Source of the DNA: Neptunicoccus cionae
GTDB taxonomy: Bacteria; Pseudomonadota; Alphaproteobacteria; Rhodobacterales; Rhodobacteraceae
Assembly (NCBI RefSeq): GCF_014643735.1
Contig: NZ_BMKA01000005.1
Coordinates: 245 to 64,244 of the forward strand
DNA length: 64,000 nucleotides
Reading direction: 5' to 3'
Below the pieces are notes generated by a model, which did not search any database, was not told the DNA's origin, and was given only the letters and a program-made list of their open reading frames with translations. The position numbers and the translations under genes were made by a program. Of the stretch, positions 1 through 64,000 are shown piece by piece; position 1 is the stretch's first letter; each line of letters starts with the position of its first letter.

Positions 1-1470
1 ATTGAAATCCGCATTGGGCGTGTAAGAATAGCTGCCATCGCTTGCCATAGCGACCGATCCATTGGCACCATCCGTTGCAAGCGCGAAGCTTAGCGTATCC
101 TCGTCCACGTCCAAAGCTGCGACGGTGCCTGAGATCATTGTGTCTTCGTCACCCGAAGCTGTGCCCGCTTGCGCAACCGGCGCGTCATTTTCGCCGGTGA
201 CTGTGACTGCTACAGTTTGATGGGTGTACCCGCCATTGTTGTCAAAGAAAGTAAAGACAAGCTGCTCTACCTCGATTTCCCCGAAGGCCAATGACTCAAA
301 ACCGCCATTTGTGAAGAACGTAATATCGGTGACAACTTCCGTGTGGTTGCCATTTGTCGTAAGCCTTGACCCTGTGGTGGCATAATCACCAGGACCGCTA
401 TAGCTCACGCTAAAGAGCGATACCGCATCCTTGTCGAAATCCACTCCGGTCAAAGAGAAATCAACAGTGCCATTTTCGCTGACTGTAACATCGCGCGCTG
501 TCACCACTGGCGCATTGTTGGAACCGCCCAGAAGGATCTCACCGTCGTTAAAGCGCAGCGCCTCAACCCGTTGCAGTTCATCCGTGCCGGAGTCACCATT
601 TCGCGTGCTGTTGTCGATGACGGTAGTTGTGCCGCCAGAGGTGGACCAGGAATAGTCATAGATCGAACCGCCATAGACCGCGATATCATCGCCGTTGCCG
701 CCAAACAGGGTATCATCCCCACCGCCGCCCGCGATGATGTCGTCACCGTCACCGCCCTTTATCGTGTCGCGACCCCGTCCGCCGCGAATTAAATCCGCGC
801 CTGCGCCGCCAAGGATTTCATCCCCGCCATAACCGCCAGCAATCTTGTCATCCCCGTCGCCGCCCTGAATGCGGTCTTTGCCGTATCCGCCATAAATGTC
901 GTCATTACCATCGCCGCCAAGAATGCGATCCTTGCCAGTGCCGCCGTGAATTTCGTCATCCCCTTCACCACCGGAAAGTCGGTCATCCCCGCGCCCGCCG
1001 CGCAATTCGTCATCACCCGAACCGCCCCTCAGAACATCGTCGCCGTTGCCGCCATAAATGACGTCATCATCGTCATCCCCGTCCAGAATGTCGTCGCCGT
1101 TCTGCCCCTTCAGCATGTCCGATCCGGTCCCGCCAAACACCACGTCGTCACCATCGTTGCCACGCAGGAAGTCACGGCCTTCACCACCAAAGATTGTATC
1201 GGCATCCTGACGCCCGTAAACGCGGTCATTGCCGCCATCCCCTGCCAGAATGTCCTCACCAGAGCCCCCGTAAAGGTTGTCGCGCAAGTCACCGCCGCTG
1301 ATCTGATCATCTCCGTCGTTGCCCAAGATCGTGTCATACCCGTCAGATCCGGACAGGCTGTCGTCAAAGTCGCTCCCGAGGATGCTGTCGTCACCGCCAA
1401 GCCCGTCTACTAAAACAGAGCCGAGGGCAGTGCGTTCATCAATCAAGTCATCATTATCAGTGGGGGTCAT
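1..1470 (-). CDS. RTX calcium-binding repeat protein with cadherin-like domains (3' part outside window)
   Basis: Read on the minus strand from ATG at 1470, the frame stays open to the window edge (490 codons), so the C-terminus is missing. After a short acidic leader (residues 1-22) without a signal peptide come about 26 consecutive glycine/aspartate nonapeptides of the GGxGxDxUx type (residues 23-267). A beta-rich segment and then Ig/cadherin-like domains follow: around residue 420 the sequence reads VTVTGENDAPVAQ, and the last residues have the SYSYTPNADFN pattern typical of tandem VCBS/cadherin-like units. RTX repeats fold on binding calcium after export by type I secretion; the secretion signal would lie in the missing C-terminus. 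A large exported adhesin or surface-layer-type protein is the likely role (inference). No type I secretion genes are present in the window. The repeats here precede the cadherin-like domains. Confidence 0.88.
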   Translation of the reverse strand, partial: MTPTDNDDLIDERTALGSVLVDGLGGDDSILGSDFDDSLSGSDGYDTILGNDGDDQISGGDLRDNLYGGSGEDILAGDGGNDRVYGRQDADTIFGGEGRDFLRGNDGDDVVFGGTGSDMLKGQNGDDILDGDDDDDVIYGGNGDDVLRGGSGDDELRGGRGDDRLSGGEGDDEIHGGTGKDRILGGDGNDDIYGGYGKDRIQGGDGDDKIAGGYGGDEILGGAGADLIRGGRGRDTIKGGDGDDIIAGGGGDDTLFGGNGDDIAVYGGSIYDYSWSTSGGTTTVIDNSTRNGDSGTDELQRVEALRFNDGEILLGGSNNAPVVTARDVTVSENGTVDFSLTGVDFDKDAVSLFSVSYSGPGDYATTGSRLTTNGNHTEVVTDITFFTNGGFESLAFGEIEVEQLVFTFFDNNGGYTHQTVAVTVTGENDAPVAQAGTASGDEDTMISGTVAALDVDEDTLSFALATDGANGSVAMASDGSYSYTPNADFN

Positions 1471-1727
1471 CTTGCTATTCCTAACGGGCTGTCCGGCCGT
1501 GTTATTGTTCGATTTATCTAAAATTGACGCCTGGGCAGAGTTCCCGGCGGGTTGTAAAAACCCTCCACCCTTATATCGCGCGCCCAGATTGCGGCAACTC
1601 GGTCCTAAATTCAACTTAAACATAAAATTTACGGCGGTTTTTGTGGCCTGTCCAATGCGCTTACACCAGACCCCTTAGATCGGAAACAGCATCAAAGGCA
1701 TAGGTGGTTCAACCAATAGTATGCAAG

Positions 1728-2909
1728 TTACTCTGGCAGTTGAGTAGCGTCATATCCGTAGATGCTGTCAAACGGGCGCAGGCCGAGCCTGTCCGGCAAA
1801 TGTCCGGCAATGGAAAGTTTCAATCTGGGCACTGCCCCTTGAAACGGCCCGTCCAGATGGAACAATACGGCATTCCTACGGGCGCGGGCCTGAAGCTGCG
1901 TTGCGCGCGGTTTCCGCAAGCGGGTGTATTGTTCCAGCGCCGCCGCCACATCGCTTACCGACCGTGAAGCGCAGCCCGCCAGAACGCAAGCATCTTCAAT
2001 CGCCAGCGCCGCCCCTTGCGCCATAAGAGGCAGCGTCGGGTGACAGGCATCGCCAAGCAATCCCGTGGTGCCATCAGACCAGTTCGGCAATTGGGGCCGA
2101 TCAAACAGTGCCCAAAGGTAGGTCGCATCGACAGCTTCAAACAGGGTTTGCAGATCGCCATGCCACCCCGCAAAGCGGGCCAGCAGATCGGCAGGGTCTC
2201 CCCGCTCTCTCCAGCTTGGGTTTTGCCAGTCGTCCCGTTCCTCAACGGCGACGAAATTCACCAGACTGCCACCGCGTAGGTAGTAGGTCACCACATGCGC
2301 CCCCCGCCCGACCCAGACGGTTGCATCGGGGGGGATCAACCCATCGGGCAAATTGGCTGTCGGCACTGTGCCACGCCACGCCAGTTGACCGGTAAACCGC
2401 GGCGCAAACTTCGGGTGCATTTGCGCGGTGATCGCAGAACGAATGCCATCCGCGCCGATGTTAAGATCGGCTTGCTCCTCGTTTCCATCCACCCGCAAAC
2501 CCGAAGTGGTATATCCTGTGACAGTCGATCCGGTTTTGATCTGCACCCCTAGCTGGCGGGCTGCATTTTCCAGAATTTCGTGAAGATCAGCACGATGTAC
2601 ATGCAGATAAGGCGCGCCGTAAACCGCTTCGCACTGGTCTTTTAGGGGCAAACGAACCAGATCGCGTCCGGTAATCCCGTCCTTAATGCGCGCCAGTTCC
2701 GGCGCGAAAGCCACCTGCTGCAACGGCTCACCCAATCCGAGATGCGTCAGCACCTTCATCGCATTGGGGCTTAGCTGCAAACCGGCACCAACCTCCCCCA
2801 AGGCGGGGGCCTGTTCGAACACGCAGACCTTGATACCCTGTTGCGCGAGCGCCAGAGCCGCTGTCAGCCCGCCGATCCCCGCACCGGCGATATTTGCGCG
2901 GCGGATCAC
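1728..2909 (-). CDS. FAD-dependent monooxygenase (salicylate hydroxylase-like)
   Basis: Group A flavoprotein monooxygenase of about 393 aa. The N-terminal Rossmann motif GAGIGGLTAALAL binds FAD, followed by an acidic residue (VFEQA). A GD motif near the C-terminal third (LLGDACHPTLPLMAQGAA) is the second FAD/ribityl contact typical of aromatic-ring hydroxylases such as salicylate or 3-/6-hydroxybenzoate hydroxylase. The enzyme would use NAD(P)H and O2 to hydroxylate a substrate in the cytoplasm; the substrate cannot be read from sequence. I place the start at GTG 2909, which has GGGAG eight bases upstream and begins just before the FAD motif. The frame extends to a TTG at 2981 without a good ribosome site. 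It stands alone, with no ring-cleavage genes beside it. Confidence 0.82.
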   Translation of the reverse strand: MIRRANIAGAGIGGLTAALALAQQGIKVCVFEQAPALGEVGAGLQLSPNAMKVLTHLGLGEPLQQVAFAPELARIKDGITGRDLVRLPLKDQCEAVYGAPYLHVHRADLHEILENAARQLGVQIKTGSTVTGYTTSGLRVDGNEEQADLNIGADGIRSAITAQMHPKFAPRFTGQLAWRGTVPTANLPDGLIPPDATVWVGRGAHVVTYYLRGGSLVNFVAVEERDDWQNPSWRERGDPADLLARFAGWHGDLQTLFEAVDATYLWALFDRPQLPNWSDGTTGLLGDACHPTLPLMAQGAALAIEDACVLAGCASRSVSDVAAALEQYTRLRKPRATQLQARARRNAVLFHLDGPFQGAVPRLKLSIAGHLPDRLGLRPFDSIYGYDATQLPE

Positions 2910-3106
2910 CTGCGGCGCTCCCGTGAGGGGGTAAGGATCAATTGGGATGTGCGCGGATGTGTCATGGGCTCTGACTAGCAACTACGCCCGCACAATCCAA
3001 CACGGATTTCACTGAAAGGCTCGGCCCCGCAGGTGGTCCTTAACATATTAACGGGTTGCGAGGTTTCCACAGCTTCAGTAAACACAGCCAACACCAAGGA
3101 GGCCCC

Positions 3107-4744
3107 ATGAATATTCTGTTCATCATGTATGACCAATTGCGTTTCGATTACCTCAGCTGCGCCGGACACCCCCATTTGCATACGCCGAACTTTGATCGTG
3201 TTGCGGCACAAGGCGTGCGGTTCAGCAATGCTTATGTCCAGTCGCCGGTCTGCGGGTCATCGCGCATGTCTTATTACACGGGGCGCTATCCTTCGTCCCA
3301 CGGGGCGCAATGGAACGGCTTTCCTCTGCGGGTTGGCGAAGTCACCATCGGGGATCATTTGCGCAAGCTGGGGATGAACAGCTGGATCATCGGCAAGACC
3401 CACATGAAGGCCGATGCCGAAGGTATGGCGCGGCTGGGGCTGTCTGCGGACAGCGAGATCGGCGCGCGTCAGGCGGAATGCGGTTTTGACAACTGGTGCC
3501 GCGATGACGGGTTGTGGGGGCAAGGGCCGGACGGGTTTTATGACGAAAAAAGATCACCTTACAATGAATACCTGAAGTCAAAAGGCTATCTGAGCGAGAA
3601 CCCCTGGGCGGATTTTGCCAATGCCGGCATCACCGACGAGCAGATCGCAAGCGGCTGGATGTTCCGCAACGCCGACCAACCCGCCAACATCCGCGAGGAA
3701 GACTCCGAAACACCGTGGCTAACCTCTGAAACCATCCGTTTTGTGGATCAGACGGACGGCCCGTGGCTGGCCCATGTGTCGTTTATCAAACCCCACTGGC
3801 CCTATATCGTGCCCGCGCCCTATAACGACATGTACGGGCCGAACCACGTTCCAGCAGCACTGCGTCATGATGTGGAACGGGAAAATCCGCACCCCGTTTA
3901 CGGCGCCTATATGAACAATAAAATCGCCAACGCCTTTCAGCGCGACGAGGTACGCCAGAAGGTGATCCCAGCCTATATGGGGCTGATTAAACAGTGTGAT
4001 GACCAGTTGGGCCGGTTGCTCGACCATCTTGAAGCCACCGGCAAAATGGATGACACAATGATCGTGTTGACCTCGGATCACGGGGATTATCTCGGGGATC
4101 ACTGGCTGGGCGAAAAGGATATGTTCCACGAACAATCCGTTAAGGTTCCGATGATCGTGTTTGATCCGCGCAAGGAAGCCGACCGCACGCGGGGCACGGT
4201 CTGCGATGCCTTGATCGAAAGCATCGACCTTGCCGCCACATTCGTAGAAACCGCAGGGGGCAGCGTGCCGGATCACATCATCGAAGGCCGTTCCCTTCTG
4301 CCTTGGTTGCACGGGGAAACGCCGGAATGGCGGGAATATGCGATTTCCGAGTATGATTTCTCCGCGACCCCGCAGGCCGTTGCGCTGGGGCTGGAACCCC
4401 GCGATGCGCGGCTGTTTATGGTATTTGACGGACGTTACAAGCTGATCCACACAGCCGCAGATTTCCGCCCCATGCTGTTTGATCTAAAAACCGATCCCGA
4501 AGAATTTTACGATCTGGGCGACAGCGCAGAACACGCCGCAGTGCGCGACAAGCTTTACGCCCATCTGCACGAATGGGGCCTGCGGATGAGCCAGCGGGTC
4601 ACGCGCTCTGAAGAGGATATTCGCAACAGCCGTGGCAGATCGGGGCGCAAAGGCATTCTGCCCTTCCTATATGACGGAACCGAAGTGCCCGAGGAGCTGA
4701 TCCAGTTCTACCGCGGCCCTGCACCGGCAAAATATACGGACTGA
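3107..4744 (+). CDS. Sulfatase family hydrolase (arylsulfatase / phosphonate monoester hydrolase / choline-sulfatase-like)
   Basis: Alkaline-phosphatase-superfamily hydrolase, 545 aa from ATG 3107, preceded by AAGGAGG. Metal ligands are visible as Asp9-Gln10 near the N-terminus and Asp324-His325 in SDHGDYLGDHW. The maturation motif is Cys49-Gly-Ser-Ser-Arg53, where Cys would become formylglycine. The usual third residue Pro/Ala is Ser here. The DHGDYLGDH...GEKDMFHEQSVKVP block resembles phosphonate monoester hydrolases and choline sulfatases more than polysaccharide sulfatases. No signal peptide is seen, so it is probably cytoplasmic. It would hydrolyse a sulfate or phosphonate monoester. A TauE/SafE exporter gene follows in convergent orientation, compatible with disposal of a sulfur oxyanion (inference). 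Exact substrate unknown. Confidence 0.85.
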   Translation: MNILFIMYDQLRFDYLSCAGHPHLHTPNFDRVAAQGVRFSNAYVQSPVCGSSRMSYYTGRYPSSHGAQWNGFPLRVGEVTIGDHLRKLGMNSWIIGKTHMKADAEGMARLGLSADSEIGARQAECGFDNWCRDDGLWGQGPDGFYDEKRSPYNEYLKSKGYLSENPWADFANAGITDEQIASGWMFRNADQPANIREEDSETPWLTSETIRFVDQTDGPWLAHVSFIKPHWPYIVPAPYNDMYGPNHVPAALRHDVERENPHPVYGAYMNNKIANAFQRDEVRQKVIPAYMGLIKQCDDQLGRLLDHLEATGKMDDTMIVLTSDHGDYLGDHWLGEKDMFHEQSVKVPMIVFDPRKEADRTRGTVCDALIESIDLAATFVETAGGSVPDHIIEGRSLLPWLHGETPEWREYAISEYDFSATPQAVALGLEPRDARLFMVFDGRYKLIHTAADFRPMLFDLKTDPEEFYDLGDSAEHAAVRDKLYAHLHEWGLRMSQRVTRSEEDIRNSRGRSGRKGILPFLYDGTEVPEELIQFYRGPAPAKYTD

Positions 4745-4768
4745 TATACCCTGCAATACCAACTGATT

Positions 4769-4793
4769 AACCGCACCTCCTAGGGGTGCGGTT
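4769..4793. terminator. Hairpin between convergent sulfatase and TauE genes
   Basis: AACCGCACC at 4769-4777 pairs with GGTGCGGTT at 4785-4793 around a short loop. It lies in the 52-bp gap between two convergent stop codons, so a bidirectional terminator is likely. The U-tract is weak on both sides. Confidence 0.55.
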
Positions 4794-4796
4794 CGC

Positions 4797-5546
4797 TCAG
4801 GCTCCGAAGTAGGCGCGCCGGATCAGGTTAAGACCAAGGATCAGAAACACCAGCAAAATCGTGTTGCGGAAGTAAGCGGGCGAGAGACGATTGCGGACTT
4901 TCTCTCCAATCGCGTAACCTGCCAGCGCAGGGATCAGCATCAAAGCAGACGTCAGCGCAAGCGGGCCACCCAGAAACCCCAATTGCGCGTAGGACACCGC
5001 CAGCGGGACACTGCCAACCGCCACCAGAAATCCGGTAGCGCGAATGAACTCGTCCTTTTCCACCTGCCGCACGGACAGATACATCCCAAGCGGCGCGGCC
5101 CAAGCCGCCGTCAAACCACCGATCCCCCCTGCCAATGTCGCAAAGCCAAGTTGCGCCAGCGTGTCATGCTCTGCCCTGATCGGGGGCAACCAGCCCCGCC
5201 AGCTGACCGCGACAAAGATCAGGATCGCCACGCCCAGCGCTCCCGCAAGCCAGCGGTCATCCACATCGCGGGCCAGAACGCTCGTCACGACAACACCGAT
5301 GCACAAAACAATCGCAAACACCTTGTAACGGCGGATCGTGCGCAAAACGTGCCCGCCCCGCAGCCATTGCCAGCCGTTGATGCCCAGCATTGGAAACAGG
5401 ATCAGCGAAATCGCGATGCGAGGCTCAATCGCAAGCGTCATCGCCGCAATCGCAGCCGTGGGCAGACCGATGCCGGCAATGCCTTTTACACAGCCCGCAA
5501 ACAGAAAGGCAGCCGCCGCAACAAGGGTAACGCTTGAAATATCCAT
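4797..5546 (-). CDS. TauE/SafE family sulfite/organosulfonate exporter-like permease
   Basis: Integral membrane protein of 249 aa with about eight hydrophobic segments in two halves. The N-terminal motif GCVKGIAGIGLPTAAIAAMTL and a second half beginning GGIGGLTAAWAAPLGMYLS are characteristic of the TauE/SafE (DUF81) family, which moves sulfite, sulfoacetate or other small anions across the inner membrane. The start at ATG 5546 has AGAGGG six to eleven bases upstream; an in-frame upstream extension to 5606 has no ribosome site and a charged non-membrane N-terminus. It is convergent with the sulfatase and divergent from xylB. Substrate is inference. Confidence 0.85.
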   Translation of the reverse strand: MDISSVTLVAAAAFLFAGCVKGIAGIGLPTAAIAAMTLAIEPRIAISLILFPMLGINGWQWLRGGHVLRTIRRYKVFAIVLCIGVVVTSVLARDVDDRWLAGALGVAILIFVAVSWRGWLPPIRAEHDTLAQLGFATLAGGIGGLTAAWAAPLGMYLSVRQVEKDEFIRATGFLVAVGSVPLAVSYAQLGFLGGPLALTSALMLIPALAGYAIGEKVRNRLSPAYFRNTILLVFLILGLNLIRRAYFGA

Positions 5547-5624
5547 GAACCCTCTTAGCGGCCACTGCCCGCCGTGGCGAGAAGGAAACAGCCCCTTCCC
5601 GAACATTCCAAACCGCCGCGATTT

Positions 5625-5647
5625 TTTAATTTGACAGAAAAATTAAA
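5625..5647. promoter_or_regulatory. Putative XylR operator upstream of xylB
   Basis: TTTAATTTGA at 5625-5634, a 3-nt spacer, then AAAAATTAAA at 5638-5647. The left half-site is identical to that of the perfect palindrome in the xylR-xylF gap (13556-13578), and spacer length is the same. The right half differs in two positions. It overlaps the -35 region of the xylB promoter, which fits repression by the ROK regulator. Confidence 0.72.
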
Positions 5648-5659
5648 TACGTGAATAAC
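5631..5659 (+). promoter_or_regulatory. Predicted sigma-70 promoter of xylB
   Basis: A consensus -35 box TTGACA (5631-5636), a 17-bp spacer, and a -10-like AATAAC (5654-5659). The -35 box lies inside the palindrome described at 5625-5647. The ribosome site AAGGGAGAG sits at 5667-5675, before ATG 5679. Confidence 0.5.
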
Positions 5660-5678
5660 TACCCCAAAGGGAGAGAGC

Positions 5679-7133
5679 ATGAAGACCTATCTGGGAATCG
5701 ACCTCGGGACATCGGGGCTGCGGGCTTTGCTTGTGGCGGAAAACGGAACAGTCATTGGCGCGGCGCAAGCGGCCTATCCGGTGGAAAATCCCCATTCGGG
5801 TTGGTCCGAACAAGACCCCGCCGATTGGATCGCGGCCTGCAAGACAGCAATAGCCGAGCTGCATCAAACCCACCCCGAACAGATGGCGCGTCTGGCGGCG
5901 ATTGGCACGGCGGGTCAGATGCACGGCGCGACTTTGCTTGATGACGCGGGCGATGTGCTACGCCCCTGCATTCTGTGGAACGACACCCGTTCCAGCGCGG
6001 AGGCCGCAAAGCTGGATGCCCTACCCGATTTCCATGCTTTGTCCGGCAATATTGTGTTTCCCGGCTTTACCGCGCCAAAGCTTCTTTGGGTTAAGAACAA
6101 CGAACCCGACATTTTCGCCCGTGTCGCCACTGTACTGTTGCCAAAGGATTATCTGTCATTCTGGCTGACCGGAGCGCGGGTTTCCGACATGTCCGACAGC
6201 GCGGGAACAAGCTGGCTTGATGTGGGTGCGCGGGACTGGTCCGCTGCCCTGCTGGAACAATCCGGCATGGCGCAAGACCAGATGCCCCGCCTTGTGGAAG
6301 GATCAGAAGTCGCCGCCCCTGTCAGCACAGCACGCTGCGCCGAATTGGGCCTGCCGGATGGCGTGGTCGTGGTAGGCGGTGCGGGCGACAATGCCGCCGC
6401 AGCCTGTGGCATTGGCGCGCTGGATGAGGGTCAGGGATTTGTGTCCCTTGGTACCTCTGGCGTGCTGTTGGCAGGTAAATCCGGCTATGCGCCCCTGCCC
6501 GCTTCGGCCGTTCACACGTTCTGTCATGCGGTCCCGAATAGATGGTATCAGATGGGGGTGATCCTGTCGGCGACAGACAGCCTCAACTGGTTGGCGCGCA
6601 CGTTGAAAACCCGTGCGGGCGAGTTGGCAGGGTTGCTGGATGGTCCGCTGAACGCGCCGGGTTCGGTGACGTTCCTGCCTTACCTGTCGGGTGAACGGAC
6701 CCCCCATAACGACAGCGCCATTCGCGGTGCATTGCTGGGGCTGGATCACGCGACAGGCGACCGTGAACTGGTGCAGGCGGTGTTTGAAGGTGTGGCCTTT
6801 GCCCTGCGGGAAAACCTCGACGCGCTACATTCTACGGGGACCGAACTGTCATCCATTATGGCGATTGGCGGCGGGTCACGGTCAAACTATTGGCTTGAAC
6901 TGATCGCGACCGTGCTGGATCTGCCCCTCGACCTGCCGGAAGACGGTGAAAACGGTGCGGCGATGGGGGCGGCCCGTCTAGCGATTTGCGGTGCAACCGG
7001 CGCAGCACCGGAAACCGTGATGACACCGCCCCGCATAAACCGCAGGATCTCCCCCAACTCAGATTTAACGAAGGCGTATGCACAGGCCTATCAAGCCTAC
7101 CGCGCCGTTTACCCAGCAATAAAGGCATTATGA
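5679..7133 (+). CDS. xylB: Xylulokinase
   Basis: FGGY-family carbohydrate kinase of 484 aa, the usual length for xylulokinase. It phosphorylates D-xylulose with ATP to xylulose 5-phosphate for the pentose phosphate pathway. The N-terminal phosphate loop [14 protein letters not shown], the substrate-loop [10 protein letters not shown], and the second-domain ATP motif [14 protein letters not shown] with SLGTSGVLL are all present, and the C-terminal FGGY signature region [15 protein letters not shown] follows. ATG 5679 is preceded by AAGGGAGAG. It is the first gene of an operon with xylA one base downstream. The putative XylR operator just upstream indicates xylose-inducible expression. Confidence 0.95.
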
Positions 7134-7134
7134 T

Positions 7135-8442
7135 ATGACAACAGGTTTCTTTAACGGCATTGCCCCCGCAAAATATGTCGGTGACGGTGAAGGCACAGAA
7201 TTTGACTACCGCCACTACAATCCCGACGAAATGGTGATGGGCAAACGCATGGAAGACCACCTGCGCTTTGCCGTGGCCTATTGGCACTCTTTTGCATGGG
7301 AAGGTGGCGACCCTTTCGGCGGCGCCACCTTTGAACGCCCTTGGCACCCGCAAGACAACCAGTCCCGCGCCAAGCTGAAAGCGGATGTGGCCTTTGAAAT
7401 GTTCGATATTATCGGCCAGCCTTACTATTGCTGGCACGATGCGGACGTGCGCCCTGAAGGCGATACATTTGCACAAAGCCTGCGGAATTTTGAGGAAATC
7501 ATCGACTATTTCGGTGAAAAGATGTCATCCCGCAATATCAAGCTGCTTTGGGGCACGGCCAATATGTTCAGCCATCGTCGCTGGATGTCCGGTGCATCGA
7601 CCAACCCCGATCCCGATGTTTTTGCCTATTCAGCGGCAACTGTGAAGACCTGCATGGATGCGACGCAGAAACTGGGCGGGGAGAATTACGTGCTTTGGGG
7701 CGGGCGTGAAGGCTATGAAACTTTGCTCAACACCGACATGGGCCGTGAGTTGGATCACATGGGCCGTTTCCTTAATATGGTGGTGGAGTACAAGCATAAG
7801 ATTGGTTTTAAAGGCGCAATTCTTGTGGAGCCCAAGCCGCAGGAACCGTCCAAGCACCAGTATGATTATGACGCGGCCACCTGCTATGGCTTTTTGCAAA
7901 AATACGGGCTGGAAAATGAGGTGAAGCTGAACCTTGAACAGGGTCACGCGATCCTTGCGGGCCACAGCTTTGAACATGAAATCGCCACGGCGGCGGCGCT
8001 TGGAGTGTTTGGCTCTATTGATATGAACCGGAACGATTACCAGTCGGGCTGGGACACGGACCAGTTCCCCAACAATGTGCCCGAGGTCGCGCTGGCCTAT
8101 TATCACATCCTGAAAGCTGGCGGATTTACCACGGGCGGCACCAACTTTGATGCCAAACTGCGCCGCCAGTCCCTTGATGCGGCTGATTTGATCGCTTCCC
8201 ACACCGGAGCGATGGATATTTGCGCCCGCGGCCTGAAAGCCGCCGCCGCCATGATCGAGGACGGTGGCTTGGAGAACGCCCTGCAAGAGCGTTACAGCGG
8301 ATGGGATGATCCTGCGGCCAAAGCAATGCTTGAAAGCGATTTTGACAGCATCTTTGACAAAGTAAACGCAGGCGAGATCGCACCCGCGCCCCGTTCAGGT
8401 AAGCAGGAGCGACTGGAAAACATCGTCAATCGGTTCGTCTGA
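7135..8442 (+). CDS. xylA: Xylose isomerase
   Basis: Converts D-xylose to D-xylulose in the cytoplasm using two divalent metal ions. At 435 aa it is a class II enzyme. Diagnostic blocks are [14 protein letters not shown] near residue 46, [13 protein letters not shown] (catalytic His/Asp), [18 protein letters not shown], and the metal-site region [17 protein letters not shown] followed by [14 protein letters not shown]. The metal-site stretch has Gln-Gly where many homologues have Ala-Asn before the His. It starts one base after the xylB stop and is followed five bases later by the epimerase, so the three are cotranscribed. Confidence 0.95.
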
Positions 8443-8447
8443 TCCTG

Positions 8448-9419
8448 ATGCCCGCCGCCGCAGATATTCGCGCCTTTACCTTAACGGGTGCTGACTCTGC
8501 GGTGACGGTGCTGAACCTTGGCGCGGTGACGCAAAGCTGGCAAACAGATTTATGCGGACCGTCCCGCAGCATCGTGCTCGGCTACCGCGATCCGGCGTCC
8601 TATCTGGACAATCCGCAGTTTCTGGGCGGTATTGTCGGGCGGGTGGCAAACCGGATCACTGGCGCGCGGTTTGAACTGGAGGGTCAGGTTTATCAGCTGC
8701 CTGCGAACGAGCCACCCCACCTGCTGCACAGCGGGGCCGATGGTCTGCAGAAACGCCTGTGGCAGGCCGACGCGGACGGTACCCGCGCGGTTCGGCTGAC
8801 CCTGCGTTCACCTGACGGGGATCAGGGATTTCCCGGCACGGTAGACTTTGAGACCACAATCAGCCTTGATGCAAATACCCTGACCTATCGCATGAATGCC
8901 ACGGTGGACCGCCCGACCCCGATCAATCTGGCGCAGCATTCCTATTACAATCTTTCGGGCAGAGGCACGATCTGGGACCATCACCTGCGGATCAACGCAA
9001 ATGCGCTGCTGCCCGCAGACCCTGAAGGTATTCCCCGTGGTCCCAAACTGTCACTCGACGGGAATACGCTGGATTTTCAGGGGGGTAAACTCGTGCGCTC
9101 GGCTGATCCTGATAAAGCTGGCATTGATCTGAATTATTGCGTGGATACAAGCCCCCCCCAAGCGCAACTGTCCCAAGGCGGTCTGACCCTTAACCTGACA
9201 ACAGACCAGCTCGGAGTGCAACTTTATACAGGACGACACCTCAGCCCGCTGGCGCCGCCGCTTGATGGGCAGACCCATGCCCCTTACGGCGGACTGTGTC
9301 TGGAGCCACAGGGCTATCCAAACGCGCTGAACCAGCCGGAGTACCCCTCTATTGTGGTCACGCCGGATCGCCCCTACGCTCAGACCCTAACCCTTAGCCT
9401 GGCACCGGAGTCCCCTTGA
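8448..9419 (+). CDS. galM: Aldose 1-epimerase
   Basis: Galactose-mutarotase fold protein of 323 aa that interconverts alpha and beta anomers of aldoses, here probably xylose before isomerisation. The conserved NRITGARFELEG block, the histidine of LLHSGADG, the second histidine in NLAQHSYYNLSG, and the C-terminal catalytic glutamate in GLCLEPQGYPNALNQP are visible. It sits directly after xylA. Its stop codon overlaps the TTG start of the next gene (TTGA), implying translational coupling. Confidence 0.9.
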   Translation: MPAAADIRAFTLTGADSAVTVLNLGAVTQSWQTDLCGPSRSIVLGYRDPASYLDNPQFLGGIVGRVANRITGARFELEGQVYQLPANEPPHLLHSGADGLQKRLWQADADGTRAVRLTLRSPDGDQGFPGTVDFETTISLDANTLTYRMNATVDRPTPINLAQHSYYNLSGRGTIWDHHLRINANALLPADPEGIPRGPKLSLDGNTLDFQGGKLVRSADPDKAGIDLNYCVDTSPPQAQLSQGGLTLNLTTDQLGVQLYTGRHLSPLAPPLDGQTHAPYGGLCLEPQGYPNALNQPEYPSIVVTPDRPYAQTLTLSLAPESP

Positions 9420-10729
9420 ACCTGCGCCGCTTCTCCCTGCTGATCGGCACCTTGATGGCCGCGGGTCTGCCCGCCGGCTCTGGCCCGTTGCCCAAAGCGG
9501 ATGCGCAGTTTGCCGCGCCTGATATGGCGCAGGTGCGTCTGGGGCAATTGCTGTTTTATGATCCGATTCTAAGCGGCAATAGAACTGTTTCCTGCGCCAC
9601 CTGCCACCACCCGCGTTTTGCTACATCTGACGGTGTGTCGCTGGGGCTTGGGGATGGTGGCACCGGACTGGGGCCAGAGCGGCGCAGCGATCCGCACAAT
9701 CCCCCCGAACAACGCATTCCGCGCAATGCCCCTGCGCTGTTCAATCTGGGCGCATCCCAATTCCGGACCCTGTTTCACGACGGGCGGCTGGAGGTAGATG
9801 ACGCGGATCCGATGGGATTTCGCACTCCTCTTGGCGCGGATATGGAGCAGGGATTTGAGGGCGTTCTATCCGCACAAACCATGTTCCCGGTGCTTTCGCC
9901 GGATGAAATGGCGGGGCATTATTCCGAAAACGATGTAGCCCAAGCAGTGCGGCAGGGCTTTTACACCGGACCGAACGGCGCTTGGGCGATCCTGTCAGCA
10001 AGGGTGGCCACCATACCGGAATACCAGCGCGGTTTCGCAGCACTGGACGGCACGCAAATACCACTGCATTTCTCAGACATATCCAACGCCATAGCCGCCT
10101 TCATGGCCTTTGAATGGCGTGCCGATGACAGCCCGTTTGATCGCTATTTGCGCGACGAGACGCCCCTTCCTGCACAAGCCGCAAAAGGACTGGAGCTGTT
10201 CTACGGTGCGGCGGGGTGTGGCACCTGCCATTCCGGACAGTTCCAGACCGATCAAAATTTTCACGCCATCGGCCTGCCCCAGATCGGTCCGGGCAAAGCG
10301 GCCCGCTTTGAGCGGCACAAGCGGGATGAAGGCCGGATGCGTGTGACCGGCGCGCCGCAGGATGCCTACCGCTTTCGCACCCCGTCGTTGCGGAATGTGG
10401 CACACACCGCACCCTACGGACACAACGGCGCCTATGGCGATTTGCGCGCGATGGTCCGCCATCACCTGACGCCGGAAACAGCATTACGTGGGTACACACC
10501 AGATCAGGCGATGCTGCCAGCGCTGGACGGGGCCGAAGATTTTTCGAACCTCTATGACGATGCTGAAACCGACCGTATTGCCGCCGCGATTGAACTTCCG
10601 CCTGTTTCCCTAACAGAGCCGGAACTCGACGCGATCCTTGCTTTCCTTAACAGCCTAAGCGATCCGGTCAGCCTGAAAGGGAGGCTCGGCGTGCCGGAAC
10701 AAGTCCCGAGTGGTTTGCCGGTGGAGTAA
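9416..10729 (+). CDS. Dihaem cytochrome c peroxidase / MauG family protein
   Basis: Periplasmic protein of 437 aa with a signal peptide (MNLRRFSLLIGTLMAAGLPA). Two c-type haem sites are visible: CATCH at residues 60-64 and CGTCH at 268-272. Family members either reduce H2O2 with electrons from cytochromes or, like MauG, oxidise a partner protein. The start is a TTG overlapping the epimerase stop, an unusual choice supported by the signal peptide and tight spacing. It ends the xylB operon and converges, with a 5-base gap, on the CRTAC1-like gene. A cytochrome peroxidase is not a known part of xylose catabolism; a periplasmic role with the neighbouring secreted FG-GAP protein is possible (inference). 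Confidence 0.88.
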   Translation: MNLRRFSLLIGTLMAAGLPAGSGPLPKADAQFAAPDMAQVRLGQLLFYDPILSGNRTVSCATCHHPRFATSDGVSLGLGDGGTGLGPERRSDPHNPPEQRIPRNAPALFNLGASQFRTLFHDGRLEVDDADPMGFRTPLGADMEQGFEGVLSAQTMFPVLSPDEMAGHYSENDVAQAVRQGFYTGPNGAWAILSARVATIPEYQRGFAALDGTQIPLHFSDISNAIAAFMAFEWRADDSPFDRYLRDETPLPAQAAKGLELFYGAAGCGTCHSGQFQTDQNFHAIGLPQIGPGKAARFERHKRDEGRMRVTGAPQDAYRFRTPSLRNVAHTAPYGHNGAYGDLRAMVRHHLTPETALRGYTPDQAMLPALDGAEDFSNLYDDAETDRIAAAIELPPVSLTEPELDAILAFLNSLSDPVSLKGRLGVPEQVPSGLPVE

Positions 10730-10734
10730 CCTTT

Positions 10735-12279
10735 TTAGTCGGGCGCTACCGCTAAACGTGTGCCGTCGGCGCGGATCACATAGGCTGCATCACTGGACAG
10801 CGTCGTCCAGTCACTTGTGGTCCCATCCGGCCAGATCACCCGCAGGGAAAACGCTGCCTCTGTTCCCAGACCGAAATGCTCTGGCACGCGCTGCCCGCCT
10901 GCATGTCCTCCGCCAACAGTAATCTCACGGCTGTGTAGCGCGCGGCCTGCTTTGACCTCTATCCAAGCGCCCACCGCGTCTTTATTCGCGCCGGCCTGCG
11001 AGAGCCGCAAGCTGGTCCAACGCCCCGCCTTCGCTGTTTCGTTCCGGTAGATTTCCAGCGGCACGCGCCGGTTGACCACCACCAGATCCAGCAACCCATC
11101 CCGATCAAGATCAACCAGCGCCCCGCCCCGCCCGCGATGAAGGCTGGCTACACCCGCCGCCTCTGCCGTTTCGGTGAAGGTTCCGTTCTCATCCTGCACC
11201 AACAGATTATTCGGGTCTTGCATTGCCAGACCCGGCATCTGTTCGACGTTGCCCTTGGCGATGAAAATATCGTCGCGCCCGTCATTTTGCACGTCGCCGA
11301 ACTGCACATGCCAACCGGTTGAGGGCCGCCCGTCCCCCCCGATAAAGGGCCGATGCGCCGTGGTGCCAAGGTCATAGCGCGCATCCACAAAACGGGGCTG
11401 CGTGCCATCGCCGTCCTGTATCTGCAATCGCTGATCGCCCATAGAGGTCATCATCACATCAGGCAGGCCATCCCCCGTCAGGTCGCGGCTGGCAATGCCC
11501 ATGCCCCAAAGCTTATGCGCCTGCCAACCGTCAGCTCCCGTGTAAAACCGAGGAATTTCAGCCATTTGCAGCAGTTGCTCCTGACCGTCTTTCACATAGT
11601 AATGACGGTCATTGCTGAACCGCAGATCGGCCCGCCCGCTGCGCGACCAGTCGCTGAACAGCATCGACAAGGGGCAAAGCCCCGGTGTCAGCGGGATCGG
11701 TGCGCCATAGCTGCCCCCTTCGGGCCGATAGAGATAATTGGTGTCGCAAGCCTCAAACGGGCCGCTCGGGTCTTGGCGATCCACGTAGTTACCAAAGGCG
11801 AGTGTTGGCAATTCCGCCCCGCTTTCCCATGTTGCAGAAAACGCGGTGGTCCATGCGGGGACATCCTGAAACGACAGGTCTTCAAACGGGGTAAAGGCGC
11901 AATCGGGTCCGCCCTGCAACAAGTAATTTTCACCAACGCGCAGCACGACCAGATCGTCCCAACCGTCACTGTTAATATCCAACGGATAGGCTCCCGTTAC
12001 ATCCGTCATCTCCGCCGCAATCAACGGCAACGGGACAAAGCCCAGCGTCCCTTGCACAGCGGTGGTATTGCGCAGCAGTCGCGCGGGGTTTTGTCCACCT
12101 GCAACATAGAGATCAGGGTACCCGTCCTGATCACAGTCAAGCACTGCCACGCCGCCGCCGACGAAATGCTCCCATCCGCCTGCATAGATGTGCGCAGGCA
12201 CGGTCACGGGACGAAACACAGGGTCTGACGCCACCGGTGCTGCGACGAGCGCCAACAGGATCAGCAGCTCAGGCCTCAC
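10735..12279 (-). CDS. CRTAC1-like secreted FG-GAP/VCBS repeat protein with ASPIC/UnbV domain
   Basis: About 514 aa from GTG 12279, with a signal peptide (MRPELLILLALVAAPVASD). At least five calcium-binding FG-GAP loops of the DxDxDGxxD type are visible: DCDQDGYPDL, DINSDGWDDL, DLTGDGLPDV, DVQNDGRDDI and DLDRDGLLDL. They would form a beta-propeller. The C-terminal part (NKDAVGAWIEVKAG through RVIWPDGTTSDW) is an ASPIC/UnbV domain. The GTG lies 11 bases inside the 3' end of xylR, so it is cotranscribed with the regulator; the frame extends upstream to 12327 but that part overlaps xylR and lacks signal-peptide character. Molecular function is unknown. Its gene converges on the dihaem peroxidase. 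Confidence 0.82.
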   Translation of the reverse strand: MRPELLILLALVAAPVASDPVFRPVTVPAHIYAGGWEHFVGGGVAVLDCDQDGYPDLYVAGGQNPARLLRNTTAVQGTLGFVPLPLIAAEMTDVTGAYPLDINSDGWDDLVVLRVGENYLLQGGPDCAFTPFEDLSFQDVPAWTTAFSATWESGAELPTLAFGNYVDRQDPSGPFEACDTNYLYRPEGGSYGAPIPLTPGLCPLSMLFSDWSRSGRADLRFSNDRHYYVKDGQEQLLQMAEIPRFYTGADGWQAHKLWGMGIASRDLTGDGLPDVMMTSMGDQRLQIQDGDGTQPRFVDARYDLGTTAHRPFIGGDGRPSTGWHVQFGDVQNDGRDDIFIAKGNVEQMPGLAMQDPNNLLVQDENGTFTETAEAAGVASLHRGRGGALVDLDRDGLLDLVVVNRRVPLEIYRNETAKAGRWTSLRLSQAGANKDAVGAWIEVKAGRALHSREITVGGGHAGGQRVPEHFGLGTEAAFSLRVIWPDGTTSDWTTLSSDAAYVIRADGTRLAVAPD

Positions 12280-13477
12280 CGGCACGCAAAGCTGCAACTG
12301 CCGCTTCCTCCACCCCTTCCAACGCATAGGCCGCAGCCCCCTTGGCCCACATCAGATCGCCCCAGCGGTGGATCACCACTTCGGGCGGCGGCTGATCGAC
12401 CTGCACGATGGAGTTCTTAATTCCTGCAATCACCTCTTCGGCGTAGAGGTGGTTGGATTGCATCCTCTCCCCTGCCAGTACAATCAACTGGGGGTCAAAA
12501 ATGTTGACGATATTGGCCAGCCCCATCGCAAACATCCGGCCCGCCCGCAGCACGATGTTAGACGCCACCGGATCGCCGTCATGGGCGCGCTGCAACAGGG
12601 CCTCGATCTTTTGCTCGTCCGTTGTACCCTGCGCCAGCGCTTCACGGGACGAGGTGACGCTTGCTTCCCGCAGCAAAGCGTAATCCGCTACGTACGCCTC
12701 TAGGCAGCCCCGCTGGCCACACCGGCACAGCGCCCCGTCCAGATGGACCTTTGTATGGCCGAACTCTGCACCGCACCCCCGCGTGCCGCGATAAATCTCG
12801 TTGTTGATCACGATCCCCATGCCAACGCCGCTTTCGATTGTGACAACGATGAAATCCGTCGCCTCGCGCCCTAGGCCAAAGCGTTTCTCTGCCATCGCAA
12901 CCAGGTTTGCGTCATTGTCCACAAAAGCCGGCACACCAAGGGCCGTTTCTATGGCGCTGCGCAGGTTGATATTGCGATCCGAAAGCGAAGGCGACCAATG
13001 CACCAGCCCCTGCTGCACGTCCACAATCCCAGCAATCCCGATACCCGCGCCTGACAGATCGGATACCGTCTTGCCCAGCGGTGAAAGCATATCGCCAAGG
13101 GCCTTGGCCAGTTCCCCCACAAGCGCATCGGTGCCAAGCGTTGTCTTGGACAGGACGTGATTATGCTCTGCCAGTTGGTTGCCCTCGAAATCCATCAGCA
13201 CCAGCGACAGCGAACTATTGGCAATCTTTATGCCCGCTACCAGATGGGCCGCACCACGGATTTTCAGATCGACACGGGGACGACCGCGAGCCATCTCAGT
13301 TCCCTGTGCGGCAACCTCTTCCACCAGTCCGGCACGGATCAGTTCTGCTGTCACGGTCGTCACAGTGGCGCGGCTGATGCCGGTCTGTTGGGACAAATCA
13401 ATCCGCGCGATCGGGCTGTTCTGGCGAATCGCGGCCAGAAGAACCCGCCTGCCATAGCTGCGTTGTTGTCCGATCAT
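12269..13477 (-). CDS. xylR: ROK-family transcriptional regulator, probable xylose repressor
   Basis: 402 aa with an N-terminal winged helix-turn-helix (about residues 25-46, IDLSQQTGISRATVTTVTAE) and a ROK sugar-binding/kinase-like domain. The zinc motif is complete: His241 and CRCGQRGCLE at 251-260. The length and HTH identify a repressor of the XylR/NagC/Mlc type rather than a ROK kinase. ATG 13477 has AAGGAGC upstream. It is divergent from xylF, and the gap holds a perfect 23-bp AT-rich palindrome; a matching site precedes xylB. It most likely binds both and releases DNA on binding xylose (inference from family and sites). Confidence 0.88.
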   Translation of the reverse strand: MIGQQRSYGRRVLLAAIRQNSPIARIDLSQQTGISRATVTTVTAELIRAGLVEEVAAQGTEMARGRPRVDLKIRGAAHLVAGIKIANSSLSLVLMDFEGNQLAEHNHVLSKTTLGTDALVGELAKALGDMLSPLGKTVSDLSGAGIGIAGIVDVQQGLVHWSPSLSDRNINLRSAIETALGVPAFVDNDANLVAMAEKRFGLGREATDFIVVTIESGVGMGIVINNEIYRGTRGCGAEFGHTKVHLDGALCRCGQRGCLEAYVADYALLREASVTSSREALAQGTTDEQKIEALLQRAHDGDPVASNIVLRAGRMFAMGLANIVNIFDPQLIVLAGERMQSNHLYAEEVIAGIKNSIVQVDQPPPEVVIHRWGDLMWAKGAAAYALEGVEEAAVAALRAGEA

Positions 13478-13555
13478 TGTTGCCGCTCCTTAAATGCTGC
13501 GGGTCTAAATCTAGGGGATTATTACAAAAAAACCATTGAAACCCGTTTTACCTGA

Positions 13556-13578
13556 TTTAATTTGATTTTCAAATTAAA
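13556..13578. promoter_or_regulatory. Putative XylR operator in the xylR-xylF intergenic region
   Basis: A perfect inverted repeat: TTTAATTTGA at 13556-13565, spacer TTT, and TCAAATTAAA at 13569-13578. It lies 76 bases before the xylF start and 79 bases before xylR, so it could control both. The same left half-site with the same spacing occurs before xylB. Confidence 0.78.
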
Positions 13579-13653
13579 ACTGCTATCACTTTTCCACACC
13601 CGACTGTTCGAGCTTCGGACATTTGCGGGTCGCATTATCCTTGGGAGGGAACC

Positions 13654-14679
13654 ATGAAAAAATTTACTGTCGCGCTCGCGGCTGTGGCCACTGCTGCCAT
13701 GACGACCATGTCACTTGCCGCTGATCTGACTGTTGGTGTCAGCTGGTCCAATTTTCAGGAAGAACGCTGGAAAACCGACGAAGCGGCCATCAAAAAAGCA
13801 CTGGAAGCTGCCGGTGCCAAGTATATTTCCGCTGACGCGCAGGCTTCGGCTGCGAAACAACTGACCGATGTGGAAGCATTGATCGCACAGGGCGCAGATG
13901 CGCTGATTATTTTGGCGATGGATAAGGACGCAATCGGTCCTGCGGTCAGCAAAGCGGATGATGAGGGCATCCCCGTCGTGGGCTATGACCGTCTGATCGA
14001 AGACGACCGCACGTTTTATCTGACCTTTGACAACAAGGGTGTGGGCCGGATCATCGCGCAAACCGTGACTGCCGTGCAACCCGAAGGCAATTTCGCTATC
14101 ATCAAAGGGGATAAAGGCGATCCGAACGCGGCTTTTCTGTTGGAAGGCATGATGGAAGTGATCGGCGACGATGTAGAGGCCGGAAAGATTAAAATCGTCG
14201 GGGAAGCCTTCTCGGACGGCTGGAAGCCTGACAATGCGCAAAAGAACATGGAGCAAATCCTGACCGCCAATGACAACAACGTTGACGCGGTTCTGGCCGA
14301 AAATGACGGCATGGCCGGTGGTGTGATTGCTGCGCTGGCAGCACAAGGCATGGACGTGCCGGTGGGCGGACAGGACGGCGATCACGCCGCTTTGAACCGT
14401 GTCGCGCGCGGCACCCAGACCGTTTCAGTCTGGAAAGACTCCCGCCAGCTTGGCACGGCTGCCGCTGAAATCGCGGTGGCACTGGCCGGTGGCACAGCGC
14501 TTGACGCGGTAGAGGGTGCGGTCAAATGGTCCGGTGGTTCCAAAGGTATTGAAATGAATGCGATCTTTCTGGAACCCACCCCGATCACCAAAGACAATAT
14601 CAGCGCTGTGATCGACGCGGGCCATATCGCCAAGGACAAAGTCTGCGAAGGCGCAATGGACGGCGTTTCGGGTTGCTGA
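13654..14679 (+). CDS. xylF: D-xylose ABC transporter substrate-binding protein
   Basis: Periplasmic binding protein of 341 aa with a Sec signal peptide (MKKFTVALAAVATAAMTTMSLAA). The mature part begins with VGVSWSNFQEERWKTDE, typical of XylF-type type I sugar-binding proteins, and contains ALIILAMDKDAI, VVGYDRLIED and the hinge motif DAVLAENDGMAGG, GQDGDHAALNRV. It delivers xylose to the XylH-XylG complex. ATG 13654 follows GGGAGG. It heads the transport operon next to the palindromic operator; a stable hairpin follows the stop codon, which may keep binding-protein mRNA more abundant than that of the downstream genes. Confidence 0.94.
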   Translation: MKKFTVALAAVATAAMTTMSLAADLTVGVSWSNFQEERWKTDEAAIKKALEAAGAKYISADAQASAAKQLTDVEALIAQGADALIILAMDKDAIGPAVSKADDEGIPVVGYDRLIEDDRTFYLTFDNKGVGRIIAQTVTAVQPEGNFAIIKGDKGDPNAAFLLEGMMEVIGDDVEAGKIKIVGEAFSDGWKPDNAQKNMEQILTANDNNVDAVLAENDGMAGGVIAALAAQGMDVPVGGQDGDHAALNRVARGTQTVSVWKDSRQLGTAAAEIAVALAGGTALDAVEGAVKWSGGSKGIEMNAIFLEPTPITKDNISAVIDAGHIAKDKVCEGAMDGVSGC

Positions 14680-14691
14680 TCTAAACGATTT

Positions 14692-14721
14692 GGGCATTGC
14701 CGGACCTTTTCGGCGGTGCCC
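14692..14721 (+). terminator. Hairpin in the xylF-xylH gap (attenuator or mRNA 3'-end stabiliser)
   Basis: GGGCATTGCCG (14692-14702) pairs over 11 positions, two of them G-U, with CGGCGGTGCCC (14711-14721) around an 8-nt loop. No U-tract follows, so it is better read as an mRNA-stabilising element or partial terminator after xylF than as a full terminator. Confidence 0.5.
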
Positions 14722-14856
14722 GCTCCTAATTCAAAACACCCCAATTTTTATGGCTTCTGGCAAGCCGGATCTGCAGGCTTCGCGATTAGAGTACGAGGCT
14801 ATAGGATACGGTACGCTTTAGCTGACTCTAACAGACACTGGTTCAGGACACCGCTC

Positions 14857-16185
14857 ATGACCGATAACACCGCAGACACTCCGGCACCTGCCGCCCGCAA
14901 CCGGCCTGACGGCCTGTTCAACCGCTTCATAAAGGCGACTGAAATGGACACCCGATTGCTTGGCATGATTGGTGCGCTGGCGCTGATCTGGGTTGGATTT
15001 CACCTTTATGGTCAGCTTGTGAACGGGTTCGGTGCCTTTCTGACTCCGCGCAACCTGTGGAACCTTTCGGTACAAACGGCATCTATCGGCATTATGGCAA
15101 CAGGCATGGTGCTGGTCATCGTGACCCGCCATATCGACCTGTCGATCGGGTCGGTTCTTGGCTTTTGTGCGATGATCATGGGGGTGACACAGGTCTATAT
15201 CCTGCCCCAGCTTATCGGTCTGGGGCATCCGTTGTTATGGATACTGGCGATATGTTCCGGCCTTCTGGTCGGCACGATGGTCGGCGCATTGCACGGGTTT
15301 TTGATCGCTTACGGCAAAATTCCCGCCTTCATCGTAACGCTCGGCGGGCTTCTGGTCTGGCGCGGCGCAGCGTTTCTGGTGGCGCGGGGCGAAACCATTT
15401 CCCCTGTTGATCCCACCTTCGCCCTGCTGGGTGGCGGGCCTTACGGTGCCATCGGCGCAACCGGAAGCTGGATTATCGGCGCGATCGGCTGTGCAGCGGT
15501 ATTGGGCATGATGTGGCTGGGCCGGAAACGGCGGCGGGGGTTCGGCTTTGCCATGCGCCCTGTCTGGGCGGAAACCTTCCTTGCCATCGCAGGCTGCGGT
15601 GCGGTGATCGGCGCGGTGCTGCTGGTCAACGCCTATTACTGGCCCAAAGGTATCGTGAAACGTCATGTGGCTGAAACCGGCATCACAGTGCCAGAGGGCG
15701 GATTGTTCATATCGCACGGTTTTGCCATTCCCGTGCTGATCCTTGTGGCAGTTGCCATTTTGATGACCATCCTGATGTCACGGACACGTTTCGGGCGCTA
15801 TGTCTATGCCATCGGCGGCAACCCCGAAGCGGCCGAACTCGCCGGGATCAACACCCGTTGGATGACGGTGAAGATCTTCGCCCTGACGGGGTTCCTGACC
15901 GGCCTCTCTGCTGTCGTGGCCTCTGCACGGCTTGGCTCTGCCACCAATTCGCTTGGAACCCTGGATGAGCTCTACGTGATCGCAGCCGCTGTAATCGGCG
16001 GCACATCACTGGCCGGAGGCATCGGCACGATTTATGGCGCTGTGTTAGGCGCTTTCGTGATGCAATCGCTGCAAACCGGCATGGTTCTGATCGGTTTTGA
16101 TGCGGCCATCCAGCAGGTGGTCGTCGGCTCTGTTCTGGTCTTTGCCGTATTCCTTGACATTCTTTACCGTCGCAACTCCAAGTAA
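14857..16185 (+). CDS. xylH: Xylose ABC transporter permease
   Basis: Inner-membrane permease of the CUT2 sugar family, about 442 aa with roughly ten hydrophobic segments. The block NLSVQTASIGIMATGMVLVIVTRHIDLSIGSVLG is cut here into its diagnostic part MVLVIVTRHIDLSIGSVLG, seen around residues 88-106. The C-terminal half contains YAIGGNPEAAELAGIN, the cytoplasmic coupling loop of this family. I choose ATG 14857 because the frame upstream of it (from 14716) is non-membrane and overlaps the post-xylF hairpin region. It lies 177 bases after xylF and 12 bases before xylG. Confidence 0.92.
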   Translation: MTDNTADTPAPAARNRPDGLFNRFIKATEMDTRLLGMIGALALIWVGFHLYGQLVNGFGAFLTPRNLWNLSVQTASIGIMATGMVLVIVTRHIDLSIGSVLGFCAMIMGVTQVYILPQLIGLGHPLLWILAICSGLLVGTMVGALHGFLIAYGKIPAFIVTLGGLLVWRGAAFLVARGETISPVDPTFALLGGGPYGAIGATGSWIIGAIGCAAVLGMMWLGRKRRRGFGFAMRPVWAETFLAIAGCGAVIGAVLLVNAYYWPKGIVKRHVAETGITVPEGGLFISHGFAIPVLILVAVAILMTILMSRTRFGRYVYAIGGNPEAAELAGINTRWMTVKIFALTGFLTGLSAVVASARLGSATNSLGTLDELYVIAAAVIGGTSLAGGIGTIYGAVLGAFVMQSLQTGMVLIGFDAAIQQVVVGSVLVFAVFLDILYRRNSK

Positions 16186-16197
16186 GGGCACCGATTT

Positions 16198-16962
16198 ATG
16201 ACACAGACACAAACACCACTTGTCGAATTGCGTGACATTTCAATCTCTTTTGGCGGCATCCGCGCCGTGGATCACGTGAGCCTTGATCTTTACCCTGGCG
16301 AAGTGGTCGGGTTGCTTGGCCATAACGGGGCGGGGAAATCCACGCTGATCAAGATCCTTTCGGGTGCCTATCAGCGGGACGGTGGCGAAATCCTGATCGA
16401 CGGGGAAAAAGCGGAAATCGCAAGCCCGCGGGATGCGCGGGACTATAACATTGAAACCATCTACCAGACTCTGGCGCTGGCGGATAATCTGGATGCCCCA
16501 TCAAATCTGTTTCTGGGGCGTGAACTGACCAACAGCATCGGCTTTGTCGATGATGCACGGATGGAAGCCGAAACCCGCAAGATCATGGCGCGGTTGAACC
16601 CGAATTTCAAAAAACTTAAAGAGCCGGTCTCGGCCCTTTCCGGTGGCCAGCGCCAGTCCGTTGCCATTGCCCGAGCGGTCTATTTTAATGCCCGCATCCT
16701 GATCATGGACGAACCGACAGCCGCACTTGGGGTGCATGAAACCAAGATGGTGGCGGACCTGATACAAGAGCTTAAGAAACAGGGGCTTGGCATCTTTCTG
16801 ATCAGCCATGACACCCGCGAGATGATGGAACTCTGCGACCGTGTTTCAGTGATGAAAAACGGCCAGCTTGTGGGGACGGAACGTGTGGAAGACGTAACCG
16901 AGGATGACATTCTGTCGATGATTATCATGGGCAAGAAACCCGAACCGGCGGCGGCCCATTAA
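16198..16962 (+). CDS. xylG: Sugar ABC transporter ATP-binding protein, single-cassette type
   Basis: ABC ATPase of 254 aa that powers the xylose transporter. Walker A is GHNGAGKST (41-49), the signature is LSGGQ (147-151), Walker B is ILIMDE (167-172) and the switch histidine is His204. Enterobacterial XylG has two fused cassettes (about 500 aa). This one has a single cassette, like FrcA of rhizobial fructose transporters, and would act as a homodimer. It is 12 bases from xylH and one base from the kinase gene. Confidence 0.92.
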
Positions 16963-16963
16963 C

Positions 16964-17908
16964 GTGAGCAGCGCCTGTTACCTTCTGGCCGATATTGGCG
17001 GCACCAATGCGCGTTTTGCCTATGGCAGTGATGCAGGGCTTCTGGCGGGTACGCAGCGAAGTTATCCAAACAGGGATTTCGGTCAATTCGACGATGTGCT
17101 GGCGGCTTTCCTGCGTGATTGTCCCCCACCCAAGAACATAACCGGCGGCTGCATTGCGGTGGCCGGTCCTGTCGCTGGAACAGTGGCAGAGCTGACAAAC
17201 CGAAACTGGGTGATTGATGCAACTTCAACCGCCAGTGCAGCGGGCGCGCCCAAGATGCGTTTGATCAATGATCTGTCCGCACTGGCCCGCTCAACGGCCA
17301 GCCTGAAGCCGGATCAGGTAACGCAAATTCGGCAGGGCGACACCAAGGGCAGCAACGGTCAGACGGTGGTTCTTGGACTTGGCACGGGCGTGAACTGCGC
17401 CACAAGAATTACAATGGCAGGGCGCGACGGTGTGGTTGCCGCCGAGATCGGCCACAGCGCCCTGCCCCGCGATATGGCAGAGCTGCTGGCACATAGGCTT
17501 GGCACGGCACCCGAGCCGCTCACCACAGTCGAAGACATTCTCTCGGGCCGCGGGTTTGAACACCTGTACCAGCAGCTCTCGGGTAAGTCCTGCACCGGCG
17601 TAGACATCGCCAGCCGCGCGGCAAGCGGGGATGATCCACAAGCCGAACACGCCCGCGATCTTTATCGCAAACTGGTAGCGCTCTACCTGCCAGCCCTTGC
17701 GCTGCATTTCATGCCCAAAGACGGGATTTTCCTCGCCGGCAGTGTGGCGCGTAGTTTGCTTGGCACCAGTTGCGTGAACGATCTGACAGCCCCGTTGGAC
17801 CGGGCCGGACCGATGGAGCAGGTCTTACGTGATATTCCGCTCGGTCTCATTGTGGATGACGCTGCGGCACTGTCAGGATGTCTGGAAACGGCGAAAAACC
17901 CTGCCTAG
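16964..17908 (+). CDS. glk: Glucokinase
   Basis: 314-aa kinase of the bacterial glucokinase family, phosphorylating glucose at C6 with ATP. The N-terminal ATP motif LLADIGGTNARFAY, the sugar-contact region LINDLSALARS, and GLGTGVNCATR are visible, with the conserved AEIGHSALP region. It starts with GTG 16964 one base after the xylG stop. Placement at the end of the xylose transporter operon suggests that the transporter or regulon also handles glucose, or that glucokinase is co-induced on plant-type sugar mixtures (inference). It lacks the CxCGxxGCxE zinc motif of ROK kinases. Confidence 0.88.
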   Translation: MSSACYLLADIGGTNARFAYGSDAGLLAGTQRSYPNRDFGQFDDVLAAFLRDCPPPKNITGGCIAVAGPVAGTVAELTNRNWVIDATSTASAAGAPKMRLINDLSALARSTASLKPDQVTQIRQGDTKGSNGQTVVLGLGTGVNCATRITMAGRDGVVAAEIGHSALPRDMAELLAHRLGTAPEPLTTVEDILSGRGFEHLYQQLSGKSCTGVDIASRAASGDDPQAEHARDLYRKLVALYLPALALHFMPKDGIFLAGSVARSLLGTSCVNDLTAPLDRAGPMEQVLRDIPLGLIVDDAAALSGCLETAKNPA

Positions 17909-17940
17909 ACTTGTACTGGAAGCGGACAGCGGAGAGCACA

Positions 17941-18837
17941 GTGCAAAACATCCAATTCGATCTGAACGGCAAGCCATTTCACGCCCTCACAGCTGGCACG
18001 CCCGGCAAACCGCTGTTGTTGTTCCTGCACGGTTTCCCCGAATACTGCGGCGCATGGGCCGACGTTATCCCCGAGTTCGCCGAAGGTTATTACTGTGTTG
18101 CACCGGACCAGCGGGGCTATGGCGGGTCATGGCGCGCGGGGGATGTTTCAGACTATGCCGCGAAACATCTGGCCGCCGATGTGCTGGCCATGATCGAACG
18201 CTTTGGCAAGGGCCGCTGCGCGGCACTGATCGGCCACGACTGGGGCGCCTCTGTCGCTTATGCCTGCGCCATGCGGGCGCCCGACGGCATGATCGAGCGT
18301 CTGATTATTGCGAACGGCGTCCACCCTGCCCCGTTCCAAAAAGAACTGGCGGCGGGGGGCGACCAGTCAGCTGCAAGCCAGTACATCGAATGGCTGCGCG
18401 CACCCGGATCGGAAACGGCGCTGGCTGAAAACGATTTTGAACGCATGTTCGCGCTGTTTTCCGACAAGATGGATATGAGCTGGCTAACCGATGATCTGCG
18501 TGCCGAATATCACCGCGCGTGGCGGGACGAGGCTGGCGTTCGCGCGATGATCAACTGGTACCGCGCAACGCCGCTGCTGGTGGCTGAGCCGGGCAAGCCG
18601 ATTGCCCCCGAGAAGCTGCCGGAGTGGAAGCCGTCCGACCTGCGCATCACCATGCCACACCTGTTGCTATGGGGGATGAACGATACCGCGTTGCGGCCTG
18701 AAACGCGGGACGGGCTGGCGCAATACTGCGATGATCTGACTGTGGTTGAACACGACACGGCGGACCACTGGATTTTGCACCAGCAACCGGATTGGGTGGC
18801 TGACCAGATCAACATCTTCCTACACCGGACGAGTTAA
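17941..18837 (+). CDS. Alpha/beta hydrolase, epoxide hydrolase-like
   Basis: About 298 aa from GTG 17941, which has GGAGAG upstream; a longer frame from 17878 overlaps glk and has no ribosome site. The oxyanion-hole motif HGFP is at 30-33. The nucleophile elbow is GHDWGA with Asp100. The acid is probably Asp248 (GMNDTALRP) and the base His276 (TADHW). An aspartate nucleophile marks the epoxide hydrolase/dehalogenase branch rather than esterases. It would be cytoplasmic. It follows glk by 32 bases and may be cotranscribed; no metabolic link to xylose is evident. Confidence 0.85.
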   Translation: MQNIQFDLNGKPFHALTAGTPGKPLLLFLHGFPEYCGAWADVIPEFAEGYYCVAPDQRGYGGSWRAGDVSDYAAKHLAADVLAMIERFGKGRCAALIGHDWGASVAYACAMRAPDGMIERLIIANGVHPAPFQKELAAGGDQSAASQYIEWLRAPGSETALAENDFERMFALFSDKMDMSWLTDDLRAEYHRAWRDEAGVRAMINWYRATPLLVAEPGKPIAPEKLPEWKPSDLRITMPHLLLWGMNDTALRPETRDGLAQYCDDLTVVEHDTADHWILHQQPDWVADQINIFLHRTS

Positions 18838-18938
18838 TTCGGCGTCTTAAAATATTGATTCAACTGCGAAATTCATCTGTCGATGCAGCGGTGGAATTTG
18901 GATATTTGGACCAAAAAGAGCGATAGGTGGTGTGCCTG

Positions 18939-19184
18939 TCAGCCGCCCTTGAGCTGTTGCATCAGGTAGACTTCGCTGTCAGGTTTGACAGGTTCAGTCA
19001 GGCCGCTGGCGATGACTTTGCCATCCACCGCAACCGACACGCCCGCTTCGATCACATGTTCCAGTCCGGGGTATTTCTCGACGAGGCCCGAAAGGACCTC
19101 GCCGACGTTTTTTGCATCCACCTCTACGCAATCCTTGCCATGAGCAAAGGCGCGCAGGCCGGACCAGAGGTTCACCTCAACCAT
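18939..19184 (-). CDS. MoaD/ThiS family ubiquitin-like sulfur carrier protein
   Basis: 81 aa with a beta-grasp pattern and C-terminal Gly-Gly (QQLKGG), which is where MoaD and ThiS are adenylated and thiocarboxylated. It starts inside the last codons of the molybdenum-subunit gene (8-base overlap), so it is the fourth cistron of that operon. The linkage suggests a dedicated sulfur carrier for maturing the hydroxylase's molybdopterin or for a cyanolysable sulfur ligand (inference). It could instead be a general MoaD paralogue. Confidence 0.8.
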   Translation of the reverse strand: MVEVNLWSGLRAFAHGKDCVEVDAKNVGEVLSGLVEKYPGLEHVIEAGVSVAVDGKVIASGLTEPVKPDSEVYLMQQLKGG

Positions 19185-21429
19185 TTTTAGCCTGATTTTC
19201 CAGCGCCGCCAGAATGCGCGGTGGCGACATTGGCAGTTCTTTCAAACGCACACCCGCCGCGTTTGACACAGCATTGGCAATCGCAGCCAGTGGTGGACAG
19301 ATCGAAGTCTCGCCCACACCGCGCACACCGTAGGGGTGGCCGGGGTTCGGGACTTCGACAATCACCGTGTCGATCATGGGCAGGTCGGAAGCCACAGGAA
19401 TACGGTAATCGAGGAAGACAGAGTTCTGCAAACGCCCATCTTCACCGTAGATGTATTCCTCGTTCAGCGCCCAGCCGATGCCTTGGGCTGCACCGCCTTG
19501 GAACTGGCCTTCCACATAGGCCGGATTGATCGCCTTGCCCGCGTCCTGCACCACTGTATAGCGCACGACTTTGGTCTGGCCGGTTTCCTTGTCCACTTCC
19601 GCATCTACGATATGGGTGGCAAAGGACACGCCAGCGCCTTCGGGGGTGGCCTCAAAGTGGCCCACAATCGGACCACCTGTGCGCCCCATGCTGCGGGTCA
19701 GCTTGTCAATCGGCAGCGGATCGAATTCCCCTGCGTTCGGGCCGGAAGGTTTGGCACAGCCGTTTTCCCAGACCACAGCATCTTCGTCGATGCCCCATTT
19801 TGCGGCCGCACGGGCGCAAAGGATTTTCACCGCAGAACGGGCGGCCTTAATGGTGGCAAGGCCGGAGGCGTAGGTCACACGAGAGCCGTGGGACACCTCG
19901 TTATAGCCGAGCGTAGCCGTATCCGCGATTGTGGTGCGGATGTTTTCGTAAGGAATGCCCAGCTCTTCGGCAGCCATTTGCGCCATAGAGGCGCGGGAGC
20001 CGCCAATGTCCGGTGTTCCCACCGAAAGCTGCGCTGTCCCGTCTTCGGACAGGGCCAGCGTTACGGAGGTTTCGCCGCCGTGGTTGAACCAGAAACCGCA
20101 AGAAATGCCACGGCCCTGCCCCTCTTTCAGCGGTGCTGAATAGTGGGGATGGGATTGCGCGGCTTCCAGTGTTTCCACCAGACCGATCCGGTCCCATGTC
20201 GGGCCGAAGCTGGCTTTGGTGCCTTGCTTGGAAGCGTTCTTCAGGCGTACTTCGATCGGGTCGAGGCCGAGTTTCTTGCACAGTTCGTCAATCACCGATT
20301 CAACTGCAAAGGCCGCCATAGGCGAGCCAGGCGCACGGTAAGCCGCCTGTTTCGGGCGGTTGGCCATCACGTCATAGCCGACCTGTTTGACATTTTGCAG
20401 GTTATAGGGCGCGAAAGCACACATGGCGGTAAACTCCATCGGCGCACCGGGGAAGGCCCCGCCTTGCAGACGGAAAGTGCCCTGACCGGCAGTGATGGTG
20501 CCGTCTTTCTTCATGCCGATTTTAATGTCCATCGACGTAGATGCCGTTGGCCCTGTAGCGCGGAACACTTCAGAGCGGCTCATCACCAGTTTTACAGGAC
20601 GGTTGGTCTTGCGCGACAGGGCCAGCGCAACAGGTTCGATAAAGACGGCAGTCTTACCACCGAAACCACCCCCGATTTCAGAGGCTGTCACCCGCAGTTG
20701 CGAAGTTTCCAGACCCAGCATCGCCGCGCAGAGTTTCTGCACGTTCCAGTGCCCTTGCGTACAGCACCAGAGTTCGCCTTTGTTGTCGCCGCCCAGTTGG
20801 GCCAGACAGGCGTGAGGTTCGATATAGCCCTGATGGGTCGCTTCGGTTTTAAAGCTGTCTTCCACCACCAGATCGGCCTCTGCGAAGCCGGCTTCGATGT
20901 CGCCGTGGCCGCTTTCGTGATAGCGTACCACATTGGCGTGCATGCCTTCAGGCACGGATTGATCCGCCGCCCCTTCGCGGATGACAGGCGCGTCCGATGC
21001 CATTGCCATATCCACATCGGTGACGTGGGGCAGGACTTCGTATTCTACTTCGATCAGCTTGGCCGCATCCCGTGCGATCAACTGCGATGTCGCAGCCACA
21101 GCAGCAACCGCATGGCCGTCATAGAGCGCTTTTTCGCCCGCCATGACGTTTTCCAGCACATCAAGATCGCCGCCGGTCAGGCCGGTTGCGAAATCTGCGC
21201 GGGTCACAACGCCTTTGACGCCGCCCAGCGCTTCGGCTTTGGACGTGTCGATCTTCACAATCCCTGCGTGGGCATGTGGCGAACGCACGACCGCTGCGAA
21301 CAACATGCCCGGAGCCACGGCATCCGCGCCAAACTTGGCTTTGCCGGTCACTTTGTCCACACCGTCAGGGCGTTTCACCCGTTGGCCGACAACCTTGAAG
21401 TCTTCTGTTTTAGTCTCGTCAAACGCCAT
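19177..21429 (-). CDS. Xanthine dehydrogenase family protein, molybdopterin-binding subunit
   Basis: Large subunit (750 aa) of a molybdenum hydroxylase. It carries the GGGFGGK molybdopterin motif (253-259), the AYRAPG motif (363-368) and a C-terminal GVGE with the catalytic glutamate at about 707. These enzymes hydroxylate a carbon of an aromatic heterocycle, aldehyde or CoA thioester using water. AYRAPG differs from the active-site loops of form I carbon monoxide dehydrogenase (with a Cys) and form II (AYRGAGR), so CO oxidation is unlikely. It follows the 2Fe-2S gene by one base and overlaps the MoaD/ThiS-like gene. Substrate is unknown; the divergent CoA-ligase/beta-oxidation operon suggests an acyl-CoA or aromatic acid. 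Confidence 0.9.
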   Translation of the reverse strand: MAFDETKTEDFKVVGQRVKRPDGVDKVTGKAKFGADAVAPGMLFAAVVRSPHAHAGIVKIDTSKAEALGGVKGVVTRADFATGLTGGDLDVLENVMAGEKALYDGHAVAAVAATSQLIARDAAKLIEVEYEVLPHVTDVDMAMASDAPVIREGAADQSVPEGMHANVVRYHESGHGDIEAGFAEADLVVEDSFKTEATHQGYIEPHACLAQLGGDNKGELWCCTQGHWNVQKLCAAMLGLETSQLRVTASEIGGGFGGKTAVFIEPVALALSRKTNRPVKLVMSRSEVFRATGPTASTSMDIKIGMKKDGTITAGQGTFRLQGGAFPGAPMEFTAMCAFAPYNLQNVKQVGYDVMANRPKQAAYRAPGSPMAAFAVESVIDELCKKLGLDPIEVRLKNASKQGTKASFGPTWDRIGLVETLEAAQSHPHYSAPLKEGQGRGISCGFWFNHGGETSVTLALSEDGTAQLSVGTPDIGGSRASMAQMAAEELGIPYENIRTTIADTATLGYNEVSHGSRVTYASGLATIKAARSAVKILCARAAAKWGIDEDAVVWENGCAKPSGPNAGEFDPLPIDKLTRSMGRTGGPIVGHFEATPEGAGVSFATHIVDAEVDKETGQTKVVRYTVVQDAGKAINPAYVEGQFQGGAAQGIGWALNEEYIYGEDGRLQNSVFLDYRIPVASDLPMIDTVIVEVPNPGHPYGVRGVGETSICPPLAAIANAVSNAAGVRLKELPMSPPRILAALENQAKNG

Positions 21430-21430
21430 A

Positions 21431-21904
21431 TCAGGAAGCCTTTCTCAGATCAGCAGCGGTTTCCATGACCGCGCGGATGATTTTGTCGTAACCGGTGCAG
21501 CGGCACAGGTTGCCTGCAAGCCAGTACCGGACTTGGGTCTCGGTCGGCTCTGGGTGTTTTTCCAGCAGATTTTTGGTTGCGACCAGAATGCCAGGGGTAC
21601 AGATCCCGCATTGTAATGCTGCGTGTTCAATGAATTTTTCCTGCAAAATGTGCAGGTTTTCACCTTCGGCCATGCCTTCAACCGTGTCGATTTCCTTGCC
21701 GTCAGCTTCAGCGCCGAGCACCAGACAGGAACACACCAGTCGACCATCCATGGTGACAGAACACGCGCCGCAATCGCCGGTGCCACAGCCCTCTTTCGCG
21801 CCGGTCAGGCCCAGCTTGTCGCGCAGCGCGTCCAGCAGGGTTTCCCGCGGGTCGCAGAGAAATTCAACATCGTCGCCGTTAACTTTGGTATTTACGTGGA
21901 TCAT
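21431..21904 (-). CDS. Xanthine dehydrogenase family protein, (2Fe-2S)-binding subunit
   Basis: Small subunit of 157 aa. Plant-ferredoxin-type cluster cysteines are at 40, 45, 48 and 60 (GCGTGDCGACSV...CSC), and the second, xanthine-dehydrogenase-type cluster cysteines are at 99, 102, 134 and 136 (CGIC...CRC). It relays electrons from the molybdenum centre to FAD. It overlaps the upstream FAD-subunit gene by four bases (ATGA) and is one base from the large subunit, giving the medium-small-large order of coxMSL-type operons. Confidence 0.93.
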   Translation of the reverse strand: MIHVNTKVNGDDVEFLCDPRETLLDALRDKLGLTGAKEGCGTGDCGACSVTMDGRLVCSCLVLGAEADGKEIDTVEGMAEGENLHILQEKFIEHAALQCGICTPGILVATKNLLEKHPEPTETQVRYWLAGNLCRCTGYDKIIRAVMETAADLRKAS

Positions 21905-22761
21905 GATGCGGCCTCCGCCCGTTCGTATGCAATTTTTGCGGCGCGTTTTGCCAACACGCCGGCAACATGGGTGCGGAATTCGATGGTTCCGCGTTTGTCG
22001 TTGATTGGATTACAGGCGGCACTGGCCGCTGCTGCCAGCGCGTCAAGGGCTGCGTCATCCAGTTCGGTACCGATAATAGCATTGGCGGCGTCTTCCACCA
22101 GCAGCACCGTAGGCGCCACCGCGCCAAGCGATACGCGCGCTTCGACGATCTTTTTGCCATCAAGGCGCAGGTTGATCCCACAGCCCACAACCGCGATATC
22201 CATTTCGGTGCGGGGGATGAAGCGCAAGTAAGCGTCGCCACCCGATTTGCCCCGTGCCGGAACGTGAACAGCCGTCACCAGCTCTCCTGCTTCCAGACTG
22301 GTTTTACCCGGAGACACCGGAATATCTTCTGCTGCAACCTTCCGTTCACCGTTCGGGCCGGTAACCGACACCGTCACACCGGCTGCAACCATAGCCGGAA
22401 CACTGTCCGCCGCCGGAGATCCGTTGCACAGATTGCCGGTCAATGTGGCGCGTCCCTGCACCTGCGTAGAGCCGATCAGATCCATCGCTTCGACCAGACC
22501 CGGCCATTCCTTGGCCAATGTGTCGTGCTCGCTCATTTCCGCGCCGGTAACAGCCACGCCGATGCGCCAGCCGTCGCCTTCGCGGGCGATATCCGACACA
22601 CCGTCGATTTTCTTGATGTCGATCAATACATCTGGCGTGACAATGTCTGCGCGCAACTGCACCAGCACATCGGTGCCACCCGCAAGAAAGCGGGTGACGC
22701 CTTGTGCGTCTTTGGCAAGTGCCACTGCATCATCAAAACTGCTTGGCGTATGATACTGCAT
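21901..22761 (-). CDS. Xanthine dehydrogenase family protein, FAD-binding subunit
   Basis: Medium subunit, about 286 aa from ATG 22761 (AGGAGA upstream; the frame to 22791 has no ribosome site). The FAD-pyrophosphate loop FLAGGTDVLVQLR and the second motif TLTGNLCNGSPAADSVPAM identify the CoxM/CutM family. It has no inserted 4Fe-4S loop of the kind found in 4-hydroxybenzoyl-CoA reductase beta subunits. It is the first gene of the hydroxylase operon, transcribed from the shared gap before the CoA-ligase operon. Confidence 0.92.
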   Translation of the reverse strand: MQYHTPSSFDDAVALAKDAQGVTRFLAGGTDVLVQLRADIVTPDVLIDIKKIDGVSDIAREGDGWRIGVAVTGAEMSEHDTLAKEWPGLVEAMDLIGSTQVQGRATLTGNLCNGSPAADSVPAMVAAGVTVSVTGPNGERKVAAEDIPVSPGKTSLEAGELVTAVHVPARGKSGGDAYLRFIPRTEMDIAVVGCGINLRLDGKKIVEARVSLGAVAPTVLLVEDAANAIIGTELDDAALDALAAAASAACNPINDKRGTIEFRTHVAGVLAKRAAKIAYERAEAAS

Positions 22762-23134
22762 GTTTTCTCCTGGTATAAAGGTGGAAGCCACCCGTTTGTT
22801 CGTCTTTATCTCTGTCCGGACAGGGCCTTACAGTCGCCCCACTCCCGATTTGCCTTCAAGGTAGCGCCTTTGGACCGGCAGCACACCCAGAATCGACATA
22901 TGGGCAGACCGTGCCTGTGCCAAACCACAGGCGCAAGTAAGAAAAAGCTAATCCGTAGCTTAGGTCATTAAAAATCTTCACGCCGGAGACATAAACGACC
23001 TAGGGTCAAATTTCTGTTACGCTAGGGAATTTTCGTAAGACACTTGCCAAGGCGGGGCCGATGTTATGACCTGTGGCAGTGCTGGTGTGTGGCCGCTTTG
23101 CGAGCTCACCACCCGTTTGGGAGGACGGATCAAC
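22762..23134. other. Divergent intergenic region between hydroxylase and CoA-ligase operons
   Basis: No convincing gene. It must hold both promoters. Visible structure: a 9-bp stem at 22911-22919 and 22926-22934 (one G-T pair), and a small palindrome GACC-TAG-GGTC at 22997-23007 that could be a regulator site. A GGGAGGA ribosome site lies at its right end (about 23119-23125), serving the short ORF at 23135. No regulator gene flanks the region. Confidence 0.5.
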
Positions 23135-23197
23135 ATGAACTTACACGCGACGCGCGCCGATGGCCGATACGCGCCTGACAACAGGTCACTATCATGA
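23135..23197 (+). CDS. Short upstream ORF (20 aa), possible leader peptide
   Basis: ATG 23135 has the strongest ribosome site in the area (GGGAGGA, 9 bases upstream) and encodes a 20-residue peptide, MNLHATRADGRYAPDNRSLS. Its TGA overlaps the ATG of the CoA ligase (ATGA at 23194-23197). The ligase's own start has only a weak AGG upstream, so translational coupling through this ORF is plausible. It has no run of a single amino acid that would indicate classical attenuation. It may be chance. Confidence 0.4.
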   Translation: MNLHATRADGRYAPDNRSLS

Positions 23198-24885
23198 GCG
23201 GAATGACACTGGAGCAGGCAGCCGCCCATATCACCGCAACCGACCCGCGTTTCGCGATCGAACACGCCACCGTTCGGGGCGTGGATTACCGCGTTTTCAA
23301 GAACGCCCCTCCCCATCTGCGCGCGCTGGTACAGGCCTGTGGTCCAGCACATGGCACTGGCGCGGACGAATACCTTGTCTACCGCGACGAACGCTGGACC
23401 TACGATGCGTTTTGCAGCGATATTTGCCGGATGGCGCAGGTGCTGCAGACTGAACTTGGCATCAAAAAAGGCGACCGCGTTGCACTGGCGATGCGCAACT
23501 ATCCCGAACTGCCTATCTTGATGATGGCGATCACCAGCATTGGCGCGGTGGTGGTCTTTATGAACGCATGGTGGACCACGGACGAGCTGGACTATGCCCT
23601 GAAAGACAGCGGCGCGGTTCTGGTGTTTGCTGACGGGCCACGGTTCGAACGGATCACGGCACTTGGCGACGCAGCCCCGAAAATGGTTAGCCTACGGGAC
23701 GCCCCAGCCGATGCACAACGATATGAAGACCTGCGGGCTTTGGTTGGGACAGCGGATTGGCCTTCGGTCGAGATCCACACCGACGATGATATGGCGGTGA
23801 TGTATTCCTCTGGCACGACAGGGCGCCCTAAAGGCGTGGTGCAAACCCACCGTGGCGCGATGTCTGCGGTGTTTACGTGGCTGATGTCTCTGGTGTTGCC
23901 GCCCCTGATGGCACCCGCAGATGCGCCACCAGCCCCGCCCCCCGGTCCGCAGGCGATCTTGATCGTTACGCCATTGTTCCATGTCACTGCAACCCACCCG
24001 ATGTTCCTGCTGTCCCTGCCAATGGGCGCGAAACTGGTGTTGCTGCACAAATGGGACGCTGAAGACGCCGTGCGGGTGATCGAAGCGGAAAACATCACCC
24101 GTTTCCTTGGTGTGCCGACCCAATCTGCCGATCTGATGGCAGCGGCCAAACGGATGGGCACCACCCTGCCCTGCCTGCAATATGTGGGTGCGGGCGGCGC
24201 AAAACGCCCCGCCGCGCAAGTTGCCCAACTGGGCGAGACCTTTCCGCAGGCCGCTGTTGCGTCTGGCTGGGGGATGACGGAAACCAACGCTGTCGGGCTG
24301 GGCATCACCGGCCCCGACTACGCCGAGAAACCCGGCTCTGCGGGCCGCTTGCTGCCCCCTGTTCAGGACCTTGTCATTCTGGGCGAGGACGGCCAGCCGG
24401 TACCGCTTGGCGAAGTGGGGGAGCTGACTGTGAAAAGCCCTGCCAACATGCGCTGCTATCTGAACAAACCCGAAGCCACCGCCGAAGTTTTTCAGGACGG
24501 CTGGCTGCGCACGGGGGATATGGCAACGCTGGATGCAGACGGCTATGTCACCATCGTGGACCGCAAGAAGGACATCATCATCCGTGGCGGCGAGAATATC
24601 GCCTGTCTGGATGTGGAAGGCGCGCTGCACAAACATCCCGCCGTCCATGAGGCCTGCGCCTTTTCCGTGCCAGACGATCGTCTGGGCGAAATCGTCGGCG
24701 CGGGGATCGCACTTCATGCGGGGCAAACCGTCACGCCGGAGGAGCTGAACGGTTTCCTTTCCGAACATATCGCCCATTTTAAGATACCGGACCGATACTG
24801 GTTCCAATCCAACCCGCTGCCCCGCGGCGCGACCGACAAACTCGACCGTCGCGCTCTGCGCAGCACCTGTTTATCAAAGGAGTAG
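23194..24885 (+). CDS. Acyl-CoA synthetase (AMP-forming), class I adenylate-forming enzyme
   Basis: 563 aa. It activates a carboxylic acid with ATP and CoA to the acyl-CoA. The P-loop-like motif YSSGTTGRPKGV lies near residue 208. The A5 region GWGMTETNAV, the hinge DGWLRTGD, and the A8 block IVDRKKDIIIRGGENI are present. The usual C-terminal catalytic lysine falls in the LPRGATDKLDRRAL region. The first gene of a six-gene operon, it overlaps a short upstream ORF by ATGA and is followed by 3-hydroxyacyl-CoA dehydrogenase five bases later. It provides the CoA ester degraded by the downstream enzymes; chain type unknown. Confidence 0.9.
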   Translation: MSGMTLEQAAAHITATDPRFAIEHATVRGVDYRVFKNAPPHLRALVQACGPAHGTGADEYLVYRDERWTYDAFCSDICRMAQVLQTELGIKKGDRVALAMRNYPELPILMMAITSIGAVVVFMNAWWTTDELDYALKDSGAVLVFADGPRFERITALGDAAPKMVSLRDAPADAQRYEDLRALVGTADWPSVEIHTDDDMAVMYSSGTTGRPKGVVQTHRGAMSAVFTWLMSLVLPPLMAPADAPPAPPPGPQAILIVTPLFHVTATHPMFLLSLPMGAKLVLLHKWDAEDAVRVIEAENITRFLGVPTQSADLMAAAKRMGTTLPCLQYVGAGGAKRPAAQVAQLGETFPQAAVASGWGMTETNAVGLGITGPDYAEKPGSAGRLLPPVQDLVILGEDGQPVPLGEVGELTVKSPANMRCYLNKPEATAEVFQDGWLRTGDMATLDADGYVTIVDRKKDIIIRGGENIACLDVEGALHKHPAVHEACAFSVPDDRLGEIVGAGIALHAGQTVTPEELNGFLSEHIAHFKIPDRYWFQSNPLPRGATDKLDRRALRSTCLSKE

Positions 24886-24890
24886 ATCTT

Positions 24891-26189
24891 ATGGACACGC
24901 AAACAGACGTTGCCGACTACCTCGAAACTGCCGGAACCCTCGCTTGGGAAGTGCCGGGCCTGCCGCATCTGACCCCCCTGCGCCCGATCAAAACGGTCGG
25001 CGTAATTGGCGCTGGAACAATGGGCGGCGGTATTTCGATGAATTTCGTCAATGCCGGCCTGAACGTGAAAATCGTGGAAACCAAGCAGGAAGCGCTGGAT
25101 CGCGGTCTTGGTGTGGTGCGTGCCAACTATGAACGCTCTGCCAAGCGGGGCCGGTTCCCGATGGAAGAAGTGGACGAACGCATGTCCCGCTTTGAGGGCT
25201 GCCTGTCCATCGACGATCTGGCCGATTGCGATCTGGTGATTGAAGCCGTGTTTGAAAACATGGACCTCAAGCGCGAGATTTTCACGAAACTCGACAGCGT
25301 GATGAAACAGGGCGCTATTCTGGCGACCAACACTTCAGCGCTGGACATCGACGAAATCGCCGCCTGCACCAAACGCCCCGAAGATGTGATCGGTCTGCAT
25401 TTCTTCTCCCCTGCCAATGTAATGAAACTGCTTGAGATCGTGCGTGCGGATCACACTGCCAACGATGTTGTGGCGACCTGTATGGATCTGGCCAAAAAGA
25501 TCGGCAAAGTGGCAACTCTGGTCGGCGTTTGTCCCGGTTTCGTGGGCAACCGCATCCTGTTTGCCCGTCAGGACCAAGCCAACCGGCTTGTCGCCAAAGG
25601 CGTTCTGCCTTGGGACGTTGATGCAGCCCTGAACGCATTCGGCTTCCGCATGGGGCCGTTCCAGATGTCGGACCTTGCCGGACTTGATATTGGCTGGTCC
25701 AAAGGCGCGAAAACCGCCAACCCGATCCGCGATGCCCTGTGCGAAATGGACCGTCGCGGCCAGAAAACCCAAGCCGGTTTTTACGACTACGACGAGAACC
25801 GCAATCCCACACCATCCGATGTGACCGCAAAGGTCATCAAAGACATCACCAAGGCCGAACCGATCACCATGCCGGAAAGTGAGATCATCGAGGCCTGCAT
25901 CTACCCGATGATCAACGAAGCCGTTAAAATCCTTGAGGAAAACAAGGCGCAACGGCCTTCCGATATAGATGTGGTCTGGATCAACGGCTACGGCTGGCCC
26001 GCCGATAAGGGCGGCCCGATGTTCTATGGTGACACGGTTGGCGCAAAGGCGGTTCTGGCCAAGATGGAACAGCTCGCCAAGGAAGATCCGTCCTGCGAAC
26101 CCGCCGCCCTACTGCGCGAACTGGCCGCAGAGGATGGCAAATTCACCGAGATCAACACCGGCGGTCTGAAAACAAAAGGAGGCGCCTGA
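24891..26189 (+). CDS. 3-hydroxyacyl-CoA dehydrogenase
   Basis: 432 aa. It oxidises L-3-hydroxyacyl-CoA to 3-ketoacyl-CoA with NAD+. The Rossmann motif [16 protein letters not shown] starts near residue 38, preceded by a 35-residue N-terminal extension. LGxHFFSPA-type block [17 protein letters not shown] and CPGFVGNRI follow, then two C-terminal dimerisation domains. It corresponds to the second half of FadB without the hydratase domain. The start has AAGGAG overlapping the ligase stop. It is one base from the enoyl-CoA hydratase gene. Confidence 0.92.
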
Positions 26190-26190
26190 T

Positions 26191-26967
26191 ATGGCTTACG
26201 AGTTTATCACCACCGAAAAACGCGGCAATGTGCTGCTGGTCACAATGAACCGGCCAGAGGTTTACAACGCCGTTCACGGCCCGATGCACGACGAAATGTC
26301 CCAATGCTGGGACGACTTCGCCGCCGATCCCGATCTCTGGGTGGCAGTGCTGACAGGGGCCGGTGACAAAGCCTTCACCGCCGGAAATGACCTGAAGCAT
26401 ACGGCCCAAGGCGGCAAAGGCCCGACCAGCACCAGCGGCTTTGCCGGTCTGTCGTCGCGCTTTGACTTGGAGAAACCGATCATCGCAGCGGTGAACGGTT
26501 TTGCAATGGGCGGCGGCTTTGAAACCGCGCTGTCCTGTGACATCATCATCGCCTCCGATCAGGCCACTTTCGCCCTGCCCGAAGTCAAGGTCGGCTTCTT
26601 TGCCGCCGCATCCGGCGTTCAACGCCTATCCCGCTATATCGGGCGGCTGGCCGCACAGGAACTGATGTTCACAGGCCGCAAGATTGACGCCGCCGAAGCG
26701 CTGGCACTTGGCTGTGTGAATGCAGTCGTGCCCCACGGCGAATTGCTTGACGCTGCAATGGAGAAGGCGCAGGAAATCGCTTCGGTTTCCCCGTCCTCCG
26801 TCAAAGCCACCAAACGTGTGCTGAACGCCATGAATGTTGCCGAGGGCCTGCCCGAAAGCAACGCGTACAGCCGCGAGGTCATTCAGGACCTTATGAAAAC
26901 CGAAGACTTCAAGGAAGGCGTCAGCGCCTTCGTGGAAAAACGCAAACCGAATTGGGTAAACCGCTAA
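26191..26967 (+). CDS. Enoyl-CoA hydratase/isomerase family protein
   Basis: Crotonase-fold protein of 258 aa that adds water to 2-enoyl-CoA or performs a related reaction. The oxyanion-hole regions are AGNDLKH (near residue 65) and NGFAMGGGFETALSCD (near 103). A glutamate in ALPEVKVGF lies at the position of a catalytic acid. The gene starts one base after the dehydrogenase and supplies its substrate. The family is broad, so dehydratase, isomerase or hydrolase activity cannot be excluded. Confidence 0.88.
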   Translation: MAYEFITTEKRGNVLLVTMNRPEVYNAVHGPMHDEMSQCWDDFAADPDLWVAVLTGAGDKAFTAGNDLKHTAQGGKGPTSTSGFAGLSSRFDLEKPIIAAVNGFAMGGGFETALSCDIIIASDQATFALPEVKVGFFAAASGVQRLSRYIGRLAAQELMFTGRKIDAAEALALGCVNAVVPHGELLDAAMEKAQEIASVSPSSVKATKRVLNAMNVAEGLPESNAYSREVIQDLMKTEDFKEGVSAFVEKRKPNWVNR

Positions 26968-26987
26968 GCGGAAAGGACTACAAAACT

Positions 26988-28289
26988 ATGTCATTGGGAA
27001 CACATAACGCAGAGTTGAACCAGCTTGCCATGTCGGAAAAGGCACAGCCTCTACTGGACGCTGTAATCGCGCATATTCGCGACAACGTCGATCCGATCAC
27101 CGAGGAATTTTACAAGCTGGGCGAAGGCCGCGCGGATCGTTGGTCCTATGCACCGGGCCAGCTGGAACTGCTGGAAACCGCCAAGGTAAAGGCACGCGAA
27201 AGCGGGCTTTGGAACTTCTTCCTGCCAAACGCGGAAACCGGTGAAGGCCTGTCCAACCTTGATTACGCCTATATCGCGGCGGAACTGGGCAAGAACCCTT
27301 TGGCACCTGAGACGCTGAACTGTTCCGCACCGGACACCGGCAATATGGAAGTGCTGGAACGCATCGGCACACCAGAGCAAAAAGAGAAGTGGCTCAAGCC
27401 CCTGCTCGCCGGTGAAATCCGCTCTGCTTACGCGATGACGGAACCGGATGTGGCCTCCTCGGATGCGAAGAACATTGCGACGTCTGCTGTTCTGGAAAAC
27501 GGCGAGTGGGTGATCAACGGCGAAAAATTCTACATCTCCGGCGCCGGTGATCCACGCTGTAAGATCATGATTACAATGGTGAAAACATCGCCTGATGCAG
27601 AGCCTTTCAAACAACAAAGCCAGATCCTTGTGCCAATCGATGCGCCCGGTGTAGAAATCCTCGGCCCGATGCACGTTTTCGGCCACGATGACGCGCCCCA
27701 CGGCCATATGCACATTCGCTTTAACAACGTGCGCGTGCCCGAAGAAAACATGCTTCTGGGCGAAGGTCGTGGCTTTGAAATCAGTCAGGTCCGGCTTGGC
27801 CCTGGCCGTATCCACCACTGCATGCGCTCTATCGGGCAAGGCGAACGGGCGTTGGAAATGATGCTGGATCGCGCGCTCAGCCGTGAAGCCTTTGGCAAGA
27901 AGATCATTGATCTGGGCAAAAACATGGAAACCATTTCCCGCGCGCGGATTGAACTGGAAGCCATGCGCCTGATGGTACTGAAAGCCGCCCGTGCGATGGA
28001 CGTTCTGGGCAACAAGGAAGCCCGTATTTGGGTGTCTGCGGTCAAAGCGATGGTGCCAGAGAAAGTCTGTCAGATCATCGACCAATCCATGCAGGTTCAC
28101 GGCGCTGCCGGTATTTCCCAGTGGTTCCCGCTGTCTGACATGTACGCCGGTCAACGCACACTGCGCTTTGCCGATGGTCCGGATGAGGTACACCACCACG
28201 TTGTCGCCCGGGCCGAAGTGCAGACCTTCAAAAACTCCAACGACCGCACACCGGTAATTGCTGCCGGTCGCAAGTTTGAAGGGCCATAA
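26988..28289 (+). CDS. Acyl-CoA dehydrogenase
   Basis: Flavoprotein of about 433 aa from ATG 26988 (GAAAGGA upstream; a frame back to 26952 overlaps the hydratase). It desaturates acyl-CoA to 2-enoyl-CoA, passing electrons to electron-transfer flavoprotein. The FAD-binding blocks YAMTEPDVASSDAKNI and GEWVINGEKFYISGAGD are clear, with QVHGAAGISQ in the C-terminal helical domain. ADGPDEVHHH resembles the ACAD10/ACAD11 group, in which the glutamate of this block is near the active site. It supplies the first oxidative step of this operon. Confidence 0.9.
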   Translation: MSLGTHNAELNQLAMSEKAQPLLDAVIAHIRDNVDPITEEFYKLGEGRADRWSYAPGQLELLETAKVKARESGLWNFFLPNAETGEGLSNLDYAYIAAELGKNPLAPETLNCSAPDTGNMEVLERIGTPEQKEKWLKPLLAGEIRSAYAMTEPDVASSDAKNIATSAVLENGEWVINGEKFYISGAGDPRCKIMITMVKTSPDAEPFKQQSQILVPIDAPGVEILGPMHVFGHDDAPHGHMHIRFNNVRVPEENMLLGEGRGFEISQVRLGPGRIHHCMRSIGQGERALEMMLDRALSREAFGKKIIDLGKNMETISRARIELEAMRLMVLKAARAMDVLGNKEARIWVSAVKAMVPEKVCQIIDQSMQVHGAAGISQWFPLSDMYAGQRTLRFADGPDEVHHHVVARAEVQTFKNSNDRTPVIAAGRKFEGP

Positions 28290-28292
28290 ATC

Positions 28293-29066
28293 ATGACACA
28301 ACTGTTTGATATGACAGGAAAGGTCGCGCTGCTTACCGGCGCGTCCAAAGGCATGGGATTTGAGATGGCCAAAGCCATGGCGCTGCACGGCGCCAAGGTG
28401 GTCATCTCGGCCCGCACACAGGAGGATCTGGATAAGGCCGCCGCCGAAATCAACAAGGAATGCGGGGAAAAGCGTGCCTTTGGCGTGGCCTGTAACGCAG
28501 GTCACAAGGATCAGCTCGAAGCGCTGGTGGAGAAGACCCACGAGCTGGCTGGCACAATCGACATCCTGTTCGGCAACGCTGGGGTAAACCCCTACTACGG
28601 CCCAACCTCGGGGATTTCTGACAAAGCCTACGAAAAAACCATGCAGGTCAATGTGCAATCCAACCTGTGGCTGGCGCAACTGGTCGCACCGGACATGGAG
28701 AAAAACGGTGGTGGATCAATGGTCTTCACCTCCTCCATCGGCGCGTTCAAGCCTTCGGTGATGCTGGGCACCTATGCCATGTCAAAACTGGCGGTGATCG
28801 GCCTTGTGCGCAACCTTGCCGCTGAATTTGGCTCCAAGGGCATCCGCGTCAACGCGCTCTGCCCCGGTGTGGTGCGCACCGAATTCGCGCGCGAGCTGTG
28901 GGACAACCCCAAGGCGGCGGAAAAGGCCACCAAAGAAATCCCGCTGGGTCGCTTTGGCGAACCCGAAGATTTCGCCGGTATCGCGGTCTTCCTTGGCTCC
29001 AAAGCAAGCCAGTACATCACAGGTCAGGCCTTTACCGTCGATGGCGGTTCGGTCATGTGGACTTAA
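28293..29066 (+). CDS. SDR family oxidoreductase
   Basis: Classical short-chain dehydrogenase of 257 aa. The cofactor motif TGASKGMGFEMA is near residue 16, NAG occurs in FGNAGVN, and the catalytic Ser-Tyr-Lys comprises SSIGAF and YAMSKLA. The sequence ARTQEDL after beta-2 (Arg) favours NADP(H). The C-terminal tail GQAFTVDGGSVMW is typical. It starts three bases after the acyl-CoA dehydrogenase. The role is reduction or oxidation of a hydroxy/keto intermediate of the operon's substrate. Confidence 0.88.
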   Translation: MTQLFDMTGKVALLTGASKGMGFEMAKAMALHGAKVVISARTQEDLDKAAAEINKECGEKRAFGVACNAGHKDQLEALVEKTHELAGTIDILFGNAGVNPYYGPTSGISDKAYEKTMQVNVQSNLWLAQLVAPDMEKNGGGSMVFTSSIGAFKPSVMLGTYAMSKLAVIGLVRNLAAEFGSKGIRVNALCPGVVRTEFARELWDNPKAAEKATKEIPLGRFGEPEDFAGIAVFLGSKASQYITGQAFTVDGGSVMWT

Positions 29067-29075
29067 GGGAAGCCT

Positions 29076-29846
29076 ATGGAACTGAAAGATAAAATCATCG
29101 TAGTGACCGGCGCCGCTGGCGGCATCGGCAAGGCTATGGCTATCCGTTTTGCCGCAGAAGGCGCAAAATGCGTGGTCTGTGCCGATCTTGACGGGGATGG
29201 CGCAGAAGCCACCGCCAAAGAAATCGGCGGCGTTTCCTTTAAGGTGAATGTGGGCAACGAGGACGAAATCAAAGCCCTCATCGACACCACCGAAGCCGAA
29301 CAGGGCCCGATTGATCTGTTCTGCTCCAACGCCGGTATCCTCGTGGCTGGCGGTGTTGAAGCATCAAATGACGACTGGCAAAAGATTTGGGATATCAACG
29401 TGATGTCCCACGTCTGGGCCGCCCGTCACCTTGTCCCCTTGATGAGCAAACGGGGCGGCGGCTATCTGCTGAACACTGCCTCGGCAGCCGGTCTGCTGAA
29501 CCAAGTGGGCGCGGCCCCTTACGGCGTCACCAAACACGCCGCTGTCGGCCTCGCGGAATGGTTGGCGCTGACCTATAACGATCAGGGCATCAAAGTCTCG
29601 GTTCTCTGCCCGCAGGCGGTGCGTTCGGCCATGACAGCAGGCCATGAAGACGGCGTTGCCTCGCTCAACGGGATGCTGGAACCGGAAGTCGTGGCCGATG
29701 CCTGTGTGAAGACCATCAACGATGAAACCTTCCTCGTGCTGCCCCACCCCGAAGTGCTCGACTATATGCGCAACAAATCCGACAATTATGACAAATGGAT
29801 TGGCGGTATGCGCAAGTTGAACCGCATCTACGGCGGCGCAATCTAA
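29076..29846 (+). CDS. SDR family oxidoreductase
   Basis: Second short-chain dehydrogenase of the operon, 256 aa, not a close copy of the first. The cofactor motif TGAAGGIGKAMA, the Asp of CADLDGDG after beta-2 (NAD preference) and catalytic SAAG plus YGVTKHAAVG are present. The C-terminal half, with a VLPHPEVLDYMRNKSDNYDKW stretch containing LPHPEVLDYMRNK, is shared with a subgroup found near acyl-CoA genes. It is the last gene of the operon; a strong terminator follows 45 bases later. Confidence 0.87.
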   Translation: MELKDKIIVVTGAAGGIGKAMAIRFAAEGAKCVVCADLDGDGAEATAKEIGGVSFKVNVGNEDEIKALIDTTEAEQGPIDLFCSNAGILVAGGVEASNDDWQKIWDINVMSHVWAARHLVPLMSKRGGGYLLNTASAAGLLNQVGAAPYGVTKHAAVGLAEWLALTYNDQGIKVSVLCPQAVRSAMTAGHEDGVASLNGMLEPEVVADACVKTINDETFLVLPHPEVLDYMRNKSDNYDKWIGGMRKLNRIYGGAI

Positions 29847-29890
29847 ACGGCAAACAGCTCTTTTTGGGCGAAATATCCCCGCCGGAGGCT

Positions 29891-29920
29891 ATCCGGGACA
29901 GGCAACTGTCCCGGATTTTT
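29891..29920 (+). terminator. Rho-independent terminator after the CoA-ligase/beta-oxidation operon
   Basis: ATCCGGGACA pairs perfectly with TGTCCCGGAT around GGCAAC, followed by a TTTTT run. It lies between convergent operons. Confidence 0.85.
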
Positions 29921-29930
29921 CATGCCCGAA

Positions 29931-30803
29931 CTATTCCGGCTTTTTCTTGACCTGCCGCATCAGACCTTCCTGCGCGACACTGGCGACCAATTTGCCGTCA
30001 TGGGTAAAGATCGTACCACGGTTAAAGCCGCGTCCGCCGCCTGTGAAGGGGCTGTCCATAGTGTAAAGATGCCAGTCCGCGAAGTTCACCGGGGTGTGAA
30101 ACCACATGGCGTGATCAAGGCTCGCCGTCATCAACTGCCCTGTGAACCAAGTCTGCCCGTGCGGGCGTAGGCTCGATCCCAGCAGGTTCATATCAGACGC
30201 ATAGGCCATCAGGCAGTGTTGCATCTGCGGGTTGGCATCCCGCGCGCCGGGCATACGGAACCACAGGTGGTTTTTGTCGTCCACCACTTTGGGATTGAAC
30301 CAGTCCTGCGGCGCCACTTCACGGATTTCGATGGGACGGGCCCGCAGAAATTCCTTGCGGAACTTCTCGGGGAGCTTGTCTTTGTTGTTCTCACGCCAGT
30401 TGGCACGGGACTCCAGCGTGTCCGGCTCTGGCACGGCTGGCATCTCATGCTGGTGGTGCAAGCCTTCTTCTTCCACATGAAAAGAGGCGGACATGTTCAG
30501 GATTTGCTTGCCGTGCTGGATCGCAATCACCCGCCGCGTTGTAAAGCTGCCCCCGTCCCTTGCACGGTCCACAGAATAGATCACCGGAATCGACGGATCG
30601 CCCGGACGGATGAAATAGGCGTGGAGCGAGTGGCACAGCCGCCCGTCCACGGTTTTATAAGCCGCCGCAAGCGCTTGTGCGATTACCTGACCGCCGAAAA
30701 TCCGCATCGTGGTTTCGCCGCCCGAACCGATGCCGCGGAACAAGTCCACTTCCAACTGTTCGATTTCCAGCAGGTTCAGCAACTCCGCCACTATGTCGGT
30801 CAT
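29931..30803 (-). CDS. tesB: Acyl-CoA thioesterase II
   Basis: Double-hotdog thioesterase of 290 aa that hydrolyses acyl-CoA to free acid and CoA. The N-terminal hotdog has FRGIGSGGETTMRIFGGQVIAQ with the core IFGGQVIAQAL, and the C-terminal part has SLDHAMWFHTP and the terminal GRGFNRGTIF region with a conserved pattern of active-site Asp/Thr/Gln. Its ATG overlaps the acetoacetyl-CoA synthetase stop by four bases, so it is the last gene of a three-gene minus-strand operon. It would recycle CoA when ligase flux exceeds degradation. Confidence 0.92.
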   Translation of the reverse strand: MTDIVAELLNLLEIEQLEVDLFRGIGSGGETTMRIFGGQVIAQALAAAYKTVDGRLCHSLHAYFIRPGDPSIPVIYSVDRARDGGSFTTRRVIAIQHGKQILNMSASFHVEEEGLHHQHEMPAVPEPDTLESRANWRENNKDKLPEKFRKEFLRARPIEIREVAPQDWFNPKVVDDKNHLWFRMPGARDANPQMQHCLMAYASDMNLLGSSLRPHGQTWFTGQLMTASLDHAMWFHTPVNFADWHLYTMDSPFTGGGRGFNRGTIFTHDGKLVASVAQEGLMRQVKKKPE

Positions 30804-32770
30804 CCGGTCTCTCTTTCTGCCGCATAGGCAATAAATCGGTCAAAGCTGTCCGGATTTGCCATGCTGTCGCGATTCACCACAGTTTCCGGATTTCCGCCTA
30901 AAAGCAGCTTTTTGACAGGAACTTCCAGCTTTTTCCCCGAAATTGTGCGTGGAACCTCGGCAATCTGCAAGATTTCATTGGGTTGAAAGCGGGCCGAGAC
31001 ACCGTTTTTGATGGCTGTATTGATCTTGGCCTTCAGCCCGTCATCAAGGGTCAGCCCATCACGCAGGACGACGAACAGGGGCATGAAGCTCTCGCGGCCC
31101 AGAAACTCCAGATCCACCACAAGGCTGTCCATCACTTCGTCCAGTCCTTCGACCGCCTGATAAATCTCGGACGATCCCATCCGCAGACCTTTCCGATTGA
31201 TCGTCGCATCAGAGCGTCCGTAGATCACCGAACCACCCTCCGGCGTGATCTCGATCCAGTCCCCGTGACGCCACACACCAGGATAAGTATCAAAGTAGCT
31301 TTCATGCAGGCGCGATCCATCCTCGTCGCCCCAGAAATACAGCGGCATAGAGGGCAGCGGCTCGGTGCAGACCAGCTCCCCCACTTCTCCGATCACCTCG
31401 TTTCCGGCACCGTCAAACGCACGCACCGCATTACCAAGGGCGCGGGCCTGCATTTCACCAGCGCGCACCACATCCATCGGATTGCCACAGACAAAAGCGC
31501 CCATCAGGTCGGTGCCACCGGAAATCGGCGCAAGCCAGATATCTTCTTTCACTTCCTTGTAAATCCACGCATAGGCATCTTCGGACAAAGGCGATCCGGT
31601 AGAGCCGAGCGCGTGGAGGTTGGACAGGTCGAAATCCTTTGCAGGGGTCACACCCGCCTTGGCGCAAGTGCCAAAATAGGCCGCCCCCGCACCGAAATAG
31701 TTCAGCTTTTCTTCGGCCACGAACTGCCACAGAACATTCAGATCGGGATAGTTCACTGCCCCGTCAAAGATGGACAATGTCATCCCCTGCGACAGGGACA
31801 GCATCTGGGAATTCCACATGATCCAGCCCGAAGACGTCAGCCAGCTAAACCGCTCCCCTGCTTTCATGTCCTGATGAAGCGACTGTTTCGCCCCTTCAAT
31901 CAACGCCCCGCCGTGCCCGTGGACAATCGGCTTGGGATTGCCCGTAGTGCCTGACGAATACACCACCCAGAGCGGATGATCGAAGGGCACTTGTTCCGCT
32001 TCCAGATCGGCCTTTCGATCCAGCAGATCGGCCCAATTATGTGCACCTTCAGGCAAATCCCCGACAAATGGCAAAACGATGCGATGTTCGAGCGTAGGCA
32101 GGCTTTCGGCGACAGTGGCAAGAATGCCCTGACGGTCCACGGTCTTACCCGCATGAACATAACCGTCCTGCGCAATCAGCACCTTGGGTTTAATCTGGGC
32201 AAAGCGATCCACAATTGCCACATCTCCCATATCAGGCGAACATAGCGACCAGATCGCACCGAGGCTGGCAGTCGCCAGAAACGCCACAATAGACGCAGGC
32301 GAGTTGGGCAGGATCGCCACGACACGGTCTCCCTTTGCCACGCCCATGTCTTGAAGGTGGGCGGCCAGACTGGACACCTGTGCGTGCAAGTCGGCCCAGG
32401 TAAGCTGCTCTGTGCCAAAAGTCTCGGACCGTGCCGAAATCGCCAGATCATCGCTGCGGTCAGGCACATGACGCAGGATTTGCTCAACAAAATTCAGCCG
32501 CGTGCCTTCAAACCATTTCGCCCCCGGCATTACACGCCTGTCCAGCACGCTGGTATAAGGGGCCGAGGATTGGAGATCGAAGAATTGCCAGATGGTCTCC
32601 CAGAAATCCTCCAACTCTGTGACGCTCCACTCCCACAGGGCCGGATAATCCGCAAATGTCAGACCACGGTTCTGCTCCAGCCAACGCATATATTCTGCCA
32701 GACGGGAGTTTTCGGCCCGCTCTTTTGACGGGGTCCACAGGACGGGGCGTTCTTTTACAGGGGTATTCAT
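30800..32770 (-). CDS. Acetoacetyl-CoA synthetase
   Basis: 656-aa AMP-forming ligase that activates acetoacetate to acetoacetyl-CoA. The long N-terminal region with FADYPALWEWSVTE, the substrate-side block WFEGTRLNFVEQ and the ATP motif [19 protein letters not shown] distinguish acetoacetyl-CoA synthetases from acetyl-CoA synthetases, as does the length. GWIMWNSQML and GRSDATINRKGLRMG (A8 loop) follow. It links ketone-body or polyhydroxybutyrate breakdown to central metabolism. Both ends overlap neighbouring genes by four bases (serine hydrolase before, tesB after), implying one transcript. Confidence 0.92.
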   Translation of the reverse strand: MNTPVKERPVLWTPSKERAENSRLAEYMRWLEQNRGLTFADYPALWEWSVTELEDFWETIWQFFDLQSSAPYTSVLDRRVMPGAKWFEGTRLNFVEQILRHVPDRSDDLAISARSETFGTEQLTWADLHAQVSSLAAHLQDMGVAKGDRVVAILPNSPASIVAFLATASLGAIWSLCSPDMGDVAIVDRFAQIKPKVLIAQDGYVHAGKTVDRQGILATVAESLPTLEHRIVLPFVGDLPEGAHNWADLLDRKADLEAEQVPFDHPLWVVYSSGTTGNPKPIVHGHGGALIEGAKQSLHQDMKAGERFSWLTSSGWIMWNSQMLSLSQGMTLSIFDGAVNYPDLNVLWQFVAEEKLNYFGAGAAYFGTCAKAGVTPAKDFDLSNLHALGSTGSPLSEDAYAWIYKEVKEDIWLAPISGGTDLMGAFVCGNPMDVVRAGEMQARALGNAVRAFDGAGNEVIGEVGELVCTEPLPSMPLYFWGDEDGSRLHESYFDTYPGVWRHGDWIEITPEGGSVIYGRSDATINRKGLRMGSSEIYQAVEGLDEVMDSLVVDLEFLGRESFMPLFVVLRDGLTLDDGLKAKINTAIKNGVSARFQPNEILQIAEVPRTISGKKLEVPVKKLLLGGNPETVVNRDSMANPDSFDRFIAYAAERETG

Positions 32771-34008
32771 TGCACAATCGCTCCATGCACCAGAGATTTA
32801 AGTTGCGGGCGTGCCGGATAGGAACTGCTGGGGGAAAGTTGGGTGAAAAAGACCACTGACAGGTCAAGCACCGGATCAACCCAGAAGAAGGTGGACGCCA
32901 TGCCACCCCAACTGAAATCCCCCACACTGCCCTGCGCACGGGCGCGGGCCGGATCAAGCACCACCGCGCCGCCAAGGCCAAAGCCCATGCCTTCCATTGG
33001 CTGTTCAGCAAAACTGCTTGGCCCCATAGAGGCGATGTCACCGGGCAGATGGTTGCGGGTCATGAAGTCCACGGTTTTGGGGGACAGCAGACGGTTTCCA
33101 TTGCCAGACCCCTTACAACGGATCATCTCGCAGAACTTCATGTAATCGTCGATTGTCCCTACCAGTCCGCCACCGCCCGAAAAGGTCTCGGCACTGCGAT
33201 AGGCGCTGGTGTCTGTGTGATCGATCAGGCGAAGCGGATTGCCGCCCTCTTGCGCCGCGTTGAGCGCCATAGCATCCCCTGCAAGCGGTGTGTAAAGCGA
33301 CGCAAAGCGGGATTCCGAACCGGTTGGCACGCTGAATGCGGTTTGCGTCATACCGAGCGGGGCAAATATCTGTTCGGCAAAGAACTGATCAAGGCTCTGC
33401 CCCGAGACGATCTCTACCACGCGGCCAAGCACATCAATGGACACGGAATATTCCCAGCGGCTTCCTGGCTGAAAGGCCAAAGGCAGTTCGGCCAGTTGAT
33501 CTACAACGCTTTCCAGCGGCCCCTGATCAGCGCGGAAAATCAGCCCCTTCTCTTCCATCGCGGCAGGCAGAACACCCGGATTAAATGGATAGCTTAGCCC
33601 GCTGGTATGGGTCAGCAAATGGTGCAGCGTGGGCGTCTGGCAGCGTGTCACCTGATCAAGGCCAGTGGCACCGTCCACCAAAGCCGTGCAATCCGCAAAG
33701 GCCGGAATAAAGTCGGACAGGGGCGCGTCCAGATGAAACAGCCCTTGCTCGGCCAACATCATGATCGCCACGGATGTCACCGGTTTTGTCATGGAATAAA
33801 TCCGTGCCAGTGTGTCCCGCTCAAAAGGTAGGTTTGCTTCCACATCCCGCGCGCCGGCTGCGTTGAAATAGACCTCTTTACCGCCCCGCGCGATCAGCAG
33901 GGAAGATCCCGCATATTTCCGCTCTGCAACGTAGCGGTCCATCCATGTGCCGATGCGGCACATCCGGTCGGGATCAAATCCTTCGGACTGAGGTGACGCG
34001 GTTTGCAT
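32767..34008 (-). CDS. Serine hydrolase (class C beta-lactamase/EstB family)
   Basis: About 413 aa. The catalytic SxxK motif is SMTK in RIYSMTKPVTSVAIMM, and the Tyr-x-x element appears as YSVS. The fold is shared with class C beta-lactamases, D-peptidases and EstB-type esterases, and short-chain esterase activity is most likely. There is no signal peptide. I place the start at ATG 34008, with GGAAGGA spaced seven bases upstream; alternative in-frame ATGs are at 34014 and 34032. It is the first gene of the operon with acetoacetyl-CoA synthetase and tesB. Hydrolysis of a hydroxybutyrate-type ester feeding acetoacetate is one possible link (inference). Confidence 0.87.
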   Translation of the reverse strand: MQTASPQSEGFDPDRMCRIGTWMDRYVAERKYAGSSLLIARGGKEVYFNAAGARDVEANLPFERDTLARIYSMTKPVTSVAIMMLAEQGLFHLDAPLSDFIPAFADCTALVDGATGLDQVTRCQTPTLHHLLTHTSGLSYPFNPGVLPAAMEEKGLIFRADQGPLESVVDQLAELPLAFQPGSRWEYSVSIDVLGRVVEIVSGQSLDQFFAEQIFAPLGMTQTAFSVPTGSESRFASLYTPLAGDAMALNAAQEGGNPLRLIDHTDTSAYRSAETFSGGGGLVGTIDDYMKFCEMIRCKGSGNGNRLLSPKTVDFMTRNHLPGDIASMGPSSFAEQPMEGMGFGLGGAVVLDPARARAQGSVGDFSWGGMASTFFWVDPVLDLSVVFFTQLSPSSSYPARPQLKSLVHGAIVQ

Positions 34009-34169
34009 GGGCATTCCTTCCAGACTTTGCATTTAATTCTGCGAAGTTTGCAACGGCGGAACATGCAGTTCAATGGCTATATAATGGGAGGGTGAGAAAG
34101 ACGTGACGTGACGGCAGGTTTTCCCAAACTTTCACGCGGTGTCAGGCGTGGAGCGTCATGGATTTGAAG

Positions 34170-34196
34170 CCGGGGCGCAGCAGTTACGCGCCCCGG
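34170..34196. terminator. GC-rich hairpin downstream of the DmdB-like ligase gene
   Basis: CCGGGGCGC (34170-34178) and GCGCCCCGG (34188-34196) form a perfect 9-bp stem. It lies 27 bases after the minus-strand stop at 34223. The U-tract is on the plus-strand side (TTCGTTTTTA), so termination efficiency for the minus-strand gene is uncertain. Confidence 0.5.
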
Positions 34197-34222
34197 TTCG
34201 TTTTTATTATGGCGCTGCGGAA

Positions 34223-35851
34223 TTACCCTGCCAGTGTGCCATTCGCATAGCGCTGGCGCAGGGTCAGTTTGGACACCTTCCCCGTGGCAGTCATTGGCAG
34301 ATCTTCCACGAAAATCACTTCGTCCGGCACCTGCCATTTGGCGAGGTTCTCGGACAGGTGGTTTTGGATGCTTGCCACATCCTTGGAAGATTCCGGCGTT
34401 GGCACAACCACCAGCAAGGGGCGTTCGTCCCATTTCGGATGAGGTACCGCGATCACGGCGCAATTGGCCACTTCTGGGTGGGACATCGCCATGTTTTCTA
34501 CGTCGATAGAGCTGATCCACTCACCGCCCGATTTGATCAAATCCTTGGCGCGGTCCGTAATCGTCAACATACCATCGCTGGTAATCTTGGCCACATCGCC
34601 GGTCCCGAACCAACCGTCCGCATCCAGCGCGGTTTTGCTGGCTTCTTCGTTCTTGAAATAGCCCGAAACGATGGCGTTGCCGCGCACGTACAGCTCCCCT
34701 TGTGCTTCGCCGTCATGGGGCAGACGCTTACCGTCCTCGTCCACGATTTTCAAATCCACACCAAAGACACGGCGGCCCTGTTTCGCTTTGAGATCAATGC
34801 GTTCGCCCTGCGGCAGCTTGTCTTGCGTTCTGTTCAGCAGACCAACGGTCCCGATCGGGCTCATCTCTGTCATGCCCCATGCGTGGCAGACGGACACGTC
34901 CATACCTTCAAAGGCTTCAATCATGGAACGCGGTGCCGCAGAACCACCGATGATCACTTCACCAAAGGCAGACGGCTTGCCGCCCTGCGCTTTGATCTCG
35001 GCCAGCAGGCCCAACCATACCGTTGGAACACCCCAAGCAGAGAAGACCTCTTCGTCCTGCATCAGTTTGTAAATGCTTGGCCCGTCGAGCGCGGCACCCG
35101 GAAATACCAGCGACGCGCCGGTCAGTGGTGCGGCGTAGGGCAGACCCCATGCGTTGACGTGGAACAGGGGCACCACCGGCAGGATGCGCTGGCCGGGGCT
35201 GAGACTGGTTTGCAGCGAAACGCCCGCCATCATTGCGTGCATCACGGTAGAGCGGTGGGTGTAAAGCGCGCCCTTGGGATTGCCCGTTGTGCCGGAGGTG
35301 TAGCACAGCGCACAGGCGGTATCTTCCGAGAAATCCGGCCAGTCGTAATCTGCGTCTTCTGCTTCAACCAGTTCTTCATAGCACAGGATGTTCGGAAGGT
35401 CGGTTTCCGGCATATGGGCGCGGTCGGTCATTGCCACATAGATCAGGTCTTTGGGCAGGTGTTCTTGCAACGCATTCAGGATCGGCACGAACGTCAGGTC
35501 CACGAAGATCACCTTGTCTTCCGCGTGATTGACGATGTAGATCATCTGCTCTGCGGACAGGCGCGGGTTGATGGTGTGACACACTGCACCGATGCCAGCG
35601 ATACCGTAGTACAGTTCGAAGTGGCGATAACCGTTCCACGCCAGCGTTGCCACACGATCGCCTTCAGCCACGCCCAGCTTCAACAGCGCTTTGGCCAGTT
35701 GGCGCGTGCGCCCGTCGATCGCACGGTAGGTGGTGCGGTGGATGCCTCCCTCAACGGTGACAGAGACAACCTCACTGTCGCCGTGGACCTCTGCCGCGAA
35801 TGTCAAAATATCATTAACCCGCATGGGGCGGTTCATCATCAAACCTTGCAT
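34223..35851 (-). CDS. AMP-forming acyl-CoA ligase, DmdB-like (medium/short-chain or methylmercaptopropionate type)
   Basis: 542 aa from ATG 35851, which has GAGGAGAGG upstream. The start [10 protein letters not shown], the block [20 protein letters not shown], the ATP motif [36 protein letters not shown], and the A8 segment [16 protein letters not shown] are shared with the roseobacter 3-methylmercaptopropionyl-CoA ligase DmdB and related medium-chain ligases. I recognise the family; I cannot tell which acid is preferred. No dmdC or dmdD neighbours are evident. It is a single gene, divergent from the DsbA-fold isomerase. Confidence 0.87.
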
Positions 35852-36051
35852 GGTCGTCCTCTCCTCAGTTTGGGCCACTTTACAAATTCTGGCGGGAATG
35901 TCCGATTTTTTTTGGTCTGAACCGGTTGGAAAACATATGACGTTGCGACCGTTTTTGTCTCGGGGAACCCGTTGGACGGCAGGTAGCGAACAGCTTGTTC
36001 ATGAATGCAGTCTCTGTCAGTATCCATTGCAAAGAACTGTGGAGGAACCCG

Positions 36052-36654
36052 ATGAAAACTTTCGACTTTTTGTATGATTTTGGCAGCCCGAATGTCTATC
36101 TCGTTCATAAGATTATGGACCAGATCGAAGCCCGTACAGGGGCCAAGGCGAATTACATTCCGATCCTGCTGGGTGGCTTGTTCAAGCTGACGAAAAACAC
36201 GCCCCCCATTCAGGCCTTTGGCGGCGTGACCAACAAGCTGGAGTACGAACGCCGCGAGATGCACCGTTTTATCGAACGCTACGATATTCCGTTCCAGTTC
36301 AACCCGCATTTTCCGGTGATGACCACCGCCGTGATGCGCGGGGCGATTTATGCCCAGTCACAGGATTTCGGCCCCCGCTATATCGACGTGGTGTTTGATG
36401 CAGTCTGGAAAGACGGGTTGAAGATGGATGATCCCGAAGTAATCGCCAAAACGCTAGACGCGAACGGGCTGCCCGCGTCGCAGATTATGGAAGGCGCCCA
36501 AAGCCAGCCGGTCAAGGATCGCCTGTTTGAACTCACCTCCCAAGCGATGGAGCGAGGTGCCTTCGGGGCGCCGATGATGTTCGTCGGGGAAGAGCCCTTC
36601 TTTGGCAAGGACAGCCTGCCCGATATGGAACACTGGCTGTCCAAACAGGACTGA
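36052..36654 (+). CDS. 2-hydroxychromene-2-carboxylate isomerase (DsbA/GST-kappa family)
   Basis: 200-aa thioredoxin-fold protein of the DsbA-like oxidoreductase family. The N-terminal block FDFLYDFGSPNVYL places a serine at the glutathione-contact position used in kappa-class GSTs and the naphthalene-pathway isomerase. GAPMMFV gives the cis-proline loop, and the C-terminal FGKDSLPDMEHWL matches the family. ATG 36052 follows GGAGGA; an upstream frame to 35995 has no support. It is monocistronic, closed by a strong terminator. A glutathione-dependent isomerase or transferase is likely; the naphthalene pathway itself is not present here. Confidence 0.85.
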   Translation: MKTFDFLYDFGSPNVYLVHKIMDQIEARTGAKANYIPILLGGLFKLTKNTPPIQAFGGVTNKLEYERREMHRFIERYDIPFQFNPHFPVMTTAVMRGAIYAQSQDFGPRYIDVVFDAVWKDGLKMDDPEVIAKTLDANGLPASQIMEGAQSQPVKDRLFELTSQAMERGAFGAPMMFVGEEPFFGKDSLPDMEHWLSKQD

Positions 36655-36660
36655 ATGCAT

Positions 36661-36692
36661 AGACCGGCGGAGTGTGATCCGCCGGTCTTTGT
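36661..36692 (+). terminator. Terminator between the isomerase and livF
   Basis: AGACCGGCGGA (36661-36671) pairs perfectly with TCCGCCGGTCT (36678-36688) with a 6-nt loop, followed by TTGTGTTT. It lies between convergent genes and may serve both. Confidence 0.8.
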
Positions 36693-36716
36693 GTTTCGGG
36701 TAAGGCAGCTTGGGGG

Positions 36717-37418
36717 TTAAACCTCCAGCCATTCCTTACGCACGTCATCGCGGGATTTCAGCTCCGCCGGTGTGCCTTCAAACACCACCTGACCGTGGCC
36801 CATCACGTAAACCCGATGAGCAATATCCATCGCGATAGACAGCTTTTGTTCCACCAACAGCGTCGCCACGCCGCGCGCGGCGATCTGGTTCAGCAGTTCG
36901 GCCACCCGTTGTGTCATCTGGGGGGAAAGGCCCTCGGTCGGTTCGTCGATCATGACAAAGTCGGGATCGCCCATCAACGTGCGGCACATGGTCAGCATCT
37001 GCTGCTCCCCGCCTGACATCACCGAAGCCTCTACATCGGCCCGTTCCCGCAGGTTTGAAAACATCTCAAACATGTTTTCCATCGACCAGCGCCCGTCTTC
37101 ATCCTTTTGGCCGGGCTTCAGGCCAAGGATCAGGTTCTGGCGGGTGGTAAGCCCCGGAAAGATATCGCGGTTTTCCGGCACGTAACCGATGCCAAGATTG
37201 GCAATCTCAAAGGCTTTCTTCCCTGCGATTTCCTGACCTTTGAAGGTCACGGACCCGTGGGGTTCCACCTCTCCCATGATGGCTTTGCAGGTGGTTGATC
37301 GCCCCACCCCGTTGCGTCCCAGAAGGGCGACAATCTCGCCTTCCTGAACGTTCAGGTTCACCCCTTGCAGGATGTGGGATTTGCCGTAGTAGGCGTGTAG
37401 ATCTCTTACGTCCAACAT
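36717..37418 (-). CDS. livF: Branched-chain amino acid-type ABC transporter ATP-binding protein
   Basis: 233 aa from ATG 37418. It begins MLDVRDLHAYYGKSHILQGV, typical of LivF. Walker A is GRNGVGRST, where the usual lysine-containing GKST reads GRST: the Walker A lysine position is Arg. The signature is MSGGEQQ and Walker B is FVMIDEPTEGLSP. A Lys-to-Arg change in Walker A is uncommon and could lower ATP hydrolysis. It is one base downstream of livG and the last gene of the cluster. Confidence 0.92.
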   Translation of the reverse strand: MLDVRDLHAYYGKSHILQGVNLNVQEGEIVALLGRNGVGRSTTCKAIMGEVEPHGSVTFKGQEIAGKKAFEIANLGIGYVPENRDIFPGLTTRQNLILGLKPGQKDEDGRWSMENMFEMFSNLRERADVEASVMSGGEQQMLTMCRTLMGDPDFVMIDEPTEGLSPQMTQRVAELLNQIAARGVATLLVEQKLSIAMDIAHRVYVMGHGQVVFEGTPAELKSRDDVRKEWLEV

Positions 37419-37419
37419 A

Positions 37420-38178
37420 TCAGTGCTCCGCCTCCAGTGCTGCGCCAAGATAGGCTTCCTGCACCGCTTGATCCGCACGCACCGCTTCGGGTTCGCCGGT
37501 TGCCACGATTTCTCCGTAAACCAGCACGCTGATCCGGTCACACAGGCCGAACACAACGCCCATGTCATGTTCCACCATGATCAGGGTTTTGCCTTCGGTG
37601 ACTTTCTCGATCAGTCCCACGATGTAATCGGTTTCCGTGTTGGACATCCCTGCTGTGGGTTCGTCCAGCATGATCACATCCGCACCACCCGCAATGGTGA
37701 TGCCAATCTCAAGCGCGCGTTGTTCAGCGTAGCTGAGCACTCCGGCAGGTAGGTCGCGGCGGCTGGTCAGGTTGATCTGTTCAAGGATTTCCTCTGCGCC
37801 TTCATTCAGCGCGCGAGATTTGCTGACCATGTTCCAAAAGCTGTATTTATAGCCCATCGACCACAGCAGCGAACAACGCACGTTTTCAAACACCGTCATC
37901 TTTGGAAAGATGTTGGTGATCTGGAAACTGCGCGACAGTCCCATCCGGTTGATTTCAAACGGAGCCTTGCCCGCCAGATCATGCCCGTGCAACCGCACAT
38001 GCCCCGAGGTTTGGGGAAACCGTCCGGTGATCAGGTTGAACAGGGTGGATTTTCCCGCCCCGTTCGGCCCGATGATGGCATGGCGTTCGCCCTTGCCGAT
38101 GGACAGATCCACCCCGCGGATGATCTCGGTCTTGCCAAAGGACTTGCGCAAGCCTTCAAGTTCAAGTGCAGCCGTCAT
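37420..38178 (-). CDS. livG: Branched-chain amino acid-type ABC transporter ATP-binding protein
   Basis: 252 aa from ATG 38178, with AAGGAGG upstream. Walker A is GPNGAGKST, and the LivG-type insertion NLITGRFPQTSG follows. The signature position reads LSYAEQRALEIG, the usual LivG replacement of LSGGQ, and Walker B is VIMLDEPTAGMS, with the switch histidine in MVEHDMGVVFGL. It forms the ATPase heterodimer with LivF. Its start overlaps the livM stop by four bases. Confidence 0.94.
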   Translation of the reverse strand: MTAALELEGLRKSFGKTEIIRGVDLSIGKGERHAIIGPNGAGKSTLFNLITGRFPQTSGHVRLHGHDLAGKAPFEINRMGLSRSFQITNIFPKMTVFENVRCSLLWSMGYKYSFWNMVSKSRALNEGAEEILEQINLTSRRDLPAGVLSYAEQRALEIGITIAGGADVIMLDEPTAGMSNTETDYIVGLIEKVTEGKTLIMVEHDMGVVFGLCDRISVLVYGEIVATGEPEAVRADQAVQEAYLGAALEAEH

Positions 38179-39479
38179 TGCGCGCCTCCTTCTTTGGGTG
38201 AGGACAACACATTTGCGTTGCCCCAAGTCTCGCGCAATTCCGCAGAATTGCGCTTGGCAATCCAGAAGCACACCAGCGTTACACCGACAATCACGATCCA
38301 CGGCAACGGGCTGTGGGTCGAAAATTCGATGCCAAACAGGCTCATGTCATTCTCTCCGACAGCAGCATGTTTGAAGTGGAACATGATCTCACAAAAGCTC
38401 GCCAGTCCAAGGATGCCGATGGCCGCTGGCAGAACCGTTTTGAAGTAGGGAACAACCAGAGTGCCCAATTTGCCAAGCTTGTAAGGTGCAACGTGCATCA
38501 TGATGACACCCGCCAAACCACCGGGGAAATACATCACTGTCAGCACGAACAAGGCCCCCACATATAGCTGCCAGAGTTCGGTTTGAAGTGAGAGAACCGA
38601 TTGCAGCAGGGTAAACACGATTGCGCCGATGATTGGACCAAAGAAGAAACCGACGCCCCCCAGAAAGGTGATTAGCAGGATCGAACCGGAGGTCACAAGG
38701 TTAAGGTTTTCCTCGGTCAGGATTTCAAAGTTGATCGCGAACAAACCACCTGCAACACCGGCAAAGAAACCGGAGGCGCAGAAGGAATAGAACCGCACCC
38801 AACGGGCTGAATAGCCAAGAAATTGCGCCCGTTCGGGATTGTCACGCACCGCATTCGCCATCCGCCCGACAGGGGTTCTGGAAAACAGGTACATCAGCAA
38901 GGCCGACAGGACGAGCCAACCGGCGGTCAGGTAGTACACCTCGATCTTGGTCAGGAATTCATAGCCGAATACTGGCAGACCATAGGTCCGGTCGCCGCTC
39001 ACGCCTTCCTCGCCGCCAAAGAAGGCAACGACGATAACAGAACTCGCCGCGATCAGTTCACCGATCCCCAGAGAGATCATGGCGAACACCGTGCCAGCCG
39101 TGCGTGTGGAAAACGACCCGATGATCGTGGCCATCCCCATGCCGAACAATCCGCCGACAACAGGCAGCAGTGGCAGGGGCAGCGGGATGTTCTGGTATTC
39201 CACCCAGTTCATCACGTGCATACACATGAAACCGCCCATACCCATATAAACTGCATGGCCAAAGGACAACATGCCCCCCTGCCCCAGCAGCATATTATAG
39301 GCCAGCGCAAAGACGATCGTGATCGCCATCTGGTTCATAATGGTCAGCGCCGAGTTAGACTGGAACACATAAGGCAACACCAGCAGGATTGCGGTGCAGA
39401 TCACCCAAGGCGCAACCGTCCCTGTGCTCAGCCCGCCGTAGGAGCGTTTCTTGGTCATAATGGAAGTTGTATCTGTCAT
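38175..39479 (-). CDS. livM: Branched-chain amino acid-type ABC transporter permease LivM
   Basis: 434-aa inner-membrane permease with about ten hydrophobic segments. Characteristic LivM elements are NLLLGQGGMLSFGHA-type motif NMLLGQGGMLSFGHAVYMG and RTPVGRMANAVRDNPERAQFLGY, the cytoplasmic EAA-like loop that contacts the ATPases. A C-terminal extra hydrophobic segment (SPLPWIVIVGVTLVCFWI) is longer than in many homologues. It overlaps livH and livG by four bases each. Confidence 0.93.
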   Translation of the reverse strand: MTDTTSIMTKKRSYGGLSTGTVAPWVICTAILLVLPYVFQSNSALTIMNQMAITIVFALAYNMLLGQGGMLSFGHAVYMGMGGFMCMHVMNWVEYQNIPLPLPLLPVVGGLFGMGMATIIGSFSTRTAGTVFAMISLGIGELIAASSVIVVAFFGGEEGVSGDRTYGLPVFGYEFLTKIEVYYLTAGWLVLSALLMYLFSRTPVGRMANAVRDNPERAQFLGYSARWVRFYSFCASGFFAGVAGGLFAINFEILTEENLNLVTSGSILLITFLGGVGFFFGPIIGAIVFTLLQSVLSLQTELWQLYVGALFVLTVMYFPGGLAGVIMMHVAPYKLGKLGTLVVPYFKTVLPAAIGILGLASFCEIMFHFKHAAVGENDMSLFGIEFSTHSPLPWIVIVGVTLVCFWIAKRNSAELRETWGNANVLSSPKEGGAQ

Positions 39480-40432
39480 GCGTCACGCTTTCCGAACAGG
39501 CCGTAAGGGCGGAAGACAAGGATCACCACCATCAGCAGATAAGGCAGGATCGGCCCGATTTGCGGCAGGGTCAGCGACCAGATATCGCGCAAGGCGTGCT
39601 CTGACATATCCTCGGGCATTTCAAAGCCGACAGCCATCAGGATATCTGCCATCGCGATGTTATAGGACGCCGCGAATGTGGTCATCCAACCGATCAACAA
39701 GGACGCAACCAGCGCCCCCCAAAGCGAGCCGAGACCGCCGATCACGATTGTCACAAACACGATAGAGCCAAGCAGAAACGCCATCCCCGGGAAAGTCCCA
39801 AGCTGCGGACCCGCGATCACACCGGCAAGACCGGCCAGCGCCGTACCAACGCCAAACACACCCATGAAGATGAACGGTACGTTGTGGCCAAGCGCCTCAA
39901 CCGTGCGCGGATAGCTTAGGGCGGCCTGAATAATCATACCGACCCGCGTTTTGGTTAGCACGTAAAGCAAGCACAGGAAGATCAGCACCGAAATGGCGAT
40001 CATAAAGACCTTATAGGCCTGAATTTCGTTTGTTCCGATGGAGAACAACGCGAATTGCAGAACCTCAGGGGCGTCATAGGGAACCTGGTTCTTGCCCCAG
40101 AAGAACTGGACGATCTCTTCGATCAACAGCGCCAGACCAAATGTGAAGATCAGCTCTGGAACGTGTCCATACTGATGCACCTTGCGCAGACCGAACCGTT
40201 CAATCGCGGCACCCGCCAGCCCGACGATAATCGGCGCAAGGATCAGCCCCGGCCAGAAGCCCATATATCGGCTGATTTGATAAGCGAAGTAAGCGCCCAG
40301 CATGTAAAAACTGGCATGGGCGAAGTTCAGCACGCCCATCATAGAAAAGATCAACGTCAACCCGCTGGACAGCATAAACAGCAGCAATCCATACACGAGA
40401 CCGTCAATCAGGATAACGAGAACAAGTTCCAT
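39476..40432 (-). CDS. livH: Branched-chain amino acid-type ABC transporter permease LivH
   Basis: 318-aa permease with about eight hydrophobic segments. SSGLTLIFSMMGVLNFAHASFYMLGAY near the N-terminus contains the family motif GVLNFAHASFYMLGAY. The loop AALSYPRTVEALGHNVPFIF and VIGGLGSLWGALVAS are also diagnostic. It pairs with LivM to form the membrane channel. It is 83 bases downstream of the binding-protein gene, across a strong terminator hairpin, and overlaps livM by four bases. Confidence 0.94.
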   Translation of the reverse strand: MELVLVILIDGLVYGLLLFMLSSGLTLIFSMMGVLNFAHASFYMLGAYFAYQISRYMGFWPGLILAPIIVGLAGAAIERFGLRKVHQYGHVPELIFTFGLALLIEEIVQFFWGKNQVPYDAPEVLQFALFSIGTNEIQAYKVFMIAISVLIFLCLLYVLTKTRVGMIIQAALSYPRTVEALGHNVPFIFMGVFGVGTALAGLAGVIAGPQLGTFPGMAFLLGSIVFVTIVIGGLGSLWGALVASLLIGWMTTFAASYNIAMADILMAVGFEMPEDMSEHALRDIWSLTLPQIGPILPYLLMVVILVFRPYGLFGKRDA

Positions 40433-40467
40433 CGTGTCCCAACCCTAACGATTTTTGAATTTTAGAC

Positions 40468-40501
40468 AAAAAAGGCCCGCTTCGAGAAACCGAAGCGGGC
40501 C
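40468..40501 (-). terminator. Terminator between the binding-protein gene and livH
   Basis: On the minus strand GGCCCGCTTCG pairs perfectly with CGAAGCGGGCC over 11 bp around a 6-nt loop, followed by six Ts (A-run at 40468-40473 on the plus strand). It begins 15 bases after the binding-protein stop and precedes livH, so most transcripts should end after the binding protein. Confidence 0.87.
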
Positions 40502-40515
40502 GCAAAGCACAGCCT

Positions 40516-41760
40516 TTACGGGCGCTTCATTTTGCAGGTCGTCGGGCTGTCCATGCCAGCCATCTCGACTTCGCTTACCAGTTTCATACCCCACTCGGAC
40601 GCGTCCATGTAGAACTGCAGACCTTCGCTGGTATGTTCCTGAATATCGACGTTCTGGATGATCTGGTGATCGTCCGGACGCATGAACAGTTTACCACCCC
40701 AGATGCTGTCATGCTCCATGCCTTCAAGGGCTTGGGCCACTTTCACAACATCCGTCGCAGTGCCCGCTTCGTTGATCGCTTTTGCCAGCATTTCAATGGT
40801 GTTAGCGATACGCGGCTGGGTGATGTCATGATCAGGATATTTGGCTTCAAACCCTTCAACATAGGCCGCAGTCCGATCAGATGCTGGCGGGTTCACAGCG
40901 CCTTCGCTGACCAGATAAATGTGGCCTGTACCCTGTTCGCCAAAGGTGCGGGTGATGCCATTAGATGCTGCGTAGTAAGTGTAAATCGGGCCGTCAAATC
41001 CGGCGTCGATGATCGCCTTACCCAGACCAACCATATCCGCGCCCCAGTTGCCTGTGATCACGGCGTCAGCGCCGGAGGAGACAATTTTACGAGCGTAGGG
41101 TGTGAAGTCCTTCACCTTGCCAATCGGGTGCAATTCGTTGCCGACGATCTCTACGTCAGCACGCTTTTCACCAAGGTTGCGCACGGCAGCCGCAGCCACG
41201 GATTTACCGAAAGAATAGTCCTGACCGATCACGTAAACCTTCTTCAGGTCCTCGTCTTTGGCCATAACATCTGTCAGCGCGTCCATTTTGATGTCCGCAT
41301 TGGCATCAAAGCGGAAGTGCCAGAAGTTACAGGCATCATTTGTCAGTGCCGGATCAACCGCAGCATAGTTCAAAAACAGCACCCGATCATCAGGATTGCG
41401 GCGGTTGTGCTTGTTCACTGCATCAGTGATCGCGTGGGCGATACCAGAAGAGTTGCCTTGCGCGATGTAACGGATGCCTTGGTCAATCGCGACCTGCACC
41501 TGAATAAGAGATTCTTTCGGGCTCATCTTGTTGTCAAAGCCGACAATCTCAAACATGTCGCCTTCCAGAACACCGCCCTGGTCGTTTACCAGTTTTTCAG
41601 CAGCATATTGAAATTCGGCATAGCCGTTTGTCCCTGTTGGCGAGAACGGGCCCGACAGCGGATCGACGAATGCAATTTTCACGGTATCCGCGAAAGCAAC
41701 AGACGCACCCAAGCTGACGGCCAATGCAGTGGCCACACCAAATTTGGTTTTCTTGATCAT
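40516..41760 (-). CDS. Branched-chain amino acid-type ABC transporter substrate-binding protein
   Basis: 414-aa periplasmic protein with signal peptide (MIKKTKFGVATALAVSLGASVAFA) and mature start DTVKIAFVDPLSGPF, the classic LivK/LivJ opening. The ligand-contact region GNSSGIAHAI and YVIGQDYSFGKSVA support the type I amino acid/amide-binding fold. ATG 41760 follows GGGAGGA. True ligands may be amino acids, urea or aromatic acids; flanking CoA ligases leave an aromatic or organic acid possible. It is the first gene of the liv-type cluster, and the terminator after it implies higher expression than the permeases. Confidence 0.92.
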   Translation of the reverse strand: MIKKTKFGVATALAVSLGASVAFADTVKIAFVDPLSGPFSPTGTNGYAEFQYAAEKLVNDQGGVLEGDMFEIVGFDNKMSPKESLIQVQVAIDQGIRYIAQGNSSGIAHAITDAVNKHNRRNPDDRVLFLNYAAVDPALTNDACNFWHFRFDANADIKMDALTDVMAKDEDLKKVYVIGQDYSFGKSVAAAAVRNLGEKRADVEIVGNELHPIGKVKDFTPYARKIVSSGADAVITGNWGADMVGLGKAIIDAGFDGPIYTYYAASNGITRTFGEQGTGHIYLVSEGAVNPPASDRTAAYVEGFEAKYPDHDITQPRIANTIEMLAKAINEAGTATDVVKVAQALEGMEHDSIWGGKLFMRPDDHQIIQNVDIQEHTSEGLQFYMDASEWGMKLVSEVEMAGMDSPTTCKMKRP

Positions 41761-41988
41761 TATTATTCCTCCCAGAATGACTATCACCCTGCGCACAAGG
41801 CGCGGTTGATATAGGTGAAAGACTTACACACTTTGATGATAAGTCAAGCATTTCGCCTGCTCGTAACGTTGGGTCACATTGCGGTGGCGGCTTAACCTCA
41901 ACGTCATTGCATTTAATACTTTTTCGCAGAGCGGAATTCTGTTTCACTCCCCCAAGCGCGTGGAAGCGCGGCATCTGGGAGGAATGCA

Positions 41989-43494
41989 ATGGATCGGCTA
42001 CATCAGGTTCTGGAGGGGAAACCCGCCAGCGCACGGGCACTTGTGGATTTTGACGGCACGGCGTTTACCTACGGTGAATTGCAAATGGAATCCGCCGCTC
42101 TGGCGCAGATTTTGCAAAACCACGGGGTGCGTGGCGGGGACCGCGTGGTGCTGGTCGCTGAAAATTCAGTCCTTTACGCCGCGATGGTCTTTGCTGCCAG
42201 CCGTTTGAACGCATGGTTGGTGTTGGTGAACGCCAGACAATCCGCCGAAGAAATTGCCGCGATAGAGGCCCACGCCACCCCGCGCTGTGTGATCTTTACC
42301 CACAGCGCATCAGAACCGGCCCGCGCCCATGCAAAGCGGCTGGAGGCCCAAAAAATCGGTGCGCTGGCCTGTGGGCCGATCTATGCGACAAAAGTTAAAG
42401 AAACCGAAACGGAGCCGGTTTCCGCAGGCAGCGACCAAGTGGCGGTGCTTTTGTACACCACCGGAACCACCAGTGCGCCGAAAGGCGTGATGCTGACCCA
42501 TAAGAACCTGCTATTTAGCGCCAAGAACTCTGCCCGTTTCCACGGACTAACCCCTGATGACCGCGTTGTCGGCGTATTGCCCGGCACCCACATCTACGCG
42601 CTGGCCTCGGTTTTTCTGCCTGCCATGATCGCAGGTGCAACGCTGCATCTGTTTGCACGGTTTGATACGCGCGCCGTGCTGTCCCTGCTGCGGGGTGGGG
42701 CCACGCGCTTTCCTGCCGTGCCCCAGATGATGGCCGCGATCATGCAGCACCTGCATGAAGCTGGCGAAAACCTGAACGCTCCTGCCCTGATCAGTATGAT
42801 GACCGGCGGTGCGCCCCTTGATCCGGGGTTGAAAGCGCGGGCGGAAAAGGTCTTTGGCATCCCGCTGAACAACGGTTACGGCATGACGGAAACGTCCCCT
42901 TCTATTGCGGCGACCCATAACGACAACCCACGCGATGATGTGGGGGTCGGTGCGCCTTATGAGTGGATCGAAGTGCGTCTGTGGGACAAAAACGAGCACG
43001 GCATCGGGGAAATTCAGGTGCGGGGCGAGAATGTTATGAAGGGATACTACCGCGCTCCCGAACGCACGGCCGAGGCAATGACAGACGACGGATTTTTTCG
43101 CACCGGCGATCTGGGGCGGTTCGATGATGGCGGCGGGCTGCATATCGTGGGGCGTCTGAAGGAGCTGATCATCCGCTCCGGCTTTAACGTCCATCCGCCC
43201 GAGATCGAGGCGATGCTGTCCAAACACCCCGATGTGTTTCAGGTGGCGGTGGTCGGGCGTATGGTGCCGGGCGACGAGGAGATTCTTGCCTTCGTGAAAG
43301 GCACGGATGCATTGCAGGAAGAGGCGTTAAAACTGTGGCTGCGGGACCGGCTGGTGGGCTACAAAATACCGAGCCATATCTTCATTGTCGACACCTATCC
43401 GGCGGCGGCCACTGGCAAGATATTCAAGCACAAACTGCTGGATCACTTCGCAGACAGAATTTCACAGAAGGACACCGAAAGCGCAGCGCCCTAG
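41989..43494 (+). CDS. AMP-forming acyl-CoA ligase
   Basis: 501-aa class I adenylate-forming enzyme. The ATP motif LLYTTGTTSAPKGVMLTHKN (near residue 150), NGYGMTETSPS (A5), FFRTGDLGRF (A7) and GRLKELIIRSGFNVHPPEIE (A8) are present, and the catalytic lysine lies in the final AATGKIFKHKL. It makes an acyl-CoA from an unknown carboxylate. ATG 41989 follows GGGAGGA. It is divergent from the binding-protein gene of the liv cluster, and its stop codon shares a CTAG with the stop of the convergent PaaI thioesterase gene. Confidence 0.9.
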   Translation: MDRLHQVLEGKPASARALVDFDGTAFTYGELQMESAALAQILQNHGVRGGDRVVLVAENSVLYAAMVFAASRLNAWLVLVNARQSAEEIAAIEAHATPRCVIFTHSASEPARAHAKRLEAQKIGALACGPIYATKVKETETEPVSAGSDQVAVLLYTTGTTSAPKGVMLTHKNLLFSAKNSARFHGLTPDDRVVGVLPGTHIYALASVFLPAMIAGATLHLFARFDTRAVLSLLRGGATRFPAVPQMMAAIMQHLHEAGENLNAPALISMMTGGAPLDPGLKARAEKVFGIPLNNGYGMTETSPSIAATHNDNPRDDVGVGAPYEWIEVRLWDKNEHGIGEIQVRGENVMKGYYRAPERTAEAMTDDGFFRTGDLGRFDDGGGLHIVGRLKELIIRSGFNVHPPEIEAMLSKHPDVFQVAVVGRMVPGDEEILAFVKGTDALQEEALKLWLRDRLVGYKIPSHIFIVDTYPAAATGKIFKHKLLDHFADRISQKDTESAAP

Positions 43495-43895
43495 CGGCTG
43501 CGATAGCGGAAGGTGCCGGTGGCTTTGGCGATCAGTTCACCGGTTTCATCGCACAGTTCAGCATCAGCGAAATAGGTCTTGCGCCCACCGCCCGTGCGCC
43601 AGCCTTTGGCGATCAGCAGCTTGCCTTTGGGGCGCGAAAGATATTGCACCGTCATGGACAGGGTCATCACCAGTTGCGGCGCGTTCGGATCCCCTGTGTA
43701 GCTACCCGCAAACCCCATCGCCGTATCCAGCAGACTGGCATGAACCCCGCCGTGGGGCAGCCCGTAGCGGTTGCCGTGCTTGGCTTCTAGCGGCATCTCT
43801 AGCGTGGCCTTACCTTCGGCCCAAGCGGTTACGTTGTAGCCCAGAAGCTTTTGATATTCATAAGGTTCTTCAAACGAACCGGTCACGTCATTCAT
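43491..43895 (-). CDS. PaaI family hotdog thioesterase
   Basis: 134-aa single-hotdog protein. NRYGLPHGGVHASLLDTAMG gives the HGG active-site element with the Asp one helix later, as in PaaI and 4-hydroxybenzoyl-CoA thioesterase type II families. It hydrolyses acyl- or aryl-CoA. It is the last gene of the minus-strand acyl-CoA operon, its start overlapping the iclR-type stop by four bases. Its stop TAG and that of the convergent ligase overlap within CTAG (43491-43494). Confidence 0.88.
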   Translation of the reverse strand: MNDVTGSFEEPYEYQKLLGYNVTAWAEGKATLEMPLEAKHGNRYGLPHGGVHASLLDTAMGFAGSYTGDPNAPQLVMTLSMTVQYLSRPKGKLLIAKGWRTGGGRKTYFADAELCDETGELIAKATGTFRYRSR

Positions 43896-44689
43896 CGCGG
43901 GTTCATCCCCAAAAGCTCTGCTGATTTGACCAGCAATGGTCCGTAGACCGTCTCTAGTTCATCCGGTTTGACGTGGAAAGACGGCCCGCCCACGTTCAAC
44001 CCGAACACACGACCGTCAAGGCCGCGCACCGGAACCGCAACGCCGTTTACATCAGGGCGCCAATCGCCAAAACCGGAACAGAAACCGACCTTTTCGTATT
44101 GCCGTTTCGCCTCCGCATAGCTGGTTTTTTGTTGTTCAACCAGATCGGGCAAAAACTCGGCACCGCAGGCAAAGGCCGCTTCCAACCCGGGCTCGTCCAG
44201 ACCGACAAGGATCGCACGCCCGATGGCCGAAAAGAACAGCGGCAGGCGTGATCCGATGGACAGTCGCAGGGACACGTCCTCACAGGAGCGTTCCACCGCG
44301 ATATAGATCGCATCGGTCAGGTGACGTTCAGCCAATGCACAGGTGATATAGCTGTTAGGCCCGTCCCGCAGGCGCAGCATCTCTTCCTTGGCACGCTCGG
44401 CAATTTCCATCCCCGACAGCACCCCGAAACCAAGCGACAGAACCCCTGCCCCAAGGCGATATCCCCCCGATTTTTCGTCCAAAGACAGGTAATCAAGGCG
44501 GCACAGCGTATAGATCAGTCGGGACACCGTGGGTTTGGGCAATCCCGTGCGTTTGGCAATGTCCGTATTGGTCAGGACGGATTCATTTGGCCGGAAACAG
44601 CGCAGCACATCCAGCCCACGCGCCAGCGCGGTGATGAAATTGCGGTCCTTATCCTCGTCGAGGTCCGGAATAACGTGAATCTCGGCCAT
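43892..44689 (-). CDS. IclR family transcriptional regulator
   Basis: 265 aa. The N-terminal winged HTH is visible (TNTDIAKRTGLPKPTVSRLIYTL region, around residues 40-62), and the C-terminal effector domain carries the IclR features IGSRLPLFFSAIGRAILVGL and the final NVGGPSF pattern. It is embedded near the end of the acyl-CoA operon, four bases after the phosphotransferase gene, and probably controls the operon in response to a pathway acid or CoA intermediate (inference). The ribosome site is weak (GGGGT). Confidence 0.9.
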   Translation of the reverse strand: MAEIHVIPDLDEDKDRNFITALARGLDVLRCFRPNESVLTNTDIAKRTGLPKPTVSRLIYTLCRLDYLSLDEKSGGYRLGAGVLSLGFGVLSGMEIAERAKEEMLRLRDGPNSYITCALAERHLTDAIYIAVERSCEDVSLRLSIGSRLPLFFSAIGRAILVGLDEPGLEAAFACGAEFLPDLVEQQKTSYAEAKRQYEKVGFCSGFGDWRPDVNGVAVPVRGLDGRVFGLNVGGPSFHVKPDELETVYGPLLVKSAELLGMNPR

Positions 44690-44693
44690 TGTT

Positions 44694-45722
44694 TTACCCC
44701 TGCTCCAGCGCCTTCAGACCGGCATTGGCAAAGACCGGCACATATTGCCCCATCTGTTTACCCCGTTCCGGATTGGACGCATTCCCGTCAAGCGCACGTT
44801 TCAGGACGCCCTGAATGATCGCCGCCATACGGAAAAAGTTGAATGCCAGATAAAAGCCGAAATTGTCAATCGGACCAATGCCGCGCCGTTCGCAGTAACG
44901 GGCGATGAACTCGGCGTCTGTTGGCAGGCCAAGAGCGGCGCGGTCCACACCGGCGAGTCCGCGTCCTTCCTGTGTTGCTGGCATCTGCCACTGCATGATC
45001 ACCGCCGCCAGATCCGCGAATGGATGCCCGATGGTGGACAGTTCCCAATCCAGAACCGCCAGACACAGCGGGCCGTCTTTCTGGAACATCATGTTGTCGA
45101 TACGGTAATCCCCGTGAACCAATGTGCGCTGGCCATCGTCTGCGGGCATTTGCGCAACCAGCAACTCCATCAGCCGGTCCATATCTGCGACAGTTTCCGT
45201 TTCAGAGGCACGGTACTGCTTGGACCAGCGGCCCACCTGACGTTCATAGTAGTTACCGGGAGGGCCAAAATCCGACAGGCCTACCGCGTCAACATCCACG
45301 TCGTGCAGGGCTGCCAGCACGCGGTTCATATCGTCGATAACTCCGGCCCGCATGGTATTGTCGAGATCCGGCATGGTCGGCAGCGTATGATTGCGCCCGT
45401 CCACATGGTCCATCACGTAAAACATCGACCCGATAACGCTGTCATCTTCGCACAGGTGGTGCATCTTGGCGACCGGCACATCCGTGTCAGCAAGGGCCGA
45501 TTGCACGCGAAATTCGCGGTCTACCGCATGGGCCGATTTCAGCAGAACCCCCGGTGGTTTGCGGCGCAGCACAAAATTGCGGGTCGGGGTCTTTAGAAGG
45601 AAGGTCGGGTTGGACTGGCCGACCTGAAATTTCTCTACCTCTAGCGGGCCTTCAAAACCGTCAATCTTATCCGAAAGATACTCCGCAACAACGGCGGTAT
45701 CCAGTGTTTGTGTATCGCTCAT
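44694..45722 (-). CDS. Phosphotransferase family protein (APH/ACAD10-type kinase)
   Basis: 342-aa protein-kinase-fold enzyme. The catalytic loop is LVHGDYRIDNMMF (HGDxxxxN) and the metal motif is VLDWELSTIGHPFADLA. This subgroup is the N-terminal half of human ACAD10/ACAD11, which phosphorylates 4-hydroxyacyl-CoA for removal of the hydroxyl group. In bacteria it commonly lies beside acyl-CoA dehydrogenases, as here. It may let the operon process hydroxylated acyl-CoA substrates (inference from family). Confidence 0.87.
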   Translation of the reverse strand: MSDTQTLDTAVVAEYLSDKIDGFEGPLEVEKFQVGQSNPTFLLKTPTRNFVLRRKPPGVLLKSAHAVDREFRVQSALADTDVPVAKMHHLCEDDSVIGSMFYVMDHVDGRNHTLPTMPDLDNTMRAGVIDDMNRVLAALHDVDVDAVGLSDFGPPGNYYERQVGRWSKQYRASETETVADMDRLMELLVAQMPADDGQRTLVHGDYRIDNMMFQKDGPLCLAVLDWELSTIGHPFADLAAVIMQWQMPATQEGRGLAGVDRAALGLPTDAEFIARYCERRGIGPIDNFGFYLAFNFFRMAAIIQGVLKRALDGNASNPERGKQMGQYVPVFANAGLKALEQG

Positions 45723-45730
45723 GGCGTCCC

Positions 45731-46378
45731 CTAACTGTAGGTCAGCATCTCTGCGAATTCCGGAGAATCCAGATGCGGTGTGGCGTTAAATTCGTGCAAG
45801 AACCGCTTCTTGCCGGAAAAGATGATCTTGCTCATCGAGGTGTTTTTTACCTGCAAATTCAAGGTCATCATCATTTTGGGGGGCGCGCCGACGACAGAAG
45901 CAACGGTTTGCCCGATCACCCCGCCCGAACTGACCACCAGCACACGTTCAGCCCCGTCACGGGTCGCGGTGGTAAGGGCATCTTCAATGCGTGTGGTGAA
46001 ATCGATCCAGCTTTCCGACGCCCCCGCCAGACCGCCGTCCTGCCATTCAAATATGGTCTCGCGCAGGGTGCGGAAATGGGTCTTGCGATCCCCCATCACA
46101 AGGTTGGGTACCTCACCTTCATAGCGCGTGTGCAGCAGGTTGTGAAAATCGTACTCGTTAAAACCCGCATGAATTTCAGGGTTGTCATATCCCATTGAGC
46201 GCAGCGTCTCCATCTGGCGCACCAGAGAGCCGACAACGATCCGGTCCGGCACCCATCCGCGCGCGCGCAGCATGGCACCGGCGAGGCGGGACTGTTCGTG
46301 GCCCGCAGGGGACAAGCGGTCATAATTGTCAGCGCCAAAAGACGCCTGCCCGTGCCGAATGACGATCAGTTCCGCCAT
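45731..46378 (-). CDS. Histidine phosphatase family protein
   Basis: 215 aa from ATG 46378; a longer frame to 46516 overlaps the upstream gene. The phosphate-accepting histidine lies in VIRHGQASFGADNYDRLSP. The conserved second half is VVSSGGVIGQTV, where the second active-site histidine common in VSHGG is replaced by Ser (VSSGG). This could mean reduced phosphatase activity. It sits between the flavin oxidoreductase and the APH-like kinase genes, so removal of a phosphate installed by the kinase is a possibility (inference). Confidence 0.85.
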   Translation of the reverse strand: MAELIVIRHGQASFGADNYDRLSPAGHEQSRLAGAMLRARGWVPDRIVVGSLVRQMETLRSMGYDNPEIHAGFNEYDFHNLLHTRYEGEVPNLVMGDRKTHFRTLRETIFEWQDGGLAGASESWIDFTTRIEDALTTATRDGAERVLVVSSGGVIGQTVASVVGAPPKMMMTLNLQVKNTSMSKIIFSGKKRFLHEFNATPHLDSPEFAEMLTYS

Positions 46379-46383
46379 ATTCG

Positions 46384-47394
46384 TTAACCAGCCTCGCCTG
46401 CAAGACGCGCCACGGCCGCGTGATATTCGCTGGCGATCCTGTCTACCAGCTTGCCTGCCGGTTGCACGGCATCCACAGCACCAATGCCCTGCCCTGCACC
46501 CCAGATTTCTTTCCATGCCTTTGGCTTGGCCGAACCTTCACCGAAATTCATAGATGTGGAATCCGCCGACGGAAGATTGTCGGGGTCCATGCCGGCAGCC
46601 TCAATCGAGGGGCGCAGATAGTTGCCGGATACGCCGGTGAACAGGCTGGATGTCACGATGTCGGCAGCCGAACCGCCGACGATAGCTTCTTTGTACCCCT
46701 GCACCGCATTGGCTTCTTCGGTCGCGATGAACGGCGAACCGATATAGCCCAGATCGGCGCCCATAGCGCGCGCTGCCAGAACGGCGTCGCCCGTCGCGAT
46801 GGAGCCTGACAGCAGCAGCGGGCCATCAAACCAGTTGCGGATTTCCTGAACAAGCGCGAATGGGGATTGCGGCCCTGCATGGCCACCAGCACCGGCGGCC
46901 ACAGCGATCAGACCGTCAGCCCCTTTTTCAATCGCCTTTTTTGCGAATTTGTTGTTGATGATGTCGTGCAGCGTAATGCCGCCGCACGAATGGGCCGCGT
47001 CATTCACTTCGACCCGCGCACCCAGCGAAGTGATCCAGACAGGAACCTCGTGTTTGACGCAAATTTCAATGTCCCGCTCCAGACGCCCGTTGGAACGGTG
47101 TACAATCTGGTTCACCGCATAGGGCGCCGCTGGGGTGTCGGGGTTGGCCTGATTGTGGCGGTCCAGTTCTTCCTTGATCTGGGTCAGCCAAGTATCAAGC
47201 AGCGGATGCTCCCCCTCCCCTTCCCGCGCATTCAGGGCCGGAAACGAACCGATAACGCCAGCCTTACATTGCGCGATCACCAGTGCTGGCACCGAGATGA
47301 TGAACAACGGAGAGGCAACAGCAGGGATGCGCAAACCTTGGAGGGCTTTGGGCAGGTGAGACTCGGCGTGGGTTGCGTTCCAGGGACGGGACAT
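46384..47394 (-). CDS. NAD(P)H-dependent flavin oxidoreductase (nitronate monooxygenase family)
   Basis: 336-aa TIM-barrel FMN protein. The N-terminal IPAVASPLFIISVPAL, the central GADGLIAVAAGAGGHAG (FMN phosphate/His-Ala-Gly motif), and SGSIATGDAVLAARAMGADLGYIGSPFIAT are characteristic. Family members oxidise nitronates or act as 2-enoyl reductases/quinone reductases. Its place in an acyl-CoA operon suggests an enoyl- or dienoyl-type reduction rather than nitronate detoxification (inference). It starts at ATG 47394, 87 bases after the thiolase gene, across a hairpin. Confidence 0.87.
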   Translation of the reverse strand: MSRPWNATHAESHLPKALQGLRIPAVASPLFIISVPALVIAQCKAGVIGSFPALNAREGEGEHPLLDTWLTQIKEELDRHNQANPDTPAAPYAVNQIVHRSNGRLERDIEICVKHEVPVWITSLGARVEVNDAAHSCGGITLHDIINNKFAKKAIEKGADGLIAVAAGAGGHAGPQSPFALVQEIRNWFDGPLLLSGSIATGDAVLAARAMGADLGYIGSPFIATEEANAVQGYKEAIVGGSAADIVTSSLFTGVSGNYLRPSIEAAGMDPDNLPSADSTSMNFGEGSAKPKAWKEIWGAGQGIGAVDAVQPAGKLVDRIASEYHAAVARLAGEAG

Positions 47395-47429
47395 AAAAGG
47401 GGATCCTTAACAAGTTAGAGAGCTGTACA

Positions 47430-47457
47430 GGAATGCGCCAGCTCACTGGCACATTCC
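47430..47457. repeat. Intercistronic hairpin between thiolase and flavin oxidoreductase genes
   Basis: GGAATGCGCCAG and CTGGCACATTCC pair with one C-A mismatch around a 4-nt loop. On the minus strand no U-tract follows, so mRNA processing or stabilisation within the operon is more likely than termination. Confidence 0.5.
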
Positions 47458-47481
47458 GTTTTAGTGTAGAAACGCAGTATC

Positions 47482-48678
47482 TTAGAGGACTTCAAACAGA
47501 CCCGCTGCACCCATACCACCGCCAACACACATGGTGCAGACAACGTATTTCGCACCGCGACGTTTGCCTTCGATCAGCGCGTGCCCAACCATCCGCGCAC
47601 CGGACATGCCGTAAGGGTGACCGATGGAAATCGCGCCGCCGTTTACGTTCAACAGCTCGTCCGGAATGCCCAGAACATCGCGGGAGTGGATGACCTGCAC
47701 CGCAAACGCCTCGTTCAGTTCCCACAGACCGATATCGTCCATCTTCAGGCCATGGGCCTTCAGCAGCTTTGGAACCGCATAGATCGGACCGATACCCATT
47801 TCATCGGGTGCCAGACCGGCCGCCATAACACCAACGTAACGGCCAAGCGGTTGCAGGCCTTTTTGTTCGGCAACCTTGGCTTCCATCACAACCGCAGCAG
47901 ACGCACCGTCAGACAGTTGGGACGCGTTACCGGCAGTGATGAACTTGCCTTCCTTGATAACCAGCCCGTCCTTGAACACTGGCTGCAAACCAGCAAGCGA
48001 TTCTTCAGTCGTGCTTGGGCGGTTGCCTTCGTCCTTGTCCAGCGTCACTTCGTGTTCGGTGACTTCTTTCGTTTCCTTGTTCATCACCTTCATGGTGGAG
48101 GTCAGGGGCACGATTTCGTCGTCGAACTTGCCAGCCTGCTGCGCTGCATGGGTGCGGGCTTGGGACTGTGCTGCATAGGCGTCTTGGGCTTCGCGGGACA
48201 CGTTGTAGCGGGCTGCAACGGTTTCAGCGGTTTCCAGCATGGACATATACATGTCAGGCTGGTGTTCTTTGAACCACGGGTCAGGTGTTAGAAACATGTT
48301 GGGCAACTGAACAGTGGAAACGGATTCAACACCGCCACCAACAACAACGTCCATGCCATCGGTGATGACCTGTTTCGCCGCTGTCGCAATCGCCATCATG
48401 CCAGACGCACACTGACGGTCGAGCGACATGCCCGGTGCGCTGGTGCCCAGACCTGCGCGGACTGCGGCCTGACGGGCAATGTTGGTGCTGGTGGAGCCTT
48501 GTTGCAGGGCAGCGCCCATCACAACATCATCCACATCGACCCCTTCAACACCGGCACGTTGCACCGCGTGTTTAATCGCGTGGCCGGCCAGTTCCTGACC
48601 AAGCGTTGCATTGAAAGCCCCGCGATAGGCTTTGCCGATCGGGGTACGGGCGGTAGATACAATAACTGCGTCACGCAT
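47482..48678 (-). CDS. Acetyl-CoA C-acyltransferase (thiolase)
   Basis: 398-aa degradative thiolase that cleaves 3-ketoacyl-CoA with CoA. The acyl-accepting cysteine is Cys90 in [11 protein letters not shown]. The base pair is His354 ([10 protein letters not shown]) and Cys384 ([13 protein letters not shown]). It is 12 bases downstream of the SDR gene, consistent with the order dehydrogenase then thiolase. It completes a beta-oxidation module with the two acyl-CoA dehydrogenases and the SDR; a dedicated enoyl-CoA hydratase is missing from this operon. Confidence 0.95.
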
Positions 48679-48690
48679 AATAATGGTTCC

Positions 48691-49614
48691 TTATTTTTCC
48701 AGTTTGATGCCAGCCAGATCGGCGGCGTTCTTGGCGTATTTTCCGGTTTGTTCAAAGGCTTGGGTCAGGATTTCCTGATCCGTGGGATCTGTGACCTTAT
48801 CCCATTGGGCGGCCACATTTTCCGGCGTGATGTCATCGCCGGCAAGGGTGATGCCCTTGGTTTCATACACACGGGTCTGCGCAAAAGAGCCGCCACCTGC
48901 ACCCATGATCACGCGGGAGGGCGCGTCCTCGGACACAAGGTAAAGCACACCCGGCGTAATGGTTTCAGGGCGCAGCAATTCGCCCACTTCAGGTGAGAAC
49001 AGCTCTTCCGTCATGCGGGTTGTCGCGGTCGGGGCCAGCGTATTAACGCGGATATCATCCCGCGCACCTTCCATGTGCAGTACATTCATCAACCCCATCA
49101 TAGCAGCCTTGGCCGCGCCATAGTTGGACTGACCGAAGTTGCCATAAAGCCCTGACGAAGAAGCCGTCAAAACGATCCGGCCATAGCCTTGCTCGCGCAT
49201 GATCGGCCAGACGGTGTGGGTCACGGTCGCGGTACCAATCAGATGCACGTCGACAACTTTTTTGAAGTCGTCCAGCGTCATCTTGGAAAAGGTTTTGTCG
49301 CGCAGAATACCGGCATTGTTGATCAGAATGTCGATGCGGCCCCATTTGTCCATGGCTTGTTGCACCATGTCCTTGACCTCTGCCTCGTTGGAGACATCGG
49401 CACCGTGGGCCATCGCCTCACCGCCCGCTTCGATAATTTCTGCGACAACGGCGTCTGCCTCGGCAGAGGAACGCCCCTGCCCGTCCGCCGCAACCCCGAG
49501 ATCGTTCACAACGACCTTGGCGCCCCGCGCGGCCAGACCCAGCGCATGGCTACGCCCCAGTCCGATGCCTGCTCCTGTTACGATGGCAACTTTCCCATCA
49601 AAACGGATTGTCAT
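48691..49614 (-). CDS. SDR family oxidoreductase, peroxisomal MFE-2-like (3-hydroxyacyl-CoA dehydrogenase)
   Basis: 307 aa from ATG 49614; the frame to 49896 overlaps the preceding gene. TGAGIGLGRSHALGLAARGAKVVVNDLG contains the motif of the (3R)-hydroxyacyl-CoA dehydrogenase domain of multifunctional enzyme type 2 (17beta-HSD4); NNAG, SSGLYGNFGQSNYGAAKAAMMG supplies the catalytic Ser, Tyr and Lys. A C-terminal extension beyond the SDR core (about residues 245-307) is shared with that group. It would oxidise a 3-hydroxyacyl-CoA, perhaps of a branched or ring-bearing acyl chain. It is two bases from the upstream acyl-CoA dehydrogenase gene. Confidence 0.9.
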   Translation of the reverse strand: MTIRFDGKVAIVTGAGIGLGRSHALGLAARGAKVVVNDLGVAADGQGRSSAEADAVVAEIIEAGGEAMAHGADVSNEAEVKDMVQQAMDKWGRIDILINNAGILRDKTFSKMTLDDFKKVVDVHLIGTATVTHTVWPIMREQGYGRIVLTASSSGLYGNFGQSNYGAAKAAMMGLMNVLHMEGARDDIRVNTLAPTATTRMTEELFSPEVGELLRPETITPGVLYLVSEDAPSRVIMGAGGGSFAQTRVYETKGITLAGDDITPENVAAQWDKVTDPTDQEILTQAFEQTGKYAKNAADLAGIKLEK

Positions 49615-49616
49615 AT

Positions 49617-50744
49617 CTAGTATCCTTTTATCTTTGCGATCTGTTCGGCGTGATAGCCGTAATCGCCCAACCACTCCTGCGCCACGCGGGCGCGTTTCAT
49701 GAAGAAGCCCATGTCGAATGCGTCGGTCATGCCAATGCCGCCATGCATCTGAACACCTTCCATCACCGCCAGTTTTGCCGTTTGACAGGCCTTCGCCTTG
49801 GCCAGCGACACAGCCAGCGTGGCGTTCTCGGGATCTTCGTCCATCATCCGGCCTGCATTTGCAATCGTGGATGTGGCCACTTCGATGTCGGACCACAGAT
49901 GCGCCGCACGATGTTGCAGGGCCTGAAACTGGCCAATCAATACGCCGAACTGCTTGCGTTCCTGCAAATAGCTGACTGTCATCCCGAACGCACCGGAGCT
50001 AAGACCCGTCATTTCCGCAGCAAGCGCTGCCTGACCAGCCCGCAATGCAGGGCTGAGAACACTCATCGCCTGATCGACCGTCCCAACCACGTCTTCGCCA
50101 GTGGCTTCCACCCCCTCAAAACTGATCTGCGCGCTGTCACGGGCATCAATCATATTCTGCGCCGTGCGGGTGATACCGTCGCGATCTGCCGGAATATCAA
50201 ACAGGGTCAAAGCCCCGTCATCATCACCTGTACGGGCCAGGACCAGCAGACGGTCGGCTGAACCGCCATCCACCACGAAGGTCTTTTCCCCGCTCAGCGA
50301 AAAGCCGTTGCCGACCCGTTCCGCCTGCATCTGCGTGTTATTCGGGGCGTGTTTGACGCCTTCGTCCAGCGCCAGCGCATAAGTCAGATCACCGCTGGCG
50401 ATCTTGCCCAGCGCCTCGGCTGCGCGGGGATTATCCGCCACCTGCCGCAACGCCGTTGCCGCCATGACTGCTGTGGAAATAAATGGCGAAGACACCAGCG
50501 TCTTGCCCATTTCCTGCGCCAGCAGATTGGCCGCTGCATGGCCCATATCAATGCCACCCTGATCTTCAGGCACCAGAACACCGGTCCAGCCGAGATCGGC
50601 CATCTGCTTCCAGAGCTCGGGATTATAGGCTTTGCCAGCATCCCGCAATTCGCGGAATTTCTCTACGGGCGAGGCTTCGTCCAGAAAGCCACGCGCGCTG
50701 TCCACCAGCATTGTTTCATCTTCGTTCAATGTAAGATTTGTCAT
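49617..50744 (-). CDS. Acyl-CoA dehydrogenase, subunit without recognisable catalytic Glu
   Basis: 375 aa. The N-terminal helical domain and QMHGGIGMTDAFDMGFFMKRA (FAD-contact helix, near residue 333) are clear, and the middle FAD/acyl block is degenerate (FSLSGEKTFVVDGGSADRLLVL). The C-terminal GGTSE-type catalytic glutamate motif is absent; the sequence ends EWLGDYGYHAEQIAKIKGY. In heteromeric acyl-CoA dehydrogenases of steroid and bulky-acyl pathways, one subunit lacks this residue while the partner carries it. The partner here is probably the adjacent gene, six bases upstream. Confidence 0.9.
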   Translation of the reverse strand: MTNLTLNEDETMLVDSARGFLDEASPVEKFRELRDAGKAYNPELWKQMADLGWTGVLVPEDQGGIDMGHAAANLLAQEMGKTLVSSPFISTAVMAATALRQVADNPRAAEALGKIASGDLTYALALDEGVKHAPNNTQMQAERVGNGFSLSGEKTFVVDGGSADRLLVLARTGDDDGALTLFDIPADRDGITRTAQNMIDARDSAQISFEGVEATGEDVVGTVDQAMSVLSPALRAGQAALAAEMTGLSSGAFGMTVSYLQERKQFGVLIGQFQALQHRAAHLWSDIEVATSTIANAGRMMDEDPENATLAVSLAKAKACQTAKLAVMEGVQMHGGIGMTDAFDMGFFMKRARVAQEWLGDYGYHAEQIAKIKGY

Positions 50745-50750
50745 AGTATT

Positions 50751-51923
50751 TTACCCCGGAAGTCCCAAAACGCGCTTTGAAATGATGGAAAGCATCACTT
50801 CTGACGTCCCCCCCTCAATCGAATTCGCTTTGGTCCGCAGCCAGTCGGCCGGCAGGCTGCCGGTTGCGCCGTCCCATTGCAGGGCTTCTGAACCACCCGC
50901 TGACATGAACAGTTCATGCTTGCGCTTGTTCAATTCGGTTCCGGCGTATTTCAACATGGCAGAGGCATCGCCCACACCTTTGCCGCCCGCAGCCTGATCT
51001 TTGTAACGCTCGATTGTCAAGGCAACTGACATTTCTTCAATGTCACAGGCAATCGCTTCGCTGCGAAGGGACGCCTCGGACAAATCATGCCCCGCATCCG
51101 CAAGAACCTTGGCCAGCGAGCGTCCCGCGCCGCGACCCGATCCACCACCGGAAATCATCTCCCGCTCGTGGGTGAGCAGATATTTCGCCACATCCCAACC
51201 GCGGTTTTCTGTTCCAACGATCTGGTCTTTCGGGACCTTCACATCGTCAAAGAATGTCTCGCAGAACGGGGAGGCACCGGAGATCAGTTTGATCGGACGG
51301 GTGGAAACCCCCTCAGATTGCATATCAAACAACAGGAAGGAAATCCCTTTATGTTTCGGTGCGTCCTTATCAGTGCGGATGAGGGCAAAAATCCAGTCCG
51401 CTTTATCCGCGTAGGATGTCCAGACCTTCTGTCCGTTTACCACCCAGTGATCGCCCTGATCTTCGCCCTTAGATTGAACGCTTGCAAGGTCGGAACCGGC
51501 ACCCGGTTCGGAATACCCCTGACACCAACGGATTTCACCGCGGGTGATTGGCGGAAGATAGTGCAGCTTTTGTTCATGGCTGCCAAAGTGCAGCAGCGCG
51601 GGGCCAAGCATCCAGATCCCAAAGGATTGCAGCGGCAGACGCGCGTTGATCCGGCCAAGTTCGGACAGCCAGATTTTTTCCTGATCGCGGTCAAACCCTG
51701 CACCGCCGTATTCTTGCGGCCAAGTCGGACAAGTCAGACCGTTCTCGGCGCAGACGTTCAGCCACTGTTTTTGCGCATCGGACTGGAAGGTCCAGTTGCG
51801 ACCGCCCCAGCAAATCGAATCTGCTGTGCTGTCCCCGTCCTGCATTTCGGTAGGGCAGTTTTCTGCCAGCCAAGCGCGTATGTCCGCGCGGAATTTCTCT
51901 GGATTTGTGGTGTCAAACGGCAC
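50751..51923 (-). CDS. Acyl-CoA dehydrogenase, catalytic subunit
   Basis: About 390 aa from GTG 51923 (GGGAGGA upstream); the frame continues to 52052 but without a ribosome site. The FAD-binding blocks WCQGYSEPGAGSDLASVQ and DHWVVNGQKVWTSYADKADW are standard. The C-terminus contains SIEGGTSEVMLSIISKRVLG with a glutamate at about residue 370 in the catalytic position. It is followed six bases later by the unlike second dehydrogenase. First gene of the nine-gene minus-strand operon. Heterotetramer formation is inferred. Confidence 0.92.
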   Translation of the reverse strand: MPFDTTNPEKFRADIRAWLAENCPTEMQDGDSTADSICWGGRNWTFQSDAQKQWLNVCAENGLTCPTWPQEYGGAGFDRDQEKIWLSELGRINARLPLQSFGIWMLGPALLHFGSHEQKLHYLPPITRGEIRWCQGYSEPGAGSDLASVQSKGEDQGDHWVVNGQKVWTSYADKADWIFALIRTDKDAPKHKGISFLLFDMQSEGVSTRPIKLISGASPFCETFFDDVKVPKDQIVGTENRGWDVAKYLLTHEREMISGGGSGRGAGRSLAKVLADAGHDLSEASLRSEAIACDIEEMSVALTIERYKDQAAGGKGVGDASAMLKYAGTELNKRKHELFMSAGGSEALQWDGATGSLPADWLRTKANSIEGGTSEVMLSIISKRVLGLPG

Positions 51924-52051
51924 GGCTTTCCTCCCAAACGCTGCGTCATGTTCCGCTAGGCAGAATTGCATTTCACTTGTTCGTTGACAAGATTGTTCCA
52001 GCCCCTGAACGTGGGCGTGATGTAACGTCATTTTGATCTGGGAGACACGCA

Positions 52052-53047
52052 ATGCGCGCGATGATGAGTAAAGAAGCCGGTGGTCCGGAGACGCTGGAGC
52101 TGACCGAAACAGAAACCCCGAAGCCAGGCAAAGGAGAGGTCGTTATCCGTGTTCGGGCTGCGGGTGTGAACTTCCCTGATACGTTGATTATCAAAGACTT
52201 GTACCAGTTGAAACCCCAGCGCCCGTTTGCTCCTGGCGGTGAAGTTTCCGGCGAAATCGAGAGCCTTGGAGAAGGTGTAAGCAACGTGTCTGTCGGGGAT
52301 CGCGTGTTGGCCGTGCCCGGTTACAACGGATTCTCCACACATGTTGTCGCCCATAAGTCGACGCTGGTTCCGATCCCTGATGACATGCCATTTGATCAAG
52401 CTGCCTGCTTTATCCTGACCTATGGGACCTCCCATTATGCGTTGAAACAGCGGGCCAATCTGAAGGAAGGGGAAACCCTGCTAATCCTTGGTGCCGCCGG
52501 TGGTGTCGGGGCTGCAGCGATCGAGCTTGGCAAGGCGATGGGCGCGCGCGTGATCGCGGCTGTGTCCTCTGAAGAAAAGGCCGCGTTCTGCAAGGAACTT
52601 GGTGCAGATGAGACGCTGATTTACCCCCGCGAAATGGACCGCGACGCGCAAAAGGCGTTTTCCGGTGCGATCAAGGAACTGGCGGGGCCGAAAGGCGTGC
52701 AGGTGGTTTATGATGCGGTGGGGGGCAATTATGCCGAACCGGCGGTGCGTGCGCTCGGCTGGGAAGGCCGTTTTCTGGTCGTGGGCTTCCCTGCAGGCAT
52801 CCCAAAGCTGCCGCTGAACCTGACGCTGTTGAAGAACTGTCAGGTGGTTGGCGTGTTCTGGGGGGCCTTCACCCAAATGGAACCCGATGTGCATCAAGCC
52901 AATCTGAAAGAACTGTTCGGCATGTGGTCCAAAGGCCAGATCAAACCGCAGATTTCGGCGTCTTTCCCGCTGGAAAAAGCGGCTGATGCGCTGCGCATGT
53001 TGGAAGATCGCAAAGTTCTGGGGAAAGTTGTGCTGAACGTCGATTAA
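52052..53047 (+). CDS. NADPH:quinone oxidoreductase family protein (MDR superfamily)
   Basis: 331-aa medium-chain reductase without zinc-ligand cysteines. GVNFPDTLIIKDLYQLKPQRPFAPGGE contains the typical PxxPGxE-like quinone oxidoreductase start region, and the nucleotide motif is LGAAGGVGAAAIELGKAMG (near residue 147). It would reduce quinones or activated double bonds with NADPH. ATG 52052 follows GGGAGA. It is divergent from the acyl-CoA operon with 128 bases between starts, and ends at a strong terminator. Confidence 0.9.
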   Translation: MRAMMSKEAGGPETLELTETETPKPGKGEVVIRVRAAGVNFPDTLIIKDLYQLKPQRPFAPGGEVSGEIESLGEGVSNVSVGDRVLAVPGYNGFSTHVVAHKSTLVPIPDDMPFDQAACFILTYGTSHYALKQRANLKEGETLLILGAAGGVGAAAIELGKAMGARVIAAVSSEEKAAFCKELGADETLIYPREMDRDAQKAFSGAIKELAGPKGVQVVYDAVGGNYAEPAVRALGWEGRFLVVGFPAGIPKLPLNLTLLKNCQVVGVFWGAFTQMEPDVHQANLKELFGMWSKGQIKPQISASFPLEKAADALRMLEDRKVLGKVVLNVD

Positions 53048-53069
53048 CCACCGCGTTCCGAATAAGTGC

Positions 53070-53100
53070 AAAGGGCGAAGCTACGGCTTTGCCCTTTTTT
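53070..53100 (+). terminator. Rho-independent terminator after the quinone oxidoreductase gene
   Basis: AAAGGGCGAAGC (53070-53081) pairs with GCTTTGCCCTTT (53086-53097) over 12 positions including one G-U, with a 4-nt loop TACG, followed by TTTTTTG. Confidence 0.87.
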
Positions 53101-53144
53101 GTTCGTGCTATGGATTTCTATGGCGGCATAGGGTCGGTCAACCT

Positions 53145-53242
53145 GATGACCCTGCAATTTCGACGCGTCTTATATGAAGCGTCTTGCATCACGTGTCTTA
53201 TATGAAGCTTCATAGATGACGCTTCATATTTGCAGGGTCATC
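53145..53242. repeat. Nested inverted-repeat element between convergent genes
   Basis: Outer arms GATGACCCTGCAA (53145-53157) and TTGCAGGGTCATC (53230-53242) are perfect 13-bp inverted repeats. Inner arms ATATGAAGCGTC (53172-53183) and GACGCTTCATAT (53218-53229) are perfect over 12 bp. A direct repeat GTCTTATATGAAGC occurs at 53167-53180 and 53195-53208, and the second copy continues into a perfect 14-bp palindrome TATGAAGCTTCATA (53201-53214). It is AT-richer than the surroundings and has no coding potential. It could be a small repeat element, a structured RNA or a protein-binding array. Confidence 0.7.
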
Positions 53243-53281
53243 GTTTTCCATCAACCAAATCAAACCCTTACAAAATCCACC

Positions 53282-53941
53282 CTATTCCCCAAGGTGATTG
53301 CAGTCGTTGAAACTGCGCACAAAGAACCGGTCTTTCGTCAGCACGACACGGCTGATTGAACCATTGGAGGCCCCGATCATCGCAAACGGTTTACACCCTG
53401 TTGCAATCGACATAATCGCGCCAACCACCCCACCATGCACACAAAAGGCAATTCGTTCTCCGGCATGATTGTCCAGCAGCCGCCACAGCCCGCGTTCGAC
53501 CCGTTCGTGAAGTTCCGCAGTCGTTTCCGCCCCTGGAATATGGCCCCATTCATGTTCCGCTTTGGCACGCAGAAACTCTGGTGCTCCTTCAGCCGATTTG
53601 ATCCGGTACAACCCGCCATCCCACTCTCCAAGGCGGATTTCGCGCAGGTCCGGTTCCTCAACTGGCGTCATGCCGAGATATTTCGCAAGCGGTGCCATCG
53701 TTTGGTGCGTCCGCTGGAGCGACGTAACATAGAGCGCATCAAAACGCTCCTCCCGCAGACGCTCACCAACTGCTTCGGCCTGCGCCTCGCCACGGGGATG
53801 CAGCGGCGGATTGCCGTGGCCGTCTTTCATCGGAAAAGACACACCGGGGCGGGCAGGAATGGTTTCGCCGTGCCGGATAAACAGCACATCCACCGCGTCT
53901 TTTGGCACAACAAACCGGTGTTGGGGGTATTCTTTTGTCAT
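53282..53941 (-). CDS. Histidine phosphatase family protein
   Basis: 219 aa. The phosphohistidine motif FIRHGETIPARPG occurs near residue 17, and the second histidine is in FCVHGGVVGAIMSIATG, so unlike the paralogue at 45731 both active-site histidines are present. ATG 53941 follows AAAGGAA. Substrate unknown; the family includes phosphoglycerate mutases, sugar phosphatases and others. The gene is solitary, convergent with the quinone oxidoreductase gene across the inverted-repeat element. Confidence 0.9.
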   Translation of the reverse strand: MTKEYPQHRFVVPKDAVDVLFIRHGETIPARPGVSFPMKDGHGNPPLHPRGEAQAEAVGERLREERFDALYVTSLQRTHQTMAPLAKYLGMTPVEEPDLREIRLGEWDGGLYRIKSAEGAPEFLRAKAEHEWGHIPGAETTAELHERVERGLWRLLDNHAGERIAFCVHGGVVGAIMSIATGCKPFAMIGASNGSISRVVLTKDRFFVRSFNDCNHLGE

Positions 53942-54069
53942 CTGCGTCTTTCCTTTATTAAAGGTATTTCAGGTTTGCCGCCACGTCGCAGCGCCCGTTG
54001 ATTGACAGGTTTTGGAACTTGGCCATAGGCTTTTCACAAACCTGATCCCCCGTCAAACTGGAGCTCGCC

Positions 54070-54966
54070 TTGGACAGCCTTCGCACACCGGACTCTCGCT
54101 TTTCCGACCTACCGGATTGGCCTTATGCCCCCAACTACATAGACACGCTCGACGGTTATGACGGTCTGCGGGTCCATTATGTGGACGAAGGCCCGAAGGA
54201 TGCGGAACGGGTGTTTCTGTGCCTGCACGGCCAACCCACATGGTCCTATCTTTATCGAAAAATGATCCCCGTGTTCGCTGACAGTGACGCACGCGTGATC
54301 GCACCGGACTGGCTCGGGTTCGGGCGGTCCGACAAACCGGCAGAGGACTCCGCCTACAGTTTCAACTTCCACCGCGACATGATCCTCGCCTTCATTAGGG
54401 CGCTGGATTTAAGAAATATTACGCTGGTGGTGCAGGATTGGGGCGGCCTTCTTGGATTAACACTCCCCCATGCTATGCCGGACCGGATCACCCGCCTTCT
54501 GGTGATGAACACGTCGATTGCTGTGGGACAGTCGCCCGGCAAAGGGTTTGAGGACTGGCGCGCCTATAACGCTGCCAATCCGGACCTTGATATTGCCGCC
54601 CTGATGAAACGCGCCACCCCGATCCTCAGCGACGCTGAAGCACAAGCCTACGCCGCTCCTTACCCCGACGTGACCTACAAGGGCGGCGTGCGGCGCTTTC
54701 CTGATATGGTGATGACCAGCCCGGATATGGAAGGGGTCGATCACGCAAGGGCCGCGCTGGATTTCCTGTCAAATCACTGGCAGGGCCAAAGCTTCATGGC
54801 GGTCGGGCATCAGGATCCGGTGCTTGGCCCGCCTGCGATGAAGTGGCTGCACAGCGTAATCCGCAACTGCCCGCCCGCGCTCGATGTGCTAGAGGGCGGC
54901 CACTTCCTTCAGGAATGGGGCGCGCCAATCGCCACAGCCGCGCTGGCCCATTGGGGCGACAGTTGA
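54070..54966 (+). CDS. Haloalkane dehalogenase (HLD-I, DhlA-like)
   Basis: 298-aa alpha/beta hydrolase. The oxyanion motif is HGQPTW (53-58), the nucleophile Asp123 is followed by halide-binding Trp124 (VVQDWGG), the acid is Asp249 (GHQDP) and the base His278 (EGGHFLQEWG). This order, with the acid after the cap domain, is that of the HLD-I subfamily such as DhlA. It would hydrolyse haloalkanes to alcohol and halide in the cytoplasm. The start is TTG 54070 with GGAG upstream. A two-gene run with the reductase 39 bases downstream is plausible. Natural marine organohalogens are possible substrates (inference). Confidence 0.88.
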   Translation: MDSLRTPDSRFSDLPDWPYAPNYIDTLDGYDGLRVHYVDEGPKDAERVFLCLHGQPTWSYLYRKMIPVFADSDARVIAPDWLGFGRSDKPAEDSAYSFNFHRDMILAFIRALDLRNITLVVQDWGGLLGLTLPHAMPDRITRLLVMNTSIAVGQSPGKGFEDWRAYNAANPDLDIAALMKRATPILSDAEAQAYAAPYPDVTYKGGVRRFPDMVMTSPDMEGVDHARAALDFLSNHWQGQSFMAVGHQDPVLGPPAMKWLHSVIRNCPPALDVLEGGHFLQEWGAPIATAALAHWGDS

Positions 54967-55005
54967 AACCCGAACTCATCCAAATAAAAAACTGAGGAAC
55001 ACGCC

Positions 55006-56007
55006 ATGAAAACCCGTCAGGTTATCGTTAGGGAGCTGCCCAAGGGCGCTCTGACACAGGACCATTTCGAACTGCAAGACACCGAACTGCCCGCGCCCAA
55101 GGACGGCGAACTCCAAGTACGCACTATCCTTATGTCGATTGACGCCGCCAACCGCGCATGGATGCAAGGCGCCACCTACCGCGAGCCGATCCTAGCGGGC
55201 GATGCAATGCACACCTACGCGCTGGCTGAAGTCACCGACAGCCGCTCCGACAGGTTCGCGGCGGGCGATATCGTTGCCGTGGAAACGGTCTGGGCCGATC
55301 ATGCGGTTGTGCCAGCGCGCGGAGCAGTGAAACTGCCCAAGGTCGACACCCTGTCACACCTGATGTCTGTCTTTGGAATCGCAGGCAAAACCGCCTTCCA
55401 CGGATTGATGTCCGTAGGCCGCCCGCTGCCCGGTGAAACCGTTGTGGTGTCCGCCGCCGCTGGCTCGGTCGGCGTCTATGTGGGACAGATTGCCAAGGCC
55501 ATCGGCTGCCGCGTTGTTGGCATTGCCGGTGGCACCGAAAAGGGCAAATGGGTGGTCGATGAACTCGGCTTTGATGCATGCGTCGATTACCGCGATCCGG
55601 CGTGGCACAAAGCGCTGAAGGCCGCCTGCCCTGACGGGATCGACGTATATTTCGACAACGTAGGCGGCGCGACCCTTGAAACCGTTCTGTTCCGCATGAA
55701 CGAGCGGGGCCGCGTGGTCTGCTGTGGCGCAGTCAGCCAATATGACGCCTCCAGCCCCAGCGGCCCACGCAATTTACCCGGCATGGTGGTGGTGAAACGT
55801 CTGCGCATGGAAGGCTTCATCGTCATGGACTACGCCCATGAAGACGCTACTGCCCTGCGCGCCCTGCAGAACTGGGTGAAGTCCGGCGCGATCAAAGTGC
55901 CCGAGGACATCGTTGACGGCCTCGAAAACGCCCCAGCAGCCCTTATCGGCCTGCTCGCAGGTGAAAACCGCGGCAAACGCATGGTCCGCGTCGGCCCCGA
56001 CAACTGA
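55006..56007 (+). CDS. NADP-dependent oxidoreductase (PTGR/CurA-like MDR)
   Basis: 333-aa zinc-independent medium-chain reductase of the leukotriene B4 12-hydroxydehydrogenase/CurA type. The nucleotide motif VVSAAAGSVGVYVGQIAKA (near residue 146) and GIDVYFDNVGGATLETVL are diagnostic, as is the N-terminal SIDAANRAWM. It reduces alkenals or enones with NADPH. It faces a paralogue (56086-57123) across a bidirectional terminator; the two share domain order and several blocks but are clearly diverged. Confidence 0.9.
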   Translation: MKTRQVIVRELPKGALTQDHFELQDTELPAPKDGELQVRTILMSIDAANRAWMQGATYREPILAGDAMHTYALAEVTDSRSDRFAAGDIVAVETVWADHAVVPARGAVKLPKVDTLSHLMSVFGIAGKTAFHGLMSVGRPLPGETVVVSAAAGSVGVYVGQIAKAIGCRVVGIAGGTEKGKWVVDELGFDACVDYRDPAWHKALKAACPDGIDVYFDNVGGATLETVLFRMNERGRVVCCGAVSQYDASSPSGPRNLPGMVVVKRLRMEGFIVMDYAHEDATALRALQNWVKSGAIKVPEDIVDGLENAPAALIGLLAGENRGKRMVRVGPDN

Positions 56008-56034
56008 CGGCTTCAATGTTCCAGAAATACTCAT

Positions 56035-56063
56035 AAAAAAGGGGGGCCGCCAAGCCCCCCTTT
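56035..56063. terminator. Bidirectional terminator between two MDR genes
   Basis: AAAGGGGGGC (56038-56047) and GCCCCCCTTT (56054-56063) pair perfectly over 10 bp with a 6-nt loop. A-runs and T-runs flank it on both sides, so it can serve both convergent genes. Confidence 0.85.
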
Positions 56064-56085
56064 CCGATCAAGTCAGGCTATGGCT

Positions 56086-57123
56086 TCAGCCCTTTGGATC
56101 TTCGCCAACCCGCACAAGCTGCTTGCCGAAGTTGTCGCCGTTCAGCAGTTCCAGAAAGGCTTCCGGCGCGTTTTCAAGCCCTTCTGCAACGCTTTCACGG
56201 AACTTGATTTTGCCAGCGGCCATCATCGGCGCGACCTCTTTAAAGAAGGCAGCGGCGCTGTCTTGATGGTCGGGAAACAGGAACCCTTGCACGGTCAGAC
56301 GGTTTGTCAGGATCGTAGACCAAACCGCTGGCAGAGGAGCCGCTTCCGCTACGTTATCACCATTATACCACGCAATCATGCCACAAATTGCGATACGGCC
56401 GAACATATTCATGTTTGGCAGAACCGCTTCCAAGGTTTTACCGCCCACGTTCTCAAAGTAGACGTCAACACCTTGCGGCGCGGCTTCTTTGATCTGCGCC
56501 CCCAGTTCGCGCCCGTCTTTGGCGGCTTTGTGATCCAGACAGGCATCAAAGCCCAACTCGTCTACTGCGAAGGAACATTTTTCAGCACCACCAGCAACGC
56601 CGATCACTTTACAGCCTTTGGCTTTCGCCAGCTGACCTGCAAGACCACCAACAGCGCCTGTGGCGGCTGAAATCAGAACCGTTTCGCCCTCTTTCATCTT
56701 GCCGATCTCGTTCAACCCGATCCAAGCGGTCATGCCCGGCATCCCAAGCACCCCGAGATAGGTCGAAAGCGGTGCGGCGTTGGGGTCGACTTTGCGAATA
56801 TCAGCACCATCGGCAATGCCATGCGTGGCCCAGCCGGTGCGCCCGACAACAATATCGCCAACCGCGAATTTATCATTGTTAGAGGCAATCACTTCACAAA
56901 TCGCGCCGCCTTCCATTGTGCCACCGATTGGCACCGGATCAGCATAGGATTTCGCATCATTCATCCGGCCCCGCATATAGGGGTCAAGGGACAGCCAGAT
57001 CGTACGCAAAGTGACCTGTCCTGCGCCCATTTCCGGCAGTTCTTTATCTTCGTAGCGAAAGTTTTCGAGTGTTGGCCAGCCTTTTGGGCGGGATGCCAAA
57101 GCGACGTGTTGATAGATTGTCAT
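56086..57123 (-). CDS. NADP-dependent oxidoreductase (PTGR/CurA-like MDR)
   Basis: 345 aa from ATG 57123, with CAGGAG upstream; a longer frame to 57195 includes a hairpin and has no ribosome site. SLDPYMRGRMNDAKSY near residue 47, AATGAVGGLAGQLAKAKGC (nucleotide motif) and GVDVYFENVGGKTLEAVL identify the same reductase family as the convergent gene. Likely a cytoplasmic alkenal/enone reductase. Probably cotranscribed with or partially insulated from the amidase gene upstream by the hairpin at 57147. Confidence 0.9.
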   Translation of the reverse strand: MTIYQHVALASRPKGWPTLENFRYEDKELPEMGAGQVTLRTIWLSLDPYMRGRMNDAKSYADPVPIGGTMEGGAICEVIASNNDKFAVGDIVVGRTGWATHGIADGADIRKVDPNAAPLSTYLGVLGMPGMTAWIGLNEIGKMKEGETVLISAATGAVGGLAGQLAKAKGCKVIGVAGGAEKCSFAVDELGFDACLDHKAAKDGRELGAQIKEAAPQGVDVYFENVGGKTLEAVLPNMNMFGRIAICGMIAWYNGDNVAEAAPLPAVWSTILTNRLTVQGFLFPDHQDSAAAFFKEVAPMMAAGKIKFRESVAEGLENAPEAFLELLNGDNFGKQLVRVGEDPKG

Positions 57124-57146
57124 GATGTACTCCTGAATTCTGGTAT

Positions 57147-57171
57147 GGGGGGAGAGTAATCCTCTCCCCCC
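57147..57171 (-). terminator. GC-rich hairpin between the amidase and reductase genes
   Basis: GGGGGGAGAG (57147-57156) and CTCTCCCCCC (57162-57171) form a perfect 10-bp stem with a 5-nt loop. It lies 46 bases after the amidase stop and in the 5' leader of the reductase gene. There is no U-tract, so a partial terminator or processing site is as likely. Confidence 0.55.
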
Positions 57172-57217
57172 ACAACCGCCAAGGGTATGAAACAATGCCG
57201 TTACGTCTTATCACAAA

Positions 57218-58612
57218 TTACTGGGGGTCCACGGGGCGGATTGCGGCGTGTGCGGCTTCGATATCCCGTCCTGCGGCAATCAGGATGTCCTCGCGGTAGC
57301 GCCGCGCCAGCAATTGCACGCCCATCGGCTTACCCGCCGCTTGTCCCGTCGCCACAGCCAACCCCGGAAGGCCAAGTGCGGGAACCGCAAGCTGGGTCAG
57401 TTGCGATTGCATGATTGCTTTGAAACCCTCTTCAGATTGAACGTCGGCCTGTTGGTCAAAGGGCAGCATTCCGGAAATCGGACAGATCAGCACCGAATAC
57501 TGCGCCAGAAACAACTGCCACTGACGCAGGTGGGTAACACGGTCCCGCAGCGCATCCAGCAGGCCACCCGCATCCACAGGCGCGGACAGGGATTGCATTA
57601 CTGCAAACACATGCTGGCTGTCCGGTTCGCCCTCTTGTTCCATCATCCGGTCCACACCCTGCCGCATCTCTGCCAGCCACAGTTTGGCGTTTATGTCCGC
57701 AGCGGGTTGCATGGGGGGGCAGTCGACTTCTTCCACCTCCCAGCCTGCATCGGTCAGATTTTTCGCCGCCGCGCGTAGGGCGGACTCTATTTCGGGGGCA
57801 ATCTCCATCCCGTCAGGCCGCACACACAGGGCCGCACGGCGCGGGAAATCGCCCTGATCAATCGGCGCTGGCACATACCACGGATCGCGCAGATCCTCGA
57901 CGGCCATCGCCCGCAGGCTAAGATCAATGTCATCCATGCTCCGCGCCAGAGGCCCGCCCACAGCCATCAGCTGCCCGCCAATATGCCGGTCCGCGCCCGA
58001 AGGGTTATAGGCTGGCAACCGGCCGAGCGTTGGCCGCAAACCGTGAATGCCACAGGCATAGGCGGGATAGCGGATCGACCCGCCGATATCCGTGCCATGC
58101 CCCACAGCCGCCATACCGCTCGCGACAGAGGACCCTGCCCCGCCGGACGACCCACCCGGAGTAATGTCTTTCCCATGGGGGTTGAGTGTCTGGCCGTGCA
58201 GGTTGTTCTTGGTAAACCAGCGCAGCGAAAACGCCGGCGTATTGGTGCGACCGACAATAATTGCCCCTGCTTTGCGCATGTTGGACACCACGGGGCTGTC
58301 CTCCTCTGCCACAAGGTTTTCCAGCAACTTCAAGCCGTTGGTGGTGGCGTGGCCCGCCTGATCCACATTCACCTTAATCGTCACCGGAACGCCCGCCATC
58401 GGCCCGACTTCACGCCCGGCGGCAATATCCGCATCAACCGCTGCAGCTGCCGATAACGCCTCCTCGGGCATATGTTGCACCACAGCGTTTAGCACGGGGT
58501 TTACCGCATCAATTCGTTCCAAATGGGCTTTGGTGACTTCGCAAGCGGAAAGGTCTTTGTTGCGGATCTTTGCTGCAATTTCGGTGGCGCTCAGGGTCCA
58601 GAGTTCGGACAT
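57218..58612 (-). CDS. Amidase (amidase signature family)
   Basis: 464-aa hydrolase with the Ser-cisSer-Lys triad: Lys80 (VPVTIKVN), cis-Ser155 (GGSSGGAG) and nucleophile Ser179 (DIGGSIR). It hydrolyses a carboxamide to acid and ammonia in the cytoplasm, with the substrate not readable. ATG 58612 follows an upstream AGTTACC-like stretch and lacks a strong ribosome site. It lies divergent from the small membrane protein gene. Confidence 0.92.
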   Translation of the reverse strand: MSELWTLSATEIAAKIRNKDLSACEVTKAHLERIDAVNPVLNAVVQHMPEEALSAAAAVDADIAAGREVGPMAGVPVTIKVNVDQAGHATTNGLKLLENLVAEEDSPVVSNMRKAGAIIVGRTNTPAFSLRWFTKNNLHGQTLNPHGKDITPGGSSGGAGSSVASGMAAVGHGTDIGGSIRYPAYACGIHGLRPTLGRLPAYNPSGADRHIGGQLMAVGGPLARSMDDIDLSLRAMAVEDLRDPWYVPAPIDQGDFPRRAALCVRPDGMEIAPEIESALRAAAKNLTDAGWEVEEVDCPPMQPAADINAKLWLAEMRQGVDRMMEQEGEPDSQHVFAVMQSLSAPVDAGGLLDALRDRVTHLRQWQLFLAQYSVLICPISGMLPFDQQADVQSEEGFKAIMQSQLTQLAVPALGLPGLAVATGQAAGKPMGVQLLARRYREDILIAAGRDIEAAHAAIRPVDPQ

Positions 58613-58771
58613 TTTCGGTAACTCCTAATCTATTCTATCGCATCGTGGCACCACCCGAGCCTGATGTGCAACGGGATTCTTTCCCTTAAGGCATGCAGAG
58701 TCTTTGGAACCTTTCCCGCGCGCACGGGTTGGATAGGTGAAACCCATATTTTAAACGGAAAGGTCGAACGC

Positions 58772-58960
58772 ATGTCCGCCCCTGAAACCAACGTTGAGAA
58801 ACAGAAGAAACGCCACTATGGTCCACTGCTCGGAATGATCGCGATTGGTGCTGGTGCCATACTTGTTATGCTGACGCTGACCTATCTGTCGGACGATGTG
58901 ACAGATGAAGGCGTTACCGGCACCATCCCCGAAAACTCCGCTACTGTTGAAGGCAGCTAG
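58772..58960 (+). CDS. Small single-pass membrane protein, unknown function
   Basis: 62 aa from ATG 58772, which has GGAAAGG upstream. A basic segment (KQKKRHYG) precedes one hydrophobic helix (about residues 18-40, LLGMIAIGAGAILVMLTLTY), followed by an acidic tail rich in Asp, Glu and Thr. This charge pattern predicts an N-in topology with the tail in the periplasm. I do not recognise a family. The frame upstream to 58664 is unlikely to be coding. A strong hairpin terminator follows, so it is a complete single-gene unit. Confidence 0.68.
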   Translation: MSAPETNVEKQKKRHYGPLLGMIAIGAGAILVMLTLTYLSDDVTDEGVTGTIPENSATVEGS

Positions 58961-59033
58961 GAATTTTGCGCGCGCGGTATTTGATCGCTGCGCTTTCGAA
59001 AACTCCATAGGGCAATTTCTGCCCATAGCGCCT

Positions 59034-59085
59034 GAAAGGCCTGCTCGCGTTGTCCTCCCCAATGCGAGCAGGCCTTTCACTTTTG
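59034..59085 (+). terminator. Long-stem terminator after the small membrane protein gene
   Basis: GAAAGGCCTGCTCGC (59034-59048) and GCGAGCAGGCCTTTC (59064-59078) form a perfect 15-bp stem with a 15-nt loop, followed by ACTTTTGCTTC. It lies between convergent genes and may also stop the aminotransferase operon. Confidence 0.8.
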
Positions 59086-59102
59086 CTTCTCTCTGTTGCC
59101 GT

Positions 59103-60425
59103 TCACGCCAGCCCCGCATCCACCGCCTTTGACAACTTACCGACCAGTTCGTCTATCTGGGGGTCGGTGATGATAAAGGGCGGGGCCAGTAGAACGTGAT
59201 CGCCGCTCTGCCCGTCGATCGTGCCGCTCATCGGATAGCAGATCATGCCTGCCTCAAACGCTGCGGCCTTAATTCGTGCGGCGGTTTTGCGGTCCGGATC
59301 AAGCGGGGCTTTTGTCATCCGGTCCGCCACCAGTTCCACGCCGACAAAAAGACCGCGCCCGCGAATGTCCCCGATATTGAGATGTGTCCCGAATTCAGCC
59401 GCGAGAGCGGTGCGCAGCTTGTGGCCCTGCCTATCAGCCGCGCTGACCAGATCACGCCCGAGTAAAGATTTCACCACCGCAACTCCTGCCGCAGCTGCGC
59501 AAGGGTGCCCGATATAGGTGTGGCCGTGCTGGAAAAAGCCGCTACCATCTGCGATGGCTTGGTAGATTTGCTTGCTGCACAGCATCGCGCCGATGGGCTG
59601 ATACCCAGCACCCAAGCCCTTGGCGATACACAAAATATCAGGCGCCACCCCGTCTTGTTCGCAGGCAAACAGACTGCCGGTGCGCCCCATACCACACATA
59701 ACTTCGTCCAATATCAGCAGTATGCCGTACTGATCGCAAATCTCGCGGATGCGTTTGAAATAACCCTTAACGGCCGGTACAGCCCCCGCCGTGGCACCCA
59801 CGACAGGCTCCGCGATGAAGGCCATGACTGTTTCGGGGCCGACCCGTAACAGTTCCTCCTCCAACAGGTTGGCCGCGCGGATACCGTAAGCCTCCTCAGA
59901 CTCACCCTCCTGTTGCAAACGATAGGCGTAACAGGGATCAATGTGGCTCATATCGATCAGCAACGGGCCGAATTGTGCCCGCCGCCAAGCGTTGCCGCCC
60001 GCAGAAAGTGCGCCCATCGTGTTGCCGTGGTAACTTTGCTTTCGGGCGATCAAACGCCCCCGCTGCGGCTCACCTTTTTCCACAAAATACTGCCGCGCGA
60101 GCTTCAATGCGGCTTCGACCGCCTCTGACCCGCCGGACACAAGATAAACCCGATCCAGATCGCCGGGCGCATGTTCGATAAGCAGGTCTGCCAGCGTCTC
60201 CGCAGGCTCCGAGGTCAAAAATCCGGTGTGGGCATAGGCAAGACTGTCAAGCTGCGCTTTAACCGCTTCAATTACCGTGCGATCATTATGCCCAAGGCAG
60301 GACACCGCCGCCCCACCGGAAGCGTCGAGGTATTGTTTGCCATTGGAATCATAAAGATAGCAGCCATCGCCGCGCACAGCGACAGGCGGGTTCTGTTTGG
60401 TGTGGCGGGGAAAGATATGGGACAT
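59103..60425 (-). CDS. Class III pyridoxal-phosphate aminotransferase
   Basis: 440-aa fold-type I aminotransferase of the omega-amino acid/aspartate aminotransferase-family group. The PLP lysine is Lys269 in CIAKGLGAGYQPIGAM, the cofactor Asp is Asp240 in LILDEVMCGMGRTG, and SGGSEAVEAALKLARQY binds phosphate. It would move an amino group between an amine or omega-amino acid and a 2-oxo acid. It is the last gene of a four-gene operon, nine bases after the C45 gene, so its amine substrate may come from the decarboxylase product (inference). Confidence 0.92.
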   Translation of the reverse strand: MSHIFPRHTKQNPPVAVRGDGCYLYDSNGKQYLDASGGAAVSCLGHNDRTVIEAVKAQLDSLAYAHTGFLTSEPAETLADLLIEHAPGDLDRVYLVSGGSEAVEAALKLARQYFVEKGEPQRGRLIARKQSYHGNTMGALSAGGNAWRRAQFGPLLIDMSHIDPCYAYRLQQEGESEEAYGIRAANLLEEELLRVGPETVMAFIAEPVVGATAGAVPAVKGYFKRIREICDQYGILLILDEVMCGMGRTGSLFACEQDGVAPDILCIAKGLGAGYQPIGAMLCSKQIYQAIADGSGFFQHGHTYIGHPCAAAAGVAVVKSLLGRDLVSAADRQGHKLRTALAAEFGTHLNIGDIRGRGLFVGVELVADRMTKAPLDPDRKTAARIKAAAFEAGMICYPMSGTIDGQSGDHVLLAPPFIITDPQIDELVGKLSKAVDAGLA

Positions 60426-60434
60426 TACAGGCTC

Positions 60435-61406
60435 CTAAGCAGCGCCGGGGATCGTGACCTTCCGGCTCCCTTCGTTAAAATTATCCATAGAAAATGACCA
60501 GACCGTTCCTGGCCACCGGATTTCCATTTCTTGCAGTCTCGGGCGGTAGACGGCTGTGTAAAGCGTCCCGAACCCCGCATCGAAAGCGGTGGAATAGAGC
60601 GGCGGCTTCAGAAATGCACCAATAAAAGTTTCTTCTGGATCACGGTGTAAAGTTAGCCGCTGCAATAAGAACCTTTCCCGCTCTACTGTGGCTGTGAAGC
60701 GTGCGTGGCTGACCCATTCCACGTTTTCCTGATGGTTGGTGGCCACAGCCGCATGGGTGATGACCGCAGGCCGGTCCGGTGCCATCATTGCCGTCAAATA
60801 CTGCCGCTTCGCATCCAGCACAGTGACGTTATAGCTCATGTGGGTGGGCACACGGGCCAGCACCCTGCCCGCCTGTTCGGTGGTTTCACAGGTTTGCAGC
60901 ACATAACGCAGGATTAGCGGCACGCCAAAGCCGGTCCCGACCACGCGCCGACCTCCAAAGGTCAGGGAAATAGACAGGCCCGCGTCATTGCAACCGTCCA
61001 CCATCCCCCAAAGCCCGTCCGAAGTGCCCATCACACGGCGTCCCTGCCAGCCGGTGTGCAGGATCAGGCTGTCAAAGGCCTTCGGGTTGTAATCGTAATT
61101 GCGCACCAGAACCGGTTCCTTGCCAGTCCAAATCGCTTGTGAACATCCCGCTAGGTAAGGGGGCGGACAATAAAAGCTGAGAAAGCGCGCCGCCTGATCG
61201 CCGCCCCCTGCCAATTCGCACAATTCGTCGTAAAGTGGCACGATTTCAGGCATGTGGGTTTCAAGCGCACGGCGGCTTTCCAGATAACTCGGGCGGGCGC
61301 TGTCGCCCTCCCGTTCCCACCAACGCTTGTAATGGGGCCAGTATTCGTCAAACAGCCCGGACCATTTTGCCCCGGGCTGTTGTTCGCTGATTGCGCGCCA
61401 GTACAT
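60435..61406 (-). CDS. C45 family Ntn-hydrolase / acyltransferase (acyl-CoA:6-APA acyltransferase-like)
   Basis: 323 aa. The candidate nucleophile is Cys88 in YLAGCSQAIW, followed by VLVRNYDYNP, the arrangement of the penicillin acyltransferase (AAT) family, which self-cleaves before this cysteine and transfers or removes acyl groups on amines. The region SDGLWGMVDGCNDAGLSISL and NHQENVEW also match the family. ATG 61406 follows AAGGA. It lies eight bases after the ATP-grasp gene and nine before the aminotransferase gene. It could acylate or deacylate the amine made by the operon; direction is unknown. Confidence 0.87.
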   Translation of the reverse strand: MYWRAISEQQPGAKWSGLFDEYWPHYKRWWEREGDSARPSYLESRRALETHMPEIVPLYDELCELAGGGDQAARFLSFYCPPPYLAGCSQAIWTGKEPVLVRNYDYNPKAFDSLILHTGWQGRRVMGTSDGLWGMVDGCNDAGLSISLTFGGRRVVGTGFGVPLILRYVLQTCETTEQAGRVLARVPTHMSYNVTVLDAKRQYLTAMMAPDRPAVITHAAVATNHQENVEWVSHARFTATVERERFLLQRLTLHRDPEETFIGAFLKPPLYSTAFDAGFGTLYTAVYRPRLQEMEIRWPGTVWSFSMDNFNEGSRKVTIPGAA

Positions 61407-61414
61407 GGCTGTCC

Positions 61415-62872
61415 TTACAAGATTTTAAAGGCCGGATCGGCCACCGCCGGACCAGCATCTGCCACAGGCAAGGCCTTGCCTTCAACGGATTGTTTGATGC
61501 CGTGAATCCACTTTTTCGCCCGCTCGTTCAACTGGAACCCTTTGGTCATAGAGCGCCCGCGGGTCACAAGAATGCCGATGTCCGCGCCTTCATAACGATA
61601 ATCGCCCGGTTGCAAGATACGCAGGAAAAACGCCTCGTTCTCGCTTTCCACAGCGCGGCGGTGATAGTCAAAGCGGTCAAACACCACCCGCCCGTCTTCG
61701 AGCATTTTGTAGATGCCCGTTTCCGGCGCATCGGTGCAAATATCCACGCTGTCATCGGTGTGTTTGATCACCATCTGGGACCAGCTGTCGATCATATCGG
61801 GATCGGCCCAACGGTTGTTCAGCTCATCAGTGTCCAGATCGAACTTCTTGCGCGAGAATTCCAGCAAATGGAACAGGAACAGCGGCGCGTCGGCGTGGGC
61901 AAAGGCGGCGTGGTTGGTCATGGAAGACGCGCCTGTGATGCGAGGGTTCAATTCCCCTAGCCATAGATCGCCGGTCTTTTTGTCGATCAGGAAGTCCAGT
62001 TCAAAATACCCGCGATAGCCTTCCTTGCGCAGTTGCTCCCCGAACTTGAAGGTCAGCTCCCGCGCCTTTTCACGCACCTTGGGCGGGAAAGCAGTGGATA
62101 GGATTTCATTGCCACACCAGCCGCCCCGATAGGGGGTCAGTTCGTCAAAGCCCACCAGTTCTGTCATCAACGGGCCTACGATGGTGCCTTCCTTGGTGGC
62201 GCAGCCCTCAATCGCGGAGCCACGGCAATCAATCCGCTTCATGATCTTGATCTCGCCCTCTCCGACGATTTCATGTTCATGACGCCGGAAGTCCGCTTCG
62301 TTCTTGATAAAGAAAGTTGTGTGACCGCTGTCCCCGAAGGCAGACTGCAGCACCAGATCATGTCCAAGCTTGGCTTTTTCGCAGGTTTTGCGCAGGTCTT
62401 CGTAATTCTTCACTTCCGCCAGCACGTTTGGCACCGAAGGCACACCCGCCTTGTTGCCGATCCGCACGGTTTCAATCTTGTTGTCCATCTTTGTGCGCAG
62501 CTTGGCTTTAGGGAACCAGACATCCGCGCCCAGCTCTTTGGACAGGCGTTCGGTTTCCTCGTCAAACATCAGAAAGACGAATTTCGGCTTGCCACCGCGC
62601 CGTTTGATGAAGTCGATGACCTCTTTGTGCTGCAGCAGATAGTTGTTGATGTCCTCAATGCTCTGGAATTCCGCATGGGGTTGTTCAGAGGGGCAGAACA
62701 CATTCGGGTGCTTGCCGCCGTAACAATCTATGTAGCAGATATATTTAAAGTTTTTCACCCACTCATCCAGACCGAGCAGGTTGAAGTTTGTCGCCGAAAT
62801 GAAATAGATCGGGTCTTCGTTGCGGTGAAAGAAGCGCCGGATCTCCGAGATATTTTTAAGCACTGTTGCCAT
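61415..62872 (-). CDS. ATP-grasp ligase (biotin carboxylase-like), stand-alone
   Basis: 485 aa with an ATP-grasp core. A conserved-type lysine occurs at 132 (NKIETVR), the glycine-rich ATP loop is about 175-184 (LQSAFGDSGHTT), and metal ligands are Glu291 (ELDF) and Glu307/Asn309 (GELNPRITG). The N-terminal 120 residues form a Rossmann-like pre-ATP-grasp part. There is no biotin-carboxyl-carrier lysine motif nor carboxyltransferase nearby, so an ATP-dependent carboxylate-amine ligase is more likely than a biotin carboxylase. It lies between the decarboxylase (14 bases) and C45 (8 bases) genes. Confidence 0.85.
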   Translation of the reverse strand: MATVLKNISEIRRFFHRNEDPIYFISATNFNLLGLDEWVKNFKYICYIDCYGGKHPNVFCPSEQPHAEFQSIEDINNYLLQHKEVIDFIKRRGGKPKFVFLMFDEETERLSKELGADVWFPKAKLRTKMDNKIETVRIGNKAGVPSVPNVLAEVKNYEDLRKTCEKAKLGHDLVLQSAFGDSGHTTFFIKNEADFRRHEHEIVGEGEIKIMKRIDCRGSAIEGCATKEGTIVGPLMTELVGFDELTPYRGGWCGNEILSTAFPPKVREKARELTFKFGEQLRKEGYRGYFELDFLIDKKTGDLWLGELNPRITGASSMTNHAAFAHADAPLFLFHLLEFSRKKFDLDTDELNNRWADPDMIDSWSQMVIKHTDDSVDICTDAPETGIYKMLEDGRVVFDRFDYHRRAVESENEAFFLRILQPGDYRYEGADIGILVTRGRSMTKGFQLNERAKKWIHGIKQSVEGKALPVADAGPAVADPAFKIL

Positions 62873-62886
62873 AGTATTGTCCTTTA

Positions 62887-64000
62887 TTATTCGGCTGCGG
62901 TTTTAATGGATTTGTCTTTGTTCAGGGCGTTAAGCGCGTCTTGGGTAAAGACACGAAGCCCCAGATCGGCGCGGTAGCCGTGGATTTCATTCACGTCGAG
63001 CGCGCGCATAAAGTCGAGGATTTCGCGGCTGATCACTTGTCCGGGAACAAGGATCGGAAAGCCGGGGGGATAGGGAATGATGAAACTGGCCGAGACTAGT
63101 TCCCGTCCTTCCTCCATCGCCTGTTTCAACGAACCGTTCAGTTCCAAATAATCACAGTTTTTTTCATCGTAGCTCAGGTAATACGCACTGCGAATATCCC
63201 CTTCCGGTGTCAGATCGTCAGGGCGGAAAGCATCATGGAAGCGGCTGAAATCAGGCAGCGGCGGATAATTTTCCGTCAGGTTTGCCACGCGCCGATCAAA
63301 GGATAGACGCTCCATTTTCGACGCATCGTCCAGCAGGTCGTCCAGCTCGTTCGCGATTTCCACCAGCACTTCGATCAGATAAGCGACCGAGGATCGCGTG
63401 GTGCCGATATTGGTCATAAATAACACGGTATTGCGGGAGGTTTTGTTGATCTGGATGCCGTATTTATCCATCAAAACCTGATTCTTGAACGTATCCCCGT
63501 CCCATCCGGTGCCCCCCACAGCCAGTGTGACGCGGGTTGCATCCAGAACGAAATCGTCCCTTTCCCAACACTCCCACATGTCGGTCCAGCCCTGTTCGGT
63601 ATCAAAATAGGTGCTGACACCGCTTTGGCGATAGCTGTCAGGGATCATGTCCCCAGCCGTTAACACCTTGAAGTATTTCTGCAAAAGGGGATGGCTGCTG
63701 ATGGCGCGGCGCAGGGCCATTGCGGCCTCTATCTGGCGCTGGACAAATTCAAACCCTTCCAGTTCCACCTGCCGTCGCCCCACATCAAGGGATGCGATGA
63801 TCTGGTAGTTGGGGGATGTGGACGTGTGGGTCATGTAGGCTTCATGAAAGCTTTGCTCGACCTCGCCCTTGAAGTCCTGATCGTTGACGTGGATCATCGA
63901 CCCCTGCCGTAGGGACGTCAGGGTTTTATGGGTGGATTGCGTGGCATAGGCCCTGACCCGCGCAGTCGGTGGCGGGATCAGCCGCACATCAAGCAGGTCT
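62887..64000 (-). CDS. Orn/Lys/Arg decarboxylase family protein (5' part outside window)
   Basis: 370 codons are visible and the frame is open through the right edge, so the N-terminal part, including part of the PLP domain, is missing. The PLP lysine lies in the motif ATQSTHKTLTSLRQGSMIH (Lys codon at 63925-63927). HTSTSPNYQIIASLDVGRRQ follows, as in fold-type I ornithine, lysine and arginine decarboxylases, and the C-terminal domain has PYPPGFPILVPGQ. It would make a diamine or other amine. First visible gene of the operon with the ATP-grasp, C45 and aminotransferase genes. Confidence 0.88.
   Translation of the reverse strand, partial: DLLDVRLIPPPTARVRAYATQSTHKTLTSLRQGSMIHVNDQDFKGEVEQSFHEAYMTHTSTSPNYQIIASLDVGRRQVELEGFEFVQRQIEAAMALRRAISSHPLLQKYFKVLTAGDMIPDSYRQSGVSTYFDTEQGWTDMWECWERDDFVLDATRVTLAVGGTGWDGDTFKNQVLMDKYGIQINKTSRNTVLFMTNIGTTRSSVAYLIEVLVEIANELDDLLDDASKMERLSFDRRVANLTENYPPLPDFSRFHDAFRPDDLTPEGDIRSAYYLSYDEKNCDYLELNGSLKQAMEEGRELVSASFIIPYPPGFPILVPGQVISREILDFMRALDVNEIHGYRADLGLRVFTQDALNALNKDKSIKTAAE

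Follow-up and report, generated by a model that had tools for sequence, protein, structure and literature searches.

In the Puu putrescine pathway (PuuA-PuuD), an amine is acylated at the expense of ATP, its free end is oxidised, the amide is hydrolysed and GABA is formed. The gene module described here may follow a similar logic, acylating an amine, oxidising the free end and hydrolysing the amide to reach GABA, but its ligase and hydrolase match other families. The Puu ligase has a glutamine-synthetase fold (PuuA-type), whereas the module ligase is an ATP-grasp protein; the Puu hydrolase (PuuD-type) is of the class I amidotransferase type, whereas the module hydrolase is an Ntn enzyme of the C45 type. 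Unlike Puu, the module also links a decarboxylase of its own and an enzyme of the nitrilase family. Our preferred explanation, which we hold tentatively, is a catabolic module in which acylation of the amine would serve as a temporary protecting group.

A survey of ATP-grasp amidoligases was reportedly published in 2009. In excerpts of a published account of E-64 biosynthesis, Cp1B is described as an ATP-grasp amide ligase, and the pathway ends with an amine derived by a PLP decarboxylase (PMC12568646). Unlike the module, that pathway is fungal and its amine needs a separate amide bond synthetase, Cp1D; neither a C45 enzyme nor a nitrilase-family hydrolase is seen in these excerpts (PMC12568646). 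We found no description of the present enzyme combination in the open-access literature, and a subscription journal may well contain an earlier account.

Layout and conservation of the module

The window, by which we mean the whole analysed stretch of 64,000 nucleotides from Neptunicoccus cionae, ends in four genes on the minus strand. They encode the C-terminal part of an OKR-type PLP decarboxylase (DC; 62887-63999, an ORF open at the window end), an ATP-grasp protein of 485 residues (61415-62872), a C45/AAT-type Ntn hydrolase or acyltransferase of 323 residues (60435-61406) and a class III aminotransferase (59103-60425). The original prediction had named these four families and gaps of 14, 8 and 9 bases on one strand, and both points agree with the ORF coordinates and with Pfam and NCBIfam profile matches (NCBIfam only for the ATP-grasp protein). 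AGGA or AGGAG precedes all three internal starts, and we infer a single transcript from the gene spacing.

The gene set that recurs elsewhere is not the four-gene set first proposed. In Neptunicoccus sediminis (L007), where the full DC gene encodes 913 residues, a nitrilase-superfamily gene (CNH) lies 62 bases upstream of DC, at a position equivalent to one just outside the window. The conserved unit is CNH-DC-ATP-grasp-C45. DC, ATP-grasp and C45 form a real unit, as first proposed, but the aminotransferase (Aminotran_3, E 6.3e-100; NCBIfam NF005685) falls outside the core. A relative of it (at least 60% identity, at most 3 kb downstream) occurs in 31 of 123 loci and 2 of 22 clusters, so we dropped it as a core member and regard it as an accessory of this operon. 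Its absence from most loci counts against the protecting-group explanation.

The C45 gene adjoins the ATP-grasp gene in 115/123 loci and DC does so in 111/123, with four more loci having DC beyond C45; CNH lies within 8 kb of the ATP-grasp gene in 108/123. Eighty of these 123 loci are the best 80 of 494 relatives from a genome scan and are 90-99% alike to the window ATP-grasp protein; loci L087-L106 (short or repeated) and L132 and L133 (C45 only) were excluded from the counts. Grouped at 80% identity, the 22 clusters contain C45 in 18 cases, DC in 17, CNH in 14 and the aminotransferase in 2. Among 198 genomes of the family, ATP-grasp is present in 36 and DC in 32, and all 32 genomes with DC carry ATP-grasp (hypergeometric 7e-33, uncorrected for kinship). 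DC was missing at E 1e-60 from 4 ATP-grasp-positive genomes of these 198, which also counts against the preferred explanation. Distances correlate among the module proteins (r 0.86-0.94, with 0/1000 permutations for each and kinship retained; 30 loci, 24 for CNH). Genome samples gave 11/398 for the phylum, 8/299 for an overlapping draw, 7/293 for one order and 10/385 for the class. A search of a phage collection gave no match, and none of 52 pattern stretches in viral contigs was a relative.

These data bear on whether each enzyme belongs to its own known pathway, the cluster being a chance or purely regulatory neighbourhood. C45 relatives occur apart from the other module genes (L132, L133), as do CNH relatives in Deinococcus and Streptomyces, and DC relatives elsewhere are paired with an AspT antiporter. 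Yet the AspT-linked relatives form one separate clade (100/100; 4 rows), and adjacency and co-occurrence extend across many lineages: the DC-ATP-grasp-C45 order is kept far outside close relatives, at 41-44% identity (L107, L108, L123), as the proposal of a conserved neighbourhood had required. We give the idea of separate pathways only a very slim chance. The four-enzyme module, with its order kept to about 41% identity, carries the misleading labels biotin carboxylase and C45 peptidase.

Enzyme families and active-site residues

The decarboxylase matches OKR_DC_1 (E 1.5e-22; Pfam PF01276 and PF03711) and has the PLP lysine of OKR-type enzymes in an STHK motif that, with a DEAW motif, is present in 30/30 aligned loci. 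It scores well under the cut-offs of the named lysine, arginine and ornithine decarboxylase models. It is a full-length sequence relative of Rv2531c (PDB 9n0n/9n0o; E 6.8e-247 to 9n0n, residues 42-906), the activity of which is described as not clarified in an excerpt of a review (PMC12910592). Assigning the module would give a function to a long decarboxylase group that includes this solved structure, the activity of which that excerpt leaves unclear (PMC12910592). In part of another report, growth on arginine did not crucially depend on a mycobacterial DC relative (PMC4569260), and this observation counts against the protecting-group explanation.

At E 0.001 the ATP-grasp protein had no match in Pfam; it scored 752.8 bits against NF005096 (PRK06524; cut-off 684), a model named 'biotin carboxylase'. 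At the sequence level it is an ATP-grasp protein by its E-x-N-x-R ATP/Mg motif and Gly-rich loop; E-x-NPR and [FY]GDSG occur in 30/30 loci. The model name implies a biotin enzyme, whereas the window protein has altered site residues and no biotin carrier family appears among the matches listed for the four operon proteins (best 25 per protein). In one weak alignment (probability 81) to a single comparator, a biotin-carboxylase-like protein of L124 identified by eye, EMNTRIQVEHP aligned to ELNPRITGASS. In the same alignment, the position of the catalytic Glu (E296) is Ala, that of Gln294 is Thr and that of the ATP-site Lys159 is Gln, and a Lys matching K238 is absent from that region. E296, Q294 and K238 are bicarbonate/biotin residues of biotin carboxylase; they and Lys159 are given in E. 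coli numbering. The protein is very unlikely to be a biotin enzyme, which supports the original prediction of a ligase with no biotin partner. We dropped biotin carboxylase as the identity of this protein, since the site residues are changed; the label is probably wrong, and we interpret the protein as a ligase that forms amides or joins a carboxylate to an amine.

By profile comparison, the protein is closest to biotin carboxylases and carbamoyl-phosphate synthetase (best E 5.9e-6 and 1.1e-6 in separate searches), and CPSase_L_D2 matched weakly in 7/7 cases. These relatives form carboxyphosphate, and urea-forming enzymes neighbour the module in a few loci. Both observations are in line with a biotin-independent N-carboxylation, in which the ATP-grasp enzyme would attach a carboxyl group from bicarbonate directly to the nitrogen of an amine, guanidine or urea, and the two hydrolases would cleave the product. 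The changes at E296, Gln294, Lys159 and Lys238 argue against it, C45 enzymes are not known to act as decarbamoylases, and we consider this reading very unlikely.

The C45 enzyme matches AAT (Pfam, E 4.2e-30) and NF040521 (E 1.3e-55, 189 bits against a cut-off of 85). The latter, a subfamily-level model, was its only NCBIfam match, and at E 0.01 the enzyme matched no chain of known structure. Cys88 is present in 30/30 loci; the residue before it is Gly in 28 of them and Ala in the other 2. The AAT domain and this Cys place the protein in the C45 Ntn family, and self-cleavage is predicted before Cys88 (codon 61143-61145). It shares the domain and the Gly-Cys site with isopenicillin N acyltransferase and Tan, members of the same C45/AAT family. 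The CNH proteins scored 83.3 (L113), 74.2 (L137) and 79.3 (L112) bits against the N-carbamoylputrescine amidase (AguB) model TIGR03381, the cut-off of which is 410, and the CNH of L007 had no family match at E 1e-20.

Gene neighbourhoods and candidate pathways

The original prediction suggested that the operon enzymes could build, trim and recycle an amine conjugate, which is a reasonable reading. The module probably makes an amine, spends ATP to join an acid to it and then removes the acid again. The sequences show the gene order, families, conserved catalytic residues and co-occurrence, and the reactions, substrate, acyl group and direction of the pathway are our proposal, as follows. DC would decarboxylate an amino acid that carries a second amino group or a guanidino group; conversion of arginine to agmatine is favoured, and 2,4-diaminobutyrate and ornithine are other candidates. 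The ATP-grasp enzyme would turn a carboxylic acid into an acyl phosphate and couple it to one amino group. The opposite nitrogen end may then be removed and oxidised by lineage-specific partners, such as the class III aminotransferase in the window or, at other loci, an aldehyde dehydrogenase or a ureohydrolase. C45, which is predicted to process itself, would split the amide, possibly together with CNH, and return the acid, and the remaining omega-amino acid, such as GABA, could pass to GabT.

Neighbouring genes suggest catabolism at some loci, where they are arginine- or ectoine-catabolic. GabT lies no more than 12 kb away, at 50% identity or higher, in 42/123 loci; a TRAP transporter occurs in 53/123, and peptide-type ABC transporters at L001, L003 and L135. 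Gene sets at L002 and L134 carry the labels 2-ketoarginine decarboxylase, agmatinase, D-amino acid dehydrogenase and racemase. This arginine-to-GABA set is complete without an adjacent DC and so does not account for ATP-grasp and C45 there, which counts against the protecting-group explanation; a DC lies elsewhere on the L134 plasmid, and a search of the L002 plasmid for DC found no match. An agmatinase-family gene lies within 12 kb in 5/123 loci (3/22 clusters). Such genes occur in 36/36 genomes with the module and 33/36 without it, so their genome-wide presence is uninformative.

The same protecting-group logic could act on an ectoine-derived substrate instead of arginine, leading from 2,4-diaminobutyrate through 1,3-diaminopropane to beta-alanine. 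The module lies within ectoine-breakdown genes in L113 and L121 (NCBIfam) and in L112 (by eye), DC sits beside ectoine-use genes in L150, and in L149 an ectB-labelled gene lies 2.7 kb away from it. Such neighbourhoods indicate diaminobutyrate as much as arginine. However, L112, L113 and L121 all belong to one 80% cluster of four members, an insertion element lies between DC and the ectB-labelled gene in L149, and other clusters adjoin arginine-related genes; we regard this variant as rather unlikely. At L121 the module is also beside cyanophycin synthetase, cyanophycinase and isoaspartyl dipeptidase.

Alternatively, the module could serve conjugate biosynthesis: the cell would store or export the amide of a decarboxylated amino acid, or use it as an osmolyte or signal, with C45 as acyltransferase or as a maturation or recycling enzyme. 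C45-type enzymes can act as acyltransferases, as the family name indicates. At L107 and L108, which with L123 are the most distant loci, and at L114, the core stands without any of the recurrent genes for transport or catabolism that we looked for. No recognised catabolic neighbours were found at L107, L108 or L123, which counts against the protecting-group explanation. Copies beside nif genes on Sym plasmids also fit a product. So does the E-64 work, excerpts of which bring together an ATP-grasp enzyme and reasoning about a PLP decarboxylase (PMC12568646). Against biosynthesis stand the uptake-type transporters, the nearby GabT, the insertion of the module among ectoine or arginine catabolic genes and the lack of further typical biosynthetic enzymes recurring at the loci. 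Biosynthesis is a serious if doubtful possibility, and the catabolic neighbours favour breakdown over a product pathway.

Returning to the protecting-group explanation, we think it possible, though short of probable, that marine and symbiotic Pseudomonadota widely use the module to break down arginine or another basic amino acid by a route not described before. An ATP-grasp enzyme would add and an Ntn hydrolase remove the protecting acyl group, as a non-homologous counterpart of polyamine gamma-glutamylation, or even in a biotin-free N-carboxylation. The module could add a new nitrogen-use step in marine bacteria and perhaps, through the Sym-plasmid copies beside nif, in symbiosis.

The downstream boundary of the operon

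An amidase gene on the same strand (57218-58612; PF01425, NF005687) had been pointed out as a neighbour. The gene is real but local, with only 4/123 loci having it, and is separated from the operon by 490 bases that hold a hairpin and a conserved 62-residue gene in convergent orientation. Because these lie between, the amidase is probably outside the operon transcript, and we dropped it as an operon member. No RNA families or tRNAs were found within the window, and a promoter scan returned 2 against 3.8 expected. The hairpin (59033-59079) stands at the operon end, between the operon and the convergent small gene, with a folding energy of -37.4 kcal/mol (z -5.54) and a T-run on its plus-strand side only. 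Its loop pattern was unmatched in L008 and L009; in L007 two C-G pairs of the hairpin have become T-A by compensating changes, and there is one mismatch.

Extent and conservation of the operon

The original prediction of four same-strand genes at 59103..64000, encoding a PLP decarboxylase (DC), an ATP-grasp protein, a C45-type Ntn hydrolase or acyltransferase (C45) and a class III aminotransferase, with gaps of 14, 8 and 9 bases, matches the minus-strand ORFs we found in the window. DC, which is of the OKR type, is incomplete, as its gene continues past the window end. In Neptunicoccus sediminis (locus L007), a close relative whose ATP-grasp protein is 99% identical, the complete decarboxylase has 913 residues, and a 345-residue nitrilase-superfamily hydrolase (CNH) is encoded 62 bases upstream of it; further upstream we recognized, by eye from sequence, TRAP-transporter (TAXI) and LysR-type genes. 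The amidase predicted nearby (57218-58612) is present in the window. Between it and the aminotransferase lie a hairpin (z -5.54; T-run on the plus-strand side) and a small plus-strand gene (58664-58960; 62 residues from the second Met, with one hydrophobic stretch). The small gene is kept in L007, L008 and L009 (89, 69 and 69% identity), and the L007 hairpin carries two compensating changes and one mismatch. Because this convergent gene and hairpin intervene, the amidase is probably a separate unit rather than part of the operon; relatives (at least 50% identity) occur in 4 of 123 loci (window, L007, L008, L009).

These loci, with one ATP-grasp gene apiece, were drawn from plasmids (32 records), genome contigs (best 80 of 494 relatives) and further sampled genomes, and neighbours were assigned by BLAST against a reference set. 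C45 lies within 600 bases of ATP-grasp on the same strand in 115 loci. Elsewhere the contig ends (L019, L048, L143), C45 is near but on the opposite strand (L109, L119, L122; ATP-grasp 44% identical in L109, 45% in L122) or 2.4 kb away (L128), or BLAST against the reference set finds none in the neighbourhood (L142). The distance from ATP-grasp to DC is at most 600 bases in 111 loci; DC stands beyond C45 in four (L112, L113, L114, L121) and is not found near ATP-grasp in eight (L002, L117, L118, L119, L124, L134, L142, L144). In 108 loci there is a CNH gene no more than 8 kb away, and six of the 15 misses, including the window, are cut short by sequence ends. The aminotransferase (at least 60% identity) is downstream in 31 of 123, with at least 2.8 kb of downstream sequence present in 113. 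Since close relatives dominate this set, we clustered it at 80% identity; with C45 and DC allowed up to 1.5 kb away, the 22 clusters contain C45 in 18, DC in 17, CNH in 14, a ureohydrolase in three, the aminotransferase in two and the amidase in one. The order DC-ATP-grasp-C45 is retained at 41-44% identity (L123, L107, L108).

ATP-grasp occurs in 36 of 198 sampled family genomes (E 1e-100), and DC in 32 (E 1e-60), all among those 36; at E 1e-60, DC is absent from the remaining 162. The hypergeometric probability of this overlap, kinship ignored, is 7e-33. ATP-grasp stands without DC at that threshold in G440, G444, G502 and G580. None of 14 named control genomes has an ATP-grasp match at the strict threshold; weak matches at E 0.001 appear in eight, none above cut-off. 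CNH, DC, ATP-grasp and C45 very probably form a real functional unit. Pairwise distances of the four proteins correlate (r 0.86-0.94; 30 loci, 24 for CNH; 0/1000 permutations each), which vertical inheritance alone could explain.

A more divergent ATP-grasp group (46-58% identity; L117, L118, L119, L124, L144) keeps C45 and CNH without an adjacent DC; three of its genomes, G444, G440 and G580, have no DC at E 1e-40.

Catalytic residues and putative activities

The core proteins all retain their catalytic residues: the STHK and DEAW motifs of DC, the E-x-NPR motif of ATP-grasp and Cys88 of C45 (preceded by Gly in 28 loci, Ala in two) are present in 30/30 loci, and the Glu, Lys and Cys of CNH in 24/24. 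The nearest solved relatives of ATP-grasp are, weakly, biotin carboxylases and carbamoyl-phosphate synthetase. In an alignment with a protein of L124 that we recognized by eye as biotin-carboxylase-like, metal ligands are retained and the biotin/bicarbonate residues are changed. We infer a carboxylate-amine ligase. The closest solved DC relative is Rv2531c, whose activity is described as not clarified in a review passage (PMC12910592).

Metabolic contexts and proposed pathway

In L113 and L121, the module lies within an ectoine-breakdown gene set: DoeA and DoeB pass NCBIfam cut-offs in both, as does EutB in L113, and we take the dehydrogenase and the aminotransferase next to them to be DoeC and DoeD. 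L112 looks similar by eye, and DC relatives in L149 and L150 are near ectoine-type genes. In L002 and L134, ATP-grasp and C45 lie in an arginine-related set whose annotations name a 2-ketoarginine decarboxylase, an agmatinase, an aldehyde dehydrogenase, a D-amino acid dehydrogenase and an alanine racemase. Genes above the cut-off of the agmatinase model TIGR01230 are upstream in L137 and L139, and a downstream gene in L082 is just above that of NF002564. A GabT relative lies within 12 kb in 42/123 loci, a TRAP gene within 9 kb in 53/123.

These contexts speak for the breakdown of an amino acid derived from arginine or ectoine, but almost all genomes of the window's family have agmatinase-family genes, and the ectoine loci support diaminobutyrate as much as arginine. 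The reading to which we tentatively commit is a catabolic one, in which an amine would be acylated for protection, the free end converted and the amide later cleaved. Biosynthesis of a conjugate, which we rank next, is only a little less likely.

In L121 (12203-19352), genes for making and degrading cyanophycin immediately precede the ectoine-breakdown genes and module; cyanophycin synthetase, isoaspartyl dipeptidase and cyanophycinase are above their cut-offs.

Relatives and plasmid copies

DC relatives without ATP-grasp adjoin an AspT-type antiporter in L146, L147, L148 and L150, possibly as acid-resistance decarboxylase/antiporter pairs; L146 also has an aspartate 4-decarboxylase and an HdeA/HdeB-family gene close by. 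As the DC relatives beside AspT form a separate, long-branch clade (four rows in the tree), they are uninformative on the substrate of the window-type DC. On a Sulfitobacter pontiacus plasmid (L132, 8914-11083), a C45 paralog of 44% identity stands behind an esterase of the PHB-depolymerase family, with no ATP-grasp near it. In two annotated plasmids of Rhizobium leguminosarum (L003, L135) the module has nif genes as neighbours, and Sinorhizobium medicae plasmids carry partial matches in two pieces that look like decayed copies.
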